Below, one piece after another: positions 1 through 64,000 of a stretch of 64,000 nt of DNA (position 1 is the stretch's first letter; the number at the start of each line of letters is the position of its first letter). The DNA comes from Bdellovibrio bacteriovorus. Its GTDB lineage: Bacteria > Bdellovibrionota > Bdellovibrionia > Bdellovibrionales > Bdellovibrionaceae. The stretch spans positions 254,738 to 318,737 of the forward strand of contig NZ_LUKE01000006.1 in assembly GCF_001592735.1 (NCBI RefSeq), in the 5' to 3' direction. The notes beneath the pieces were generated by a model. That model was not told the origin of the DNA, ran no database searches, and saw only the letters and a program-made list of their open reading frames with translations. The position numbers and the translations under genes are program-made.

Positions 1-974
1 AAAGAGGAGATTTTTAAGGGCGACAGATATTTCTTTTCTAAAATTGTTTGTTGGAATGATTTACCTAAAACAAAATTCGCCCATTCCATCGCTAAAGTCG
101 TAGCAAAGGGATTGCGGCGCACGTTTTTAGTCACCGCTAAATAATCCACCCACATGCTCACTCCCTCTTTCGGTTGGGCCATCCGCCATTTTTGGGCATC
201 AGGACCTGAGATCGAAGTGGAAAGTCCCCAGCTCGTGGTCAGGACAGATTTTTTCAAAGCATCGGAGTGAGGTGTGCCCTGCCAGAAGTTCGCATTGGTT
301 AAGAGCTGTGTGAGCTTGAGGCGGAATTTCTTTGTGTTTAACAAAGAAATGTCGTGCAGTTGATCGTTTTTATATCCCATCGCCAAGGCCGTTAAATAAA
401 TATTGGCTTCGTAAAAATCCAATGAAAGCGAATAGCGGCCCTTCATCTCTGGCGCCCATAAAATATTCCAGCTTGTGGGCGCCGTGGCGATTTGGTCGAC
501 ATTATAAAGAAGCCCGTAAGGCCCGGCGGCCAGTGGCACACCGTAAAGTTTTCCTTTGCTAGTGACGAAATCGTTTTCGATAAAGTGAGTTTGTACGTCT
601 TTAAGATTGGTGACGATTTCTGGATCAATCGGAATGATCAGATTGTTTTTGATAAAATGTGTGCGCTCGTCTTTCAAAAAGTTATGCGACGGTGAAATAA
701 TATCCGAAATGCCGGCGCGCACGCGATCATAAAAATCCTCTGGCTTTAAAGTGCGGCGAACATGCAGATCCACGTTTTTGCCATATTTCTTACGGATAAA
801 ATCTTTAAACTCATTGATGGGGGCCGAGGGGCCATACGAAGTCCATACGTCCATCGTAAGGACCTCGTCGTAATGGCAGGTGATGACAGTTTCTTGTTTA
901 CTTTGTGTGGTGAATTGGGCTGATGCGATATATGTGAAAGAAATCAGTGCTACAGAAATAAAATATTTCAGCAT
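1..974 (-). CDS. Periplasmic spermidine/putrescine-type substrate-binding protein, 3' end beyond the window
   Basis: The minus-strand frame opens at the ATG complementary to 972-974 and stays open to base 1, so the C-terminus lies outside the window. The first ~19 residues form a signal peptide (hydrophobic core, then IASA). Downstream the text is typical of bacterial extracellular solute-binding proteins of the PotD/iron(III) class: a DVWTSYGPS segment, a PEDFYDRV stretch, a central GVPLAAGPYGLLYN hinge-like block and a late WANFVLG segment. Such proteins bind ligand in the periplasm and pass it to an ABC permease. No permease or ATPase is visible here; they may lie beyond base 1. The ligand (polyamine, iron or another small molecule) cannot be read from the sequence. 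Confidence 0.72.
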   Translation of the reverse strand, partial: MLKYFISVALISFTYIASAQFTTQSKQETVITCHYDEVLTMDVWTSYGPSAPINEFKDFIRKKYGKNVDLHVRRTLKPEDFYDRVRAGISDIISPSHNFLKDERTHFIKNNLIIPIDPEIVTNLKDVQTHFIENDFVTSKGKLYGVPLAAGPYGLLYNVDQIATAPTSWNILWAPEMKGRYSLSLDFYEANIYLTALAMGYKNDQLHDISLLNTKKFRLKLTQLLTNANFWQGTPHSDALKKSVLTTSWGLSTSISGPDAQKWRMAQPKEGVSMWVDYLAVTKNVRRNPFATTLAMEWANFVLGKSFQQTILEKKYLSPLKISS

Positions 975-1057
975 AGGTCCCCGTACTACCTTGATAGCTT
1001 AGGTCTTTTCACATAGGAAGGTTTTTCTTTCAATGCTTGTTACATGTGGTCCAAAGA

Positions 1058-1090
1058 AAAGCCCTCGCCGGGAGGAACGGCAAGGGCTTT
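1058..1090 (-). terminator. Rho-independent terminator of the nitroreductase gene
   Basis: The 13-base arms at 1058-1070 and 1078-1090 pair with one mismatch around a 7-base loop. Read on the minus strand, the stem is followed by a T-rich stretch. It lies ~40 bases past the nitroreductase stop. Confidence 0.8.
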
Positions 1091-1131
1091 AAAAACGCCG
1101 ATCGGCGTAAATAGTCGAGGGAGGGAGTTCG

Positions 1132-1773
1132 TTACTTCACGTACTCAATGACTGAGTCCTCTGCGAAACGAACTTTTTTGAGATTCTGAAAGGCATCATC
1201 CGTATGACGATAACCAAGGGCTACACTCGCGACGGTCTTCCAACCTGAACCTTCCAATCCTAAGATGTTGTCGTAGGCTGCGGGATCGAAGCCTTCCATG
1301 GGGGTGGCGTCAACTTTTAGTAAGGCGGCGGTTTCAAGAAGGAAGCCCATCGCTATGTATGCTTGTCGTTGGGCCCACACCCGAGTTTTTTCTTCTGGGG
1401 CCTGGGCGATATTTTGAACCATCATGGCTTTAAAACCTTCCAATGATTCTGGGGTCGCTCCGCGCACTTCGGCGATGCGATCCACGTATTTTTGAATGAA
1501 GCGTTCATCCACATTGTCTTTGTATAAGAAGACGACGTAGTGACTGGCATCGGTGACTTGTGTTTGATTCCAAGACACTGTCTTCAACTTTTCTCGCACC
1601 GCTGGATTTTCAACCACGATGAATTTATACGGCTGCAGTCCGTAAGAAGAGGGCGCTAGAAGAAGACTTTGCGTTAAGGCCTTCCAGTCCGTCGCCGAAA
1701 TTTTAGCGTCGGGGTTGTATTTCTTAACGGCATAACGCCAGGTTAAAGCGTCACTCACTGAAGTTTGGCTCAT
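1132..1773 (-). CDS. Nitroreductase-family NAD(P)H-dependent FMN oxidoreductase
   Basis: This protein of ~213 aa has the length and layout of NfsB/YdgI-type nitroreductases, cytoplasmic flavoproteins that reduce nitroaromatics and quinones with NAD(P)H. The family's N-terminal FMN phosphate-binding region is seen as WRYAVKKYNP, followed by LLLAPSSYGLQPYKF, the usual SSxNxQPW-like block. A glycine-rich C-terminal segment (LGLEGSGWKTVASVALGYR) matches the usual cofactor-binding tail. I prefer the second ATG (1773) because GGAGA lies 5 bases before it; the in-frame ATG at 1785 has no comparable site. The gene is divergent from an Rrf2 regulator with an operator-like dyad between them, so redox- or electrophile-responsive control is plausible. 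The substrate is unknown. Confidence 0.88.
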   Translation of the reverse strand: MSQTSVSDALTWRYAVKKYNPDAKISATDWKALTQSLLLAPSSYGLQPYKFIVVENPAVREKLKTVSWNQTQVTDASHYVVFLYKDNVDERFIQKYVDRIAEVRGATPESLEGFKAMMVQNIAQAPEEKTRVWAQRQAYIAMGFLLETAALLKVDATPMEGFDPAAYDNILGLEGSGWKTVASVALGYRHTDDAFQNLKKVRFAEDSVIEYVK

Positions 1774-1795
1774 GGAGCTCTCCATTCTTATTAAA

Positions 1796-1869
1796 GTCTG
1801 TTACCAGTCCATTAGGACTTAACGTAACAGACATACGCACAATATACCGATCCTGGATTTTAAATGCAA
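1796..1869 (-). promoter_or_regulatory. Nitroreductase promoter with a nested palindromic operator
   Basis: On the minus strand a -35 TTGCAT (1864-1869) and a -10 TATATT (1841-1846) are separated by exactly 17 bases. Just downstream, covering the expected start of transcription and leader, lies a perfect 9-bp inverted repeat GTCTGTTAC/GTAACAGAC (1796-1804 and 1824-1832), with a second inverted repeat AGTCC/GGACT (1806-1810 and 1815-1819) nested inside it. This placement suits repression by a dimer. The neighbouring divergent Rrf2-type regulator is the obvious candidate binder, which is inference. Confidence 0.7.
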
Positions 1870-1971
1870 CAGTAAAAAGCACATTTAAAATAAGACCCCC
1901 TTACATTTGTCATAAATGCCTCAAAAAACGTCAGCATTGTGTCTGGGGCTTGGCTGTAGTACAGTGGATTC

Positions 1972-2382
1972 ATGGTCGACCAAAGGTTTTCAGTCTCAGT
2001 CCATCTCATGACAGTTCTGGCTTATCACAAGCCGGATTTAATGACGTCTGAAGAGCTGGCCTCTAGCATTCGTACTAATCCCACCGTCATTCGCCGGTTG
2101 GTTTCTAAGCTTGTTGAGGCGGGCCTTCTTGAAACCTTCAAAGGCAAGGCGGGCGGCATTCGTATGACAAAGTCGCCCAAAGAGATCACGCTGAAAGATA
2201 TCTATGAAGCCGTGCTTGATAAAAAGTTGATGGCGACTCCATGTAAAGAGCCTTACAAGCAGTGTGTGGTCAGCTGTAATATGGGAACGCTGCTGTCTGA
2301 GGTGGCCGAAGGTATTGAACAGAACTCTATGCATTATCTTTCGGGAATCAAATTATCTGATCTTGCTTCTCAAATTAAATAG
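1972..2382 (+). CDS. Rrf2-family transcriptional regulator
   Basis: The 136-aa protein has the length and order of Rrf2 regulators: an N-terminal winged helix (RFSVSVHLMTVLAYH, then the recognition-helix region RTNPTVIRRLVSKL), a wing with KGKAGGIRMTK, and a dimerisation helix near the C-terminus. Three cysteines sit in the region where IscR/NsrR carry Fe-S ligands (CKEPYKQCVVSC), but with spacings of 7 and 4 rather than the IscR pattern, so cluster binding is uncertain; thiol sensing as in YwnA/CymR-like members is equally possible. It is divergent from the nitroreductase gene, which it probably controls. A TTGTGT/TACAGT pair with 17-bp spacing just upstream could be its promoter. Confidence 0.88.
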   Translation: MVDQRFSVSVHLMTVLAYHKPDLMTSEELASSIRTNPTVIRRLVSKLVEAGLLETFKGKAGGIRMTKSPKEITLKDIYEAVLDKKLMATPCKEPYKQCVVSCNMGTLLSEVAEGIEQNSMHYLSGIKLSDLASQIK

Positions 2383-2577
2383 TTTTTCGCGGACATTTCG
2401 ACCGCTTCTTAACTGACTCGTCAAAACATTCTGCACTTTCTTGGAACTCTCTTGTCTCAATACGGGATTGAAAAAAAATTGTTCAATTCTCTCGAAACAA
2501 ACCCAAATTAGTCCTCTCTTAAGACACCGACTCTTCCGAAACTGTTGATAAGATCTTCAAAGGTGGGGTGTTTCGCT

Positions 2578-4347
2578 ATGTCTTTTAATTATAGTAAGAA
2601 TAAGGAACATGCGTCCAACGACAGCTTCTGGACATCATATTCCGACTTATTCCTTGGATTAAGTTGCATCTTTCTATTGCTTTACGTGACCTCCTCTTTG
2701 CGCGCGGGGACGGATGGTCTGCGCACTCAAATAGAAAATGAAAAGCTTTCGATGAAAGTGGAAGAGATGGAAAACCAACTCAAAATGTATGAGTCGGTAA
2801 AAAACGAATACATGCAACAACAAGCTTCTAAAAGCGAAGTGCAAGAATACGAAGAGCTGATGGATAAGCTCACTTTGCTTCAAGAAGACGCGAAATCAGA
2901 AAAAGAGAAGTTGTTGATGCAGGCTTCGGAAAACGAAGCGAAAGTCAAAGCATTGAACAAATACCAGCAAATGGTTCGTAACGTTTTAAACTCAAACAAG
3001 ATGGCTAAGACTAAAATTGCCACTCGTGAAGACTTCATCGCTGAACAAGATGTGGAGATCGACGTTAAAGAAGGCCAAATCAACACGCTTAACAAAGACA
3101 TCAAAAATAAAGAGCAGTTGATTGCGCAAGGTGAAGCCCGTATTGCCCAAACGGAAAAAGCTTTGGACAAACACGTGAAAGACCTGCGCATGGCTTATAA
3201 AGCCAATAAGCTTTCTAAAAAAGCTTACGAAGCTAAAATGGCGCAGGCCAAAGCCGAAAGCCAGGCGAAGTTGGATCAGCTGCGTAATATGAATTCCCAA
3301 TACGAAAACCAGATCCAATCGGCGACACGCCAGTTAGGGCAGGTGCAAAGCGAGCTTGCCAATACTCAAGCTCATCTAGAAAACACCAAAGGGACTTTAT
3401 CTAAAACCCAAGGGGCTTTGGCTTCAACCCAAGGTCTGTTGAAACAAAAAGAAGGCGAAGTGGTTGGCCTAAGTGGCCAATTGGCTAGCACTAAGGGAGC
3501 GTTGGGGCAGACGCAAGGAGAATTGGCCGCCACTCGAGGACGCTTGCAACAAAAAGAAGGTGAAGTCGAGGGTCTCAGTGGTGAGCTTGCCAGCACCAAA
3601 GGTGCTTTAGGGCAAACGGTGGGAGAGTTGCAAGCCACCAAAGGTCGACTTCAGCAAAAAGAAGGTGAGCTTCAAGGCATGGGCGGAAAGCTTGCGGGCT
3701 TAGCCGCGGAAAAAGCCGCTTTGGCCGGAAAACTTAATAGCACCCAAGGTGAGTTAGCAAAAGCAAAAGCAGAAATCGAAGCACGTAAGCAAGTGGCCCA
3801 CGAAATTCAAAAAGGTTTTGCGAAGGCCGGGGTTAAAGCCGACATTGATTTACAAACGGGCGACGTGGTTCTGGATTTTGGTCAAACTTACTTTGACAGT
3901 GACTCGGATCGCTTAAAACGCGAAATGAAGTCGGTCTTAGAAAAAGCGATGCCAGTGTATTCAAAATCACTTTTTGGTAATCCAAAAATTTCAGATAAAG
4001 TTTCCGCGGTGGAAATCATTGGTTTTGCATCGCCCACTTATCAAGGTCGTTTCGTAGATCCGCACAGTTCTAAAGCGGAAGATAAAGCGGCATTAAAATA
4101 CAACATGGATCTGAGCTACCGCCGTGCGAACTCGATCTTTAGTTATCTATTAGATGAAAAACAAAGCGGGAGCTTCGACCATCAACGCGAATTGTTGGCT
4201 TTGATGAAAGTTTCGGGACGAAGCTTCTTAGAAGTGATGAAAGTACAAAATCGCAACATTGCGACGGCAGCCGAATTCTGTAAGCAGAACGACTGTAAAA
4301 AAGCGCAACGTGTGATTATCCGATTTAGCATGGATCAAAAGAAATAA
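2578..4347 (+). CDS. MotB/OmpA-like inner-membrane protein with a long repeated coiled coil
   Basis: About 589 aa if started at the ATG at 2578, which follows an AGGTGG-type site; an upstream in-frame ATG at 2545 lacks one. A short cytoplasmic N-terminus and one membrane segment (~residues 23-41, LGLSCIFLLLYV) resemble MotB/ZorB-type stator proteins. Next comes a very long coiled coil (~60-410) ending in glycine-punctuated 35-aa repeats (QKEGEV...LSG.LASTKGALGQT). The C-terminal ~170 residues read as an OmpA/MotB-like peptidoglycan-binding domain (VVLDFGQTYFDSDSD; FASPTYQGRFVDP; LSYRRANSIF, where the arginine matches the wall-binding motif). It heads a tight unit with a MotA/TolQ-like and an FHA protein, 12 and 3 bases apart. 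It is probably an ion-driven or structural envelope complex. It is not a flagellar MotB, whose linker is far shorter. Confidence 0.78.
   Translation: MSFNYSKNKEHASNDSFWTSYSDLFLGLSCIFLLLYVTSSLRAGTDGLRTQIENEKLSMKVEEMENQLKMYESVKNEYMQQQASKSEVQEYEELMDKLTLLQEDAKSEKEKLLMQASENEAKVKALNKYQQMVRNVLNSNKMAKTKIATREDFIAEQDVEIDVKEGQINTLNKDIKNKEQLIAQGEARIAQTEKALDKHVKDLRMAYKANKLSKKAYEAKMAQAKAESQAKLDQLRNMNSQYENQIQSATRQLGQVQSELANTQAHLENTKGTLSKTQGALASTQGLLKQKEGEVVGLSGQLASTKGALGQTQGELAATRGRLQQKEGEVEGLSGELASTKGALGQTVGELQATKGRLQQKEGELQGMGGKLAGLAAEKAALAGKLNSTQGELAKAKAEIEARKQVAHEIQKGFAKAGVKADIDLQTGDVVLDFGQTYFDSDSDRLKREMKSVLEKAMPVYSKSLFGNPKISDKVSAVEIIGFASPTYQGRFVDPHSSKAEDKAALKYNMDLSYRRANSIFSYLLDEKQSGSFDHQRELLALMKVSGRSFLEVMKVQNRNIATAAEFCKQNDCKKAQRVIIRFSMDQKK
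3442..3690 (+). repeat. Tandem 105-bp (35-aa) coding repeats in the MotB-like gene
   Basis: Units start at 3442, 3547 and 3652, exactly 105 bases apart. The first two carry the same QKEGEV...LSG...LASTKGALGQT pattern and the third decays after ~13 codons. Weaker heptad-like relatives (TQGAL, TQGLL) precede them. The repeat sets the length of the periplasmic coiled coil. Confidence 0.85.
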
Positions 4348-4359
4348 AAGAGGTGGGAT

Positions 4360-5262
4360 GTGACAACTAAAGCTTTGGCAGAATATTTTGTAGTAACGCT
4401 GCCTTACATAATGTTAAGCGTGTTTTGCTTTGGCCTTTTCTTCCGCTCAATCATTTATTATACGGTTCGCCGTCATGAATGGTTCGCGAAAGAATTCGAA
4501 AAACGAGTGAATCGTTTTATCGATGCCGAAGTACCAGGCAAAGTGCAAGATGTGTCTTTTTATTCGCTTTCAAAAAAGCTTTTAGAAAGAACCTATTACG
4601 AAGTATTTGAAATTCGTGATCGCATGAAGCGTCGTCGCCCCGACAATATCATGTCGGCCAGCGATCGCTTTTTCTTGGTGCGCCAAGGTTGTGCGTGGTT
4701 GGTGAAAGACATTCTTAAACAAGTCAAATTCCTTAAATGGAATGACAACAATCCGAAGCTTTTGAATATCACCAAAGCAACATTGCAACATAATCCTTGT
4801 TTCAATCGCGTGTTCGGTGTGATTCCGATGGTGGGGATGAATGACCTGATTTCTATATTGCCGGGTCTTTTCGTTGTCGCGGGGATCTTGGGTACCTTTA
4901 TTGGTATCGCGGGCGGTCTTGAAGGTTTAGGAACAATGAACTTGCAAGATCTTGAAGGCAGCAAAAATATCATGGACCGTTTCCTTCATGAAATCTCGTT
5001 TGCGATGAAGTCTTCAATCATCGGTATTATCTTTTCTTTAGCATCACATGTATTCAACGTGATCCTTTCACCAGAGCGTTCTTATGTGTCGATGGTAGAT
5101 CGCTTTGAAAGTGCTTTAGATTTATTATGGTATCGCAGTGACAATAACAACTATCCTGCTAACGAGCGTCCGTTTGACGAACACCGTGATGCAGTCGAAG
5201 CCTTGGCGGAAGATTCTTTGAATAAAGAAATCAGCAAAACGCCGGTGGCGCGAGGAGCGTAG
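4360..5262 (+). CDS. MotA/TolQ/ExbB-like proton-channel family membrane protein
   Basis: The 300-aa protein starts at a GTG preceded by AGAGGTGGG; the ATG two bases upstream runs straight into a stop. Membrane segments lie at ~9-32, ~162-187 and ~217-237. The second contains LPGLFVVAGILGTFIGIAGGL, the hallmark of MotA/TolQ/ExbB helices that line the ion path. The third (SSIIGIIFSLASHVFNVIL) corresponds to the other channel helix. The large cytoplasmic segment between TM1 and TM2 is basic and alpha-helical, with repeated RR and KR pairs. In the family such proteins form pentamers around a dimer of a MotB/ExbD-like partner, here the preceding gene. The C-terminus is cytoplasmic and acidic. It is not the flagellar MotA, which has four membrane segments and flagellar neighbours. 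Confidence 0.82.
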   Translation: MTTKALAEYFVVTLPYIMLSVFCFGLFFRSIIYYTVRRHEWFAKEFEKRVNRFIDAEVPGKVQDVSFYSLSKKLLERTYYEVFEIRDRMKRRRPDNIMSASDRFFLVRQGCAWLVKDILKQVKFLKWNDNNPKLLNITKATLQHNPCFNRVFGVIPMVGMNDLISILPGLFVVAGILGTFIGIAGGLEGLGTMNLQDLEGSKNIMDRFLHEISFAMKSSIIGIIFSLASHVFNVILSPERSYVSMVDRFESALDLLWYRSDNNNYPANERPFDEHRDAVEALAEDSLNKEISKTPVARGA

Positions 5263-5265
5263 AGT

Positions 5266-7629
5266 TTGAGTCATTTTAAGATCGCCATTCAGCGCAAGGA
5301 CCAGGCGCTCAGCCGAGAGGTGAACAGAGATTCGTTCACCATCGGCCGTTCTGTCGATTGCGACATTACGCTGAATGACAATCACGTCAGCCGGGTGCAT
5401 CTTGTGGTCACCCGTCGCTGGAATCAGATTTGGATTGAAGATAAAAATTCCTCTAACGGGACTTTTATCAACGGGACACGTATTGTCCAAGGCTCTCCCG
5501 TCAATGTGGTGGGGAGTGATAAGATTCAATTTGGTAAGTCCGAATACATCCTGCACATTGATATCGAGCACCCGCTTCCTGCCGAAGAACCGGTGATTGA
5601 ATCTCCTGCCGCACCTGTTTACGAAGACGAAGATGCCGAGATCGCGGAAACTGTGGCTATGCCCGCTCCACATTTTGCGCAATCTGTGCCTGCATCTGCT
5701 TCACCAGCGGCCCAAGCCGCGGCTCAGAATTCATTCCAAGCCGAAAAGCTTTTGCACGATGCTAAACGTCGGGCTGCGCAAATCGTGCTTGAAGGTGAAA
5801 CTCAAGCTGAAAAACGCGTTCAAGCCATCTATCAAAAAGCCCGTGAAGCGCAAGCTCAAGCGGAAGCCTTTTACCAAACACGTTTAAGCGAGGCCCATAA
5901 AGAGGCCGACGCTATTTTGGCGGACTTCCAAAATCAGGGTCGCGAGCTTTTGCAAAGCGCACGCAACATGGCTCAAGAGCTGCGTGAAGAAGTCGACGTC
6001 TATGTCCAAGGCTTGCGCGAAAAGGCTCGCCAAGATGCAGAAAACCTGATCGCGGAAAGCACTCTTGAAGGTGAAAAACAAAAGGCGGAGGCTCTCCGTC
6101 AAGCCCGAGAAACGGCTGAATACGAAGGCCGCATGTTGATGGAAACCTCGCGTGAAGAGGTCAACCGTGTCTTAGAATTCACCCGTCTGCAGGTTCAAGA
6201 AGTGCAAGGCAAGCTTGAAGCGGGTCAAGTGAACTTGGAATACGTTCAAAAAAACTTAGCCGACACCGAAGACCGCTTAAAACATGCGGTCGAAGAGCTA
6301 GAAAAAAACAATCAAGCGAATTTGGATCTTCAGCAGGAAATGGCGATTTTGCGCCAGACTGAAGAAGAAAAACTTAAAGCATCGCTAGAGGCTGAAGAAA
6401 CGCGGGTGAAAACGTGGGCCGAACAAGAAGAAACGCGTGTCAAAACCCTTGTTGATTCCGAAGAATCGCGAATCAAAACGTGGGTGGCCGATGAAGAAAA
6501 TAAATTAAAACAGAAGATCGAGGCGGAGGAAGTTCGCTTAAAGAACTTTATCCAAGTCGAAGAAGAAAATCTCGCAAAATTGCAGGCCGCTAACAAGGAC
6601 CTTGAAGGCAATAAAGAGCTTTTAGAAAAAGCGGTCCGAGTCTTAGCGCAAAAGCAGGCAGAGCTTTCTATGGATGTGAACGGGATTGAATCCCGTAAAG
6701 ATCATTTATTTAAAGAATACGAATCACAAAAAGTTTTTTTAAATGAAAAGTTAGAAAAAGATAAGTCTCAGATGGCAAAATCGGAGGAGCAACGCTTAGA
6801 GGAAATGCGTGTCGAAACCTCCAAACGTCTAAAGAAATTAGAGCAAGATCTCATCGAAGATGTGATCCGCCGTAAGGAAAGCATCGTGAAAGAGCTTTTC
6901 AATGTGGTGGAAAAAGAAGTCGTGCGCCATATGCAAGCTCCTCAATGGAGAGAAATTTCTAAAGAGCTTGAATTTAAGATGATGGATGCCTTAGAAGGTA
7001 AGGTGGCAAATATCTCGCAAAATACGGCGACCATGGCGCAGCCTCAGGATTTAATGAAGCGTCGTAAAAAAGAAAAATTGCAGTGGGCATTTTCAGGTGT
7101 TGCGGCCGGTTTAGCTTTATTTTTTGTCGTTCAAGTCGCTTATCAAAAAGTCATCTCTGATAACACGCCGATGCAAACTCTTGTGCAGCGTGAAGTGCAA
7201 AGTCGAAAAGATGATCTTGAGCGTCGTCGCTTCAACCCCCCTCAAAGCGAAGAGCTTAAAGAAACGTACACCGACGCTGTCATTTACACACGCAACTTTC
7301 CAGAAGTATACGCAGATCAAGAATTTCAACAAAAGCTCTATAAAAGTGTGTCGCAATACATGTATAAGACTTGGCGTGTAGAAGAAGAAAAATCCATCCA
7401 GGTTTTGGCGGCCTCAAAAGCGATTGTTAAAGAGCTGCAAGATCGTCGCGGACAAATTCATCCGGACTTCGTGAAAGAAGGCATTCAAAAAATGCGTGAT
7501 CTTGAACTTGAGAGCTTAGAGCGCATGAAAACGATCTTAGGAACCGAAGTTCGTGTGGACTCCTACCGCCGCTTCGAAAGAAATTTCTATAAAGAAGAAA
7601 TGCAGCGCCGTCGCATGGCCAGCCATTGA
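5266..7629 (+). CDS. FHA-domain protein with long coiled coil and a C-terminal membrane anchor
   Basis: The 787-aa protein starts at a TTG after GGAGCG, three bases past the TolQ-like gene. Residues 1-95 are a classic forkhead-associated domain, with GRS (27-29), SRVH (42-45) and SSNGT (62-66), the phosphothreonine-binding residues. An Ala/Pro/Glu linker follows, then a charged coiled coil (~150-590) containing ATP-synthase-b-like Ala/Glu/Gln heptads and short repeats of EETRVKTW type. A single membrane segment (~605-625, GVAAGLALFFVVQVAY) separates it from a ~160-aa charged, probably periplasmic, tail. The layout suggests a cytoplasmic phospho-sensor tethered by a stalk to the MotA/MotB-like complex. 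Neither a kinase nor a known partner is present in the unit. Confidence 0.82.
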   Translation: MSHFKIAIQRKDQALSREVNRDSFTIGRSVDCDITLNDNHVSRVHLVVTRRWNQIWIEDKNSSNGTFINGTRIVQGSPVNVVGSDKIQFGKSEYILHIDIEHPLPAEEPVIESPAAPVYEDEDAEIAETVAMPAPHFAQSVPASASPAAQAAAQNSFQAEKLLHDAKRRAAQIVLEGETQAEKRVQAIYQKAREAQAQAEAFYQTRLSEAHKEADAILADFQNQGRELLQSARNMAQELREEVDVYVQGLREKARQDAENLIAESTLEGEKQKAEALRQARETAEYEGRMLMETSREEVNRVLEFTRLQVQEVQGKLEAGQVNLEYVQKNLADTEDRLKHAVEELEKNNQANLDLQQEMAILRQTEEEKLKASLEAEETRVKTWAEQEETRVKTLVDSEESRIKTWVADEENKLKQKIEAEEVRLKNFIQVEEENLAKLQAANKDLEGNKELLEKAVRVLAQKQAELSMDVNGIESRKDHLFKEYESQKVFLNEKLEKDKSQMAKSEEQRLEEMRVETSKRLKKLEQDLIEDVIRRKESIVKELFNVVEKEVVRHMQAPQWREISKELEFKMMDALEGKVANISQNTATMAQPQDLMKRRKKEKLQWAFSGVAAGLALFFVVQVAYQKVISDNTPMQTLVQREVQSRKDDLERRRFNPPQSEELKETYTDAVIYTRNFPEVYADQEFQQKLYKSVSQYMYKTWRVEEEKSIQVLAASKAIVKELQDRRGQIHPDFVKEGIQKMRDLELESLERMKTILGTEVRVDSYRRFERNFYKEEMQRRRMASH

Positions 7630-7663
7630 CATAATTTAATGATCCCTAAACCTCGACCAATAG

Positions 7664-7684
7664 ACGGTATAAATACACCACTGG
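7664..7684 (+). promoter_or_regulatory. Shared upstream box, copy 1 (XRE regulator)
   Basis: The 21-base sequence ACGGTATAAAtACACCACTgG matches the box at 7996-8016 with two differences. It includes a TATAAA that could serve as a -10, and a second -10-like TATATA follows near 7700. It lies ~30 bases upstream of the small XRE gene. Confidence 0.6.
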
Positions 7685-7715
7685 TACAATAGCACCGTAT
7701 ATATAGACTTCGGGT

Positions 7716-7940
7716 GTGGGATCATTGGATTTGAAGTACGATAAACTTCTCATTAGAATTGCAGCTAACATTAAGTCGCTCCGAAAGGCGCAAGGCCTTT
7801 CGCAACGTAATATGGAAGCCTTTGGCTTTGATCTCCGCAACTACCAAAGGCTTGAAGCCGGTCATCATTCTCCCAGTCTTTATACACTTCATAAATTGGC
7901 CCTCGCATTTCGCGTGGATATTTCAGAAATTATTAAATAA
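7716..7940 (+). CDS. Small XRE-family (Cro/CI-type) DNA-binding protein
   Basis: The 74-aa protein is little more than one helix-turn-helix domain: IAANIKSLRKAQGLSQRNME, then the recognition region FDLRNYQRLEAG, and SLYTLHKLALAFRVDISEII closing the five-helix bundle, as in phage Cro/CI and SinR. The GTG at 7716 is the longest start; a TTG at 7725 (MDLKY) behind GGGATC is an alternative. It lacks any oligomerisation or sensing domain. The same 21-bp box occurs before this gene and before the chemoreceptor gene that follows, so it may control both. That is inference. Confidence 0.78.
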   Translation: MGSLDLKYDKLLIRIAANIKSLRKAQGLSQRNMEAFGFDLRNYQRLEAGHHSPSLYTLHKLALAFRVDISEIIK

Positions 7941-7995
7941 AAGTGTTCCTCGACTCTAGAATCTAAGACTTCCTCCGATAATTGAAGCTCTGTTT

Positions 7996-8016
7996 ACGGT
8001 ATAAAAACACCACTAG
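7996..8016 (+). promoter_or_regulatory. Shared upstream box, copy 2 (chemoreceptor)
   Basis: ACGGTATAAAaACACCACTaG repeats copy 1 at 7664 in the same orientation. It stands 14 bases before the chemoreceptor start codon, so it overlaps either the -10 region and transcription start or an operator. Confidence 0.6.
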
Positions 8017-8029
8017 GGGGAAAATTAAG

Positions 8030-9631
8030 ATGTTTGCTAGTTTGAGTTTGAAAACGAAGATGCTGTCCGCTTTTATTTGCTTGTCAGCACTATTAATAGT
8101 CGTTGGCGGTATCGGATGGTATTCAAATCGCCAAGTGGTTGGTATCTTCTCTGTTATTTCTAATCAAAACCTTCCGAATGTTCAAGCGGTAGGTCGTTTG
8201 CGGTATCGTGCGCAAGAAGCAAACCGTGTGATGCTTCGCTCGACAATGGCGAAAACGCCGGACGAAATCGCGCGTTATTCCCGCGAATTCGACGAGTCTT
8301 TGGCTCGTTATGAGGAGTTCACAAAAAAATATCTAGAAACTCCTTTTTTACCGGGAGAAGAAGCGTATTTCAAAAAAACCGAAACGACATGGAATCAGTT
8401 CACGGATGTCGCCAAAGAAGTTATCAAATTGGCAGGCCAGCCTGATCATCAAGCTAAACTTGATAAGTTGATTGACGAAGAGATTCCGAAAGTCCGTCGT
8501 CCCCATGATGAGGCTCTTTCCGATCTTTTGGCTTTCCATGATGCGCGTGTCAGCGAGTCAAAATTGCAAGCGGCCGCGGCTTCTAGTCGAGCAGAAACTT
8601 TGGTGGGCATCGTAATCGGTTTTGGATTTATCGTGGCAACGGCCATTGGATATATGTTCGCAAGCAGTTTGGCGAAATCCTTAGGTCGCATCAGTGGCGA
8701 TATTTCAAGTGCTGCAGATCAAACTTCAGCGTCGGGTAATGAATTGTCGGCGGCCAGCCAACAGCTTTCTGCCGGATCTTCAGAGGCCGCAGCCTCACTT
8801 GAAGAAACCGTAGCTTCTTTAGAAGAGCTTTCAAGCATGGTCAAATTAAATGCCGATCATGCCAAGGAGGCCAACGCTTTATCACAAAAATCTCGTGAAT
8901 CTGCCGAACAAGGTGAAAGCGAGATCAATAAGCTGATCTCTGCCATGGAAGAGATTGCCAAAGGTTCTAAAAAAATCGAAGAAATCATTAACGTGATTGA
9001 CGATATCGCGTTCCAGACAAATCTTTTGGCTCTGAATGCTGCCGTCGAGGCCGCTCGCGCTGGGGAGCAAGGAAAAGGTTTTGCGGTTGTCGCTGAAGCC
9101 GTTCGTAATTTAGCGCAAAGAAGTGCGGCCGCGGCTAAAGACATCACTTCATTAATTCAAGATAACGTATCTAAGAGTGAAAGTGGCGCTCACATTGCAA
9201 GTCAAAGTGGCGTGGTTTTGAAGGATATCGTGACCTCAGTTAAAAAGGTTTCAGACCTCAACAGCGAAATCTCTGTGGCCAGCCAAGAACAATCAAGCGG
9301 CTTAGAACAAATCTCTAAGGCGATGAATCAGTTGGACCAAGCGACGCAAGGTAATGCGGCTTCATCTGAAGAAGTGGCCGCGTCCTCAGAGGAAATGTCA
9401 GCCCAAGCGGTTCTTCTGGCGGATTTGGTTGTAGATCTTCGCAGTATCGTGAATGGTGTTGGCGCTGTTGAGCCAAAATCAGAAAAGCATTTGAATAAAA
9501 AAGTTTTTACTCCGAAAGCCGTGGCGACACGTAAGGAAGTGAAAAAAGAAGCGGCAACATTATTGCCGCTAGATGAAAAAGATTTTGAAGAAGGACAGAC
9601 CAGAAAAATTGGAAATGTCTCAGGGTTTTAA
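8030..9631 (+). CDS. Methyl-accepting chemotaxis protein
   Basis: The 533-aa protein starts at an ATG after AGGGGG; the frame is open further upstream but without a site. Membrane segment 1 lies at ~11-31. A ~160-aa helical periplasmic sensor of the four-helix-bundle type follows, then membrane segment 2 at ~192-214 ([19 protein letters not shown]). No convincing HAMP domain is seen. The signalling domain is clear: the hairpin tip at ~317-365 reads [33 protein letters not shown], with Ala/Ser/Glu-rich methylation helices on both sides. The C-terminus has no CheR-docking pentapeptide. It would feed CheA/CheW to bias swimming; the ligand is unknown. A CCGATAA near 7975 weakly resembles a FliA -10, but its -35 is poor. 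Confidence 0.95.
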
Positions 9632-9637
9632 AAAAAG

Positions 9638-10264
9638 TTACCGATAAATAGGTAAGTTCAAGTCAGTGATAAATCTCCAGTAAGAGTCCTGCGAGTCCGC
9701 AAAAACTTTGTTCGAAAATAGATAGGCATTGAGTTTGCGGGCTCGCACGGAATCTTCTTCCCCGAGTTTATAGAGGTGTTCGTAAATCACCTCATGCATG
9801 ATAAGACCCGCTTGTCCTCGCGGCGACAACTGATTCCACAAAGTTTCATCCACAATAAAGCGTTTGCCTTCAAGACCTTTTTCTTTACGACGAATCGCAA
9901 TTTGTTGGACCGAGCAGTCCTTTTCTTTCGGTGTGAAAAGATGCTTTGAGTCTTTGATGTCCGTTAAGGCCACATCTTTTTTAAACTCCGTATCGTCCAT
10001 AAATTCAGACGCGCGTGTCTTGTATTGTTTGGCTTGTCGTGGGCTTAGACGTTCTAAGTTGCGAAAAACTTCTTCTAAGACTTTCTCGCGCGTGCCCTCG
10101 GTTTTAAATGCACGGACGGCACCCGCATTTTCGTAAAAATCCAAGATGTCTTGAGACTTCGGGCACACCACGATGTCGCCGCCATTGCCCACGCGTTCTC
10201 CGTTAGCAAAAGCGGTTATGCCAAAAAAGCTCAAGGATGTTAGCGTCAGTATTAGTTTTATCAT
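9638..10264 (-). CDS. Exported GNGGD-motif protein of unknown function
   Basis: The 208-aa protein has a cleavable signal peptide (~1-20, ending AFA). The mature N-terminus carries GNGGDIVVC, a pattern I associate with families of exported Bdellovibrio proteins. Near residue 156 lies HEVIYEH within a helix-like segment preceded by QLSPRGQAGLIM. A matching QW..L.....ALLAHEYFFKE segment occurs in the 746-aa lipoprotein at 14736-16976, so the two are probably related. The HE pair recalls zinc peptidases, but the spacing is not the classic HExxH; catalytic function is unproven. It is the last gene of a three-gene minus-strand operon, overlapping the preceding lipoprotein gene by four bases. Confidence 0.75.
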   Translation of the reverse strand: MIKLILTLTSLSFFGITAFANGERVGNGGDIVVCPKSQDILDFYENAGAVRAFKTEGTREKVLEEVFRNLERLSPRQAKQYKTRASEFMDDTEFKKDVALTDIKDSKHLFTPKEKDCSVQQIAIRRKEKGLEGKRFIVDETLWNQLSPRGQAGLIMHEVIYEHLYKLGEEDSVRARKLNAYLFSNKVFADSQDSYWRFITDLNLPIYR

Positions 10265-10929
10265 TTGCCCGCCAAATAAATATTGTAGGTCAATGTTTCA
10301 CCCTCGACGGTCTTAAGACGTAAAATCGCTTTACGATTAACTCGTCCTGAAGGGGAGTTAATTAAGATCCAGCGCTTTACTAAGCTCATAGAAGGAATTG
10401 TAAACGGCACATACAAATGGGTCTCTGGAATCCACTTGGCATGTTGAGCTGCCGCTTTATTGCGACGAATTTCATTCGACATCAGATAAGAGCTGGCGCC
10501 GCCGACCGCTAAGCCACCTGCTGCCAAAGTGCCATTGTTATTTTGAGTGGCTCCTAAAGTGGCCAGCACCATGCCTGCTGATATTAGACCTAAAGAGGTG
10601 ATATCGGCATTTTGTTCACGGATCATTTTTTCTTCGGCCTTGGCTTGTAGCCATGCATTCAGGTCTTTACCGATAATAATATTCTGAACGATGCCATCCG
10701 TGTTTGTGAGATCTAATTCTGCAGAATCCACGCGGATCCATTGTCCGTCTTTGCTTTCAAGATTGATTTGCATCACGACGTTGTAAGGGTCTGTGTATTC
10801 GTGAATGATCTCAGAGCTGATTTCTAAGTTCACTTGGGTTGAGGCCGAAACGAGGTCCGCCGGTTGGCTTAACTTTCGGCTGGCGCAAGCAGTTAGCAAT
10901 AAAGTAGAAGCAAGAAGAATTCTAAGCAT
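10261..10929 (-). CDS. Lipoprotein of unknown function
   Basis: The 222-aa protein has a type II signal peptide with lipobox LLTAC at the cysteine of residue ~15, so it is anchored in the envelope. The mature part has a beta-rich start (STQVNLEISSEIIHEY), a mid-region alanine/glycine hydrophobic stretch (LISAGMVLATLGATQ...GGLAVGGASSYL) that might insert in a membrane, and a beta-rich end. No known domain is recognised. Its ATG overlaps the stop of the TIGR02147 regulator (TAATG) and its own stop overlaps the next start, so the three genes are translationally coupled. Confidence 0.78.
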   Translation of the reverse strand: MLRILLASTLLLTACASRKLSQPADLVSASTQVNLEISSEIIHEYTDPYNVVMQINLESKDGQWIRVDSAELDLTNTDGIVQNIIIGKDLNAWLQAKAEEKMIREQNADITSLGLISAGMVLATLGATQNNNGTLAAGGLAVGGASSYLMSNEIRRNKAAAQHAKWIPETHLYVPFTIPSMSLVKRWILINSPSGRVNRKAILRLKTVEGETLTYNIYLAGK

Positions 10930-11696
10930 TACTTATTCCTTTCCAAAGAAAAAAACTGACATGAAAATACAAAGACCTCTTGGGGATTTCCGGGCTCGGC
11001 AAAGGCCGCAAGGCGATCTTGAAACTCTTCGATCATTTTTCGAATCTCTGGCAGTTTAGCCGGGTCGGTGGCCACCGTCATCGCCGAAAAATCGCGTCGT
11101 TCGGGAGGAGTGTCGCGTAATTTTTCCTGCGCCATATTCAATAGCGAATGATGATAGGACTGGATCGCGGCCGAAGGAATCTCACTGGAAATGTTGAGGG
11201 AGGGGGTTTTCCGTTTAAAGATTTTACCTTCTTCAATAATTTGCAAACGAACTAGTCGTGCTAAAGCTTCGCGGGCTTGAGCCGGCGTGATGCCCAAGCG
11301 ATCCGCCATCCAAAAAGCATCGGCGTTGGCGCCGCGAATTTTACCCAAGCACAAAATGGCTAGGTGATACCAATCAGCGATGGTGCGAAACTCATCTTCG
11401 GCCAATTTTTTGCGTTTTTGTTCTTCGGGGCTGCCTGCGGGTTGAGGCATGAGGGTCCGTGAAAAAAGAGTCGCCACTTGTTCGGGGGAAAGATGCAGCT
11501 GCTCTGAAACTTGACGTAAACTTTCAGGACTGAACTTTCTTTTGCCAGAAATCAGCTGGGATAGCTGGGCGGGGCTCATGCCTAAATTTTTAGCGAAAGA
11601 GCGCAAAGAGTAACGAGGATTCTTTTGTTTTCTAAGCTCCAGTTCACGTTTCAACAAACCTGAAGCATAGTTTTGGACGCTTGATTCTGTTTCCAT
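10929..11696 (-). CDS. TIGR02147/DUF4423-family HTH transcriptional regulator
   Basis: The 255-aa protein has an N-terminal XRE-type HTH (~20-80: RSFAKNLGMSPAQLSQLISGKRKFS), then the family's characteristic C-terminal domain: IADWYHLAILCLGKI, a winged-helix-like WMADRLGITPAQAREALARLVRLQII, and a C-terminal helix pair ending FVFSCQFFSLER. This architecture is frequent in Bdellovibrio and Fibrobacter and otherwise uncommon. It starts an operon with a lipoprotein and a GNGGD protein, and its own start codon sits in a cluster of TGTTTCA sites, pointing to autoregulation. The signal it senses is unknown. Confidence 0.88.
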   Translation of the reverse strand: METESSVQNYASGLLKRELELRKQKNPRYSLRSFAKNLGMSPAQLSQLISGKRKFSPESLRQVSEQLHLSPEQVATLFSRTLMPQPAGSPEEQKRKKLAEDEFRTIADWYHLAILCLGKIRGANADAFWMADRLGITPAQAREALARLVRLQIIEEGKIFKRKTPSLNISSEIPSAAIQSYHHSLLNMAQEKLRDTPPERRDFSAMTVATDPAKLPEIRKMIEEFQDRLAAFAEPGNPQEVFVFSCQFFSLERNK

Positions 11697-11767
11697 GTTT
11701 CAAACATATCGAGGCGGTGTTTCAGGCGTCAAAGATTCCTTGAAACAGTGTTTCACCCCTTGAAACA
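11695..11767. promoter_or_regulatory. TGTTTCA/TGAAACA operator cluster
   Basis: The divergent region between the TIGR02147 regulator and ftsY holds five copies of one heptamer: TGTTTCA at 11696-11702, 11718-11724 and 11749-11755, and TGAAACA at 11741-11747 and 11761-11767. Two make a perfect 15-bp palindrome TGAAACA-G-TGTTTCA (11741-11755). Another forms ATGTTTCAAACAT (11695-11707) over the regulator's start codon. Binding by the regulator encoded alongside is inferred. Confidence 0.72.
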
Positions 11768-11833
11768 ATTCCAATTTAAGCTGGTCTAAGGGGGTTCCAT
11801 AGGGTAAAAAAGCCACAAAAACGAGGGTTTAAT

Positions 11834-13024
11834 ATGATGTCACCCGGCCATGGCCAACAGATCGAACTTCTACTACTTTTCGTAGCACTCTTGTTTACGG
11901 TGATTATCGGCGTAATTATGTACGCGGGTTATCGCAGCTTTAAGCGCAGCGAAGCCAAAGATAAGGCGGCAGAGCTTGCCCACACGGCCAAAAAAGATTT
12001 GATTCCTCCCGAAACTGTCGCGCAAGAAGAACAAGTACTAGCCCACGTGGATTCCACGGGCCAAATTGTTTCCGATATCGAAGCACCCAGTTTTGAAAAA
12101 GCGGTGGATCTGAAAGAGGCTTTAAAGAAAACCGAAGAAAATCTTTTCGGACGCATTCGCAGTTTGTTCAAATCTTCAGGCCCAGCACCTCACTTAGAAG
12201 AGATCGAAGAAGTTCTTTATACCAGTGATCTGGGTCCTAAAACTGTTCAGCGCTTAATGGGTGCGGTGGAAGATCGCCTTTCAAAAAAAGAAAAAGGCGA
12301 CTACGAAACAGTGCGCGTCGCTTTAAAAGAAGAAATTAAAAACATCTTTGCCGATTCTCATTCGGCGGCGAGTGATGAAAACATTCTTTCTAAAATTAAA
12401 TTTGCCGCTGAAGGTCCGACTGTTTTGATGATTGTTGGCGTGAACGGCGCAGGCAAAACCACATCAATTGGTAAAATTTCGGCTCAACTTGCAAAAGAAG
12501 GCAAAAAAGTTTTAGTCGCTGCGGGCGACACCTTCCGTGCGGCAGCTGGGGGACAGCTTAAGGTTTGGACGGACCGCGCGGCGGTTGAAATCTTCTCTCC
12601 AGAGGGAGTCACCGATCCAAGTGCCGTGGCTTTTGATGCCGTTTCTAAAGGCAAAGCTCAAGGGTATGATGTTGTTATCGTTGATACGGCAGGACGTTTG
12701 CACACGCAGGCAAACTTGATGGAAGAAATCAAAAAAATGAAACGCGTGATGACCAAGGTCATCCCTGAGGCGCCCCATGAAACGTTGATCGTGCTTGATG
12801 CCAACTCGGGCCAAAATGCTTTGATGCAGGCTAAAGAGTTTCATACAGCTCTAGGCTTAACGGGCGCTGTTCTAACCAAAATGGATGGCACCGCCAAAGG
12901 GGGCGTGGCTGTGGGGTTAGCGCAAGAACTGCAAATTCCCATCAAGCTTATTGGGGTGGGCGAGCGCATCCAAGACTTGCGCCCTTTTTCTTCCCAAGAG
13001 TTCGTCGACTCTTTATTTCAATAG
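11834..13024 (+). CDS. ftsY: Signal recognition particle receptor FtsY
   Basis: The 396-aa protein carries the SRP GTPase NG domain in the C-terminal ~300 residues: G1 [25 protein letters not shown], the [10 protein letters not shown] motif and the closing [12 protein letters not shown]. It docks ribosome-SRP complexes at the inner membrane for co-translational insertion. Unlike E. coli FtsY, which begins with a long acidic A domain, this one opens with a clear hydrophobic segment (~11-31, [22 protein letters not shown]), so it is probably integrally anchored. The ATG follows GAGGG. It shares its upstream region with a TIGR02147 regulator. Confidence 0.97.
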
Positions 13025-13027
13025 AAA

Positions 13028-13720
13028 CTATTTCGGGCGAAGCTTTGCGGTTTCGTCCACGATATTCTGGATTTTGTCGGAACGATAAGTGTGCCTGCCG
13101 GGATGGAAGTCCAAGATCGCAATCGTCATGGCTTTCGCGATAGTCGTCGCTTCAATCGCTCGGTATTTTTTTAAAGGCCCCACAAGCAGTGGATTTAGGA
13201 GTGGTGATAATTTCTGGGCGAAGGCTTCACCGGAACGATGTTCCTTTCTGTCTCCCAAAATCAAAGAAGGCTGAAAGATTTCAATTTGCGGAATATTCAG
13301 AGCTTTCAGGTCGCGCTCCATTTCACCTTTGGTTCGGTTGTAAAAGATGCTGGAATTTGCATCGGCGCCCATCGCCGAAACCACTAAGAATTTTTTTGCG
13401 CCCACTTTTTCTGCCACGCGGGCAAAGCTCATGACGTACTCATAATCCACTTTGCGAAAGGCCTCTTGGGATCCGGCGGTTTTGATCGTGGTGCCCAGGC
13501 AGCACACGAAAACTTCAGCCTTTAAGGCGTCCACCTGTCCTTCCATCTGATCTAAGTTCATTACAATATTTTCGGTGCGCGCAGGGATTTTCCCCAAGGG
13601 ACGGCGAGTGACGGCTTTGATATTTTTCACCTCTGCGATTTGCGAAAGGATGGAAAGAAGCTCGCCGCCGACAAGGCCGGTGGCACCAATAAGTGTGATA
13701 GTGGTTGGATAGGTCATCAT
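13028..13720 (-). CDS. NAD(P)-binding Rossmann oxidoreductase (atypical SDR, HTATIP2/NmrA-like)
   Basis: About 230 aa. The N-terminus has the dinucleotide-binding GATGLVGG motif right after a beta strand (TITLIG). The rest follows the NAD(P)H-binding NmrA/HTATIP2 layout: VFVCCLGTTIKTAGS after strand 4, KVDYEYV, KFLVVSAMGAD, then YNRTKGEMER corresponding to the YxxxK pair, and PSLILGDR. These cytoplasmic proteins are dehydrogenases or redox sensors and the substrate is not predictable. I take the ATG-ATG at 13720; the frame also opens at a TTG at 13756, but neither has a strong ribosome site. It converges with ftsY, 3 bases apart. Confidence 0.82.
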   Translation of the reverse strand: MMTYPTTITLIGATGLVGGELLSILSQIAEVKNIKAVTRRPLGKIPARTENIVMNLDQMEGQVDALKAEVFVCCLGTTIKTAGSQEAFRKVDYEYVMSFARVAEKVGAKKFLVVSAMGADANSSIFYNRTKGEMERDLKALNIPQIEIFQPSLILGDRKEHRSGEAFAQKLSPLLNPLLVGPLKKYRAIEATTIAKAMTIAILDFHPGRHTYRSDKIQNIVDETAKLRPK

Positions 13721-13793
13721 GGAGGGAATTGTCCCATGTCGTTTATATTCAGGCAAGGGAAGGCTTTGAACGGCTCAAGTGACGATATGGGGC

Positions 13794-13830
13794 ACCGGTT
13801 TTGTAAGAACCGGTTCATAGTTTTTTGACA
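13794..13830 (+). promoter_or_regulatory. Dyad and -35 element upstream of a lipoprotein gene
   Basis: A perfect inverted repeat ACCGGTT (13794-13800)/AACCGGT (13808-13814) is followed by a T-run and a consensus -35 TTGACA (13825-13830). A -10 at the correct distance is poor. It may be an operator for the lipoprotein gene at 13885 or the divergent oxidoreductase gene. Confidence 0.4.
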
Positions 13831-13884
13831 GTTTTTGAGGATAAGGACAGTCTGGTAAAGTGCCAGCTTTCAAGGAGTGTTTCG

Positions 13885-14703
13885 ATGAAAGTTCGTGCTG
13901 GTTATATATTAGTCTTAGCGGCTTTATCTTTGGCGGCATGTTCAAAAAAAGAAGGCGGTGGGGCTGACAATCGCCGTATGGACGTCACGCGTTTTCAAGT
14001 GGAAGCATTAAACGATGAAGCAGCAATCACGGACAGTGATTATGCTGCGCGCTTAAAGTCTTTAAATGTGAAATCCAAAGCCTGTCGGACAAGTTCATTT
14101 GGAACTTTGGCAAAAGGCGATCGTTTCGTTGAAAACTTCCGTGGAGGAAGAATGTCCGACGGTCAGTTGAACACCGTTGAGTTCACCATGAATACCCAGT
14201 TGGTTTCCATCGGGAAAGACGCGGTATTTTCGTCTACTATTGAAAGTGCGAAAAGCTCGGATGCAAATATTGAAGCACTTTTAAAAAAGGACAGTCGATT
14301 CACATCCAAATGCAAAACCGGTAAGTCTTGTGTGACGTCTAAATCCACATGGGCGAACGAACTGCAAAAATTTATGAACTTCGGTACGGGTTGCAAGTAT
14401 AACAACGAACGCGAAGTCACGACGAAATATGCGACAGGAACGTACCTGTTGCAGGACGGTCGTAAAGTTCCTGTTTTGGTTTCTCGCACTCAGGCTACTT
14501 ACGATAGAGCTTGTAACGAAGGTACTAGTACGGTGATTTTAAGTTCCGTGAAATTAAAAACCGATCGCCTTAAAAAACTCAATGGCAAAGAGTGCGTTGA
14601 TACTGAACAAGGCATGCCTTACGAATACAATCTTCTGCAAAAAACAAACGGCGAATTGATCGTTGAATTCAATCTCCGCACGTTGCTTGCTCCGGCTAAA
14701 TAG
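13885..14703 (+). CDS. Lipoprotein of unknown function
   Basis: About 272 aa from the ATG at 13885, which follows AAGGAG; the longer upstream frame would bury the signal peptide. A type II signal peptide ends in lipobox SLAAC, followed by SKKEGGG. The mature region has eight or so cysteines in a mostly beta-strand context (RTSSFGTL, FTSKCKTGKSCVTSKS, NFGTGCKY, YDRACNEG, NGKECVDTE), suggesting disulfides in the periplasm. I recognise no domain. It is a single gene between two convergent neighbours. Confidence 0.78.
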   Translation: MKVRAGYILVLAALSLAACSKKEGGGADNRRMDVTRFQVEALNDEAAITDSDYAARLKSLNVKSKACRTSSFGTLAKGDRFVENFRGGRMSDGQLNTVEFTMNTQLVSIGKDAVFSSTIESAKSSDANIEALLKKDSRFTSKCKTGKSCVTSKSTWANELQKFMNFGTGCKYNNEREVTTKYATGTYLLQDGRKVPVLVSRTQATYDRACNEGTSTVILSSVKLKTDRLKKLNGKECVDTEQGMPYEYNLLQKTNGELIVEFNLRTLLAPAK

Positions 14704-14735
14704 TACCAGGTCCTGTTTCAGGGCCCGGCGCTTTG

Positions 14736-16976
14736 TTATGGGCCGGGGTCGTTGGGGTTGTGTTCGTGCTGCCTGCCCTCGGCCTGTCTTTCTTGAAATC
14801 GTCTGGTGTCTAGATAAGATGGTTCTGGCACCAACGAGACTTCCGAAGTGTGAATAACATTATATTCATCTTGGATTTTCTCATTTTGTTCAACCAACTT
14901 CATCTCGTAGTACATTTTTTCCTCTGGTATTTCAATGACGATACACCTTCTTTGAGACGAAGAATTTAGGGTGACTTCAAACCGTTCATTAAGCCAATTC
15001 GGACTATGGCATCTATATACATTAACTGACTTAGTTCTTGCCAGTTTGTACGCTAACCGGTGTTCGTCGGAGCAGCCATCAATTGTATAGAGATCGCATG
15101 TTTTTAGGCTTGCCGTTTTGGTCATCGGGTCAATCTCTGTTTTGTGGCCACTTAGAGCCGCGGAAAGCATGGTCTCAATCTTGCCGCGATAATATTCCTC
15201 GTCGAAGTAATCCGTTCTTGTGCGAAAATCTGAGTACTGGAACTGAAAGGGTACTTTGTCATCACCTGCGCGGACGGGAGATCCTTTCAGAATGTTATTT
15301 TCTGGTTGAGAAGCAAAGACAGTCGAACCTGAGTAGCAGGTGAGTTCGAAATAGATATTTTCATTACCCTTTTCGCCTTTCGCTATACCCTGTATGGAGT
15401 ACGTATCTTCTGAATATCTTTTATCATCTTCAAATAAACTTTCGAGTTCTTGTTCTGATATAAGTTCCGTTCTGTATTTGTAAAGTAGCATTGGCAATTC
15501 GATCACAACTTTACGGAAATTTAAAGTTCCTCTTAATTTTTCATCTTTCTGGCTATTTATTAGGTTGTATAATTCGGAGTGCCAACTCAGGAATGCCTTT
15601 GGATATTCTCCCTTTTGAATAAATGTATCAATTTCTGCATTGAGGTGTATGTAGGCTCGCATCAATAGTTCATTTTCCAAAAAACTCGGTTCATTTTTAA
15701 AGACCGTTTCGATCAAATGATCTTTTATTTTACCAAAAATCTTCATGCGCACATCCGATTTTGTAATAACACGCTCCCTTGCCTTCTTAATTACGAAGGG
15801 ATTTTCTATGGAGATTCGAATATTCGTTGATGCGGAGTTAAAGTACCCAGCCCATCCTTTGGGCGAGGAATCGGGGCTTATTTTATTTGAGAATTCCTTT
15901 TTTGACATCGAAGAAATATCTTCTAAAGCTTTCTGCACACGATCATCTGGAAGTCGGAAAGATTGACCTTTTAGGGAACTTATCGAAATATTTGAGGATC
16001 TGAAATAGGGGATTACTAAGTATCGCGCGCCAAGAGTCGAAGCAGTATAAAGGTGAATCACCGAGTGGGGATCCGCCTGGTTGGTTCCCTTGCAATATCC
16101 GTTCAGCTGACTTCCCTCTGGGAAAAGAGGCTTTATATTAGAATTTGAAAATATCTGAGCTAATTGACTACGGACCAAGTCTGAATTTTTGTATCCTGCG
16201 ATGCGAGCTTCTTTAAAAAAATACTCGTGTGCAAGCAATGCAACCTTGTTTAAAGAATCCAGCTTTTTCCATTGCGCTCTATCTATGTAAAGTGTGCCAT
16301 TTTCTCCGCGTCCTGTAGAGTCATCCCAATATGCAATTTGCACGATTTTGCAGCCGTTGGGTAAAGCGATTGGGGAGTTGGCGTCTTGGCTTGGGTAAAG
16401 ACGAACGTCTTCATCTAAGAAGGAGATTCTAGATACGAATTCTTGCCAGAACTCTTCGCGGCCAATTTCTAGTTGTTGCATCGCGGGCCCATAGAATGAC
16501 TTCAATGTAGAAATTAAAAACTTAATCGATTCCGGGCCGACCTTTTCAGAGCCCTCGCCAAAAGGGCCGCTCATGGTTTTCATTTTCAATTTTGAGTTAT
16601 AAATGCCTTCAAAAATATCGCGAACGAAAAGCTTAGATCGGTACTCAGGATTTTTGACATCAGCGGAACACAAGATTCCTTGACCGCCGCCACCGTCTCC
16701 GGTTCCGCCGGATCCTGTATAGCCGTCATCATCAGGCAACTTTTTATCTGAACCATAATTGGTAATGTACTGTGTAGGCCCTTGGCTTCCGCCAGGTCCG
16801 CAAGAAACCATTGATAAGATTAATAACGAAGAGAGCGCGACACGGGCTGAAGACTGCAAAATTGTTTTACAGACGGATAGGGTATCTACAACGAGACTGT
16901 GTTTAATGGCTTTCGCGCGATGTTTCCTCATCATATAAATGGAGAGTTCAATGAGCATTCCATACAACAGTCTCAT
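14736..16976 (-). CDS. Large lipoprotein related to the exported GNGGD protein
   Basis: The 746-aa protein has a lipobox (LSMVSC) at about residue 60, an unusually long leader; a consensus -10 TATAAT (complement of 17005-17010) lies just before the ATG at 16976, so transcription covers that start, though internal ATGs (MM near residue 15) are possible. The mature protein begins with a Gly/Ser/Asp linker (GPGGSQGP... TGSGGTGDGGGGQGILC), then a ~200-aa region sharing the W.KL.S..KVALLAHEYFFKEA segment (~249) with the 208-aa protein at 9638-10264. The remaining ~450 residues are mixed alpha/beta with scattered cysteines and match nothing I know. It is likely surface or periplasmic; function is unknown. 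Confidence 0.72.
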   Translation of the reverse strand: MRLLYGMLIELSIYMMRKHRAKAIKHSLVVDTLSVCKTILQSSARVALSSLLILSMVSCGPGGSQGPTQYITNYGSDKKLPDDDGYTGSGGTGDGGGGQGILCSADVKNPEYRSKLFVRDIFEGIYNSKLKMKTMSGPFGEGSEKVGPESIKFLISTLKSFYGPAMQQLEIGREEFWQEFVSRISFLDEDVRLYPSQDANSPIALPNGCKIVQIAYWDDSTGRGENGTLYIDRAQWKKLDSLNKVALLAHEYFFKEARIAGYKNSDLVRSQLAQIFSNSNIKPLFPEGSQLNGYCKGTNQADPHSVIHLYTASTLGARYLVIPYFRSSNISISSLKGQSFRLPDDRVQKALEDISSMSKKEFSNKISPDSSPKGWAGYFNSASTNIRISIENPFVIKKARERVITKSDVRMKIFGKIKDHLIETVFKNEPSFLENELLMRAYIHLNAEIDTFIQKGEYPKAFLSWHSELYNLINSQKDEKLRGTLNFRKVVIELPMLLYKYRTELISEQELESLFEDDKRYSEDTYSIQGIAKGEKGNENIYFELTCYSGSTVFASQPENNILKGSPVRAGDDKVPFQFQYSDFRTRTDYFDEEYYRGKIETMLSAALSGHKTEIDPMTKTASLKTCDLYTIDGCSDEHRLAYKLARTKSVNVYRCHSPNWLNERFEVTLNSSSQRRCIVIEIPEEKMYYEMKLVEQNEKIQDEYNVIHTSEVSLVPEPSYLDTRRFQERQAEGRQHEHNPNDPGP

Positions 16977-17148
16977 TTTGAGACGAACGAAATCGTCTAT
17001 CTATATTATATGTATCGGGGTTCTAAGTGTTTACTGAAAAAGGTGACGATTTAGGTTTCCTGTCAAAACCTTGTTACTTGAAATGGGGCTCAGGCCATTT
17101 CGATCTGGCACCTTCCTTGAACTATAAAACCTCGGAAGAGGTATTGCT

Positions 17149-18921
17149 ATGCTTAAAACATGGATAAAGCGGTCTTTAATTGTCGGAATGGGCTTCGGTT
17201 TGCTCGCCCCCGTGGTATCGCATGCTTACGGTGAAGCATCCGTTATTCAAAACTACGTAGGCCGTCAGGCTTTGGTTCCTCTCATTAAGCCCTCTTGGGG
17301 CAATTTCATCCTACATTCAGACACTTTAAATAAACTTTATTCTTTGCGTGGATACGAAGCTATTTGGGTGGATTCAAATGGTGCTCCCACGGCAATGGCG
17401 CAGGCTCTCCGTAGCATTCTTTTAACGGCGGATCGCCATGGCCTCAATGTCTCTGATTATTGGGATGGCGATGTTGAGAATTTGTATAAAGCGGCGCTTT
17501 CTAATCCTCGCAACTGGATCACTTTTGAGTTGGCGGCTTCTGAAGCACTGATTCGTTATGTGACTCACTTATCAGTGGGAAGATTCGATCCAATGCAAAT
17601 TGATGATGATATTAAATTTTCGGCGAAAATATTTAAAGAATTTGCAGAATTGAATACGGCGGTCTCTTATGGTCCGCAATCAATGCCCGATGCCTTGGAG
17701 AACTTTGCACCTAAATACCACTATCATTATGCCAATTTGATGGGAATGTTAGCAAAACTAAGAACGGTGAAAGCACAGGGTTCTTGGGCACAAATTCCTC
17801 AATCGAAGGTGACCTTAGAAAAAAATGTCAAAAATCCTTTGGTGCTAACTCTGCGCACTCGCCTAACTGAGTTGGGATATAAGGGTGGTAATCTTACGAG
17901 TGACATTTATGACAGTGAGCTTGAGGCCGTCGTTTTTGAATTTCAGGAGTATAATGGACTATTTGCTGATGGAAAAATATCGGCGGGAAGTTCTGGTACT
18001 ATCAATGCTCTTAATACAGATGTGAATGAGTTAATTAATAAAGTAATCATCAATATGGAGAAGCTTCGTTGGTTACCACGCGACATGGAAGCCCGACATA
18101 TTTTCGTTAACTTGGCGATGACTGAAGTCGGTGTTTATGATGTTGGTCGCGATATCGAAGATCCCATACTAACATTTAACTCAGTAAATGGTCAGCCATT
18201 CCGTAGAACACCTTCAATGAGAGACGTAATCAAGCATGTGAATATCAATCCATACTGGACCGCTCCTCGAAGCATTACCATTAAAGATAAGCTTCAAGAG
18301 TTGCGCACTTACGGGAAAAGATATCTAGATGAACATGACATGGTTCTTATGTCGGAAAACACAGGAGCTCCAGTTCCGGAAAGAGATTTGTACTATATTG
18401 ACTGGAAGAATCTCACCCCGAAAAATTTCAATTATTACATTAAACAGAATCCATCTGTTAAGAATGCCTTGGGTGTCGTGAAGTTCCCTTTACAAAATCC
18501 TTGGGCAATTTACTTGCATGACACTAATGATCCAGATCTTTTTAGAAACAAATATCAAGACAGACATAAAAGCTCGGGTTGCGTGCGTTTAGAGGAGGCT
18601 GTGAACCTCGCTGACTATTTAATCTCGGGGAAAATTTACGGAGAAGGCAAAGAACCAAAAATTAGATGGGAAGATCTTGATAAAACAGACTGGAGCCAAA
18701 AAAGCGTTCGCTCATTTATTCCTCGCGATGGATATAATGTTGCCGATTACAAATATTGGGACATGTCTGTATATCTGAAAAATCCTATGCCAGTTTATAT
18801 GTTGTATTTATCTGCAATGTCTAGTGGAACAAAAATGAGATTTGTTGATGACCCCTACGGCCAAGATAAACGCATCGAACTGGCAATCAAAAACTACCGC
18901 GCCAAGGGCGAGCTTTTCTAA
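17149..18921 (+). CDS. L,D-transpeptidase of the YcbB/LdtD type
   Basis: The 590-aa secreted protein has a signal peptide ending near residue 26 (VVSHA). The order is an N-terminal domain typical of the YcbB group (LYSLRGYEAIWVDSNGAP; LTADRHGLNVSDYW), a peptidoglycan-binding repeat (~225-290: LRTRLTELGYKGG ... VVFEFQEYNGLFADGKI ... INALN), and a YkuD-type catalytic domain with HKSSGCVRL, where Cys478 is the nucleophile. Such enzymes make 3-3 cross-links or attach proteins to diaminopimelate in the wall; in Bdellovibrio, L,D-transpeptidases are numerous and several act on prey wall. Whether this one acts on self or prey wall cannot be told. It is followed at 10 bases by an exported protein, likely in one operon. 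Confidence 0.92.
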   Translation: MLKTWIKRSLIVGMGFGLLAPVVSHAYGEASVIQNYVGRQALVPLIKPSWGNFILHSDTLNKLYSLRGYEAIWVDSNGAPTAMAQALRSILLTADRHGLNVSDYWDGDVENLYKAALSNPRNWITFELAASEALIRYVTHLSVGRFDPMQIDDDIKFSAKIFKEFAELNTAVSYGPQSMPDALENFAPKYHYHYANLMGMLAKLRTVKAQGSWAQIPQSKVTLEKNVKNPLVLTLRTRLTELGYKGGNLTSDIYDSELEAVVFEFQEYNGLFADGKISAGSSGTINALNTDVNELINKVIINMEKLRWLPRDMEARHIFVNLAMTEVGVYDVGRDIEDPILTFNSVNGQPFRRTPSMRDVIKHVNINPYWTAPRSITIKDKLQELRTYGKRYLDEHDMVLMSENTGAPVPERDLYYIDWKNLTPKNFNYYIKQNPSVKNALGVVKFPLQNPWAIYLHDTNDPDLFRNKYQDRHKSSGCVRLEEAVNLADYLISGKIYGEGKEPKIRWEDLDKTDWSQKSVRSFIPRDGYNVADYKYWDMSVYLKNPMPVYMLYLSAMSSGTKMRFVDDPYGQDKRIELAIKNYRAKGELF

Positions 18922-18931
18922 GGAGAAAATT

Positions 18932-19729
18932 ATGAAAAATATCTGGATTATTTTCTCTAGTTTATTGTTTGCCGGGATTGCGCAGGCCCAAGCCACCGGT
19001 TCATTGCAGGTGAATGGTCAGGCGGGTAAATTTCAGATCATGCAAAAAGTGAAAGCGGTACGTTGTGATACTTCGAAGCGCGGCGCGTGTGATGATCCTG
19101 TTTTCTTTAACTTAAATACGCCGCAAGCCGTTCCTGAAGGGTCTTACATTGTTGGGTTTGAAAACTCGATCAACCCTGAAATGGTGCGCGTGACTGCCGG
19201 GCAAACGACGAATTTGAATTTGGAACGCGTGGCCGTTCCCGCGACGGTGAAGGGGCAAAAGATTCGCGTGTATCGCGATTTCTCTAGCACTGTTGAACAG
19301 AATAAAATTCTTATGAGCATGTACTATATGAAGCGCCATTTTTTCCGTTTGGATAAGGAAAACTTCGGTGATCTTTATTTAACGGGTGCGTGGGAGCGCG
19401 ACTTTGTTCAGCGCTTTAGTTACAATGTATGTTCTCGCTTAAAAGATTTTTATAATGCTTCCGATGAGGCTAAAGAAGTCTGCGCCTCTGTAACCCAAGC
19501 AAAATCCCCGGCAGGCCTTGCTGCCATGTACGTTTTTAATAACGACGGCACATTCACCGAAAACTGGGTCACTGAACCTGGTGATGTCATTCCATCAAAA
19601 CATCCGCGTTATTTGGTATCAGCCCCAATGACGGATCAAGATTTTGTGGCTGTTTTCCCAGGCGTTTACAAAGTTCAAGCCGATGGGGGCAAAGCGGTCA
19701 TCGTTAAAACGGGCGGCGGACTTTATTAA
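18932..19729 (+). CDS. Exported protein of unknown function
   Basis: About 265 aa from the ATG at 18932, behind AAGGAG. A type I signal peptide ends QAQA. The mature N-terminus is beta-rich and ligand- or carrier-like (GSLQVNGQAGKFQIM; VPEGSYIVGFENS; VTAGQTTNLNLERV), reminiscent of PEGA-like strands, followed by a helical middle with two cysteine-containing segments and a beta C-terminus. No family is recognised. It is co-transcribed with the L,D-transpeptidase, so a role in the same wall process is the simplest inference. Confidence 0.72.
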   Translation: MKNIWIIFSSLLFAGIAQAQATGSLQVNGQAGKFQIMQKVKAVRCDTSKRGACDDPVFFNLNTPQAVPEGSYIVGFENSINPEMVRVTAGQTTNLNLERVAVPATVKGQKIRVYRDFSSTVEQNKILMSMYYMKRHFFRLDKENFGDLYLTGAWERDFVQRFSYNVCSRLKDFYNASDEAKEVCASVTQAKSPAGLAAMYVFNNDGTFTENWVTEPGDVIPSKHPRYLVSAPMTDQDFVAVFPGVYKVQADGGKAVIVKTGGGLY

Positions 19730-19739
19730 GATCTAAAAC

Positions 19740-19769
19740 ACGGGTTCAAAGAAAAAGCATTGAACCCGT
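19740..19769 (+). terminator. Hairpin terminator after the L,D-transpeptidase operon
   Basis: Perfect 10-bp arms ACGGGTTCAA (19740-19749) and TTGAACCCGT (19760-19769) surround a 10-base loop. The tail is only moderately T-rich, so termination strength is uncertain. Confidence 0.65.
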
Positions 19770-19796
19770 TCGTGTCTTTCATTACCCTGAATCACG

Positions 19797-20399
19797 ATGA
19801 TGACACGGATGTTTGCATTTCCATTTTTATTTGCCCTTACGGGCGCAATCGCGTTTGCGCAAACCGCGCCCAAAAAACCCGTGTCGGTCTCTTACGAAAA
19901 TCTGATTAAATGTTTTCCTGAACTAGAAAATGAATCGCTCAGCTTTAAGGTAGACTTAAATCTGCTTAAAGAAGTGGCGGACAAAACGTTTCCGACCCGT
20001 GACTCTGTTTTGCGTCAAAGAAAGGTCCAGTACCTGGACTCGGAGCGACAACTTACCAACTTGATTCTGCGAACCAAGACGCCGCCCGGAAGAAAGAAAG
20101 AGACTGAGCTGATTTTGCAGCAAGTCGACGCCAAGGGTGTCGTCACCGACATCAAGTTGACCAAGAACCAGAGTCAAAACCCAAAACAAGAGGTGATCAA
20201 TAATTTCCTCTTAAATTCGACCATTAAATCGGATGAGTCCTTGTATAATGACACGAAGCTTAACAATGTGAGCGCCACTTACTCGCGCAACTTTAATGAA
20301 GTCCAAGAGTACGATCTGATGGACCGTCTGTATCAGCGCTCCATTTCCTGCGAAAAGAGGAGTGATCTCGGCATTATATGCACTTGTTCTAAGAAATAA
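19797..20399 (+). CDS. Exported protein of unknown function
   Basis: The 200-aa protein opens with a signal peptide (FPFLFALTGAIAFA). The mature part is basic and hydrophilic, with a cysteine in LIKCFPELE near the N-terminus and a C-terminal SCEKRSDLGIICTCSKK that could form disulfides. Start codons are tandem ATGs at 19797 and 19800 without a clear ribosome site. No domain is recognised. It stands alone between the hairpin at 19740 and the zapA promoter. Confidence 0.68.
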   Translation: MMTRMFAFPFLFALTGAIAFAQTAPKKPVSVSYENLIKCFPELENESLSFKVDLNLLKEVADKTFPTRDSVLRQRKVQYLDSERQLTNLILRTKTPPGRKKETELILQQVDAKGVVTDIKLTKNQSQNPKQEVINNFLLNSTIKSDESLYNDTKLNNVSATYSRNFNEVQEYDLMDRLYQRSISCEKRSDLGIICTCSKK

Positions 20400-20404
20400 A
20401 TCTG

Positions 20405-20434
20405 TTGAACAAGGGTTTTGAAAAAGGCTATACT
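20405..20434 (+). promoter_or_regulatory. Sigma70-type promoter of the zapA operon
   Basis: -35 TTGAAC (20405-20410) and -10 TATACT (20429-20434) with an 18-bp spacer lie ~65-90 bases upstream of zapA. Confidence 0.65.
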
Positions 20435-20500
20435 TTTTAAAGTGTTGATCTAGGAATTTTCTAGAGTTTTAAAAGGTTTAGGAACACTTTTAGGATTACT

Positions 20501-20839
20501 TTGATTTGTGCAGCTGAGGTGACGGTGAACTCTGACAAAAAGACCTTCGATTTTCTTATCGCGGGTGTCCCTTACAAATTAAAAACCTCTCATGACGATG
20601 CCACGGTGGATGAGCTCGTCCAATTTGTAAACAGCAAAATGAATCAAGCCCTGTCTGTAACCAAGAACGGTTCTTACCAGAATGCCGCAGTTTTAACTGC
20701 GATGAATTTGGCCGAAGAACTGATCCTCCTTAAAAGAAAAGCGCATCGCGAGCTTGAAAAGCTTGAAGAGAAAGCTTTGCGTATTTCTTTAGAACTCGAA
20801 AATTCCAAGAACAACAGCAATAAGGTTTTGAACAACTAA
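20501..20839 (+). CDS. zapA: Cell division protein ZapA
   Basis: The protein of ~105-112 aa matches ZapA: an N-terminal beta domain (FLIAGVPYKLKT), a helix with VDELVQFVNSKMNQ, the conserved AVLTAMNLAEELILL segment, and a C-terminal coiled coil. ZapA cross-links FtsZ filaments at midcell. The start is ambiguous: a TTG at 20501 has AGGA five bases upstream, while GTGs at 20519 and 20525 are alternatives (GAGGTGAC precedes the latter). It leads a run with 5-formyltetrahydrofolate cyclo-ligase, rny and tyrS. The zapA-cyclo-ligase pairing recurs widely in Proteobacteria. Confidence 0.9.
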   Translation: MICAAEVTVNSDKKTFDFLIAGVPYKLKTSHDDATVDELVQFVNSKMNQALSVTKNGSYQNAAVLTAMNLAEELILLKRKAHRELEKLEEKALRISLELENSKNNSNKVLNN

Positions 20840-20865
20840 CTTGTTGTAAGCTCTTGGAGTGTCCT

Positions 20866-21441
20866 TTGAATCGAAATTGGAACTCTAAAAAGGAATGTCG
20901 TTCCTTCTTTAAGTCTTTGTGTGCTCAAGAATTTGCACAAGGCCTTGCTCAAAACCAACAACAACTCAACCAGGCTTTGCAGGGCTTTATGCTCAAGCAA
21001 AGTGGAACTTGGGGCGCTTATCGAGCACTCAAGGAAGAAGCCAGTGTTGAAGAGGTTTTTAAAATCTCGCGCGTAACATGGGCTTTTCCCAAAATGATCG
21101 AGGGAGCTTTAGAGTTTTACCTGGGGCAGGATTTCACGCCCGGATTTTATGGAGTGATGGAGCCGTCGGCTCAATCCCCGAAAGTCGCGGTGACGGATCT
21201 TCAAGGAGTGTTGGTTCCCGGATTAGTTTTTAATAAGAATGGCAATCGCCTGGGTAAGGGAAAAGGGTTTTACGACAAGACTCTTGAAACCTACCGGGGG
21301 ATCAAAGTCGGTATCTGTTTTGATTTTCAGATCAGTCCCGACACTTTGCCCACAGAGGCTCATGATGTGAAGGTGGATTACCTGATCACAGAATCTGGGG
21401 TTGTCGCATGCAGGGATTTTCATAAGGAAGATCAGGAGTAA
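20866..21441 (+). CDS. 5-formyltetrahydrofolate cyclo-ligase
   Basis: About 191 aa. The family converts 5-formyl-THF to 5,10-methenyl-THF with ATP, recycling a folate by-product. Seen are the N-terminal basic helix (NSKKECRSFFKSL), the substrate loop around VTWAFPKM and the signature LGKGKGFYDKTLE, followed by GICFDFQI and a late VDYLIT. I choose the TTG at 20866, seven bases after GGAG, over the TTG at 20854 that lies inside that site. It sits 26 bases after zapA and 4 before rny. No room exists for a 6S RNA between zapA and this gene, where gammaproteobacteria carry ssrS. Confidence 0.9.
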   Translation: MNRNWNSKKECRSFFKSLCAQEFAQGLAQNQQQLNQALQGFMLKQSGTWGAYRALKEEASVEEVFKISRVTWAFPKMIEGALEFYLGQDFTPGFYGVMEPSAQSPKVAVTDLQGVLVPGLVFNKNGNRLGKGKGFYDKTLETYRGIKVGICFDFQISPDTLPTEAHDVKVDYLITESGVVACRDFHKEDQE

Positions 21442-21445
21442 GAAA

Positions 21446-23011
21446 ATGGAAATTGTAATTACCGCCATTATTGCGCTTATCTTGGGTGGTGCGGTTGTCT
21501 TTATCATTAAAAAGATTCAAGACGAAAATTCTAAAAAATCAGCTCGCGTTGAAGCTGAAAGAATCGTCAACAAAGCGAAATCAGAAGCCGCTAAAATTAA
21601 AAAAGATTCTGAAACTAAAGCGAAGGATTTTGAATCCCGCGCCCGTAAAAATGTTGAAGCGGACATTCACAAGCAAAAATCCACAGTTAAAAACAAAGAG
21701 GCTCAGTTAGAGCGTCGTTTGAAAGAGATCGATGATCAATTCAAACAAAAAATGGAAGAAAACGATCGTTATTTAAATACTCTTAAGGACCGTGAAGAAA
21801 AAATTGCGATCTCTGAAAATCGTATCAAAGATCTCGAGAAAAAAGGCGAAGCGCATATCGATCAGCTTAAAAATAAGCTTGAGTCTGTGGCGGCGATGAC
21901 TCAAGAAGAAGCCCGTCGACAATTGCTTTCCGCGCTTGAAGATGAAGCAAAGCAAGAAGCCGCAAAAAAGATCGCCCAAATTGAAGACGAAGCCAATAAA
22001 GAGTCTGAGAAAAAAGCCAAACGTATTTTGGCGACCGCACTTTCAAGATTTGCGTCTGAATACACTTCTGAGCGCACGGTGAGTGTCCTTGCTCTTCCAA
22101 GTGACGAGATGAAGGGTAAAATCATCGGTCGTGAGGGACGTAATATCAGAACGTTGGAAGCACACTGTGGTGTGGATTTGATCGTTGATGATACGCCAGA
22201 AGCGGTGGTTATTTCTGGATTTGATCCCGTTCGCCGTGAACTTGCTCGCCGTACAATTGAAAAATTGATGGAAGATGGACGCGTGCATCCGGCGCGTATT
22301 GAAGAAGTCGTTGAAAAGCAACGCAATGAATTGATGAAATCGATCAAAGAAGAAGGCGAACGCCACGTGATCGAGCTGGGTATCCCGAACATGCATCCCG
22401 AGTTAGTGAAAATCATCGGTGGCCTGAAATACCGTTCCTACCAAGGGCAGAATGCTTTGAACCAAGCTTTAGAAGTGGCCAACATCGCGGGGTTGTTAGC
22501 CGGGGAGCTAGGCGTGAATGTAAAAATCGCGCGTCGTGCGGGTCTGCTTCACAACATCGGTAAAGCCATTGATCACACTGTTGAGGGCAGCTATGCGACA
22601 GTGGGTGCTGAGATGGCCAAAAAATACAACGAATCTGAAGATGTGTGTCACGCGATCCGTGCTCATGATGAAGAAGAAAAACCTCATTCGATCTTGGCGT
22701 GGATTGTTCATGCCGCTTATATCTTGTCTTCGTCTCGTCCGGGCGCACGTCGTCCGCAAATGGATTCATTTGTTCACCGTTTGGAAGATCTTGAAAGCAT
22801 CGGGAACAGCTTTGACGGGGTTCTTAAAACATTGGCTCTGCAAGCAGGTAAAGACGTTCGCGTTTTAGTTGAAAGCAGCAAAGTCACGGATGATCAAGCC
22901 GTGATGTTGTCTCGTGATATCGCTCGTAAGATTGAGCGTGAGATGCCACAAGTAGGCGCCATCAAGATCACGGTTGTTCGTGAAACTCGTTCTGTTGAAC
23001 ACGCACGATAG
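21446..23011 (+). CDS. rny: Ribonuclease Y
   Basis: The 521-aa protein has the full RNase Y layout: a membrane anchor (~2-22, VITAIIALILGGAVVFII), a long charged coiled coil (~25-200), a KH RNA-binding domain (~212-290, including GKIIGREGRNIRTLE) and an HD domain with LLHNIGKAIDH (~residue 369) and IRAHDEEE. It is a membrane-bound endonuclease initiating mRNA decay. The ATG at 21446 follows AGGAG. Length and motifs are standard. Confidence 0.97.
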   Translation: MEIVITAIIALILGGAVVFIIKKIQDENSKKSARVEAERIVNKAKSEAAKIKKDSETKAKDFESRARKNVEADIHKQKSTVKNKEAQLERRLKEIDDQFKQKMEENDRYLNTLKDREEKIAISENRIKDLEKKGEAHIDQLKNKLESVAAMTQEEARRQLLSALEDEAKQEAAKKIAQIEDEANKESEKKAKRILATALSRFASEYTSERTVSVLALPSDEMKGKIIGREGRNIRTLEAHCGVDLIVDDTPEAVVISGFDPVRRELARRTIEKLMEDGRVHPARIEEVVEKQRNELMKSIKEEGERHVIELGIPNMHPELVKIIGGLKYRSYQGQNALNQALEVANIAGLLAGELGVNVKIARRAGLLHNIGKAIDHTVEGSYATVGAEMAKKYNESEDVCHAIRAHDEEEKPHSILAWIVHAAYILSSSRPGARRPQMDSFVHRLEDLESIGNSFDGVLKTLALQAGKDVRVLVESSKVTDDQAVMLSRDIARKIEREMPQVGAIKITVVRETRSVEHAR

Positions 23012-23034
23012 TTTAAGCAAAGGATTTGTTTAAG

Positions 23035-24237
23035 ATGTTGAGTCCTCAAGAGCAGTTAGAAAGAATTAAGTTTGGTGTCGCTGAATTCATCAGTGATGAA
23101 GACATGCTTAAAAAACTTAAAAAAGGAAAACCTTTAAATATCAAACTGGGTGCAGATCCTACGCGCCCGGATATTCATATCGGGCACACTGTTGTTTTGA
23201 ACAAACTAAAAACCTTTCAAGATCTTGGGCACAAAGTTCAGTTCCTAATCGGGGATTTTACGGCGGCTATTGGCGATCCGACCGGAAAAAGCACAACGCG
23301 TCCGATGTTGACTCGCGAAGAGATCGAAGAAAACGGCCGCACCTATGCCAAGCAAATCTTTAAAATTCTGGATCCAGAAAAGACCGAGATTGTTTACAAC
23401 TCTCACTGGATGAATAAGCTGACGCCGGCAGAGTTTATTAAGATGGCGGCGCAATACACGGTTGCGCAAATGCTAGAGCGTGATGACTTTACCAAGCGTT
23501 ACCGTTCCGGCACACCGATTGCGATTCATGAGTTCCTTTACCCCCTGACCCAAGGTTATGACTCTGTTCATTTAAAGTCAGATGTTGAATTGGGTGGAAC
23601 CGATCAAAAGTTCAATCTCTTGGTAGGTCGTCAGATGCAATCATCCTATGGACAAGAATCGCAATGTGTGTTGACGATGCCGATCCTTGAAGGGATTGAT
23701 GGCGTTAACAAAATGTCTAAGTCATTAGATAACTATATTTCGGTGGTTGATACTCCTAAAGATATGTTTGGTAAAACCATGCGTATTTCAGATGATTTGA
23801 TGTACCGCTGGTATGAGCTTTTAACTGATATCGGGGCTCAAGGTTTGTCACAGCTGCGCACAGATGTTTCAGAAAAACGCAAACATCCCCGTGAAGTGAA
23901 AGTGAACTTAGCAAAATTCTTGATCAAACGTTTCCATTCAGAAGCAGCCGCCCAAGCTGCCGAAGATGAATTCAATCGTATCTTTGTCGAAAAGGGTTTG
24001 CCGGACGATGTGCCGGAGTTCGCGGTAAACGCCCAAGAAATTGGTTTGCCCGCCCTGATGGTGGCGGCCGGCTTGTGTGCTTCTAACGGTGAGGGCTCAA
24101 GGCTTATCACTGGTGGGGGCGTGCAGATTGATGGTGAAAAAGTATCTGATCCGAAATTGAAAATGAACCTGAAGTCTGGCGAAAGCTTTGTCGTGAAAGC
24201 CGGAAAGAAGAAGTTCGTAAAGATCGTAGTGAAATAA
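23035..24237 (+). CDS. tyrS: Tyrosyl-tRNA synthetase
   Basis: About 400 aa with class I signatures: DIHIGHT (HIGH box) in the nucleotide-binding fold, [23 protein letters not shown] for tyrosine and ATP binding, and KMSKS. The C-terminus carries an S4 RNA-binding domain ([14 protein letters not shown]). The [16 protein letters not shown] form and ~400-aa length place it with the TyrZ-like bacterial branch. The ATG at 23035 is preceded by AAGGA at 10 bases; a TTG at 23026 is in frame upstream. It is cytoplasmic and charges tRNA-Tyr. No T-box is seen upstream. Confidence 0.96.
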
Positions 24238-24258
24238 CGATCTAGTTTAGGAATAACT

Positions 24259-24711
24259 ATGAAGATTAAATTCTTGCCGCAAAATATCGTCGTTGAAGGT
24301 ACGCCTGATAAGACGCTTTTAAAAATTGCGACGGAAAATCAGTTAGAGATTCGTTCGATTTGCAAAGGTGTTCCGTCGTGTGCGGAATGCCGGGTGAAAA
24401 TCGTGGAAGGTGAGTCTAACATTCTTCCTCCGAGCAAAGCGGAACTAAGCCTGATCGGCACCAGCCACTTTATCGATGGACGTCGTCTTAGCTGCCAGGT
24501 TCGTTGTTTCGGGGATGTCACGGTCGATCTTTCGGAACAAGTGGATCGTTCCGAGAATCAGGTCAAAAAAATCCGAGGCTTCCGCTCTCAAAAACAGCAG
24601 GAATCTCACGCGGTGAACGACACGATGTTGTTATCAGAAAAACCAGAGAAGCCTGAAAAACACGAAAAGTCGGAAAAACCGCAGCAACACGATCACAAAA
24701 ATAAGAAGTAA
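24259..24711 (+). CDS. 2Fe-2S ferredoxin with a charged C-terminal tail
   Basis: The 150-aa protein has an N-terminal plant/adrenodoxin-type 2Fe-2S domain: Cys35, Cys41 and Cys44 in CKGVPSCAEC and the fourth at Cys79 in RRLSCQVRC. After residue ~95 comes a hydrophilic extension ending in Lys/Glu/His/Pro repeats (EKPEKPEKHEKSEK ... HDHKNKK) that is unusual for ferredoxins and might bind metal or a partner. It transfers electrons in the cytoplasm; the partner is unknown. It follows tyrS by 21 bases. Confidence 0.9.
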   Translation: MKIKFLPQNIVVEGTPDKTLLKIATENQLEIRSICKGVPSCAECRVKIVEGESNILPPSKAELSLIGTSHFIDGRRLSCQVRCFGDVTVDLSEQVDRSENQVKKIRGFRSQKQQESHAVNDTMLLSEKPEKPEKHEKSEKPQQHDHKNKK

Positions 24712-24760
24712 GTCTTAAGTCCAGTTATACTCCCTCTGTCAAAGACCGATAAATGAGGGA

Positions 24761-25573
24761 ATGTCTCACAAGATCACTTACCGCGAACGCGGCCAAGGGC
24801 CACTACTTTTGCTTCTTCATGGTTACGGAGGAAGTGTTCAGCATTGGGAGACGATCGCTGAAAACTTGTCGGCAAGCTATCGCGTGGTCACCTTGAATTT
24901 AAGCCATATCTACATGTCCACTGATAAACTGTTTTTCAGCGTGCAAATCGAAGCGGTGTCAAAATTCATTCGTGATACTTTCCCCCAAGAAAAAGTCAGT
25001 TTGGCGGGATTAAGTTACGGGGGCGCTTTATCTTGGGGATTGGCATGTCAGCACCGAGATATCATTGATAAGATCATCCTGATCAATCCTATGGTGACGG
25101 ATCCCGTAAAACACTTCTTACCCATGGAGTTGCGTTTCTTTTTTTCTTTGCCGTTAAACTTAAAATCCGTGTATGTGATGTTAGCCACACCCATGGGTCG
25201 TCGCTTTTTAAAGCGAGCGGCGCAAATTTTTCGCGATGAACGCAGCGAAGGCAACGTGGCGGTGGAAAATCTGAAAGGTCGCAAGTTGCAATTTGTGGCT
25301 CACATGATTCATCATTTTTCTTGGATCTTACGTTCTGAAGATTGGAATTTTTGGCAGCAAAAGCTGACTTCTTACGACGGTTCTTGCCGCCTGATCTTTG
25401 ATAAAGAAGATATGTTATTTAGCCACGTGGCGTATTCAAAATTTGCCCATATGATGGGATGCCGAGATGTTATTTCTATCACCGGTGCGGGACACTTGGC
25501 GATTAAAACTCAACCTGAAAAAATTTGTTCTTTGATCTTAGAACATCTGGAATCTTCACGAATCGCGTCTTAA
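24761..25573 (+). CDS. Alpha/beta-fold hydrolase
   Basis: The 270-aa protein shows the alpha/beta hydrolase pattern: oxyanion HGYGG (20-24), nucleophile elbow GLSYGG with Ser85, and a C-terminal GAGHLAI with the catalytic histidine; an aspartate probably sits in LIFDKEDML. A lid-like insertion at ~115-180 contains MELRFFFSLPLNLK. Substrates could be esters, lactones or haloalkanes. No signal peptide is present. The ATG is preceded by GAGGGA. It is the last gene of the zapA-tyrS run. Confidence 0.88.
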   Translation: MSHKITYRERGQGPLLLLLHGYGGSVQHWETIAENLSASYRVVTLNLSHIYMSTDKLFFSVQIEAVSKFIRDTFPQEKVSLAGLSYGGALSWGLACQHRDIIDKIILINPMVTDPVKHFLPMELRFFFSLPLNLKSVYVMLATPMGRRFLKRAAQIFRDERSEGNVAVENLKGRKLQFVAHMIHHFSWILRSEDWNFWQQKLTSYDGSCRLIFDKEDMLFSHVAYSKFAHMMGCRDVISITGAGHLAIKTQPEKICSLILEHLESSRIAS

Positions 25574-25575
25574 GA

Positions 25576-28500
25576 TTATGGCCCGATAAAGGTCAGGCCT
25601 AAAAATCCGGTGGGGTCATACATTCCGACGCCGGTGATGCCGACTCCTATTTGACAGGTGGTCGTGGTTTTGTTGGACGGGGGGCCCGCGTGACTAGAGG
25701 ATTGGATATAAACATCAGCGTCTCCGGATAAAGACGCTAGCATTGAATAGTTCGTATTTGGCATTGGTGTTGAGAATGTAATCGTGTAAAGACCTGTACC
25801 ATCCCTCACGACCGATGATACGTTTACGCTTGAGTCGATGACAACGGCACTTCCCGTCCAGTGAAAAGCGACGTAAGCTCTTGCGGGAATCGAAATTCCG
25901 GTTGCGGCAGTCGTCTGAGTACTTCCGTCAGGGAACTTAATCCCCCCTGATTTCGATTCGATGGTTCCGTTTACCGTCAGAGGGGATGAGGGAGAGGTCG
26001 TTCCGATACCTACGTTACCGCTCGTCTTGACGACATTCGATCCTGTTTCGACCCACGATGACGATCCGCCCTGACCAATGGCCACATAATAATAAGTAGA
26101 TCCGTTTGTGTTAAAGACACTGTCATTACCATTTCCTTCGGCGTCGAACCCTGTCGCGGTGATATTAACATGAAACTCATCACCGATATTCCCATTAGAT
26201 ATGTAAGAACGAAGATGCTTGGCATTGTCTGGAATTCCATCAATCATGATCGTTTGACCGTCATAGGTTCCATTGATGTTTTTTACGATCACAGCCTTAG
26301 GACGGAACCCAAGATTAATACTTTGGCTGGCGTTACCGTTTCCGGTATATGTTCCTGACACAACTGTACTTGTGGCGGCGCCAATCGTGGTCCAACCGCT
26401 GCCCGTACAGAGCTCAATGCTTGATCCACTAACATATCTAAGAGTCCCGACTTTAATGTTGGAAGTTCCCGGGCAAGATCCGGTGTCATTTCCAATTTGA
26501 ATTCCGCCATCCACTTGAAGTTTGGAAGCCGGGCTGTTTGTTCCTATGCCGACATTGCCACTGGTTCGATAAGCATTTCCTGAGGCGGAGGACCAAAGAC
26601 TGTCCGTCACTGAAGATGGCAAGCGCGCTACATCAATGGTTCCTGCCGTAATCGCCGAAGCATTTAAAGATCCAATATTTTGACAGGTGAAAGAATCGGT
26701 GAGGGAAGACCAAGCGACCGTTTGATTAGCGGCACACGAAGCGACATTGAATGCGGAACCGCCAACAGAATTTTTAATATCGCTAAAAAGAATATTTTGA
26801 CCGGCCCAAATCGATCCATCGGATTTCAAAAATTTACCATTAGCGCTACTAGCAGCCGGAAGTCCGGTGATGGAACTTGTTGAAATGGCAGTCACCCTCC
26901 CTTTAGCATCGACGGTTACTGAGGGAATCGCACTCGCACTTCCGTAAGAACCTGCCGTTAACCCGGAGACAGTTTCAAGCTTTGCTTGAGTGACAGCACC
27001 ATCGGCTATTTGCGTCGTATTAACTCCGCCGTTAGCAATGCTGATCGTGCCAGATCCGGTAATGGGTCCCCCTGTTAGACCCGTTCCGGTTGCAATGTCA
27101 GTGACGGTTCCTGAGCCTGATCCTCCGGTGGGTGAGCTGCTTCCGCCGATTCCACTGATGACCCCGGGATCCATCGCGACCCAGTGAAGCTTTCCGCGGC
27201 TGTAACCTCCGTTAAACTGCACCATGCGAGCGCAAAATCCTGTGGTGGAAGGCGTGCAGGCAGCACCCATCGTAGATCCAAAAGACTCCGCATATCCAGA
27301 TTGAGAGACCGCGCCGAAAACAAGGACCGGAGTTGTAGAAAAAGGTTTCGAATATGTCACCGTGAAGTCGGCGCTCGCATTGATGTCAATGGTCCCGGAT
27401 TCAATGTGCGAACCGCTTCCGCCGCTAGCCACGTTGGTCCAAGCACTTGATCCGCAAATTTGTAAATTTCCGCCATTAAATCTCATCGTCCCCACTTTGG
27501 CGTTGGACGTGCCGGGGCAAGAGTCAGAATCATCACCGATCTTGATGCCTCCAACTACATCAAGGGATGCTTGCGGTGTGGACGTTCCGATCCCGATCTT
27601 ACCGGTATTTCGATAAACATTTCCCGAAGCGGCAGACCAAGCGCCGTCTGTGATCGAAGAAGGCAATCGCGCCGCATCCAGGGTGCCCGCTGTGATAGTC
27701 GAAGCATTTAAAGATCCATTAATATCGCTAAATAAAATGTTCTGGCCTGTCCACGATGAGCCGTCGGATTTTAAAAACTTGCCATTCGCGCCGCTGGCCG
27801 CGGGCAGCAGTCCCGTGATGGAGTTTGTGGAAACAGCGGTGATGCGTCCTTTGGCATCAACGGTTATTGAGGGAACGGCCGTGGCACTGCCGTAACTTCC
27901 CGCACTCAGCCCGGAAACTGTTTCCAATTTGGCAGAGGTGACGGCGCCATCGGCAATCTCCGTGGTGCCAACCCCGGAGCTGGCAATGCTGATCGTGCCT
28001 GATGACGTGATCGGGCCACCTGTCAGTCCGGTGCCGGTCGCAATGTTCGTGACTGTTCCGGTCCCGGTGGCGGGCCAATTTGTGCGGCAATCTGCACCTA
28101 GGCAAATTTCAAGGGCTTTGGCTTTACCATTGACCTCCAGCAAGGCCCCGGGGGACATCGTGCCTATACCAACATTGCCTCCAGAGAAAATGGCGGCATA
28201 ATTCGTCGTGCCTCCGGTAGCATTTACGTTCAACGCTGTGTTGGTCGCATTGGAGCCTGTCCATGTCCCAGTGCTTTGAATATCTAAACCGATTTTAGAG
28301 GCGTTTGTTGTACTATTTGTTGTTTCCGTCGCGCTGATTTTTGAGTTTGTATAACTCGCGGTATAGGCGCCAGAGCCCGTAATTTTAAAAACTGGATTAA
28401 AGCCGTTAGGTCCAGAACTGACTTCTAACTTCGAAGTGGGAGAGGTCACCCCAATACCAACTTTTCCAGTGGAGCGATAAATGCTTCCTGAAGCTGAGGA

Positions 28501-29631
28501 CCAAAGGCCATCGGTCACCGAAGATGGCAGCCGAGCTGCATCTAGAGTCCCCGCGGTGATGACCGAAGCATCTAAAGATCCAATATTTTGACAAGTGAAT
28601 GAGTCCGTGAGCGAAGACCACGCGACGGTTTGGTTGGCATCGCATGACGACACGTTAAATGCCGAAGCGCCTGCCGAATTTTTAATATCGCTAAATAAAA
28701 TGTTCTGGCCTGTCCACGACGAGCCGTCGGATTTTAAAAACTTACCATTTACACCGCTAGCCGCCGGCAGCAGTCCTGTGATGGAGTTTGTAGAAATAGC
28801 AGTGACGCGTCCTTTAGCATCAACGGTCACTGACGGAATGGCTGTGGCACCGCCGTAACTTCCGGCACTCAACCCAGAAACCGTTTCAAGTTTTGCCGCC
28901 GTAACGGAACCATCTGCCAGTTGAGTGGTGCCCACGCCCCCGTTGGCGATACTGATAGTTCCGGTGGTGGTGATCGGACCTCCGGTGAGTCCGGTTCCGG
29001 TAGCAATATTAGTCACGCTGCCACCGGTGCCTGAGGATGCGTCGGCCACGCAGCTTAAAATTCCACTGCTGCTGGAGGTTAGCACCTCGCCTGAAGCACA
29101 AGTAGGAATTGAAGATTTTAAAACCAGATCAGCCACCGACTTATTCCCGATTGTGTCGGCCGACGCAGCCTTGGAAGCGTAACTGGAATAGGGGACGGAG
29201 CGAATAATATTATCAGGCGAAATACTTTTCCAGCCTCGCCCATCGTGAAACTGCACACGCAAAAGACGACCGTCATTGGCGATCGGAGAATAAGTGGCGC
29301 CGCCCTCACACTGATGCACCACAGAGTTATCAAAAGAATCCGGAAGCGTAAAAGTGGAATTTGAGGGGAATAGTTTTGTGCCCGATCCAATGGGCGTGTC
29401 AAAAACGCCTTTGGAGTGAGTCATGTCGACGCCATTTTTTTGCTCGCGATAAATCACGCAAGACCCTGAGGGATTCATGATGCGGAATTCGAAAGAAACC
29501 GAAGGGTATTCTAACGGAATACCATCGCTTGCAATAATGCGACCCTGGTAAGTTAAAGACGTGGGGGCGGCCCAAGAAGGGCTGCTTAAGAGGAACGTAC
29601 CAGAAAGAACAAACGCCACCGAAAATCTCAT
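25576..29631 (-). CDS. Secreted mosaic trimeric fibre/adhesin (MAT-like)
   Basis: The 1351-aa protein has a signal peptide (SPSWA), a ~150-aa N-terminal domain (LTYQGRI ... VSFEFRIMNPSG), then three large repeat modules of the shaft type, each with ATGTGLTGGPIT, TISIA..GVGTTQ, AAKLETVSGLSAGSYG, VDAKGRVTAIST, GKFLKSDGSSW and NVGIGT.SP segments. Between modules lie inserted folds: an H-type-lectin-like block (VTYSKPFSTTPVLVFGAV, module 2/3) and a tail-fibre-like block (INLGFRPKAVIVKNI). The last ~110 residues form a distinct tip. This mixture of phage-tail-fibre-like shaft and exchangeable tips fits the mosaic adhesive trimers described in Bdellovibrio, which sit at the surface and recognise prey. 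Trimerisation and the ligand are inferred. Confidence 0.82.
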   Translation of the reverse strand: MRFSVAFVLSGTFLLSSPSWAAPTSLTYQGRIIASDGIPLEYPSVSFEFRIMNPSGSCVIYREQKNGVDMTHSKGVFDTPIGSGTKLFPSNSTFTLPDSFDNSVVHQCEGGATYSPIANDGRLLRVQFHDGRGWKSISPDNIIRSVPYSSYASKAASADTIGNKSVADLVLKSSIPTCASGEVLTSSSSGILSCVADASSGTGGSVTNIATGTGLTGGPITTTGTISIANGGVGTTQLADGSVTAAKLETVSGLSAGSYGGATAIPSVTVDAKGRVTAISTNSITGLLPAASGVNGKFLKSDGSSWTGQNILFSDIKNSAGASAFNVSSCDANQTVAWSSLTDSFTCQNIGSLDASVITAGTLDAARLPSSVTDGLWSSASGSIYRSTGKVGIGVTSPTSKLEVSSGPNGFNPVFKITGSGAYTASYTNSKISATETTNSTTNASKIGLDIQSTGTWTGSNATNTALNVNATGGTTNYAAIFSGGNVGIGTMSPGALLEVNGKAKALEICLGADCRTNWPATGTGTVTNIATGTGLTGGPITSSGTISIASSGVGTTEIADGAVTSAKLETVSGLSAGSYGSATAVPSITVDAKGRITAVSTNSITGLLPAASGANGKFLKSDGSSWTGQNILFSDINGSLNASTITAGTLDAARLPSSITDGAWSAASGNVYRNTGKIGIGTSTPQASLDVVGGIKIGDDSDSCPGTSNAKVGTMRFNGGNLQICGSSAWTNVASGGSGSHIESGTIDINASADFTVTYSKPFSTTPVLVFGAVSQSGYAESFGSTMGAACTPSTTGFCARMVQFNGGYSRGKLHWVAMDPGVISGIGGSSSPTGGSGSGTVTDIATGTGLTGGPITGSGTISIANGGVNTTQIADGAVTQAKLETVSGLTAGSYGSASAIPSVTVDAKGRVTAISTSSITGLPAASSANGKFLKSDGSIWAGQNILFSDIKNSVGGSAFNVASCAANQTVAWSSLTDSFTCQNIGSLNASAITAGTIDVARLPSSVTDSLWSSASGNAYRTSGNVGIGTNSPASKLQVDGGIQIGNDTGSCPGTSNIKVGTLRYVSGSSIELCTGSGWTTIGAATSTVVSGTYTGNGNASQSINLGFRPKAVIVKNINGTYDGQTIMIDGIPDNAKHLRSYISNGNIGDEFHVNITATGFDAEGNGNDSVFNTNGSTYYYVAIGQGGSSSWVETGSNVVKTSGNVGIGTTSPSSPLTVNGTIESKSGGIKFPDGSTQTTAATGISIPARAYVAFHWTGSAVVIDSSVNVSSVVRDGTGLYTITFSTPMPNTNYSMLASLSGDADVYIQSSSHAGPPSNKTTTTCQIGVGITGVGMYDPTGFLGLTFIGP
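26510..29035 (-). repeat. Three long intragenic repeats in the fibre gene
   Basis: Related modules lie near 28410-29035, 27570-28066 and 26510-27122, about 950 bp apart. Some stretches are almost identical at the DNA level (for example around 28690-28740 and 27730-27780), which suggests recent duplication or gene conversion. The second module lacks the NVSSC...TCQNIGSL insert that the first and third carry. Confidence 0.8.
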
Positions 29632-29783
29632 GTATAAAACATATCGGATATTTTTTGTTTATTATAAAGAGTTCGTGAACTTAGCGTTCACAATAACTGT
29701 ATCTAATGTAAACAGTGGCGAAGGCCATGCCCACTTTACGAAACCTAGGCAAGGCTCAATATGAATTATACGAACTTTTCAGT

Positions 29784-30110
29784 TTAGACATTAAAACTTG
29801 AACCGCACCCGCATTGCTTGGCGGCGTTGGGGTTATTAAATACAAAGCCCTTGCCGTTAAGGCCGCCCGAATATTCTAACGTCATGCCTAAAAGATACAT
29901 CATGCTGTTAGGGGCCACGGCAATTTTTTGACCGTGAGATTCAAAATATTTATCGCCATCACGGGGGACAGATTCAAAATTCATTTTGTAAGACAAGCCA
30001 GAACATCCGCCCTTTTTGACTTCGACACGCAAGAAAGCGCTGTCGTCTTTGCCGTCTTCTTTTTTTAAAGCGCCAATTTTAGCGGCGGCTTCTGGAGAAA
30101 TCTGAATCAT
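29784..30110 (-). CDS. HesB/IscA-family Fe-S cluster carrier
   Basis: About 108 aa from the ATG at 30110 with GAGGTG before it. The A-type scaffold signature is present: KKGGCSGLSYKM with the first cysteine and the C-terminal CGCG pair, plus YLLGMTLEYSGGLNGKGFVFNNPNA. These proteins carry assembled Fe-S clusters to client enzymes. A TGgTATACT extended -10 (complement of 30148-30153) could drive it separately. It lies 130 bases downstream of a cysteine desulfurase on the same strand. Confidence 0.92.
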   Translation of the reverse strand: MIQISPEAAAKIGALKKEDGKDDSAFLRVEVKKGGCSGLSYKMNFESVPRDGDKYFESHGQKIAVAPNSMMYLLGMTLEYSGGLNGKGFVFNNPNAAKQCGCGSSFNV

Positions 30111-30147
30111 AAAAACACCTCGAATCAAATCAAATGAATCGCTAAGA

Positions 30148-30156
30148 GTATACCAC
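30148..30156 (-). promoter_or_regulatory. Extended -10 promoter before the iscA-like gene
   Basis: On the minus strand TGGTATACT provides a TG-N-TATACT extended -10; the -35 region is weak. It lies ~40 bases upstream of the start codon at 30110. Confidence 0.45.
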
Positions 30157-30239
30157 AGCTGTCAATAGCTCTCGACGGGGATTTAGAAACTTTGCGGGGC
30201 CGCTAAGGAGTGCCATCTTTTTATTCTAAATAATCGAAA

Positions 30240-31400
30240 TTATTTAGATATTCCTTCTTTGAGGATATCTACGGCACGTGAAATCTCCTCGCGCGTGGTC
30301 CATCGTCCCAGGCTTAAGCGCAAAGAGCACTGAACCTCTTCGGGGCTTAAACCAATCCCGGTCAGGACGTGGCTAATAACCATGGCCCCCGTTCCGCAGG
30401 CAGAACCGGTGCTAACGCCGAGCTTTTGTAAGTGGCTCATCAGTTTTTCCGTTTTTGCTCCGGGAAGGGTGATATTTAAATTATTCGCGGCTCGTTCCGT
30501 GGGATGGCCATTTAATTTCACTCCGGGAATGGCAGCTTGCAGTTCTTTCCATAAAGTTTGCGAAAGCTCTCTGAGCTTTGCCGATTCTTGCGCCTGATTC
30601 TTTTTGCAGAGTTCTGCGGCCTTCCCAAAGCCGACGACTCCCGGCACATTCACCGTGCCAGAACGTAAGCCGCGTTCTTGCCCGCCGCCATAAATCAAAG
30701 GATCTAATTGAACCTTAGGATCTTTGCCTCGGATATAAAGTGCGCCGACCCCTTTGGGGCCGTAAATTTTATGTGCGGAAAATGACATAAGATCGATACC
30801 CATGTCCGTCACATTCATCGGAATTTTTCCGGCGGCTTGAGTCGCGTCCGTGTGAAAATAGATTTTATTTTCTTTTGCTAAGGCTGCAAGCTCTGCAATT
30901 GGATTGATGGTGCCGATTTCGTTATTCACCCAAATAAAACTCATCATACGAGTGTGGGGACGAAGAGCTTTTTTAACTTGTTCAACTTGAACTTGGCCAT
31001 TGTGATCGACAGGCAAAAATGTGACGTCGACATTCCAGCGAGTTAATGCGGCCATGCCCTTCATGATCGAACTGTGTTCGACGTTAGAAGTGATAAAATG
31101 CACAGGTTCTTGCGGATTGTTTTCGCGCAATTTTGAAAGCAGACCAAAGATCGCCCAGTTGTTTGATTCTGTGGCGCCACTTGTAAAAATCACTTCTTGG
31201 GATTTTGCTCCGATAAGTTGAGCGACTTGCTCGCGCCCTTTCACAACGGCGGCTTCGGCGGCCCAACCCCAGGTGTGTCCGGCGCTAGCAGGATTGCCAA
31301 AGTGTTGTTTGAAATAGGGTTCCATCGCCGCAAAAACTTCCGGATCCACGGGGGTGGTGGCGTTGTAATCAAAATAAATTGGAGCCGTGCTGTTTTCCAT
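30240..31400 (-). CDS. Cysteine desulfurase (IscS/NifS type)
   Basis: The 386-aa PLP enzyme releases sulfur from cysteine as a persulfide for Fe-S and thio-cofactor synthesis. Visible are the N-terminal YFDYNATTPVDP, the PLP-lysine motif SFSAHKIYGPKGVG, the GGGQERGLRSGT block, and the active-site loop GVSTGSACGTGA carrying the catalytic cysteine. The length is typical of NifS/IscS group I. It starts at an ATG divergent from the ribonucleotide reductase. Gene order here (desulfurase, then IscA-like, no IscU) is a minimal Fe-S set. Confidence 0.93.
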   Translation of the reverse strand: MENSTAPIYFDYNATTPVDPEVFAAMEPYFKQHFGNPASAGHTWGWAAEAAVVKGREQVAQLIGAKSQEVIFTSGATESNNWAIFGLLSKLRENNPQEPVHFITSNVEHSSIMKGMAALTRWNVDVTFLPVDHNGQVQVEQVKKALRPHTRMMSFIWVNNEIGTINPIAELAALAKENKIYFHTDATQAAGKIPMNVTDMGIDLMSFSAHKIYGPKGVGALYIRGKDPKVQLDPLIYGGGQERGLRSGTVNVPGVVGFGKAAELCKKNQAQESAKLRELSQTLWKELQAAIPGVKLNGHPTERAANNLNITLPGAKTEKLMSHLQKLGVSTGSACGTGAMVISHVLTGIGLSPEEVQCSLRLSLGRWTTREEISRAVDILKEGISK

Positions 31401-31475
31401 GCTCTTAAGAGCTAACTCTGGCCTGCTTTGGGGTCAACTTAAAAATCAAGACTAAAGGCGGGGTGCTTTACAAGC

Positions 31476-33809
31476 GTGGCCAGCGAAGATAATCAGATCT
31501 ACAATAACTGCATGAAAAATAAAACTTTGCACAGCACTGCTTATTTTGTTCCTGCCGGTAAAAATCCTGAAGACATGTTTACGTGGAAAAAGGTGGATTG
31601 CGAGATTCGCAACCGCACCGGAGAGATCTTTTTTGAAATGAAAAAAGTGGAGGCGCCCGAAGCCTGGTCGCAGTTAGCAATCGATATTGCTGCGAGTAAG
31701 TATTTTCGCAAATTGGGCGTGCCCAAAACGGAACATGAAACTTCAGTGCGCCAGCTAGTGCAAAGATTGGTAAAAGCTTTTTCGACCGCCGCAACTTCAC
31801 AAAAAGGATATTTCGCGACTAAAAAAGAAGTCGACACTTTCGTTAAAGAGCTGCAGTACATCTTACTGTCGCAAGCCGGGGCTTTTAACAGTCCCGTGTG
31901 GTTTAACGCCGGTCTTTGGGAGTCATACAAAATCGTCTCCCCTAGCGAACACTTTGCTTGGGATGAAAAGAAAAAGAAAATCTTACCGACCAAAAATGCT
32001 TATGAACGCCCGCAGTGTTCGGCCTGTTTTATTCAAAGTGTAGATGATTCGATCGAAGGTATTTTTGATTTAGCAAAGACCGAAGCTAAATTATTTAAAT
32101 ATGGTTCAGGCACGGGCAGTAATTTTTCAAGCCTGCGCAGCCGTTACGAAATGACCGGGGCGGGTGGGAAAAGTTCTGGCTTGATTTCATTCTTAGAAGT
32201 TTTGGATAAAGGGGCCGGGGCGATTAAGTCTGGGGGCACGACCCGACGGGCGGCTAAGATGGTGGTGGTAGATATCGATCATCCGGAAGTTTTAGATTTT
32301 ATCGACTGGAAAATGCGTGAAGAGCAAAAAGCGCATATGCTGATTGCCGCAGGCTTAAGCGAGGATTTTGAGGGTGAAGCGTATCGGACAGTGTCAGGGC
32401 AAAATGCCAATAACTCTGTTCGCCTGGATGACGCCTTTATGAAAGCGGTGGAACAAAATAAACCGTGGAAATTAAAAGCCCGTAAAACCGGAAAAACTTT
32501 GCGTGAACTTCCGGCAACCGAAGTTTGGAATAAGATCACGAAAGCGGCCTGGACGTGTGCGGATCCCGGAGTGCAGTTTCATACCACGATCAACAAATGG
32601 CACACGTGTGCGAACACGGCGCCGATCCACTCAAGCAATCCATGTTCGGAATACATGTTCTTAGATGATTCAGCTTGTAATTTAGCTTCAATTAACTTGG
32701 TTAAGTTTTTGCGCACCGATGGCAGCTTTGATTTTGAAGCTTTCATTCATACGGCAAGGACCTTGTTTGTCGCGCAAGAAATTCTGGTGGATTACTCTAG
32801 TTATCCCACGCAAAAGATTGCTCAAAATTCCCATGACTATCGTCCTTTGGGATTGGGTTTTGCCAACTTAGGCAGCTTGCTCATGCGTATGGGAATTGCT
32901 TACGATAGCGACGAGGGACGCGCGTGGGCGGGGGCCATCAGTTCTTTGATGAGTGGTGTCGCTTATATGACAAGTGCTGAAATGGCGCGGGCGCGAGGCC
33001 CTTTTGCGGGATTTAAGAAAAATAAAACGGCGATGATCAAAGTGATGAAAATGCACGAAAAGGCCGTGAGTGGTGTGGCGTGGTCGCATTTACCTCAAGG
33101 CCTAGAAAAAGCCGTGAAAAATCTATGGAAGGGTGTTGTTTATAACGGCACAAAATACGGATTTAGAAATGCGCAAAGTACGGTGATTGCACCGACCGGA
33201 ACTATTGGCCTATTGATGGACTGTGACACGACCGGCATTGAGCCTGAATTTTCATTGTTAAAGTTTAAAAAATTAGCCGGTGGCGGCGAGGTTCAAATCG
33301 TCAATCAGTCTGTGCGTCAGAGTTTAGAAACCCTGCAGTACTCAAGTGAAGAGATCGCGGACATTTTAAATTTTATCGAAAAAAATAATTCCGTGGTGGG
33401 GGCTCCGCATCTGCGCGATGAGGATTTAGCTGTTTTTGATTGTGCTAACGGGGCTGCCGGACAACGAATTTTATCCCCTGAAAGCCATGTGAAAATGATG
33501 GCAGCGGTGCAGCCCTTTATTAGCGGAGCGATCTCTAAAACCGTGAATCTCCCGTCAACGGCGACCGAAGAAGATATTGGTGGAATTTATGACCTGGCGT
33601 GGAAGCTGGGGATTAAGGCGGTGGCCGTGTACCGTGATGGTTCTAAGCAGAGTCAGCCTTTAAATCGCGTGATGAAAACGCCCCAAACAACCACGGTTGT
33701 CCCTACGGCGGAATTCACCATGAAATGCCCGGATTGTGGCAGTGACACAGTGCTAACTAGTGGTTGTTACCGCTGTCCTAACTGCGGGACCACGGTGGGC
33801 TGTTCTTGA
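31476..33809 (+). CDS. nrdJ: Adenosylcobalamin-dependent (class II) ribonucleotide reductase
   Basis: The 777-aa protein matches B12-dependent NrdJ: the N-terminal [11 protein letters not shown] and [33 protein letters not shown], the active-site [21 protein letters not shown] with the thiyl cysteine, the [14 protein letters not shown] stretch, [19 protein letters not shown], and a C-terminal zinc-ribbon/redox tail with four cysteine pairs (CPDC, CYRCPNC). It makes deoxyribonucleotides without an oxygen- or iron-dependent radical subunit. The GTG at 31476 follows GGGGTG; the ATG at 31512 lacks a site. No cobalamin riboswitch is visible in the short upstream gap. Confidence 0.93.
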
Positions 33810-33860
33810 CGACCAGCGCCCGATCGGGCATCTTACGGGTTCTCTAAAAAAGGACCCTGT

Positions 33861-35063
33861 ATGTCTAAAAAAGATATTTTTGGTGATGACGTTCAAGAAA
33901 CAAAAGACTTCGCAAGTTTTGAGCAAATGTTTGCTCAATCTGAAAAAAACATGGATCGCAAACTTCGTGTGGGCGATACTTTCCGTGGCGAAATCCTTTC
34001 TATCGGTAAAGAAGAATCTTTTGTTTCCACGGGAACTCCGGCTGACGGCATGATGTTCACGCGTGACTTGATGGATGAAAACAAACAAGTCATGCACAGC
34101 GTGGGTGACGTGATTGATTGCGTGGTGACCGCCCTTAAAGGCGGTGAACTTCGCGTCGCTAAAAAAGGCGCTAAAGGGGTCGAAACCGACTCTTTAGAAG
34201 ACGCTTTTGATATGGAGCTTCCGGTGGAAGGTCGTGTCACTGAAGTCGTTAACGGGGGTTTCCGTGTCAGCATCCAAGGCAAAACGGCTTTCTGTCCAAT
34301 CAGCCAAATTGATTTGAAATTTGTGACGGATACCGCGGAATACGTAAATAAAAAATTCGAATTTCTTATTACTCAGTTTGACAGCAAGGGCCGCAATATC
34401 GTGGTGTCTCGCCGTAAAGCTTTGGAAATCCAAAAAGCGGAAAATGAAGGCGCCTTCATGCAAAAATATGAAGCCGGTGCTTTGATTGAAGGTCGCATTG
34501 TGCGCTTAGAGCGCTTTGGGGCCTTTGTCGAACTTGAAGCAGGCGTTGAGGGGTTGGTTCACGTTTCTGAACTAGCTTGGTCGCGCATTCATGATCCCAA
34601 AGAGGTGGTTTCGGTGGGACAAAACATCACTGTTAAACTTCTTAAAACAGAAGAAGTCGACGGCAAGCTTAAGATTTCTCTTTCATTAAAACAAGCCGGT
34701 GGCGAGAGCAATCCCTGGTCCACAATCACTGAGCGTTTCCCCGTAGGAACAGTTGTTAAGGGGACGGTAGAGAAAAAAGAAACTTATGGTTTATTCGTGA
34801 ATTTGGCTCCGGGTATTACGGGTCTTTTGCCAAAATCAAAATACCGTGATTCGGTGGATGCGAATCAATTCGAAAATAAAAAACGGGGTGATGAGATCAT
34901 GGTTCAAGTGGATCAAATCATGCTTGAAGATAAAAAGATTTCTTTGGGCGTTCCTGGCGAAGGTGAAGACAATAGCTGGAGACAACACCAAACGGGATCT
35001 AGCTCGGGCTTTGGATCTTTAGGTGATGCGCTTAAAGGTTTGAATCTGAATAAGAAAAACTAA
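33861..35063 (+). CDS. S1-repeat RNA-binding protein (ribosomal protein S1-like)
   Basis: The 400-aa protein begins at an ATG after AGGACC. Four OB-fold S1 domains follow an acidic lead: ~35-110 (GDTFRGEILSIG), ~120-195 (VEGRVTEVVNGGFRVSI), ~208-275 (GRIVRLERFGAFVELEAGVEGLVHVSEL, the best conserved) and ~300-370 (VVKGTVEKKETYGLFVNL). The length is less than full S1 (six domains in E. coli, ~557 aa), so it may be a second S1-like translation or decay factor. It is cytoplasmic. It lies 51 bases after the reductase gene and is followed by a bidirectional hairpin. Confidence 0.88.
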   Translation: MSKKDIFGDDVQETKDFASFEQMFAQSEKNMDRKLRVGDTFRGEILSIGKEESFVSTGTPADGMMFTRDLMDENKQVMHSVGDVIDCVVTALKGGELRVAKKGAKGVETDSLEDAFDMELPVEGRVTEVVNGGFRVSIQGKTAFCPISQIDLKFVTDTAEYVNKKFEFLITQFDSKGRNIVVSRRKALEIQKAENEGAFMQKYEAGALIEGRIVRLERFGAFVELEAGVEGLVHVSELAWSRIHDPKEVVSVGQNITVKLLKTEEVDGKLKISLSLKQAGGESNPWSTITERFPVGTVVKGTVEKKETYGLFVNLAPGITGLLPKSKYRDSVDANQFENKKRGDEIMVQVDQIMLEDKKISLGVPGEGEDNSWRQHQTGSSSGFGSLGDALKGLNLNKKN

Positions 35064-35083
35064 AAGCCCTACCGGGGGCCTTT
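35062..35083. terminator. Bidirectional terminator between convergent genes
   Basis: AAAAGCCC (35062-35069) pairs with GGGCCTTT (35076-35083) on both strands apart from one wobble or mismatch. It begins inside the stop codon of the S1-like gene and lies just past that of the 162-aa gene on the minus strand. Confidence 0.6.
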
Positions 35084-35557
35084 AGTTAAAGATTTTAATA
35101 AGACACAAGGCTGCTTAATTTCGGCCAAAGCGTTTTGATAAGAACTCGAGGTCATAGCCTCGAGTTTTTTTTCAAGCTCTGAACGAAGGCCCACGGCCAT
35201 TTCTGTTAAGTCCGCGGGTATTTGCACGGCTCCTAAATACACTTCATAAACCGAACAACTGCCGCGGGCTTCGCACATTTTAATTTTTTCGGTGATCTCT
35301 AAAAGATCGCCTTTAGTCGCCGTATTTTTTTTCCAATCCGCGGCCGCATTGTCCGTCGCTAAAGCAAGTCGGCTTCCCGCCATGGTTCTTTTGTCAGCCG
35401 AAACACATTTCTTCACCCAAGGTTGATTCGGGTTATCCATCGCCGAACGAACGACGATGGTTTTGCGACGAAGGGCATCAAGCTCATTGTAAGGAACTTT
35501 TGCGTAAGAGAGGCTAGATGTACCAACAAGAAATGCCAAAGAAACCAATAAACGCAT
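35069..35557 (-). CDS. Exported protein of unknown function
   Basis: The 162-aa protein has a signal peptide ending LSYA. The mature part is helical, with cysteines in KKCVSADKR, IKMCEARGSCSVYEVYLG and KQPCVLLKS that could pair in the periplasm. No domain is recognised. Its start codon overlaps the stop of the upstream NodB-domain lipoprotein gene (TAATG), so the two are translationally coupled and probably act together. Confidence 0.72.
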   Translation of the reverse strand: MRLLVSLAFLVGTSSLSYAKVPYNELDALRRKTIVVRSAMDNPNQPWVKKCVSADKRTMAGSRLALATDNAAADWKKNTATKGDLLEITEKIKMCEARGSCSVYEVYLGAVQIPADLTEMAVGLRSELEKKLEAMTSSSYQNALAEIKQPCVLLKSLTKGPR

Positions 35558-36960
35558 TATTTCTCCAAACCAGGAATTGAATCCAAGGTGACCGCCTTCA
35601 CGCTGGGATTGCTTTTAAAATATTGCACCAAAAGCTCTGACGCTTTCAAGGACTGAGGGTGAATATCATGGAATAACACGATTCCTCTGCCAACGGTGTT
35701 CATTTGCGTAACGACACGGTTGCGAATAGAAACTGGATTTTTATCCTGCCAATCTAAGGAATCCACACGCCAAAAGAAGTGATCAACGTTCATTGCTTGG
35801 AAGTACTGCGCCACTACGTCGTTTCTTACGCCTGAACCATAAGGCAGACGAAAATAGCGAATTTTAGTGCCGATGATGTTTCCTAACGTGGCGGCCGCTT
35901 GAGGAATCTGTTTATCGAGCTCCTGTTTTTTCCACGTGGCAAAATTGGTGATACCCGGAATTTCATTGCGGTAAAAATCGCGGTTCACCGCACTTAAATC
36001 TCGCGTGGATTGAGCACGGGCTAAGTTTCCAATGTCAGGATGTCCGTCAGAGTGGGAACCAATAATGTAACCTTGATTGTGCAGCTCTTTAGCAATCTCT
36101 GGATATCGGAGGGCTTGCTTGGTCAGCCAAAAGAAAGCGGGCTTTGCCATTCCTGCATTGGCCCACACATCACGGATTCCGCGAGTGTATTGCGCGTGAG
36201 GTCCGTCATCGTAAGTGATGGCAAAAGAACCTTGCGGCAGGACCGAACCCACCCAATTGCGATTTTTCCAATCATAGGTGCTTGCTTGATTAGGCATACG
36301 GGATTCATTAAAACAATTCCCCGGATTTAGATCGTAAGAGCGGGGATTGCTGTATTTCGCAATCTCTTTGCGATTTTTAGCTACAAAGTCTGCGAAAGCT
36401 GGATCATCAAAAGGGGCCACCGCGAATTTCAAAGTGGCAATTTCTTTTTCTAAACAGTTTTCAGATCCGCAGAACGTTTTTTCACTAGTGCGCACCGTAC
36501 GCAAAAGCTGAATCATCGCGGCTTGGTTTAAAGAACTCTTAGCGGCAAAAGCCTCCATGCGGGATAAAATCCAAGCACGGTCATTGGGGCGGTTCGTGGT
36601 AAACTCAAAAGCTTGGATCGCTTTTTCATCCACATGTTCTTGGATGGTGCGCAGATTTAAAACTTTGCAGTAAAGAGATGAGTTCATCAATCGATCAGAA
36701 TCCGCTTTCGAAGACAAGTTGTAAAGGCGGTCGTCAAACGAAGCGATCAAAGATTGGGCGATCGCAGTTTTGCGCAGAAGCTCATTCAAACTCTTGGCAT
36801 CTTTTTCTTCTAACATCTTAGAAAGATGCTGAACTTCTTCCGCCGACAAATGACTTTCGCGAGGTTCCGAGGCCGGAGTGCGTGGATCGGGAGTGGAGGT
36901 TTTCTGGTGAACACAAGCGGCAACGAACAAAACAGTGAGACAGCAAATCAAAAACCTCAC
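35557..36960 (-). CDS. NodB-domain polysaccharide deacetylase lipoprotein
   Basis: The 467-aa protein has a lipobox (FVAAC, cysteine ~16). After a ~200-aa helical N-terminal region comes a NodB (CE4) domain with all metal and catalytic motifs: TYDDGPH (Asp251/Asp252), HSDGHPDI (metal histidines), RLPYGSG, VDSLDWQD and IVLFHDIH. Such enzymes remove N-acetyl groups from peptidoglycan or chitin. In B. bacteriovorus, secreted CE4 enzymes deacetylate prey wall to mark it for later digestion; whether this is one of them cannot be told here. The N-terminal region, not known to me, and lipid anchor suggest it acts at the predator's own envelope or in periplasmic contact. Confidence 0.92.
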   Translation of the reverse strand: MRFLICCLTVLFVAACVHQKTSTPDPRTPASEPRESHLSAEEVQHLSKMLEEKDAKSLNELLRKTAIAQSLIASFDDRLYNLSSKADSDRLMNSSLYCKVLNLRTIQEHVDEKAIQAFEFTTNRPNDRAWILSRMEAFAAKSSLNQAAMIQLLRTVRTSEKTFCGSENCLEKEIATLKFAVAPFDDPAFADFVAKNRKEIAKYSNPRSYDLNPGNCFNESRMPNQASTYDWKNRNWVGSVLPQGSFAITYDDGPHAQYTRGIRDVWANAGMAKPAFFWLTKQALRYPEIAKELHNQGYIIGSHSDGHPDIGNLARAQSTRDLSAVNRDFYRNEIPGITNFATWKKQELDKQIPQAAATLGNIIGTKIRYFRLPYGSGVRNDVVAQYFQAMNVDHFFWRVDSLDWQDKNPVSIRNRVVTQMNTVGRGIVLFHDIHPQSLKASELLVQYFKSNPSVKAVTLDSIPGLEK

Positions 36961-37018
36961 GAAAAACTCCTTTTGTATGAGGTTTTATTTTACTGCGAGG
37001 TTTTTCGAGACGACAAGC

Positions 37019-38119
37019 CTAACCTAGACTCTGGTACCAGAAAAGCAGAGCTTTTTCGGCGATGAACTGCTTAGCGCGTTCCTGCATATTGGCCGTCGTG
37101 TACGGGCTTGTGATGGTCTCCTTAAGACTTCGGCCACCGTAATTTAGAGTCACGATGGCGCCAAATTCTCCGAGAGGCTCAAGATGCAATTCCATCTGGG
37201 CGGGATGCAAAATGAATTCGTTGCCAAAGTGCCAATTCTTTTTTTCCATGAAAGAGCGCAAAGGCAACGTCAGTCGTTGCCAAAGGTATGTTCCAGTCGC
37301 GGTGTCGGTCACTTTCAGTGATTCAATCAAGGTGAGTTTTTTTGCAAGCTCTGAGGCTACATCGGTGCCATCACGCAAAGCCGTGTAAGGGGCTAACGCC
37401 TTATCTAATTGATCCACCCATTTTTGCATTTCGGGGACTTGTGATTTTTTATAAGTTAATTTTACTTCCACGTAAGGCAAGTGCACGCGGTAACCTTTTT
37501 CAACCTCCGCGCCCTGTAAAGCGTCCTCGGCGATGGTTGCGATATCCGACTCGCCTCGCCCCAAGGTGTCCCAGCTGCGGGTGACGACCGGATCAAGATG
37601 CTGGGTGGCTTGTTGGACCCAAGCTGCAATATCACTTTTCCAAATGGCCTCGATTTCTCGTGGTGGACCTGGCAGGACAAAAACGGTTTTTCCCTGAGCA
37701 TTGACAGTAAAGGCGTTGGCCGTGCCTTCAGAATTAAATAAAACTTTGGCAGTGCGAGGAAAGTAGCATTGCTGACGTTGAATTTCTTTAACGGCATACC
37801 CGCGAGAAGTTAAACGTGCGGTCAAATGATCCCAAGAGGGAGGATGAAATTCTAAAGGTTCGCCCAACCATTCGGCGATAATATCACGCGTGAAATCGTC
37901 GGTGGTGGGACCCAGGCCCCCCGTCACAAAGACGACGTCGGCCTCAGCAGTACAGAATTCAATTCCTTGTCGCATCAGTCCGCGTTCATCGGGAACTACC
38001 AGATGCAGGCGAGTAGAAACTCCGGATTTTTTTAATTGCTGTGAAATCCACGAAGCATTGCGATTGATAATTTGACCATCGGTGAGTTCCGTTCCGATGC
38101 CTAAAATGCTGACTTTCAT
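37019..38119 (-). CDS. CinA-family protein with an eroded C-terminal domain
   Basis: The 366-aa protein has a complete N-terminal MoCF/MoaB-like domain of CinA: IGTELTDGQIINRN, VTGGLGPTTDDFTRD and FVLPGPPRE. The middle (KGYRVHLPYVEVKLTY) also matches CinA. The C-terminal part keeps only a vague echo of the PncC amidase fold: LTLIESLKVTDTATGTYLWQ replaces the ESCTGG region with its catalytic serine, and the usual GIAGPGG loop is missing. Full CinA is ~410-420 aa. The family's N-terminal domain handles ADP-ribose pyrophosphate or NMN-like compounds, and the amidase salvages pyridine nucleotides. Here amidase activity is unlikely. Confidence 0.85.
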   Translation of the reverse strand: MKVSILGIGTELTDGQIINRNASWISQQLKKSGVSTRLHLVVPDERGLMRQGIEFCTAEADVVFVTGGLGPTTDDFTRDIIAEWLGEPLEFHPPSWDHLTARLTSRGYAVKEIQRQQCYFPRTAKVLFNSEGTANAFTVNAQGKTVFVLPGPPREIEAIWKSDIAAWVQQATQHLDPVVTRSWDTLGRGESDIATIAEDALQGAEVEKGYRVHLPYVEVKLTYKKSQVPEMQKWVDQLDKALAPYTALRDGTDVASELAKKLTLIESLKVTDTATGTYLWQRLTLPLRSFMEKKNWHFGNEFILHPAQMELHLEPLGEFGAIVTLNYGGRSLKETITSPYTTANMQERAKQFIAEKALLFWYQSLG

Positions 38120-38273
38120 ACAGGACTTTCCTTTGCAAAATGAGTGTAGGCCAAAGTGAAGGGTTTTAACTCTAGTTTTTGTCAGACGCGCGACGCATCA
38201 ATGGGGACTGAGCTTGATCCCGAAGCGCACAGTTCGTAGATTCACATTCATTAGCGCCCAAGGAGTTTTCTTT

Positions 38274-39482
38274 ATGTCTTTCAACTGGAAAGAATTTGAC
38301 CTCTACAATCCGACACCTGAACACGCGATGCTTCGCGAAACGATGAAGTCTTTCACGGATTCTGAAATCGAACCGCAAGCCCACAAATTCGATCGCGAAG
38401 AAAAATTCAATTTAGAACTTTTCCGTAAAGTGGGGGAGCTAGGCCTTTTAGGTATCACCGTGCCTGAACAATTTGGCGGTGCTGGGATGGATGCTTCTGC
38501 GGCCGTCATCGTGCATGAAGAAATGTCCGCCTCAGACCCTGGATTTTGTTTAGCGTATTTGGCTCACTCGATGCTTTGTGTGAATAACCTAGCCATCAAC
38601 GGCAGTGATGAACAACGCCAAAAATTCTTACCCAAGCTTTGTTCGGGGGAATGGGTGGGTTCTATGTCGATGTCGGAACCTGCTGTGGGTACCGATGTTT
38701 TGGGTATGCAAACCACCGCTGTTAAAAAAGGCAATGACTACATCTTGAACGGCCGTAAAATGTGGATCACCAACGGCACGATTGATGAAAACAACACTCC
38801 CGGGGACTTAACACTGGTCTATGCTAAGACGGGTGAAAAAAATGGTCGTGCGCTCATTTCCACCTTTATCGTGGAAAAAAGCCATTCCGGGTTTTCGGTG
38901 GGTCAAAAAATCAAAGACAAACTAGGAATGCGTGGATCCAATACGGCCGAGCTTGTATTTGAAAATTGCGTCGTTCCTGCGGCAAACCTGATCGGCCATG
39001 AAGGTGATTCGGTTTTACACATGATGCGCAACTTGGAACTTGAGCGTCTGACCTTGGCCGCGATGAGTTTAGGTATTGCTCGCCGTTCTATTGAGATCAT
39101 GAACCGTTATGCGGCTGAACGTGAAGCGTTTGGTAAGCCTTTGAATCACTTTGGTCAGGTTCAACGTTACATTGCGGATAGCTATGCGGAATACAAGTCC
39201 GCGCGTGCTTATGTTTATGAGACGGCTCGTCGTATGGACCTTAACCATGAAGGCAATCGTTTGGATTCTGATGGTGTAAAGCTTGTGGCAACAACCATGG
39301 GTAAAAATGTGGCCGACCGTGCGATCCAAGTTTTGGGTGGCTATGGTTACGTCGGTGAATATGTGGTGGAACGCCTGTGGAGAGATGCCAAGTTATTAGA
39401 AATCGGCGGCGGAACTTTAGAAGCTCACCAAAAAAATATCACGCGTGATTTAGCGCGTGCGCCTGAAATGTTAAATAAGTAA
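38274..39482 (+). CDS. Acyl-CoA dehydrogenase
   Basis: About 402 aa from the ATG at 38274 after AAGGAG. The family oxidises acyl-CoA to enoyl-CoA with FAD and passes electrons to ETF. Seen are the SMSMSEPAVGTDVLGMQT block binding substrate and FAD, KMWITNG, DKLGMRGSNTAELVFENC, and the C-terminal QVLGGYGYVGEYVVERLWRDAKLLEIGGGT. Overall it is most like isovaleryl-CoA or short/branched-chain dehydrogenases. It heads a four-gene unit with a TrmH methyltransferase 11 bases on, which has no obvious metabolic link. No ETF gene is in view. Confidence 0.93.
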   Translation: MSFNWKEFDLYNPTPEHAMLRETMKSFTDSEIEPQAHKFDREEKFNLELFRKVGELGLLGITVPEQFGGAGMDASAAVIVHEEMSASDPGFCLAYLAHSMLCVNNLAINGSDEQRQKFLPKLCSGEWVGSMSMSEPAVGTDVLGMQTTAVKKGNDYILNGRKMWITNGTIDENNTPGDLTLVYAKTGEKNGRALISTFIVEKSHSGFSVGQKIKDKLGMRGSNTAELVFENCVVPAANLIGHEGDSVLHMMRNLELERLTLAAMSLGIARRSIEIMNRYAAEREAFGKPLNHFGQVQRYIADSYAEYKSARAYVYETARRMDLNHEGNRLDSDGVKLVATTMGKNVADRAIQVLGGYGYVGEYVVERLWRDAKLLEIGGGTLEAHQKNITRDLARAPEMLNK

Positions 39483-39493
39483 TCGAGGTCGTA

Positions 39494-40210
39494 GTGTTCC
39501 CGTATGGTCCTGAGTTAGAAATCAATCCGCACCTGCGAGTGCACTACGAAAAAGTCTTACAGCACATCGGCCCCTTACTGACCGATGAGCGCCGCCAAAA
39601 AATCGAAAGAATTGTTTCCTTACGTAATTTCGATACGGCCGTGGTTTTAGAAAGTATCTATGACCGCGGCAATGTTTCAGCCGTCATGCGAAGTGCCGAA
39701 GGCCTAGGCTTTGGTAATTTTCACGTCATTGAAACCCAAGAGAAATTTAAAGAATCGGCGCGCGTGACCCAAGGAGCCGACAAATGGGTCGAAGTAAAAA
39801 AATGGAAACAAACCGTCGACTGTGTAAAGAGTCTTAAACAACAGGGCTATAAAATCTGTGTCACGCACTTAGATGAAAAATCCAAGCCTTTGCACGATAT
39901 TGATTTTTCCGGAAAAGTGGCCCTGGTTTTGGGAAATGAAAAAGACGGTGTCTCGCCCGAGATGATTGCCGCCGCTGATGAGCGCATCATCATTCCGATG
40001 ACAGGTTTTGTGCAAAGTTTTAATATCTCCGTGGCCGGGGCATTAAGCCTGTACCACATCTCTCAAGATCGCCTCAAAAAACTCGGATCGAATGCTTCCC
40101 TAAATGAAACGGAGCAAGGAATTTTAAGAGCCCTTTATTACTTGCGCACGCAAGATTCCGCTCATCAGTACCTTGAAGAGTTATTTGCCAGAGGCGCATT
40201 AAAGGCATAA
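39494..40210 (+). CDS. TrmH/SpoU-family RNA 2'-O-methyltransferase
   Basis: The 238-aa protein starts at a GTG after GAGG. The SPOUT knot motifs are clear: motif 1 NVSAVMRSAEGLGFGNFHVIE, motif 2 LVLGNEKDGVSPEM and motif 3 IIIPMTGFVQSFNISVAGALSLY. It has the short helical N-terminus of TrmH and closest resembles tRNA Gm18 methyltransferase. It acts in the cytoplasm on tRNA or rRNA guanosine or another ribose. It lies 11 bases after the dehydrogenase and 20 before a phosphatase lipoprotein. Confidence 0.92.
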   Translation: MFPYGPELEINPHLRVHYEKVLQHIGPLLTDERRQKIERIVSLRNFDTAVVLESIYDRGNVSAVMRSAEGLGFGNFHVIETQEKFKESARVTQGADKWVEVKKWKQTVDCVKSLKQQGYKICVTHLDEKSKPLHDIDFSGKVALVLGNEKDGVSPEMIAAADERIIIPMTGFVQSFNISVAGALSLYHISQDRLKKLGSNASLNETEQGILRALYYLRTQDSAHQYLEELFARGALKA

Positions 40211-40230
40211 GCTTCTTTTAAGGAGCTTTT

Positions 40231-41118
40231 ATGCAAAAGATGATTTGGCTATTGCCGATTTTAGTTCTGGCCGCTTGTGCTGAAAAGAATGTCGCCTCCG
40301 AAACTGAGGGTCGTTCCGTCTCTGAAAATGTGGCGAACTCCCAGTTTTTTATGACTCGTCCCAAACCCACAGAACCGGTGGAATTGGTTTTTGACACAAA
40401 ATACAACGGCAAAAAACCTTTAAACTATCGCGCCGACAATCAGTTGCGGATGTCGGGCAGTGCTTCTTATCAACCGCAGGCTTTGCGCGAAATTGCTAAG
40501 CCCGTGAAAAAGAAAAAAAATCTTCTGTATATTTTTGATCTGCGCCAAGAATCCCATGGCTACATTAACGACCAGCCGGTGACCTGGCAGGCAGATCGTG
40601 ATTGGGCCAATGCCGATTTGAGCCATGATGAAGTGATTCGTCGCGAGCGTCGTCTATTAGGTGATATGAAGGTCGGTGAAAAAGTAAATGGCACCGAAAT
40701 TAAAAGTATTGAAACTGAAGAAAGCTCGGTGCGCAGTGCGGGACATAACTATGTTCGTATCACGGTGACCGATCACGTGCGTCCGACGGATGTGGAAGTA
40801 GATCGGTTTGTCGAAACCGTGCGCCACTTGCCCGAAGACGCGTGGGTTCATTTTCACTGCCGTGCTGGCAAGGGTCGCACCACGACCTTTATGGTGATGT
40901 ATGACATTTTAAAAAACGCACAAAAAAACTCCCTGGCTGAAATCAACGAGCGTGTGATGAAGCTAAGTGATGACTATGATGCGATGGCCATCCCGGCACA
41001 GACAGACTGGAAATACGTTTATCAGAAAGAGCGCGCAGAGTTCTTGGCGAATTTTTATGCCTACGCCAAAGAAAATCCCAAAATCGAAAAGCTATGGACG
41101 GAGTGGACTAAAAAATGA
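40231..41118 (+). CDS. Lipoprotein phosphatase of the cysteine-phytase (PTP-like) type
   Basis: The 295-aa protein starts after AAGGAG and has a lipobox (LAAC, residue ~16). The catalytic P-loop is HCRAGKGRT with Cys210 and Arg216, the HCxxGxGR[T/S] signature of PTP-like inositol phosphatases. Upstream RQESHGYIND and the downstream DDYD and QTDWKYVYQ are compatible with the phytase branch. A phosphatase of this class (Bd1204) from B. bacteriovorus has been structurally characterised as a PTP-phytase relative; this protein may be its orthologue, which I cannot check. As a lipoprotein it would act on phosphorylated inositols or other phosphates in the periplasm or prey cell. The adjacent 144-aa lipoprotein gene overlaps its stop. 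Confidence 0.9.
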   Translation: MQKMIWLLPILVLAACAEKNVASETEGRSVSENVANSQFFMTRPKPTEPVELVFDTKYNGKKPLNYRADNQLRMSGSASYQPQALREIAKPVKKKKNLLYIFDLRQESHGYINDQPVTWQADRDWANADLSHDEVIRRERRLLGDMKVGEKVNGTEIKSIETEESSVRSAGHNYVRITVTDHVRPTDVEVDRFVETVRHLPEDAWVHFHCRAGKGRTTTFMVMYDILKNAQKNSLAEINERVMKLSDDYDAMAIPAQTDWKYVYQKERAEFLANFYAYAKENPKIEKLWTEWTKK

Positions 41119-41549
41119 TGAAGTTTTTATTAATCGGGATGGTGAGCCTCGTAATCGGAGCTTGCGCGACTCATGAATCTCGTCCCATGCCTTGGGCGGA
41201 CGTCGCTAAAGATGGCAAAGAAACTTCTGTCTCGCCATCTAAGACCACGTCTAAAACGACGTCGACATCTTCGATGACCACGGTCAAAACCAGTATCAGT
41301 GTCGGACCTAACGACCTGCGGACGTTAGAAAAAATGGATAAAGCGCTTGAGGGTTTTGTTTTAAGAAATGAAACCAAAATCTTTACGTCACTCTGTAAAG
41401 AAAAACGTTTTGATTGTTATGTGGGTGACGTGCTTTATCCGAAAACGAAAAAAAAGGTCAGCCGCAAAGTGCCACCTTACGCGAGCGGTTCTAAGATGGG
41501 CTTGCAAGGTGAAAACCGCATTCAGGCGCGTTACGATTTTTATCCTTAG
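41115..41549 (+). CDS. Small Ser/Thr-rich lipoprotein
   Basis: The 144-aa protein has a lipobox (VIGAC). A linker of ~25 Ser/Thr/Lys residues (SKTTSKTTSTSS) follows, then a short globular part with two cysteines (SLCKEKRFDCYVGD) and a basic C-terminus. No known domain is recognised. Its ATG overlaps the phosphatase stop, implying coupling. Its stop overlaps the convergent fusion gene by four bases. Confidence 0.75.
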   Translation: MMKFLLIGMVSLVIGACATHESRPMPWADVAKDGKETSVSPSKTTSKTTSTSSMTTVKTSISVGPNDLRTLEKMDKALEGFVLRNETKIFTSLCKEKRFDCYVGDVLYPKTKKKVSRKVPPYASGSKMGLQGENRIQARYDFYP

Positions 41550-43111
41550 TTTTTTCTTAGAATAATAGATTTCATCAACGGCTCTTGATCAGGCAATTCA
41601 AAATCAAGTCCTTGATTTGGAGCCGGTAAAATCTTAAATGAAAATTCGCGCTTAAGTTTATTTAAGCGCAAATGCAGATCGCCCGTCGTCCATTTTTCAT
41701 AGTTGGTGCAAAACAAGAGCAATCCATTTTTTTCTAGGCAGTATAGGGCATTGATCATCAGCTCATCAAAGTTTTTGCTGATCGAAAACACGCCGTTTTT
41801 AGAGCGTCCAAAAGACGGTGGATCGCAGACGATCAAACCAAATTTGCGTTTGCGACGAATCGTGCCTTTTAAGAACAGTAAACAATCTTGGGCCCAGAAT
41901 TCATACTTTTCATCTTCCGGATCTAACCCATTCAGTTTGAAATTGTCTTTGCTCCATTCAATAAAATTCGGTGACACATCGACGGTGCAAACTTCACTGG
42001 CGCCGGCTAAGGCGGAAACCACGCTAAAGCCACTGGTGTAAGAAAAAAGATTTAAAACCCGGCGATCTTGCGCGTGCTCACGCACCCAAAGACGATTTTC
42101 ACGCTGATCTAGAAAAAGGCCTGGAGAAAGTCCGCTGTCAGATCGCAAGTCGTACTTAACACCATTTTCTTCGGCCACCCAGCGGCTAGATGTATTGCCA
42201 ATGCGCCAAAGAATCTCGGCGTTGGGATTTTCGCCGCGATTAAGCATCTTACGGATAAAGATTTTTTTAAGATGACGTTTTGCCACCTGCTCAAAACGCA
42301 AAAGATCTTGAACCGTGGGATCAGTTTCTTTATACCAGTACACCCACAAGATATCGCCGTATTGATCAATACGAAAGGTGTCAAACTCACGATGAACCAG
42401 TCGCAAAGACTCTAAACGTAAATGGGATGCATGAAAAAGTCGTTCCCGACGTTGAAAGGCCTCACTTAACATGGCGTCTTCTTGGTGCTCAAAAGTCCAA
42501 TCTTGAGTCCACTCTGGCAAGTCGGTGGTGAAAGACACAGTTTGCCCACCCAGTTCAAATTGCAAAGATAACGAGTGCAGACAAAGTCTAAAGAAAGGAC
42601 TGCCGTTGTGATCCGTGTCACCTAAAATAGGCATGCCATTGGCTTCCGCATGCAAGCGAATTTGGTGAGGTTTTCCAGTGTGAGGAACGGCTTCCCACAG
42701 CTGATAGGGCCCGACAGCTTTAAGCCATTTAAACGCAGTGGTTGAATTGGCTTCTTGAGCTGTTGAACTGACGAACTGATTGCGTTCTTTAGAGATATGA
42801 GAGCTGTAAGTGAAATCGGTACGATCAATGCTTTTATCCGTCAGGAAGAGGTATTTTTTTGCGACTTTGTGTTGTTCAAACTGACGTGAAATTTCGGCAG
42901 CCATTTCAGGCGAAGTCGCAAATGCTAAGGCGCCTGAGGTGGCTTTATCCAAACGATGAACCACGTAAAGCTTGCGATTCAGCTCTTCTTCATAAAGTTC
43001 TACGCACCCACGCTGGCCATGTTCTGGCGTATGCGTGTTAAGCCCGGCGATCTTGTCAATAAAGATGCAGCCGGCTGTCTCGGTGTGACGAAGTTTAATA
43101 ATCCGTGTCAT
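41546..43111 (-). CDS. Fusion of RluA-type pseudouridine synthase and RlmI/RlmK-type rRNA methyltransferase
   Basis: The 521-aa protein joins two RNA-modifying enzymes. Residues ~1-205 are an RluA-family pseudouridine synthase with HRLDKATSG (catalytic Asp55) and PHTGKPHQIRLH. Residues ~215-521 resemble RlmI/RlmK-class m5C/m7G methyltransferases: the short PUA-like lead, SGLSPGLFLDQRENR, motif I VLNLFSYTSGFSVVSALAGA, motif IV CDPPSFGR, and a late LLFCTNYEKWT. Both halves look intact. The natural reading is a bifunctional rRNA or tRNA modification enzyme whose two marks lie close together; the targets are unknown. No S4 domain is present. Confidence 0.88.
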   Translation of the reverse strand: MTRIIKLRHTETAGCIFIDKIAGLNTHTPEHGQRGCVELYEEELNRKLYVVHRLDKATSGALAFATSPEMAAEISRQFEQHKVAKKYLFLTDKSIDRTDFTYSSHISKERNQFVSSTAQEANSTTAFKWLKAVGPYQLWEAVPHTGKPHQIRLHAEANGMPILGDTDHNGSPFFRLCLHSLSLQFELGGQTVSFTTDLPEWTQDWTFEHQEDAMLSEAFQRRERLFHASHLRLESLRLVHREFDTFRIDQYGDILWVYWYKETDPTVQDLLRFEQVAKRHLKKIFIRKMLNRGENPNAEILWRIGNTSSRWVAEENGVKYDLRSDSGLSPGLFLDQRENRLWVREHAQDRRVLNLFSYTSGFSVVSALAGASEVCTVDVSPNFIEWSKDNFKLNGLDPEDEKYEFWAQDCLLFLKGTIRRKRKFGLIVCDPPSFGRSKNGVFSISKNFDELMINALYCLEKNGLLLFCTNYEKWTTGDLHLRLNKLKREFSFKILPAPNQGLDFELPDQEPLMKSIILRKN

Positions 43112-43204
43112 GCGACTAATATAGTCCGGTTTTGATTGAGGGTCACCCGGAGATTAGCTACAAATAGACCGTCGGGACCTTATTGTTCCTTTGGAGGATT
43201 TTTC

Positions 43205-43792
43205 ATGAAGTCTATGTTGCTAATCGTTCTTATGGTTTTTCCTTTTTTGGTGGGTTGTGGGATTCAGTCTATTCCGCAGGCTAAGAATGATACTGAGGCT
43301 GCTTTAGCTGAAGTAAATAACCAATACAAACGTCGAGCTGATTTGATTCCGAACTTGGTGAATGTGGTCAAAGGTTATGCTTCCCATGAACAGCAAACTC
43401 TAACAGCCGTCACGGAAGCTCGCGCCAAAGCAACGGCGATCACGATTGATCCGTCCAAGGCGACACCGGAGCAATTGGCGAAATACCAAGAAGCGCAAGG
43501 CAGCCTTTCACAAGCTTTGGGTCGTTTGATGATGGTGACAGAGCAATACCCGAACTTGAAAGCCGATGCGAACTTCCGCGACCTGCAAGCGCAGCTTGAA
43601 GGGACTGAAAATCGCATTACGATCGCACGTCAGCGTTATATTGAGACCATCAATATCTTTAACAAACTTGTGACTGTTCCGCCGACAAGCTGGACCAACG
43701 CCATCATGTACCACAACGAAAAACTTCCTCAGTGGGATATGGGTGCCGAAGAAAAAGCAAAAGCAGAACAAGCTCCCGAAGTAAAATTCTAA
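43205..43792 (+). CDS. lemA: LemA-family membrane protein
   Basis: About 195 aa from the ATG at 43205 after GGAGG. An N-terminal membrane segment or signal (~4-20, LLIVLMVFPFLVGCG; the cysteine fits a weak lipobox) precedes the LemA helical domain with NQYKRRADLIPNLVNVVKGYA, EAQGSLSQALGRLMMVTEQYP and ENRITIARQRYIETINIFN. The family's function is unknown; it is usually next to TPM/YgcG genes, as here (20-base gap). Confidence 0.9.
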   Translation: MKSMLLIVLMVFPFLVGCGIQSIPQAKNDTEAALAEVNNQYKRRADLIPNLVNVVKGYASHEQQTLTAVTEARAKATAITIDPSKATPEQLAKYQEAQGSLSQALGRLMMVTEQYPNLKADANFRDLQAQLEGTENRITIARQRYIETINIFNKLVTVPPTSWTNAIMYHNEKLPQWDMGAEEKAKAEQAPEVKF

Positions 43793-43812
43793 CGGCGAAG
43801 ATCTAGATTTAG

Positions 43813-44547
43813 ATGCGCACGTTTTCGCTTCTTCTTTCTTTTGTATGGGTCCTACTAGGGGTCAGTGCTCGGGCTGAATTTCAAGTCCCAAGGCTGACAG
43901 GCCCGGTTATGGATGAAGCCGGTTATCTGACTCGCGATGACCGCCAAGCTTTGATGCAGCTTCTGTATGATTTTAATCGTCGTGGTAAAGCGCAAGTGCA
44001 GGTTCTTATTTTACCGAACTTGCAAGGCGAGCCGATTGAATCAGCGTCCATTAAGATCACCGATGCTTGGAAGTTGGGCGACGCAAAAAAAGATAATGGC
44101 GTGCTGTTCCTCGTTTCGGCTGAAGATCGCAAGCTGCGCATTGAGGTCGGTCAGGGCTTAGAAGGCGCGATCCCGGACGTGATCGCTAAGCGAATAATCA
44201 GCGATCAAGTCATTCCGCTTTTCAGATCCAAACGTTTTTCCGATGGCATTGTCTTAGGCACGCACGAAATCCTGCGCTATGCCGATAAAGAATTCGCCGA
44301 TGAGAACATCGCCCCTGAAGAAAGCGGCGGTAAAATTCCGATCGGTGTGATCGTTCTTCTTTTGATCATCATCTCTGTCTTAAGTCGCTTCGGCGGCGGG
44401 GGTGGCAGACGTTTCCGCGGCGGAGGCTGGGGAGGCGGCGGTTACTACGGTGGTGGTGGTTGGTCCGGCGGCGGTGGCAGCAGCGGTGGCGGATGGTCCG
44501 GAGGAGGCGGCGGCTTTAGTGGCGGCGGTGCCTCAGGAAGTTGGTAG
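43813..44547 (+). CDS. TPM-domain protein (YgcG-like) with a glycine-rich tail
   Basis: The 244-aa protein has a signal peptide (SARA), a TPM domain (~25-155: GPVMDEAGYLTRDDRQAL; QVQVLILPNLQGEPIESASIKI; KDNGVLFLVSAEDRKLRIEVGQGLEGAIPD), one membrane segment (~175-193, IGVIVLLLIIISVLSRF), and a ~50-residue tail almost entirely Gly with Ser/Trp/Tyr. This is the standard YgcG layout. TPM domains (Psb32, AtTLP) have been linked to acid phosphatase activity and to photosystem repair, but the bacterial role is unclear. It follows lemA. Confidence 0.9.
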   Translation: MRTFSLLLSFVWVLLGVSARAEFQVPRLTGPVMDEAGYLTRDDRQALMQLLYDFNRRGKAQVQVLILPNLQGEPIESASIKITDAWKLGDAKKDNGVLFLVSAEDRKLRIEVGQGLEGAIPDVIAKRIISDQVIPLFRSKRFSDGIVLGTHEILRYADKEFADENIAPEESGGKIPIGVIVLLLIIISVLSRFGGGGGRRFRGGGWGGGGYYGGGGWSGGGGSSGGGWSGGGGGFSGGGASGSW

Positions 44548-44555
44548 GGAATAAT

Positions 44556-45200
44556 ATGTCGTGGATTCAGAAATATCTTTCCGAAGAAGATTTCAAAAAA
44601 ATTGAAGACACTATTTCTCGCGTGGAAGAAGACACCCGCGGTGAAATTGTTCCCGTGATCGTGCGCCGATCCTCGGCCGTAGGGCATGTGCCTTTGGTGC
44701 TGACTTTGCTTTTAACTCTGATTGTTTTGGTGGCCGAGTTCCCATTTAGTGATTGGTTGTGGGTGACCCCGTGGGTTTACTTATGGCCCGCGCTGGTTGT
44801 TGTTTTTTATTTGATCTCGTTGGCACTTTCATCGAGCAAATGGATTCAAAAACTTTTGGTTTCAGAAAAAGATGAGCTTTTCCAAGTGCACCAACGGGCG
44901 GAACTTGAATTCCATAAAAACACCGTTCATCGCACTCAAGAAGGCACCGGGGTTTTAATCTTTGTTTCGGTCATGGAGAAAAAAGCCGTCATTTTAGCGG
45001 ATGAAGGTATTTCCAAAAAACTGCCACCAGAAACGTGGAACGAAGTTTTGCACCCCTTCCGGGAGCGCCTTCGCAAGGGCGAATGGGGGGACGGTTTCGT
45101 TCAAGCCATCGAAAACTGCGGCAAACATCTTAAGACGCACTTTCCCATTACGTCCGAAGCTAAAAACGAGCTTAAAAACCACCTGGTTGTGAAGGATTAA
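44556..45200 (+). CDS. Second TPM-domain membrane protein
   Basis: About 214 aa from the ATG at 44556, after TAGGGA. A TPM-like core (IEDTISRVEEDTRGEIVPVIV; TGVLIFVSVMEKKAVILADEGISKKL) is interrupted by two membrane segments (~50-70 and ~75-95). It lacks a signal peptide and the glycine tail, and resembles the second TPM protein often found beside lemA/ygcG. The three genes probably form one complex or pathway. It is followed by the tRNA-Arg gene. Confidence 0.85.
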   Translation: MSWIQKYLSEEDFKKIEDTISRVEEDTRGEIVPVIVRRSSAVGHVPLVLTLLLTLIVLVAEFPFSDWLWVTPWVYLWPALVVVFYLISLALSSSKWIQKLLVSEKDELFQVHQRAELEFHKNTVHRTQEGTGVLIFVSVMEKKAVILADEGISKKLPPETWNEVLHPFRERLRKGEWGDGFVQAIENCGKHLKTHFPITSEAKNELKNHLVVKD

Positions 45201-45213
45201 TCTTTCAAGGAAG

Positions 45214-45241
45214 TTGATTTTTAGCCAAGTTAGGATAGTCT
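45214..45241 (+). promoter_or_regulatory. Promoter of tRNA-Arg
   Basis: -35 TTGATT (45214-45219) and -10 TAGTCT (45236-45241) are separated by 16 bases and end 15 bases before the tRNA. Confidence 0.5.
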
Positions 45242-45256
45242 GGGTCTTCCTTTTGT

Positions 45257-45332
45257 GCAGTCGTAGTTCAACGGATAGAATATTTGGCTTCGAACCAAAG
45301 GGTTGCAGGTTCGAGTCCTGCCGACTGCACCA
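45257..45332 (+). tRNA. tRNA-Arg (anticodon UCG), CCA encoded
   Basis: The cloverleaf folds fully: acceptor GCAGTCG/CGACTGC, D stem GTTC/GAAT, anticodon stem TTTGG/CCAAA with loop CTTCGAA (anticodon TCG, reading CGA), variable GGGTT, T stem GCAGG/CCTGC with loop TTCGAGT, discriminator A and an encoded CCA at 45330-45332. A longer GTGCAGT/ACTGCAC pairing is possible but disrupts the standard register. Confidence 0.95.
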
Positions 45333-45428
45333 TTTTCCCTTTCCCAAAATCTTCGGACACCTCCTCGCGGACGCGCACGCTTTGCGTGCAGCTGCTGCGG
45401 AACTTGCTTTTGGGAAAGGGAAAATGGT
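45330..45428. repeat. Perfect 20-bp inverted repeat bounding a 59-base hairpin-rich core
   Basis: The left arm 45330-45349 starts on the tRNA CCA and is an exact reverse complement of the right arm 45409-45428. The core contains another perfect hairpin (CGCACGC-TTT-GCGTGC, ~45375-45390). It is long for a terminator and lacks a terminal T-run; it could be a terminator, an RNA processing structure or a small palindromic mobile element. Confidence 0.75.
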
Positions 45429-45527
45429 CAGCCTTGTGGCTCTCGCGTTTTCTTACTTGTGCCTTCGGCGCTCGCCGGTTTTATTAAAAGTTATGATTTT
45501 TTATTGATTCATGCTAAATAGGTATGA

Positions 45528-46400
45528 ATGAATCTTCTGCACTTAGAATACTTTTATACAGTCGCTAAAGAGGGTGGTTATCTTCGCGCTTCCGAAAAGC
45601 TGCGCATTCAGCAGCCCGCTATCAGCCGTATGGTGGCGCAGCTAGAAGATTACTTTGGCTTTAAGCTTTTTGAACGCTTGGGTCGTAATGTGCGTCTGAC
45701 GGAAAAAGGCCAAGAAGTCTTTGAATCTTGTAAAAGAATTTTTGGTGAAGTCGAAGGCCTTCAGATGTCTCTAGGTAAAATCAGTGGCGAAGCCAAAGGA
45801 CCCTTGATGATCGCCGCTGCTGAGGCCATTTCTAGCCACTTGCTGCCGGGGATTCTTTCCACATTTCTTGCACAAAGACCTAAGCTCTATCCCAATATTT
45901 TTTCAGGCCCCGCGTCGATGCTCATGAAAAAAATGGAAGAGGGGGATATCGAGCTCGGGCTCTTTTTTCACATTCCTGACATTTCAGATAAGCTGGTGAT
46001 TGAAAAAAAAATCGCGCTGCCGTTTCGATTGGTGGTGCGAAAAGACCTCAAAAAAGATCTTAGCGTCCTCAGTAGTTTTATAGGTTCGCGGGAAATTGAT
46101 GATATCGGAACACGCCGTTTTCCGACGATTGAAAAAATGAAGGCCCGTTATCCTGATGTTAAGATTAAAATTTCTAGTAATAACCTGACTGCGCATAAAG
46201 AACTTGTGATGCAAGGTTTGGGTGTGTCGATTTTGCCAGAGTTTCTGGTCCACACAGAGCTAAAAAATAAAGAGCTTGTCGACGTACTACCGGGGGAGGA
46301 GTTTCAATTCAGTTTGAAGGTGTTACGCCGTAAAAATGCCATTCTTTCGTTAGGATCCACCCAGTTTTTAGAGTCTTTGCACAGTCATTTAAGGGCCTAA
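45528..46400 (+). CDS. LysR-family transcriptional regulator
   Basis: The 290-aa protein has the N-terminal winged helix typical of LysR (HLEYFYTVAKEGGYLRASEKL, QQPAISRMVAQLEDYFG, LFERLGRNVRLTEKG) and an effector domain from ~90 on (GPLMIAAAEAISSHLLP; LVVRKDL; VMQGLGVSILPEFLV). Wing text resembles the NhaR-like branch. It probably acts as a tetramer on a promoter nearby; no divergent target gene is evident, and the histidine kinase at 46497 follows on the same strand after ~95 bases. Effector unknown. Confidence 0.92.
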   Translation: MNLLHLEYFYTVAKEGGYLRASEKLRIQQPAISRMVAQLEDYFGFKLFERLGRNVRLTEKGQEVFESCKRIFGEVEGLQMSLGKISGEAKGPLMIAAAEAISSHLLPGILSTFLAQRPKLYPNIFSGPASMLMKKMEEGDIELGLFFHIPDISDKLVIEKKIALPFRLVVRKDLKKDLSVLSSFIGSREIDDIGTRRFPTIEKMKARYPDVKIKISSNNLTAHKELVMQGLGVSILPEFLVHTELKNKELVDVLPGEEFQFSLKVLRRKNAILSLGSTQFLESLHSHLRA

Positions 46401-46496
46401 GCCAGAGATCGCCTGTGTGATTCAACATACGTGAGTCTATTTTTATTCCTATTTCTCTTTGACTCCGTCATGGGGGTCCATTAAACCGCAGCTTCC

Positions 46497-48215
46497 ATGA
46501 TGGAATTCTATTCTCTCCAAGATCTTGTTTTAAAAACGCTCTACGTGATAGGGATCTTGGCTTTTGTGTTTCTTGTTGGGGCCAGTCTTGAATATCGCCG
46601 CCAAAGAGCCGTTAAAATTTTCTTGATACTGATGAGTGTTTCGGGCCTCTGGCTGTTTTTTAATTTGATGGTGCTATTATCGCCATCGCTTGAAACGGCC
46701 GAGATGTTTGTTCGGTTGCGTTTTATTCCGCTGTCTCTTCTGCCGGTCTTGTGGCTTCACTTCTGCTTAGAACTTTTTCGTAAACCCAGTGATCGCCCGG
46801 CAAATGTAGGATTTCAAATTTTTGCGTTTGTCCCGTTAGTCGTGACGGTCGCTTGTTTTACGCCGGCTTTGCATCCATTATTGGTTTATGACGTCCGCCC
46901 CTTTGTTGCTTTAGAAATCCCCGGCGTTGAATGGCGAGTAGGCCCCATCATTCAACTGCATATCTTTTGCGCGTACATGGTTTTGTTTGTAACTATTGCG
47001 GTGTGTTTGCGAGGTTTGCGTGGACAGGTCTCAAGTCATCGTCGTTATGCGGGGTTGTTGATTGCCGCGATTTCCATGTATGTTGTGCCAGAACTCTTGG
47101 GATTTTTCTTTTATGCGCCCGTAAGATTTTGGAGTTTGCCTTCGCTCACGCAGATTCCTTCGATTTTATTTATCTATTCGATTTTGCATAAACAGCAAGT
47201 GGTGCGTACTTTTTCTCGGGCCAACGATAAACTTTTTGAATCTTTGCCTGTGCCGGTATTACTTTTTAACGGCGACAATCAGCTCTGCCTTTTTAACTCT
47301 CGCGCGGAAGAGCTTTTTGATATCAGTGTTTCCAGTGCAGGATCCCCTATGGAAGCCATTGTGCCTCGGGGCCTTGAGGGAGAGTGGCCTTCTTTTGAAA
47401 GCCTGAGTGCTTCTTATCTTTGTGAAGTTGTTGATCCCAAGACCAATGACGCCCGCTACTTTGAGACCAATGCCGCGATCATTGATGTTCAAGGGCTCTT
47501 TGGCGAAAAGATGATTCTGGTCAGCTTTGCCGAAGTGACCGAATTAAAACGACACACGCTTATGAACCAAAGATTGATGTCCGTGTTGTCGCATGATCTT
47601 TTGGGGAATCTTTCAGGCCTGGTCACCTTAAGCAACCATCGCCACCCTCAGCATTGGGATCTGATTGCCGACACCTCGCGCTCTTCAGTGGATCTTTTAA
47701 AGAACGTTTTGCTTTGGACAAGCTCGCGCGGTGGGTTTTACAACTGCCATAAAGAGCCTTTTGATTTGCAGGAATTAGCGCAAAACGTGATCAATCAGTC
47801 TGCATCTTTTTTAGCTCCCAAAGAAATAAAAATCCAAGGGTCCCTTTTGCAAGAGCCTTTGATTGCGTTTGTTGATTTAAAAATGTTTAGCGCGATCTTG
47901 CGCAATCTGCTTTCTAATGCCGCTAGGTTTTCTCCAAGTCGCGGCATCATCGAAGTAAATGGATTTTTAAACGGCGATGATATTGAATTGACCGTCAGTG
48001 ACCAAGGGCCCGGCATGAGTCCCGAGGTGGCAAAAACTGTTTTAGCGGCGCAAGATCGTCCCGTGCAGGCGGCCAATCAAGGTTACGGGATCGGATTGTT
48101 CTTGGTTCAGCAGTTCGTCAAGATGCATGCAGGGCAATTAGAAGTTTGTGGGAACAAGTATGGTGGTTGCAGCATGAAAATCACTTTTCCCGCCGTACCA
48201 CCACCGATGAATTAG
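46497..48215 (+). CDS. Membrane histidine kinase with 7TM sensor and PAS-like domain
   Basis: The 572-aa protein has seven membrane segments in the first ~240 residues (7TM/His_kinase-N type sensor with LVGASLEYRRQRAVK), then a PAS-like domain (~245-340: LFESLPVPVLLFNG), a HisKA helix pair with the phospho-histidine in VLSHDLLGNL, and a HATPase domain with the N box LRNLLSNAARF, G1 SDQGPGMS and G2 GYGIGLFLV. The short dimerisation segment is slightly degenerate. The signal is unknown and no response regulator gene is adjacent, so the partner is encoded elsewhere. Confidence 0.92.
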   Translation: MMEFYSLQDLVLKTLYVIGILAFVFLVGASLEYRRQRAVKIFLILMSVSGLWLFFNLMVLLSPSLETAEMFVRLRFIPLSLLPVLWLHFCLELFRKPSDRPANVGFQIFAFVPLVVTVACFTPALHPLLVYDVRPFVALEIPGVEWRVGPIIQLHIFCAYMVLFVTIAVCLRGLRGQVSSHRRYAGLLIAAISMYVVPELLGFFFYAPVRFWSLPSLTQIPSILFIYSILHKQQVVRTFSRANDKLFESLPVPVLLFNGDNQLCLFNSRAEELFDISVSSAGSPMEAIVPRGLEGEWPSFESLSASYLCEVVDPKTNDARYFETNAAIIDVQGLFGEKMILVSFAEVTELKRHTLMNQRLMSVLSHDLLGNLSGLVTLSNHRHPQHWDLIADTSRSSVDLLKNVLLWTSSRGGFYNCHKEPFDLQELAQNVINQSASFLAPKEIKIQGSLLQEPLIAFVDLKMFSAILRNLLSNAARFSPSRGIIEVNGFLNGDDIELTVSDQGPGMSPEVAKTVLAAQDRPVQAANQGYGIGLFLVQQFVKMHAGQLEVCGNKYGGCSMKITFPAVPPPMN

Positions 48216-48229
48216 TCTCATCAATAAAT

Positions 48230-49138
48230 TTAGCGACCCCAGCGACGTTGCATTTGCAGCGTCACTCCGCGACCCAGGCTTGTGTTAATGGGCTCGCCAA
48301 AAACCGTTTGATCGACATACGTCATCGTGCCGGTCCATTCGTCATTGGGGATATAGCTTGCAGAAAGACTGGCGGTGGCGTAGCGCTCGACACTGCCATC
48401 GGAATATCCCGCCGGCTCAATCATCACCGCGTCTTCGTAGGACCATAAGACCGACCCCCCAAAGCGCCACGCCGCTGTGTTGTAACCCCAGCCACCCCCA
48501 AAGGTGCTGCCGTATCCGGGTTTTAGTTTCCCCTTCATGTGGGAATTTTCAAATTCTTTTTCAAATGAGCGATGGGCTTCAAAACTGACAAACCCATCCC
48601 AGCGCAACCAAGATTTTGTCAGCAAAGTGCCCACACCCGCGGCCCAGAAACCTTGACCACGACTGTCCATACCGTTTTCAGATTCCGCACGAGACTTTCC
48701 CGTCGGTAAAGTGATTTGCAGATATCCCAAGCCTTTCGGGCGATAAGGATTATAATCCCAGTCGGGCAGATATTCATAACCCAGGGTCGTCGCGACGTCG
48801 CCCACGCCACTTGAGCTTTCCCCCGCATAGGTTCTTTGAATTATGGGTAGGGCCAAACCCATTTGCCAGCGATCGGCAATCAGGGTGGCGGCTTCGACAC
48901 GCAAAGTTTGAACTTTTTGATGTTCATCGCGCGCGCGCCACTGGCCTTGGGTATCGACATTATCGACCACGACATCGGTAAATCCAAAGGAACTTGTGAA
49001 TTGAGCCTTGTCATCGCCCACGATCAGGGCCGGGGCGGCAAATCCGCCCCCACAGCAGGCGGCGGCCACTCCTTGCGAAGGCGCAGCCACAGCCACGAGG
49101 AAAAGACTACTCCAGGATAAGAGAGTCGACAGCTTCAT
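48230..49138 (-). CDS. Exported outer-membrane beta-barrel-like protein
   Basis: The 302-aa protein has a signal peptide with an unusual mature start, CCGGGFAAPALIVGDD. The remainder is alternating aromatic and hydrophobic strands typical of an outer-membrane barrel (QTLRVEAATLIADRWQMGLAL; GYLQITLPTGKSRA; ATASLSASYIPNDEWTGTMTYV). The family looks like the transporter/porin-like proteins found beside metal-handling genes. It overlaps the preceding YtkA-like gene by 32 bases and is the last of a three-gene operon. Function is unproven. Confidence 0.68.
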   Translation of the reverse strand: MKLSTLLSWSSLFLVAVAAPSQGVAAACCGGGFAAPALIVGDDKAQFTSSFGFTDVVVDNVDTQGQWRARDEHQKVQTLRVEAATLIADRWQMGLALPIIQRTYAGESSSGVGDVATTLGYEYLPDWDYNPYRPKGLGYLQITLPTGKSRAESENGMDSRGQGFWAAGVGTLLTKSWLRWDGFVSFEAHRSFEKEFENSHMKGKLKPGYGSTFGGGWGYNTAAWRFGGSVLWSYEDAVMIEPAGYSDGSVERYATASLSASYIPNDEWTGTMTYVDQTVFGEPINTSLGRGVTLQMQRRWGR

Positions 49139-49568
49139 CGATCACCTTAGCGCCATCTTTGTTTTGGAAATGAAGATCCCACGCGCCGGGCATAACAAAG
49201 TAAACACGAGTTGCGCGGTAAGTACCCGCATCAATACGAGTCACGGTCGTTGGCGAAGAACCGTGCCCCATACTTGGCATCCATAAAACTAAAGCGGCAG
49301 TCCCAGAAAGATCTTGGGGAATGGCTTCGCCGTTTTCTAATGTGTATGTTTTAAAAACCAAAGATCCGAATTCAGAATCAACGGGTTGCTTTTCCCAAGC
49401 CCAGTCTAAGCAAAGACCGGATTTAAATTTCAACTCGCAAGACGCTGTTTGACCAGGTTCGGGTTTTTGCGCATCCGGAGGTGTCGCCAGCGGAGTTTGA
49501 GCCCAACGAGGTTTAGCGCAAGCCACGCAAGAAATTAATAGAACTGCGGTAAGTACTTTACCAAACAT
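49107..49568 (-). CDS. YtkA/FixH-like exported lipoprotein
   Basis: The 153-aa protein has a lipobox (CVAC, ~residue 18). The mature part has a single beta-sandwich pattern with ALVLWMPSMGHGSSPTTV; the M-P-x-M-x-H run is typical of YtkA-like domains, related to copper or cytochrome-oxidase assembly proteins. A second conserved part is TYRATRVYFVMPGAWDLHF, also typical of the family. Copper handling in the periplasm is plausible, by family. It overlaps the redoxin gene by 11 bases. Confidence 0.78.
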   Translation of the reverse strand: MFGKVLTAVLLISCVACAKPRWAQTPLATPPDAQKPEPGQTASCELKFKSGLCLDWAWEKQPVDSEFGSLVFKTYTLENGEAIPQDLSGTAALVLWMPSMGHGSSPTTVTRIDAGTYRATRVYFVMPGAWDLHFQNKDGAKVIDEAVDSLILE

Positions 49569-50118
49569 TTTTTTCTCCTCGGGAAATAGTGCAGCCTAAG
49601 GTACGACCTTCAGGAGTTTGCACCGAACGATTTTCTTTTAAGTCAGTCAAAGCTTCGCGTAAAAATTTGCGATCAGCCTTGGTAATATCACGGCTACTAG
49701 AAACGCCCCCTTGATAAAGCATTTTTCCGTCACGCGATAAAACAAACGCGTGCGGAGTCTTTAGCGCTTTAAATTCGTCGGCGATTTTCGCTTCACCGTC
49801 CTGAATGACCGGGAACGATATCGCCACTTTTTTAAAGTACTCTTGGGTGGTTTTTGCATCCTCATCGGTGTTGGAATGAACGGCCACAAATGAAAACTGC
49901 GGGAATTCTTTAGAAAGATTTTTTAACTCTTCAACGTGGCTGTTTGAACACGGGCACACGGCAGACAAAAATACCACCACCGTGCCTTGCTCTTTCGGAG
50001 TGACTTCTAAAACTTTTCCGGAAAAGACGTCAGCGCCTTTAATGGTCGGAGCAGGTGTGGCCCCAGCAAACACGGAAAATAGCGGGATCAGGACGAGGAT
50101 AAAAATGTTTTTCTTCAT
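49558..50118 (-). CDS. Exported thioredoxin-fold (AhpC/TSA-like) redoxin
   Basis: About 186 aa from the ATG at 50118; a GTG at 50124 is also in frame. A signal peptide (SVFAGATP) leads to a thioredoxin fold with an active-site-like FLSAVCPCSNSH (C-P-C at ~57-59), KTPHAFVLSRDGKMLYQGG with the cis-Pro, and RRFL-type C-terminal helix. C-x-C replaces the usual C-x-x-C, so reductase or copper-relay (Sco-like) roles are open. It heads the operon with the YtkA-like lipoprotein and the barrel. Confidence 0.82.
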   Translation of the reverse strand: MKKNIFILVLIPLFSVFAGATPAPTIKGADVFSGKVLEVTPKEQGTVVVFLSAVCPCSNSHVEELKNLSKEFPQFSFVAVHSNTDEDAKTTQEYFKKVAISFPVIQDGEAKIADEFKALKTPHAFVLSRDGKMLYQGGVSSSRDITKADRKFLREALTDLKENRSVQTPEGRTLGCTISRGEKNVW

Positions 50119-50212
50119 GCCCACGTCTTAGCACAAAGGCCCCGGACTAACAGCGCATTAAAGTGTTGCGTGGGATGTTACACGAAAATAATGCGGCCCA
50201 TAAAAAAGAAAT

Positions 50213-50235
50213 ACCCCGGGGTTTTATGCCGGGGT
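50213..50235 (-). terminator. Rho-independent terminator after the M23 endopeptidase gene
   Basis: ACCCCGG (50229-50235 complement) pairs with CCGGGGT on the minus strand around a 9-base loop, followed by a T-rich run. The gene end lies 130 bases before it. Confidence 0.6.
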
Positions 50236-50365
50236 TTTCCACCTAAACGTTCCTCATACACATGCAGTAAAACAAATAATTCCAAGGTCTTAAATACACT
50301 AGGCCCGGATTCTAGCCCTAGCGCTTGTTTTTTTGAACTTATTGAGTCGACTCCAGTCGGGTTTA

Positions 50366-51475
50366 TTACACCTTGAAAGCAAAATGTTCGAAAAAAGCGG
50401 CCACCGACCCTAAAAGTTCACTGATGAATTTGCGCGGGTCTATCGGCGTAAAACCACCCTTAGCGGCCACATGCGTTTCAAAGTGCAAGTGGGCGGCAGT
50501 GCCAATGCCGGTATTACCCGAAAGAGCAATCAGTTGGCCTTGAGCCACTTCGGCGCCAGCCTCCGATTTAAACGCCGATAAATGAGCATACACGGTTTCC
50601 ATATTGGCTTCCGGATGCACGACGATCACATAGTGACCATAGCCCGCGATCACTTTACTTCTTTGTTTCTTTTTCCCTTTACCGACTTTCTTCGAAGCGT
50701 ACTCGGTACGGTTAGCTAAAACTTTTCCGGGAAGCGCGCTAACGACGGGACTGCCAATGGCGGCGCGTAAATCAATTCCTTTGTGCATGCGACGTTTTTT
50801 TAAAACGGGATGTTTGCGCATTCCGAAATTACTGGTGACCACAAGGCATCCTTGGCCACAGTTCGCTAGCGGGCTTTGTAATTTCGTTGGCAGATCCGCA
50901 ATCGGAAATAACAAAGCGTTGCGTTCACGTTCTTCTTCGACGTGACTGATTTCTCGGGCTAAAGAATCAATTTTAGAGATATCTTGTTTTGACAGATAAG
51001 TTTCAAACGCCTCTTGCACAAGGACTGAATTCGTACTCATGGCTTTGAGGCCTTGCAAGCTTGCTAATGGCATACAGAAATCGAGGCGATCCATTTCTGC
51101 ATCTTCACGCAGTTCTTCATCGGTGATATCCACCACCCGCAACCCACACATCCATGATTTTCCACGTTGTGGGGTTTGTTCAGAAAGATCATTTATGAAC
51201 GGAAAATTCAAACTGCCCGGACTGTTGATGCTGGCGTTTAAAACGATGCTGAGATTACGAACATCAATAGTGATGATCGACTCTTCCGGTAATTCCATGG
51301 AGGGAGTAAGGACGCGAGCGCCGCTGGCAAGTTTTCCGGGAACAAAAAGCGGAAGCTCATCTTGAACCTCAAGATAAAGGCGTGGATTTAGTTTTTCAGC
51401 CGCCGTAGCGAGGGCCGGGGAAAGACCTAGGGCCAACGCCAGAGTCATGGCGCTAGAAATTAGATTTTTATTCAC
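50366..51475 (-). CDS. Exported M23-family peptidoglycan endopeptidase (LytM/NlpD-like)
   Basis: The 369-aa protein has a signal peptide (ALATA). The first ~200 residues are of no recognised fold. The C-terminal ~150 residues form a LytM domain: [21 protein letters not shown] with the HxxxD zinc ligands and HLHFETHV with the second HxH, plus a central GYGHYVIVVHPE. The zinc ligands are all present, so it is likely an active endopeptidase of peptide cross-bridges in the periplasm or in prey. A 121-aa cysteine-rich exported protein is encoded 22 bases upstream. Confidence 0.92.
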   Translation of the reverse strand: MNKNLISSAMTLALALGLSPALATAAEKLNPRLYLEVQDELPLFVPGKLASGARVLTPSMELPEESIITIDVRNLSIVLNASINSPGSLNFPFINDLSEQTPQRGKSWMCGLRVVDITDEELREDAEMDRLDFCMPLASLQGLKAMSTNSVLVQEAFETYLSKQDISKIDSLAREISHVEEERERNALLFPIADLPTKLQSPLANCGQGCLVVTSNFGMRKHPVLKKRRMHKGIDLRAAIGSPVVSALPGKVLANRTEYASKKVGKGKKKQRSKVIAGYGHYVIVVHPEANMETVYAHLSAFKSEAGAEVAQGQLIALSGNTGIGTAAHLHFETHVAAKGGFTPIDPRKFISELLGSVAAFFEHFAFKV

Positions 51476-51497
51476 GAAGCCTCCGAACTAAAACAGT

Positions 51498-51863
51498 TTA
51501 CTTTACGCAAATACTTTTTTGGTAAGATTGAAATCCCATCCACCAAGTCAAAGTTAAACCGCGGTCGAATTTATTGAGGCTGATCTTTTTGCCTTCGCGG
51601 CACGTGGTTGTGATAACGAGGTCCGGAGTGGGCTCAGAACAGTTGGTGGTTTCGATGGTACAGATATCTAGATCGTGCTCTTCAGCCACGCAGCTAGATT
51701 GTCGATCGATGGTTTGGCAACCCATTTTTTGTAAAGCTCCCAGAGAGCGTTCAATACAAGTTTTGTCGTTTTGAACGTCACAGAAGATATTCAAAGTTCC
51801 GGCTTGGGCTGAAGCACTCATCATCAGACCTATAAATAAACTTAATAAAGTTTGATTTTTCAT
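51498..51863 (-). CDS. Small exported cysteine-rich protein
   Basis: The 121-aa protein has a signal peptide (SASAQA) and a mature region of ~100 residues with eight cysteines, consistent with four disulfides. No family is recognised. It precedes the M23 endopeptidase gene in one operon, so inhibitor, chaperone or partner roles are possible, but unproven. Confidence 0.75.
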   Translation of the reverse strand: MKNQTLLSLFIGLMMSASAQAGTLNIFCDVQNDKTCIERSLGALQKMGCQTIDRQSSCVAEEHDLDICTIETTNCSEPTPDLVITTTCREGKKISLNKFDRGLTLTWWMGFQSYQKSICVK

Positions 51864-52018
51864 AATATCTCCTAAGCTTTTGCATTCAGGGGCAATAATG
51901 CAAAGCGGAGACCCCCTCTAGACCCTTTAAAGCGATGAAGAAGGCCGTGAGTCTGTCTAATAACTGACAGAGGCCCTTTTTTGGCGCGGGGAATTCAATC
52001 CCCGGATTATGAGAAATC

Positions 52019-52933
52019 TTACGACATCGGAGTCGGATTTACTTTAAGTTCCGGAGCATAAATATTATCGGGCTCTCCGGGAACTTGCGGAAAATCTTGA
52101 GCGATCCAGCGGTCATTGGCAGCGACGATTTTTTCTTTCGAAGAAGAAACATAATTCCAGAACATATGACGAGGTTCAGGGAAAGCCGTTCCCCCTAAGA
52201 CCATAAACTGCGTTTCTTCGTCTGCGACGACTTTCAATTTTGAATCTGGTTCTAGCACCACAAAGTCATCGGGTGGAATGGTCTTGCCATCCATTTTTAA
52301 AGAGCCTTTGATGATGTAAAAAGCCAGCTCATCGGTGCCGGGATCAAACTCGAAAGTCTGTCCGGGTTTTAAGCGAACATCCATAAAGAAAAGTTTCGAA
52401 TACACATCCACGGGCGACTTTTTCCCGAAGGCTTCTCCGGCCACTAAAACGACATCTGCGTCACCCACTTTAAAGCGCGGAATGGTGTTTTGCGGATGAT
52501 GCTTAAACGACGGCTCGCGGTCTTCTTGATCCTTTGGCAGGGCGATCCAGAATTGCAATAGGTTTAAACGGTGAGGCTTGCCACGCAAGTGTTCCGGGAC
52601 TCTTTCAGAGTGCGAGATCCCACTGCCGGCGGTCATCCAATTCACATCCCCGGGGGAAAGGATTTGTTTGCTGCCCAACGAATCATGATGCAAAACTTGT
52701 CCTTCTAAAAGATAACTTAAAGTCGAAAGCCCGATATGGGGATGAGGTCTGACATCCATACCTTGGCTTTCGTTAAAGTCGGTGGCAGGCAGGTAATCGA
52801 AAAATGTGAAGGGGCCTACCATGCGTTTTTTTGCGTAGGGAATCAGGCGGTGCACGGTGGGACCATTGGCCGCACCCAGGGTGATCATGCGCGGTTCGAT
52901 TTCCATAAGGATGTGGTTTTGTGTAGAACTCAT
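52019..52933 (-). CDS. Pirin-family protein
   Basis: The 304-aa protein matches bacterial pirins (double cupin): VGPFTFFDYLPATDF, the metal-ligand MDVRPHPHIGLSTLSYLLEG, HHDSLGSKQILSPGDVNWMTAGSGISHSE, and a second cupin from ~180. The iron-binding His-His-His-Glu set is present. Family members have quercetin-dioxygenase activity or act as regulators; here neither is shown. It is divergent from AMP nucleosidase. Confidence 0.9.
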   Translation of the reverse strand: MSSTQNHILMEIEPRMITLGAANGPTVHRLIPYAKKRMVGPFTFFDYLPATDFNESQGMDVRPHPHIGLSTLSYLLEGQVLHHDSLGSKQILSPGDVNWMTAGSGISHSERVPEHLRGKPHRLNLLQFWIALPKDQEDREPSFKHHPQNTIPRFKVGDADVVLVAGEAFGKKSPVDVYSKLFFMDVRLKPGQTFEFDPGTDELAFYIIKGSLKMDGKTIPPDDFVVLEPDSKLKVVADEETQFMVLGGTAFPEPRHMFWNYVSSSKEKIVAANDRWIAQDFPQVPGEPDNIYAPELKVNPTPMS

Positions 52934-52959
52934 AATAGTCGCCCTTTCATTCTTAACAA

Positions 52960-52989
52960 GAGCATGTTAGCCTAAATCATTTAATGCTC
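52960..52989. promoter_or_regulatory. Dyad between pirin and AMP nucleosidase genes
   Basis: GAGCAT (52960-52965) and ATGCTC (52984-52989) form a perfect inverted repeat in the divergent intergenic region, with an AT-rich centre. It is only suggestive of an operator. Confidence 0.35.
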
Positions 52990-53012
52990 ACGTCGAGTTT
53001 AGAGGATGAAAC

Positions 53013-53786
53013 ATGAAAACGAAAAAGGAAATTGTAGAGAATTGGTTGCCGCGTTACACGGGGGTTCCCATGGAGGAATTTGGGCAATACATTCTGCTTA
53101 CGAATTTCGGTAACTATGTCCGCATGTTCGCAGAGCGCATGAATGTGCCGGTGAAGGGCGGCGATCGCCCCATGCAATCAGCCACAGCTGAAAACATCAC
53201 GATCTTAAATTTTGGTATGGGCAGTGCTTTAGCTGCGACCTGCATGGACTTGTTAACGGCCATCAATCCCAAGGCGGTTTTATTCTTAGGAAAATGCGGG
53301 GGTTTAAAAAAGAAAAACCAATTGGGGGATTTCATTTTACCTATCGCCGCCATTCGCGGTGAAGGCACAAGTAACGAATATCTGCCAAAAGAAATCCCGG
53401 CCCTGCCTTCTTTCCGCTTACAGAAAGCGGTGTCTTCAACAATCGCCAAGCACCAGTGCGATTATTGGACGGGAACGGTTTACACCACCAATCGCCGCGT
53501 GTGGGAGCATGACGAGGCCTTTAAAGATTACTTAGCTAAAACTCGGGCGATGGCCGTGGATATGGAAACAGCCACGATTTTTGTGACCGGCTTTGTGAAT
53601 GAAATTCCGCGTGGGGCCTTGTTGTTGGTTTCAGATAATCCCATGACTCCAGACGGGATCAAAACGGAAGAGTCCGATAAAAAGGTCACGGCTAATTATG
53701 TAGAACAGCACCTTGCCATCGGGATTGATGCGCTTCGCGAGTTAAGAGACTCAGGGGAGTCGGTAAAACACCTGCGCTGGGACTAG
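53013..53786 (+). CDS. amn: AMP nucleosidase
   Basis: The 257-aa protein is a nucleoside phosphorylase-fold enzyme: FGMGSALAATCMDLL, LGKCGGLKKKNQLGDFILP, the purine/ribose-binding RGEGTSNEYLP, AVDMETATIFV (the ribose and acidic residues), and SDNPMTPDGIKTEESD, matching the AMP nucleosidase group rather than MTA/SAH nucleosidase. It splits AMP to adenine and ribose 5-phosphate. E. coli Amn is ~480 aa; this version lacks the regulatory N-terminal domain. The ATG follows AGAGGATGA. It fits a nucleotide-salvaging predator, by inference. Confidence 0.9.
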   Translation: MKTKKEIVENWLPRYTGVPMEEFGQYILLTNFGNYVRMFAERMNVPVKGGDRPMQSATAENITILNFGMGSALAATCMDLLTAINPKAVLFLGKCGGLKKKNQLGDFILPIAAIRGEGTSNEYLPKEIPALPSFRLQKAVSSTIAKHQCDYWTGTVYTTNRRVWEHDEAFKDYLAKTRAMAVDMETATIFVTGFVNEIPRGALLLVSDNPMTPDGIKTEESDKKVTANYVEQHLAIGIDALRELRDSGESVKHLRWD

Positions 53787-53875
53787 TCGGTTTACAATAT
53801 TGAAATTTCGACACTGTTTTATCTGAATGGCGCCTCGCGTTTGGGAAACAAATTATTATTTTAAAAAATCCATTT

Positions 53876-53893
53876 CCCCTCTGACAGGAGGGG
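53876..53893 (+). terminator. Terminator after AMP nucleosidase
   Basis: CCCCTC (53876-53881) pairs with GAGGGG (53888-53893), and the 3' side runs into ATTTTGGTT. The stem is short, so efficiency is uncertain. Confidence 0.5.
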
Positions 53894-54025
53894 ATTTTGG
53901 TTCCTCAAACACCCCCGGGAATTCTTTTCATAGTATTTAACATATTGTGTCATTCATAGAACTGCGATATAACTGGCTCCACTTTGAATCACTAAAGATA
54001 AGATGCACTTTTGGGGAGGCTTGCT

Positions 54026-54559
54026 TTGATCAATCCGGGCAACAATATGCACGTTGAAGATATCGACTCTGATTTGGACTTGGACGAAAAAGAGATGAAA
54101 AAGACGTCTGCTTTTGAAGCAGACATGGACGATGACCTGGAAACAGAAGCCCTGGCCAATATGGCAGGCGCCCTTCTTCAAGAAGGTGAAGAAGACGATA
54201 CAAATCTTGATGAAATTGAGAATATTTTAGAGCTACCAGACAATGGTTTCCCAAAATTTACTTTGGCGAAAAACAAGGCCCGCTTCTTGCGTATGGTCAG
54301 CTGGTACCGCGGTAAAGAAGAGTGGATCGAAGTCGCTCCTCTTTCAGGTGTTACAAAACTTTTCAAGCAACAAACAAAAGAGTTAGAAGGCATCCGTTCT
54401 TCTAAACTTGATTACGAAATGGAACTTGAAACGGGAACATTGACTCCATCACAACGTTCTTACCGCCGTGACGAATTGAAAATGTGCCGTGTCCAAGAAA
54501 AAATGGCCGTTCACTTGATCTCTAAACTTCAAGTTAAGATCAAATCAGGTCGCAGATAG
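54026..54559 (+). CDS. Acidic cytoplasmic protein of unknown function
   Basis: About 177 aa. A TTG at 54026 after GGGGAGG is the best start. The first ~85 residues are very acidic (repeated Asp/Glu, DSDLDLDEKE, DMDDDLETEA), followed by a basic, helix-rich C-terminus (NKARFLRMVSWYRGKEEW; SSKLDYEMELETGTLTPSQRSYRRDELKM). The charge pattern recalls nucleic-acid or histone-like partners, or ribosome-associated factors, but no domain is recognised. A strong terminator follows. Confidence 0.68.
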   Translation: MINPGNNMHVEDIDSDLDLDEKEMKKTSAFEADMDDDLETEALANMAGALLQEGEEDDTNLDEIENILELPDNGFPKFTLAKNKARFLRMVSWYRGKEEWIEVAPLSGVTKLFKQQTKELEGIRSSKLDYEMELETGTLTPSQRSYRRDELKMCRVQEKMAVHLISKLQVKIKSGRR

Positions 54560-54597
54560 TTAAATCGCGAAAGCGACTAAAGAAATTCCGTAAATTT

Positions 54598-54630
54598 AAA
54601 AAGCCAGGTTTAAAAAGCCTGGCTTTTTTT
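54598..54630 (+). terminator. Strong rho-independent terminator
   Basis: AAAGCCAGG and CCTGGCTTT form a perfect 9-bp stem around a 9-11-base loop (54600-54626 core), followed by a run of T to 54630. Confidence 0.9.
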
Positions 54631-54636
54631 ATTTCC

Positions 54637-54678
54637 GTAACGCGCAAAGCTGCAGGACGCGGCAGCGAGTTGCGTTAC
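54637..54678. repeat. Nested inverted repeat before dps
   Basis: GTAACGC (54637-54643)/GCGTTAC (54672-54678) enclose GCTGC (54649-54653)/GCAGC (54662-54666) with balanced 5-base internal loops. This makes a 42-base structured element just past a terminator and ~165 bases upstream of dps. It could be a dyad operator or a structured leader. Confidence 0.5.
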
Positions 54679-54842
54679 AGTTTTGACACCCATCCGTTTG
54701 GACTCCGTCCCAAGCCTTACGCGGCATTCTCTTTTGGTTTACATTGTCCTCCTCGGCCAAGGCTGCGGGGGGACAGGTCCCGGTGGTGGCTCAGGCGGAG
54801 TGCTTGATGTGGAATTAAAAAACCTAGGAAAGGGTTGTTGTT

Positions 54843-55385
54843 ATGAAAGCAAAAAAAGAAAAGTCTGCAAAATCATCTAAAAATTCATCTAAAGTTGAAA
54901 TGGTTATGGACCATAAATCGCGCATCGATATCGGTATTCCAGAATCTGATCGCGTAAAAATCGCCGAAGGCTTATCCAAGCTTCTTGCAGATTCTTACAC
55001 TCTTTACCTTAAAACTCACAACTTCCATTGGAATGTCACGGGACCTATGTTCCGCACACTGCATCTGATGTTTGAAGAACAATACACAGAGCTAGCGCTT
55101 GCCGTTGACGTGATTGCAGAGCGCATCCGTTCATTGGGAGCAAATGCTCCGGGCACTTACCAAGCTTTTGCGAAACTAACTTCTATCGAAGAACCAGAAG
55201 GTGTTCCAGAAGCCAAAGAAATGATTCGTCAATTGGTTCAAGGTCAAGAGGCTGTCGTAAAAACAGCTCGTGCGCTTTTCCCACGCGTTGAAAAAGCGGG
55301 TGACGAAGCCAGTGCGGATCTTTTAACTCAACGTATGCAATTGCACGAAAAAAATGCGTGGATGCTTAGATCACTACTTGAGTAG
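54843..55385 (+). CDS. dps: Dps-family DNA-protection ferritin
   Basis: The 180-aa protein has a Lys/Ser-rich N-terminal tail ([15 protein letters not shown]) suited to DNA binding, then the Dps four-helix fold: [23 protein letters not shown] with the ferroxidase histidine, [23 protein letters not shown] with the acidic ligands, and [14 protein letters not shown]. Dps dodecamers store iron and protect DNA during stress. The ATG is preceded by AGGAAAGG at 12 bases. A strong terminator follows at 55411. Confidence 0.95.
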
Positions 55386-55410
55386 TGATTGAAAATAAAG
55401 ATTAAAACGA

Positions 55411-55444
55411 AAAAGGCGGGCCCAGATTATTAGGCCCGCCTTTT
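55411..55444. terminator. Bidirectional terminator after dps
   Basis: A perfect 12-bp stem AAAAGGCGGGCC (55411-55422)/GGCCCGCCTTTT (55433-55444) has T-runs on both strands. It separates dps from a possible minus-strand small gene. Confidence 0.92.
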
Positions 55445-55450
55445 TTATGC

Positions 55451-55615
55451 TTAGATGCTAAGACCTTGCTGTTCAAAACCCTTCGCACGGTTTTCAATAA
55501 GTTCGGCGATGCAGTTGATGATTTTCACTTCGGGATATTTCGTGGAAAGATTTCCGCCAAAGTATCCTTGTGAGTTTTGTATTGGGTGGGTTTCACAACC
55601 TAGGGATTTAGGCAC
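55451..55615 (-). CDS. Possible small gene or gene remnant (54 aa)
   Basis: A minus-strand frame from a GTG at 55615 to TAA at 55451 encodes 54 residues ending EVKIINCIAELIENRAKGFEQQGLSI. The composition reads like a real helical protein C-terminus. There is an upstream in-frame stop five codons before the GTG and no clear ribosome site, so it may be the tail of a decayed gene. The bidirectional terminator right after its stop supports transcription in this direction. Confidence 0.35.
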   Translation of the reverse strand: MPKSLGCETHPIQNSQGYFGGNLSTKYPEVKIINCIAELIENRAKGFEQQGLSI

Positions 55616-55639
55616 GCTGAACCGAGCCTATAATTAAAA

Positions 55640-57010
55640 TTATTTTTTTAAATTTAAAAGAAAAACCTGCTCGATATCGACAACATCTTCGGTACTCTTT
55701 TGATTTTTATCGTCCCGTAATGCCGTGACGTTGAAACCACCCGTTCCGGGTGACACGGAACCTTCAACGCACACTCGCTGACCACGTCTGGTTTCATACG
55801 ACGGATCTATCTTTAAAAACGATTCCTTCACCAAAAGCGTCCTCAGATTTGATTTGCCCTCGATATAATATAATGTGCCATTAACGAAATCTTTTCGGAC
55901 GAGCTTTCCGCAAAGATTTTGCGGTTTGCTATACCAACCCAGTCCAAGATTCTTGCTTTTTTCTGCAAGGTATTTGTCCGAAACCCAAACTAAGCAGTTG
56001 TCTTCATACTTCAATGAAGGCTCCGGATCAGTTTTACACCATTCACTGCCCCACGAATTTTTCAAAAGATATTCCACTTTTGAACTCGTTTGACGTCTTC
56101 CAACAATAGTAATGGCATGGTCACCGCACTCGCTTTCGCCGGCTCTCAAAATGCCACTACAGAATGTGAGTCCGACAGGCTGGGGATTTTTTGCGCAAAG
56201 ATTTGCGTCTACAACTGTGTGCAATAGACTGATTCTCTTTTTAGGTTCAGAGCTATTAAAATGAATGAAATTACTCATTACGGATGTCACAGGCGAAATC
56301 AAATCTTGGCCACATAAAATCGGAACGATTTCCTGTTGAAGAAATTTACTTTCACTCACCTGTGGACCATTTTCATCGGGATTAAATAAATAGGGCCCTT
56401 TTGAAAAAGCGATCTCGAGCTTCTCTAAAATTGCTTGCTTTTTTGCAGGCTCGATCTGAAACATCCTTAGAGATCTATCCAAACTTTCCATAACTCCCGA
56501 CTGATTAAGAATTTGGCGTATTTTCTCAGTGTCCAAATCAGCATGTTTCAACCAAAAATCGCGATTAAGCAAAACGGCGTCATGAAGTGCCTTTACGAAA
56601 ATTCCCAATGGTCGACCATTCAGCGCCTCATCTACTGCACGGTCAGAGCAAAGATATGGTGTTTTGATGTGGTCAAGCGCACCAGAGAAGTCACCAACAA
56701 TTTCACCATAAGATTCACTTACAACTCGTTCCCTATAGGCCGATACCATATCAAAAAATATATTCAAATTAGACGAGGTTTTCTGTAGATCGGTTTCGCC
56801 GTGGCTAAATCTCCACGCATCGTAAAGCTGTGTCCCGGTTTCGTACATGCAAGTTCCGCCAAATTGATTCCGTAAGGGAATCGTTTGCATGAGCGATTGA
56901 TCAAGCCGAACAGTGCCACACGAGGATTCCACCTGACCGCTTTTAGCAACGCTGAATAATGGCGCCAATCCTAAAACTAATGCTATGGTTAAGTTTTTCA
57001 AATTATTCAA
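55640..57010 (-). CDS. Secreted papain-like (C1) cysteine protease, divergent
   Basis: The 456-aa protein has a signal peptide (~1-22, LFSVA). A C1 peptidase core is recognisable: RNQFGGTCMYETGTQL with Cys54 as nucleophile and Gln49 as the oxyanion glutamine, SECGDHAITIVGRR with His298, and YLLKNSWGSEW with Asn318. The Gln-to-Cys spacing is five rather than the usual six, and the Gly-Ser-Cys-Trp context is replaced by Gly-Thr-Cys-Met. A ~170-residue helical insertion lies between Cys and His, and a C-terminal ~110-residue extension follows (WYSKPQNLCGKL...). It probably digests prey or envelope protein; activity is untested. No propeptide is obvious. Confidence 0.78.
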   Translation of the reverse strand: MNNLKNLTIALVLGLAPLFSVAKSGQVESSCGTVRLDQSLMQTIPLRNQFGGTCMYETGTQLYDAWRFSHGETDLQKTSSNLNIFFDMVSAYRERVVSESYGEIVGDFSGALDHIKTPYLCSDRAVDEALNGRPLGIFVKALHDAVLLNRDFWLKHADLDTEKIRQILNQSGVMESLDRSLRMFQIEPAKKQAILEKLEIAFSKGPYLFNPDENGPQVSESKFLQQEIVPILCGQDLISPVTSVMSNFIHFNSSEPKKRISLLHTVVDANLCAKNPQPVGLTFCSGILRAGESECGDHAITIVGRRQTSSKVEYLLKNSWGSEWCKTDPEPSLKYEDNCLVWVSDKYLAEKSKNLGLGWYSKPQNLCGKLVRKDFVNGTLYYIEGKSNLRTLLVKESFLKIDPSYETRRGQRVCVEGSVSPGTGGFNVTALRDDKNQKSTEDVVDIEQVFLLNLKK

Positions 57011-57185
57011 GGGAACCTCGCGATGAAATATTTCTATTCAATTTCTCTACAAAGTTGGACAATATTTGGCTTCTAAGAAAACACAGCCGCCTTTTAATGG
57101 ACCTGACCTCAGACCGGAACATGCATTGCTAATTACGTTCCAAAATCAAATCCTTTGAGGTGAGCGTTGCTGACGGCAGGGGCGA

Positions 57186-58133
57186 TTAAAACCGATAGCC
57201 GTAAAACACCTGGCCGGCCATAAGGGTCGAATAGATGTCTTGGGTTCCCAGGCGAGAGTATAAAGTATCAAGAAAAATACGGGCGCCGACCATTTGATCT
57301 TGAGAGTTGTGCGCTAAGGAAAGTTTTAATCCCCATTTCGCCGAAAAGCCCCAGGTTTTTTCTGGCGCCACTCCTGGATTTTCTAAAGTTTGGCTTTGGA
57401 TCGCGGGGCCTAATGAGGATTGCGCCGAAAAAGCCGCGGCATAAGCCGGTATCAGCCACGTGTGACCATAACCGACCGTGCTCCCTAAGCTGACCAGATG
57501 CAGGTGATTCACGTCGGGGAAGGTTTGCAAGGCATCACTTTCTGATCCTAAAATAATTTTATCGCCCATATCTAGAACCAGATAATTTAAAAAGGGCATC
57601 ACAAACCAACTGCCGCCATCGACCAACGGGATTTTAGTTTGATCAAAGGCCGCGCGCGGGCTGTAACGGGTGTCATCAAAAACAATATAAAGGTTTGCCC
57701 CCATATTGGTGACAGAGGCATCTGGAAATTGGGTGTAGCGTTCTGATTTATTAAAAGAAAACTCGGTCACCGGATTGCCAGCATAAAAGCCTCGATAATA
57801 TTGGGAGTAAATATCGATATCATAATCAAAGATGTGCGTGTGGATAATAAGACTTTGTTGTTCAGACCTTCCACGGCGATCGATTTCCTCTTTGGGGATG
57901 GGTAAAGAAAAGGCCAAGGTGATTTGGTTTTCTTTCCACCCGGCGGTCAAACCTAGGCGGGTGGCATAGTTCGGGACAAAGGCATATCCTTTGATATCGG
58001 GAGCGCCCAAGTAAAATGAATAGGTCGGAAGTTCTAAGAAGGGGCGCAGTAAATACGGCTTTTGAATTTCTTCAAACGAAGAAAAGGCACTTAGCGGCAC
58101 CAGCAGAAGCATCAGTGAAATAAGGCGATTCAT
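57186..58133 (-). CDS. Exported beta-barrel-like protein of unknown function
   Basis: The 315-aa protein has a signal peptide (PLSAFS). The mature text alternates aromatic/hydrophobic and polar residues in long strands (YSFYLGAPDIKGYAFVPN; RLGLTAGWKENQITLAFSLPIP; AGQVFYGYRF at the end, with terminal Phe), as in outer-membrane barrels. I recognise no family with certainty. It is divergent from the Fis-type regulator gene, with repeated TGAGA/TCTCA motifs between. Confidence 0.7.
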   Translation of the reverse strand: MNRLISLMLLLVPLSAFSSFEEIQKPYLLRPFLELPTYSFYLGAPDIKGYAFVPNYATRLGLTAGWKENQITLAFSLPIPKEEIDRRGRSEQQSLIIHTHIFDYDIDIYSQYYRGFYAGNPVTEFSFNKSERYTQFPDASVTNMGANLYIVFDDTRYSPRAAFDQTKIPLVDGGSWFVMPFLNYLVLDMGDKIILGSESDALQTFPDVNHLHLVSLGSTVGYGHTWLIPAYAAAFSAQSSLGPAIQSQTLENPGVAPEKTWGFSAKWGLKLSLAHNSQDQMVGARIFLDTLYSRLGTQDIYSTLMAGQVFYGYRF

Positions 58134-58153
58134 GCGATACCAGAAGGGTCCAA

Positions 58154-58228
58154 TCTCATTGTGAGACAGTCAAGTTACTAAATTCCCCGAGCAAAAGTCC
58201 AGTCATTCGAGACGTTTATACTGTCTCA
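58154..58228. promoter_or_regulatory. TCTCA/TGAGA dyads between barrel and Fis-type genes
   Basis: TCTCATTGTGAGA (58154-58166) is a perfect 13-bp palindrome. TGAGACAGT (58162-58170) is inverted at ACTGTCTCA (58220-58228). The paired half-sites suggest a looping repressor, but the binder is unknown. Confidence 0.45.
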
Positions 58229-58329
58229 AAAAATAATTGAACCTAGCCCTTTATTCTCACCATGAAACGCCGATAGGTACAAAGTGAGTCAAATTGCATT
58301 TGCTAATGTTTCAAAAGGGGAGGACTAAA

Positions 58330-58761
58330 ATGTCACGTACAGTTATGATCGTGGTGAGCGACAACCAGGAAACTATCGAAAACACAAAGAAGTACTGGGA
58401 GAATCACGATGTGACAGTTCAAGCTTATTCATCAGCCCAATGGCGTGAAGGCTTGGATAATGCATTTTTCAGACAACAATTAACTGCTGGTGTTCCGGCT
58501 TTGATCTCTGGATCAAGTCCGTTGAATTCTGACGTTTCGGGAAATGTTATTCAATTCCCAACGCCAACAGCATCTTCTAGCAACGTCCAAAAAATGGAAG
58601 AGCTAGAAGCACACGCGATTGAAAACGCAATCGTCCAATACAAAGGCAACTTGACTGAAGCCGCTAAAGCTTTAGGTATCGGTCGCGCCACTTTGTACCG
58701 CAAAGTGAAGCAATACCATATCGATCCTTCGGCAGCTCGTAAGAAAAAAGTGGCTGCTTAA
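58330..58761 (+). CDS. Fis-type (HTH_8) DNA-binding regulator
   Basis: About 143 aa from the ATG at 58330 behind AGGGGAGGA. The N-terminal ~80 residues resemble a receiver-like or PAS-like fold but lack clear phospho-acceptor landmarks (a VSDNQETIENTKKYW segment). The C-terminal ~45 residues are a Fis/NtrC-type HTH: ENAIVQYKGNLTEAAKALGIGRATLYRKVKQYHI. No AAA+ ATPase domain lies between, unlike NtrC regulators. It may bind DNA as a Fis-like or orphan regulator. A terminator follows at 58785. Confidence 0.82.
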   Translation: MSRTVMIVVSDNQETIENTKKYWENHDVTVQAYSSAQWREGLDNAFFRQQLTAGVPALISGSSPLNSDVSGNVIQFPTPTASSSNVQKMEELEAHAIENAIVQYKGNLTEAAKALGIGRATLYRKVKQYHIDPSAARKKKVAA

Positions 58762-58784
58762 GCCCTTCCTTTACTTTTTAAGTT

Positions 58785-58815
58785 CAAAGACCGAGACTAA
58801 AAACCTCGGTCTTTG
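58785..58815 (+). terminator. Rho-independent terminator
   Basis: The 11-bp stem CAAAGACCGAG (58785-58795)/CTCGGTCTTTG (58805-58815) is followed by a T-rich run (TATTT). Confidence 0.85.
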
Positions 58816-58827
58816 TATTTGGAAGCG

Positions 58828-60030
58828 ATGAAAAAAATCTTAGCGATACTTTTCTTTTTTGGTTGCGCCGTCGGCGCTTATTTCTTTGGCGTAGAAAAAG
58901 CCTTCGTCAATCCGTATCCGGCGGTCTGTAATCTTGTCGCCCAAAAAATTTTTTTAGAAGATGAACCGGTAAAAAAATGGCACCGTATCTGTCTGCGCCG
59001 CCAGCGTTTGGTGACACCTTATTCACCACGCAAGCTTGTGATTAAAGATATCAATAATGTTTTAGGTCTATTAAACGTGTCCCACTTAGAAGTCTTTGAT
59101 TCCGCCGCCGTAAAAAGTATTTGGGTCGGGGAAAGCAAGGAAACAGGACTAGAAACCGACTTTGTCGACAGTGAACTTGTGGTTTTTAAAATCCATCCCA
59201 AATCTCCGGCGGAAAAAGCCGGATTTAAAAAAGGAGATGTGATCACCACCATCAACGGCGAACAGCCCAATCCCTGGGAAGCACAGTCCGTCGCCGGGGT
59301 TTATATCGTTCAACGCCACCAAGAAAAGATTCCTATCAAAATTAAGACTGAAACCATTCAGCGTTTTGAACAAATCACTTTCAGCAATTTTAACAAAGAC
59401 GTGGTGATTCATATTCCCTCTTTTCAGGCACGCTTTTTTTCGGACGAAAAGCTGCAGGAAATTTCTGAAAAAATGGCCGGGGCCCGCCGGGTCGTCGTGG
59501 ATTTACGTGGTAACAGCGGCGGAAACTTTGTCGCGGGCTTAAGATTTTTATCCACAATGATTTGTAAGCCGTCTGAAGTCGGTCGTTTGGTAAGGACGCG
59601 GGCGGAAAAAAAGACGTCCTTAGAAATGCCCGATGATCTGCGCGATGAAAAACAGATCGAAGTTTTAAATAGTCACTATGAGGTGTTATTAAAAACCTTC
59701 CCGCAAAAAAGTTGTTATCGTGGTGAGCTGCGCGTCTTAGTCGACGGCAAATCAGCTTCGGTGGCGGAAATGGTGGGGCAGGCTTTAAAAGAATTCCGTC
59801 AGGCCAAACTCTTAGGTAACGTCAGTCGCGGGCAGCTTTTAGTGGGTGTTTGGTATCCGCTGGATGAAGTGGGGCCGGGTGTGCAGATTTCTATTCCGGA
59901 AGCTTATTACATCAGTGCGCAAAAGCACCGCATCGAAGGTCATGGTGTTGACCTAGATAAAGTTCTTTACTATGACCTCGATGAGTTACAAGCGGGCCAG
60001 GACACGTGGATTAAAAAGGCGCTAGACTAG
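58828..60030 (+). CDS. S41-family (CtpA-like) protein, likely without catalytic lysine
   Basis: About 400 aa from the ATG at 58828 (GGAAGCG upstream). An N-terminal hydrophobic segment (~3-20) serves as signal or anchor, followed by a PDZ domain (~110-180, VFKIHPKSPAEKAGFKKGDVITTINGEQP) and a tail-specific protease domain. In CtpA/Prc the dyad is Ser in SASASE and Lys 25 residues later in TFGKG. Here Ser311 lies in KSASVAEMVG, but the lysine position (336) is Gln in VSRGQLLVG. The RGNSGG oxyanion block is present. It may be a pseudo-enzyme, or a variant with a different base. It is encoded ahead of a membrane protein, and lies in the periplasm. Confidence 0.82.
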   Translation: MKKILAILFFFGCAVGAYFFGVEKAFVNPYPAVCNLVAQKIFLEDEPVKKWHRICLRRQRLVTPYSPRKLVIKDINNVLGLLNVSHLEVFDSAAVKSIWVGESKETGLETDFVDSELVVFKIHPKSPAEKAGFKKGDVITTINGEQPNPWEAQSVAGVYIVQRHQEKIPIKIKTETIQRFEQITFSNFNKDVVIHIPSFQARFFSDEKLQEISEKMAGARRVVVDLRGNSGGNFVAGLRFLSTMICKPSEVGRLVRTRAEKKTSLEMPDDLRDEKQIEVLNSHYEVLLKTFPQKSCYRGELRVLVDGKSASVAEMVGQALKEFRQAKLLGNVSRGQLLVGVWYPLDEVGPGVQISIPEAYYISAQKHRIEGHGVDLDKVLYYDLDELQAGQDTWIKKALD

Positions 60031-60222
60031 TCTTGTGAACGGATGTCTCTTAATGAGATGATCACTTTAGAACGTCTAACAGCTTTTGTTCGTGTGTAGA
60101 TCTCTTGGTCGAAATACAAGGGCGAACGGGCCTATAGCGGTTTTCAGTGGGCACACTCCTCGCATCAGCATCTTGTGTTGGCTATAAAATTAGCCGAAAA
60201 TATTTAGCGAGGGGTCAGAGTT

Positions 60223-60828
60223 ATGAGGGATGCAAAAGTGATCGAATTTCCAAAAGAACAGTCAACACGCAAAAGAATGCAGAACCGCGTGCAAGAACAG
60301 AAAGCCGTTCTAATGCTTTCTATCGCCTCGGTTTTAGTGATGACCGTTTTCTTGAATCAATGGTTGGTCCAAAGTCCAGCATCCTCGCTAACGACGGACG
60401 GCAATCGTAACGTGGCCAGCTTTGAGCCCGCGACTTTCGCTAAGGACGTAAAATGGGAACAGCACTTAGCCAAAGAATTTTCTAAATCTAAAGTGAGTGG
60501 TCAGTTGGCTGAAGCGCCCACTTTACGTGATGAATTGATCTTTGGTTTCCTTGAAGGCAAATACGGAATGAAATTGGCTTCAGGTCGCATTTCAAGCTTA
60601 GAGTTCATTGACGCGCAAGCTGGTGAGCAGCCTTTAGCAATCGGGGATAAAGCCGACTTCTTAGCGAAGTATGCGGATGCCTTTGGCTTAAAATATTCAA
60701 CGGTCAGCCCTAAGGCTGATGCGCAAGACACTTATAACTTGATTGATTCGGATAAACGCATTGTTGCGACGGCGCACTTTGTTTTAGACGATGAAGGTCG
60801 AGTGGCTTCTATCAATATTTCCGAATAA
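60223..60828 (+). CDS. Single-pass inner-membrane protein of unknown function
   Basis: The 201-aa protein has a basic cytoplasmic N-terminus (KEQSTRKRMQNRVQEQK), one membrane segment (~29-48, LMLSIASVLVMTVFLNQWLV) and a ~150-residue periplasmic part of mixed alpha/beta (LIFGFLEGKYGMKL; LAKYADAFGLKY; ATAHFVLDDEGRVASI). No domain is recognised. The ATG follows GAGGGG. A possible -10 TATAAA in an inverted repeat GGCTA/TAGCC lies upstream near 60180-60197. Confidence 0.75.
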   Translation: MRDAKVIEFPKEQSTRKRMQNRVQEQKAVLMLSIASVLVMTVFLNQWLVQSPASSLTTDGNRNVASFEPATFAKDVKWEQHLAKEFSKSKVSGQLAEAPTLRDELIFGFLEGKYGMKLASGRISSLEFIDAQAGEQPLAIGDKADFLAKYADAFGLKYSTVSPKADAQDTYNLIDSDKRIVATAHFVLDDEGRVASINISE

Positions 60829-60834
60829 AACATA

Positions 60835-60856
60835 AGGTCGAGTGATATCTCGACCT
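60835..60856 (+). terminator. Hairpin after the single-pass protein gene
   Basis: AGGTCGAG (60835-60842) pairs with CTCGACCT (60849-60856). The tail is not T-rich, so it may be a pause or mRNA-end structure. Confidence 0.45.
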
Positions 60857-60900
60857 CAAGTTCCATTTAGAGAACTCCTTTAAACGCCGATAAATTCATT

Positions 60901-62124
60901 ATGGTTTTTCCAGATTTATCGGCTCCAGAAGCACGACCTATTCAAAAAGATTCTAATCACTTTGCTATTGCTTCGGTGTCAGATCGCTTGATTGCGCTGA
61001 TTTTAGATTTCCTGATCTTTTCACCGGTAGTCAGTCTTTTTATCGCAAGCTTCTTGAAACAAACGCGCACTTTCTTTTTGCTAAGCTCGTCTTCGCAAGA
61101 AGCTTTCGTGGCGGCGGCCTTATTAACGGGTTTGGTATTTTTCTTAGTGGTCGTTCTGCAAGCGGCGTTCTTGTTTTTCTGGCAAGCCACTCCGGGGCAA
61201 ATTTTTTTGCAATTGCGTGTGGTTTCTTACCCGCATCCGCAGCGGCGTTTGACTTTGAATCAATGCTTTTTAAGATCTTTTTTATGGTGCACAGGCTTTT
61301 TACTATTAGCCTTGCCGTTTTTAGAAGTCGCCAGTCATCCTTTGCGTCGCGCTTTTCATGAAAGAGCTTCTGATACGGGTGTCATCACCTTAAAACGTCG
61401 GGCCGATGACGGACCTCATCCGATTGAATCCCGATTTATTGGCTCATGGATGCGCATGAGCTTTCTTTTGCTGATGCTTTTTGTCGCGATTGGTTTTTTG
61501 CAAACTTATAAAGAGCTTTTAGCGGGCCATTATCGTGGGACTTCGGGCACATCGCTTGTGGAAAACTGCAAAGAGATGAAAGATTCTGATCTTAAAGGCA
61601 GCGCCCGATTGGATGCGGCCTTTACGCTGTTTTTGTTAGAAGAAATTTCCCCTGAATGTCTAAATAAAGAAGCCGATGTCGTCTTATGGGAAAACCCCGT
61701 GCAAGCCGAAGGCTTAGGGTATTTGGCGAAGTACGCCGCAGCCGAAGGTGATGAGCAAGACAAGTACTTCACGAAGGTATGTGAAGACCGTAAATCGGGT
61801 GTCTGTATCTTGGCGCGTTTTATGGCGGGACAGGGGGCTTTAGACAGCCTAAGTAAAGACGATGCTCGCTGGTGGACAGCACAGTTTTTACAATCAGAAG
61901 AAAAGTTTTCAGCCCAAAATATCACGGGCAGTTTACAGCTGATTGAAAACCTGCAAAAGATTGCCGTTTTAAAAAATCCATTAGAAAAACGTTTTGTGCG
62001 TTCGGTCTGGACTCTTCAAGAGGGTTTTGAAGTCAAACGCAACAACGGTCGTAGTCCGGCAAGTACCAATGAAAACCGCGAAGAGTGGCTTGAGAAATTC
62101 AAAGAACGCTACGAGGTTCCATGA
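60901..62124 (+). CDS. RDD-family membrane protein with a C-terminal soluble domain
   Basis: The 407-aa protein opens with an RDD domain (~20-160: SVSDRLIALILDFLIFSPV; PGQIFLQLRVVSYPHPQRRLTL; HERASDTGVITLK) with several membrane segments; another segment lies at ~181-200 (MSFLLLMLFVAIGFLQ). The remaining ~200 residues are soluble with scattered cysteines (ENCKEMKDSDL, PECLNKEADV, CEDRKSGVC) and fit no known domain. A GCCGATAA nine bases upstream of the ATG looks like a FliA -10, but its -35 is absent. The next gene overlaps its stop by four bases (ATGA). Confidence 0.85.
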   Translation: MVFPDLSAPEARPIQKDSNHFAIASVSDRLIALILDFLIFSPVVSLFIASFLKQTRTFFLLSSSSQEAFVAAALLTGLVFFLVVVLQAAFLFFWQATPGQIFLQLRVVSYPHPQRRLTLNQCFLRSFLWCTGFLLLALPFLEVASHPLRRAFHERASDTGVITLKRRADDGPHPIESRFIGSWMRMSFLLLMLFVAIGFLQTYKELLAGHYRGTSGTSLVENCKEMKDSDLKGSARLDAAFTLFLLEEISPECLNKEADVVLWENPVQAEGLGYLAKYAAAEGDEQDKYFTKVCEDRKSGVCILARFMAGQGALDSLSKDDARWWTAQFLQSEEKFSAQNITGSLQLIENLQKIAVLKNPLEKRFVRSVWTLQEGFEVKRNNGRSPASTNENREEWLEKFKERYEVP

Positions 62125-63080
62125 TTCTGCCTTATCCGGAAGAAATCCAGTCGTTAAAACGCTTCCCGCTGACATTAACTTTGGCGGCATTGAACGTTTT
62201 GCTTTTTGTGATGATCTTTAGTGGCAATCCGGGTGGAGACGTGTCCTCTTCGGCCCTTTTAGATTCGGACGGTTTGGTTTTAACCGGCCGACTTTATCAT
62301 CAATATTACGACAGTCTTCCTCGAAAAGACCAAGCCCGCCGACCTTCATGGGTTCAAAAGACGAACTCTAGCGACACTGAACATTTAGGCGTCTTAGGGG
62401 CTTATGCTCTTCGCGATGCCAACTTTGTGGCGGCGGCCGAAAAGTTTTCTTTTAAAGGAGATGTCATCCAGATCGAGGGATGGAAGAAGCACTTTACGGA
62501 GTTCCGCAAAAAATATAAGGCTCAGCTGCTTTATCGTTTCGGTCTGAGTTCGCTGGAGATGAAGCCGCTGTCTTGGGTTACCTATCAATTTTCGCATTCA
62601 ACCTGGATGCATCTTTTATCGAATTTGGTCTTTTTAGTTGTGATGGGCATGGCCGTGGAAAGCATGGTGGGCAGTGCCGGGCTGGTATTGGTATATCTCT
62701 TAGGTGGCTTCCTGGGGGGCTTGGGCTTCCTGATTTTCGACCCCTCCGGAACGGTGCCGATGGTGGGGGCAAGTGCTTCAATCAGTGCTTTGCTGGCATT
62801 TTATTGCGTGGCAGAGCCTAGAATGCGAGTGCGGTTTTTATACCTGGTGTCGCCGATGCCGGGCTATTATGGCGCGATATATTTACCGACTTTGTTAATG
62901 ATTCCTTTGTTTTTGGTGTCTGACGTTGCCAACCTGTGGGCGACCCCCGAGGGCTTGGGGGCGGGGGTGGCTTATGCGGCTCACCTGGGGGGTGCTGTTT
63001 TAGGCGTTTTCTTAGGGACTTTGTACCGTTTTAAAAAACCTCTTCAGTTAGAACATCATATTGTAAAATATTTCTCTTAA
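62121..63080 (+). CDS. Rhomboid-family intramembrane serine protease
   Basis: The 319-aa protein has an N-terminal segment, a soluble ~95-residue insertion and then the rhomboid core: YQFSHSTWMHLLSNLVFLVVMG with the conserved His-x-x-x-Asn-type region, GGFLGGLGFLIFDPSGTVPMVGASASISALL carrying the nucleophile serine in GASAS, and YAAHLGGAVLGVFLG with the catalytic histidine. The dyad residues are in place. It cleaves membrane proteins in the lipid bilayer; the substrate is unknown. Overlap with the RDD gene suggests coupling. Confidence 0.92.
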   Translation: MILPYPEEIQSLKRFPLTLTLAALNVLLFVMIFSGNPGGDVSSSALLDSDGLVLTGRLYHQYYDSLPRKDQARRPSWVQKTNSSDTEHLGVLGAYALRDANFVAAAEKFSFKGDVIQIEGWKKHFTEFRKKYKAQLLYRFGLSSLEMKPLSWVTYQFSHSTWMHLLSNLVFLVVMGMAVESMVGSAGLVLVYLLGGFLGGLGFLIFDPSGTVPMVGASASISALLAFYCVAEPRMRVRFLYLVSPMPGYYGAIYLPTLLMIPLFLVSDVANLWATPEGLGAGVAYAAHLGGAVLGVFLGTLYRFKKPLQLEHHIVKYFS

Positions 63081-63167
63081 AGGTCCCGCATTGACGGCAT
63101 CGGGGGGCTTAAGCGACTCTCTTTGGCAGAGGCTGTGAATCACCCCCTAACCATATGGTGGACCCGA

Positions 63168-64000
63168 ATGAAGCTAACGAAGCTCATTAAGTCAGTGATT
63201 AAATTAAACGTATTTTCCCTTATCTTTGTCGGAGCCTTGGCTCAGGCCAATGACCAAATCGCCTACTACGGCGATGAATTTTATCAAAACTTAGAAGCCG
63301 GTGTTTCAGATCTCGCCCTGAAGCAAGATTTAAAAGCCATCTTTGATAGCTTTCATATCGCGCGTGCAGGCAAGAGTGATTTGATCTCGAATGTATGCAG
63401 CAATAAAGAGGGCCAATGTTACCGCCACAATGTGGTCGGTTATAAAGCGGCCCGCAACTTTGTGACTCGCGACTTTTATGTTCGCCAGATCTCTAATGGA
63501 TCTTATGTTGTGGACGATGTTTACTGTGATATGACTCGCCCGGCTTCAAAAAACGGGGGGAGCAACGCAGTGAATGTGGAGCACACTTGGCCACAAAGCA
63601 AATTCAACCGTGGCTTTGCCGATGAAATGCAAAAATCGGATTTGCATCACTTATTTCCGACAGATCCCTACATTAATATGATCCGCGGCAACCATATTTT
63701 CGGCGAAGTCGACACCGACGAGCAGCACCTCGATTGCAAAGGCCCGCGTTTTGGTCTGGGGACCGGGGGATCTGAAGAAGTTTTTGAACCACCTCAGAAC
63801 CACAAAGGCAACGTGGCTCGCGCGTTGTTTTATTTCGCAGTTCGGTACGATTTAACCATCGGAAAAAATGAAGAGCAGATCTTGCGTAAATGGAATGTTG
63901 AAGATCCTGTCGACGCTGAAGAGATGGACCGCAATAATAAGATCTTTGAATTGCAACACAACCGCAATCCCTTCATTGATTTCCCGGAATTAGCCGACAG
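63168..64000 (+). CDS. Endonuclease I (EndA/BsnI family), secreted, 3' end beyond the window
   Basis: The frame opens at an ATG at 63168 with GGTGG upstream and is still open at base 64000 (277 codons). A signal peptide ends AQA. The His-Me finger nuclease signature is VNVEHTWPQSKF, followed by SDLHHLFPTDPYINMIRGNHIFGEV, KGNVARALFYFAVRYDL and NRNPFIDFPELAD, as in Vibrio Vvn and E. coli EndA. It digests DNA and RNA outside the cytoplasm, which suits a predator. The C-terminus is missing from the window. Confidence 0.93.
   Translation, partial: MKLTKLIKSVIKLNVFSLIFVGALAQANDQIAYYGDEFYQNLEAGVSDLALKQDLKAIFDSFHIARAGKSDLISNVCSNKEGQCYRHNVVGYKAARNFVTRDFYVRQISNGSYVVDDVYCDMTRPASKNGGSNAVNVEHTWPQSKFNRGFADEMQKSDLHHLFPTDPYINMIRGNHIFGEVDTDEQHLDCKGPRFGLGTGGSEEVFEPPQNHKGNVARALFYFAVRYDLTIGKNEEQILRKWNVEDPVDAEEMDRNNKIFELQHNRNPFIDFPELAD

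Follow-up and report, generated by a model that had tools for sequence, protein, structure and literature searches.

The question raised by this locus is what kind of machine is encoded by three tightly packed genes in a genome of the genus Bdellovibrio, and to which known system, if any, they belong. Flagella, gliding, nutrient uptake, the upkeep of the outer membrane and phage defence all run on ion-driven motors of one superfamily, of which few classes are known. The window analysed here is a stretch of 64,000 nucleotides that starts about 200 bases after the end of smc, and an earlier note on it had proposed, at positions 2578-7629, a three-gene unit consisting of a MotB-like subunit (B), a MotA/TolQ-like subunit (A) and a membrane-anchored protein with an FHA domain. 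The ORF reading places all three genes there on the + strand in the order B-A-FHA, separated by 12 and 3 bases, and the same order recurs in dozens of relatives. The types of part were also borne out, namely two motor-type subunits, a coil and an OmpA-like end in B, and a membrane anchor in the FHA protein.

The A subunit (300 aa, GTG start, 4360..5262, + strand) was characterized by its ORF, ZorA models, fold and conserved residues. It adopts the ZorA/TolQ/ExbB fold, with T179 in a GTF motif and S219 in the last membrane helix, and these two residues are invariant in every covering row, including A subunits that have no third protein and those of the sister group described below. Its match to PF01618 is weak (E=0.016, 15.4 bits against a cut-off of 22.9) and was missed by the whole-genome Pfam search; the ZorA models match at 5e-11, and in the PDB the profile of A picks up hardly anything but ZorA chains (best 2.9e-8). 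The structure model (mean pLDDT 81) is closest in fold to ZorA (Z 12.7 over 199 residues, 3.6 Å), ExbB (12.0) and TolQ (11.3), and reaches Z 7.6 with a sodium-driven stator; since helical bundles by themselves can reach Z near 13, the fold match alone is not decisive, and the assignment rests on coverage, on top rows that all belong to the family, and on the sequence profile. The C-terminal region (residues about 235-292, 5062..5235, + strand) is short: the chain ends about 60 residues past the last membrane helix, just after a predicted helix at 278-292, and carries a DxxEALAE motif, FDEHRDAVEALAE. Most relatives have A lengths of 288-375 aa, with one outlier of 819 aa (L115). In most of the loci compared, the chain of A terminates in small residues (-RGA, -KAS, -KAA, -KVA), and so do the cyclic-nucleotide-binding proteins of the sister group.

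The B subunit (589 aa, 2578..4347, + strand) was characterized by its ORF, Pfam and ZorB1 models, conserved residues and periodicity. Its mechanical ORF opens at TTG 2545, but the conserved start, MSFNY, lies at 2578. A short cytoplasmic N-terminus is followed by one membrane helix, a heptad coil at residues 45-410 and an OmpA/ZorB-like periplasmic end at about 418-589. The membrane helix carries the conserved W18-S22-D23-L24, and the acidic residue that the earlier note had suggested looking for there is present as D23, invariant in every covering row of the FHA type, the A-only type and the cyclic-nucleotide type alike. The coil has a heptad power of 3.05 at period 3.5 (the maximum of 2000 shuffles was 1.32), is free of proline and contains a tandem repeat of 105 bp (35 residues, 2.2 copies, window 3439-3668); at about 365 residues it would exceed the depth of the periplasm if straight. 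With regard to family, B matches ZorB1 at E=1e-27 and the PDB ZorB chains at 1.4e-5 and 3.1e-5, while PF00691 (OmpA, E=0.0012) and PF13677 (MotB_plug, 16.6 bits, cut-off 24) remain under their cut-offs; the profile searches gave OmpA, MotB_plug and ZorB, and ExbD was absent from the matches with E up to 1. In the OmpA-like end an NxxLSxxR motif is kept (L512, S513, R516), and the loop that usually reads GHTD reads GFASPT, with the usual aspartate and histidine missing. Judged from the sequence, this end would bind the cell wall. C568 and C573 are invariant in all covering rows, which suggests that the two residues form a disulphide.

The third gene (787 aa, TTG start, 5266..7629, + strand; ORF, Pfam and conservation in relatives) encodes an FHA domain at residues 25-90, a long cytoplasmic segment, a positive patch (KRRKKEK) and a membrane helix at about 607-625, after which comes a helical domain in the periplasm. 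The FHA domain scores 62.5 bits, well over the Pfam cut-off, and PF16697, a YscD-type FHA-like domain, is also over its cut-off. The protein had been described as having a stalk and an anchor: the anchor stands as the membrane helix, and the heptad signal of the cytoplasmic segment is weak (p 0.044). The phospho-binding residues R28, S42, H45 and N64 are all retained in 39 of 49 relatives; one branch (L041, L042, L103-L106) has lost them, as have a few single rows. Because the protein is kept in those lineages, reading phosphothreonine is not its sole job. Its membrane and periplasmic part (7048..7626, + strand; structure model and conservation in relatives) is conserved even where the FHA residues are gone, and the 193 aa model of this part is all helical with a mean pLDDT of 92. 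The window copy of the C-domain has no Pfam match, and the PDB gave no convincing one (none at E below 1 with Foldseek, none above Z 6.4 with VIA), which does not prove a new fold. Two kinases are over the Pfam cut-off in this genome, and no kinase gene was seen adjoining the trio.

Two side observations concern these domains. Extra copies of the C-domain occur in frames of 481-550 aa (G051:C10:18920-19477, G253:C1:190944-191444, G251:C50:5495-6022, G252:C133:22748-23305), and no A was found in G251 and G252. Two further places in this genome (G000:C1:1816583-1824468 and 2123918-2126706) have FHA domains at most a few kb from a MotA/ExbB gene; these are possibly Agl/Glt-type clusters, which occur in Bdellovibrio too (PMC3169522).

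Across the Bdellovibrionota, the three genes are kept, gained and lost together. The earlier note had proposed a profile search for a conserved trio, and such a trio was found across many families with order and tight spacing kept: B-A-FHA holds in 33 regions and four named records, with mostly short gaps and A identities from 86% to 48% (in a few of these regions a longer antisense ORF or a contig end hides one gene), and it recurs in further families of the phylum. In L075 and L076, where A is at about 39%, only B-A is present. Of 369 genomes, which are related to one another, 128 have both A (counted at E at or below 1e-42) and the FHA C-domain, 16 have only A, 5 have only the C-domain and 220 have neither. 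One of the 16 A-alone genomes (G161) has a full-length A near a contig end, and in the others the A matches are distant or stop before the C-terminal motif. One locus (L113, G357:C306:1-12000) has its B gene split into ORFs of 410 and 170 aa, by a frameshift or a sequencing error.

In much of the genus Bdellovibrio the trio sits between smc and ftsY, and in close relatives at this site A identity is about 85% and FtsY identity about 77%. In G017, of the same genus, smc, a nitroreductase-like gene and Rrf2 are followed by MCP and ftsY, the trio being absent from this interval, and in G025 smc adjoins ftsY directly. In the trio regions taken from outside the genus, none of the window's flanking genes that were compared (Rrf2, nitroreductase-like, FtsY and the gene at 13028-13756) is present, save for a single weak match to MCP. 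Against the unit, the earlier note had set the case that neighbouring genomes keep the genes apart; this is seen only in G007, where the FHA gene itself is cut. There a rearrangement cuts it near codon 43 (L050 8537-9945 and L145 6382-8457), so that its 5' end stays behind A and the remainder lies 0.9 Mb off with the usual downstream genes, which could be a misassembly. Chance or artefactual adjacency is ruled out by the recurrence, the co-occurrence, the joint absence in G017 and the changing flanks. When 84,980 species genomes were scanned with a sequence pattern, only four loci of relatives came up; a plasmid- or virus-borne system is ruled out by searches of 72,556 plasmids and of viral contigs, neither of which gave a match.

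The third position is not always held by an FHA protein. In seven loci of a distant sister group (L133-L139, the seven looked at among 34 genomes in its E-value band), B-A is followed by a protein of 146-160 aa, and PF00027, a cyclic-nucleotide-binding domain, is over the cut-off in all three of those tested; B of this group reaches 1036 aa. Some lineages retain A and B without a third protein. The A C-terminus changes with the partner: A subunits that have an FHA partner show an EALA-type motif after D[PA], and those of the A-only and cyclic-nucleotide types lack it; variants in L109 and L074 and chance matches in L115 and L137 were judged by eye. Confined as it is to A subunits with an FHA partner, this motif is a candidate docking site for the FHA protein. 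The A tree, which is unrooted and has long branches, recovers the sister group as one clade (100/100); the FHA group also forms a single clade, though its support is moderate (72/92), and the A-only rows require two changes. Since the link between motif and partner follows this tree, it may reflect just one or two events. Based on the presence of a cyclic-nucleotide-binding protein in the third place of the sister group, the most fitting view of the third gene is that it encodes a cytoplasmic gate which can be exchanged.

From the results presented above, we lean, with slightly better than even confidence, towards an ion-driven, wall-engaging motor with cytoplasmic gating by exchangeable sensor modules. 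Together, A and B would make up a rotary motor in the membrane, one of the MotA/TolQ/ExbB/ZorA class and probably of A5B2 stoichiometry, in which protons would pass B D23 and A T179/S219. At the tip of its long coil, B would engage peptidoglycan with the OmpA-like end, and the motor would therefore work on the wall or read its position. The FHA protein would dock on the C-terminal motif of A, while its membrane helix and periplasmic domain would dock on the outer side of the motor, and its FHA domain may couple the state of the motor to threonine phosphorylation. In the sister group, the small cyclic-nucleotide-binding protein would fill the position of the gate. The broader claim, that Bdellovibrionota have a new class of wall-engaging rotary motor with plug-in gates (an FHA membrane protein in one group, a cyclic-nucleotide-binding protein in another), so that a motor of ZorAB type that does not serve phage defence is switched by phosphorylation or by a cyclic nucleotide, is put forward tentatively, and we regard it as possible with doubt prevailing.

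The third protein may be placed on the other side of the motor, as its output and not its gate, taking up the force of A/B through the membrane helix in the manner of GltG, TolA and TonB and delivering it to the periplasmic domain or, via the cytoplasmic segment, to a structure in the cytoplasm, for instance the MreB cytoskeleton or a polar complex. In Myxococcus the proposed force transducer is GltG, a membrane protein with an FHA domain that binds AglR (PMC3169522), and lineages that have lost FHA residues still keep the membrane and periplasmic part, which fits such a role. However, about 160 residues past the helix look too short to reach the outer membrane, no TonB-type end is present, the sister group has a soluble protein in this place and some lineages do without any third protein, and we hold this reading to be unlikely. 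A static wall tether or tension sensor is a still poorer prospect: A and B would keep the fold without rotating, and the third proteins would report the state of the wall. The long coil and OmpA-like end would suit a gauge, and the FHA and cyclic-nucleotide domains are signalling domains, but strict conservation of the ion-path residues is unexpected for a tether without ion flow.

Least probable of all, and in our view very unlikely, is a divergent anti-phage system, that is, a Zorya relative with an FHA protein in place of the effectors. By both profile and structure, the closest families are ZorA and ZorB, and the distribution in Bdellovibrionota is patchy; yet A has no ZorA tail, the site between smc and ftsY is fixed in much of the genus with A more conserved than FtsY, and the plasmid and viral searches were empty. 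Nor was a nuclease or helicase of the kind that serves as a Zorya effector noticed beside the trio, where the flanks were read as ORFs and Rrf2 and MCP were named.

The description of the trio as undescribed is consistent with the literature searched, in which no paper on it was found. In G006, which we take to be HD100, the end of SMC lies about 6.4 kb upstream of the trio. SMC is Bd1158 in HD100 (PMC11318664), and an array paper lists Bd1167, "coiled-coil crescentin like", as down-regulated at 30 min of predation (PMC2797640). Given its position and the two coil-bearing genes in that stretch, Bd1167 is probably the B or the FHA gene; it is not named in the main text of the Bdellovibrio Tn-seq paper. 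If this assignment is right, it would correct the "crescentin-like" cytoskeletal reading of one component. If the gated motor is real, it offers a natural comparison of one motor core under different signals, FHA and cyclic-nucleotide protein, in a phylum-wide class whose group includes invasive bacterial predators.

In comparison with known systems, the trio combines features of several. Like flagellar MotA/MotB, it has a membrane aspartate and an OmpA-like end in B, but it is under the MotB_plug and MotA_ExbB cut-offs and its fold match to the sodium-driven stator is weaker. With ExbB/ExbD and TolQ/TolR it shares the fold of A (Z 11-12), whereas its B is OmpA-like with a long coil and not ExbD/TolR-like, and A is under the PF01618 cut-off; membership as a flagellar, Tol or Exb pair is ruled out by the profile cut-offs. 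AglRQS-Glt is likewise a superfamily motor that works with an FHA membrane protein, GltG, but the FHA protein of the trio matches GltG only at residues 15-196 (45 bits against a cut-off of 650) and has no TonB end, and the trio is three genes at a separate locus in place of a large cluster. The injectisome inner-ring protein YscD/PrgH resembles the FHA protein in its FHA-like cytoplasmic domain (PF16697) and single membrane helix and differs in the C-domain, which in the trio is all helical without a Pfam match, and no secretion genes were noticed beside it. Zorya requires a long cytoplasmic ZorA tail, and its aspartate D24, which matches B D23, is crucial there (PMC11890865). The trio is like ZorAB (types I and II; PDB 8qyd, 8vvn, 8vvi) in A (best profile 5e-11, fold Z 12.7) and like ZorB in the membrane aspartate and OmpA-like end; unlike Zorya, it has no long A tail, a coil of about 365 residues in B, an FHA or cyclic-nucleotide third gene, and B before A. 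The view that gene order and FHA partner depart from standard flagellar, Tol, Exb and Zorya operons holds. In both sequence and fold the trio comes closest to ZorA and ZorB, but it is not Zorya, since the curated ZorA/ZorB cut-offs are far off (scores of 42, 38 and 22.7 bits where 500, 100 and 400 are required) and A lacks the long tail.
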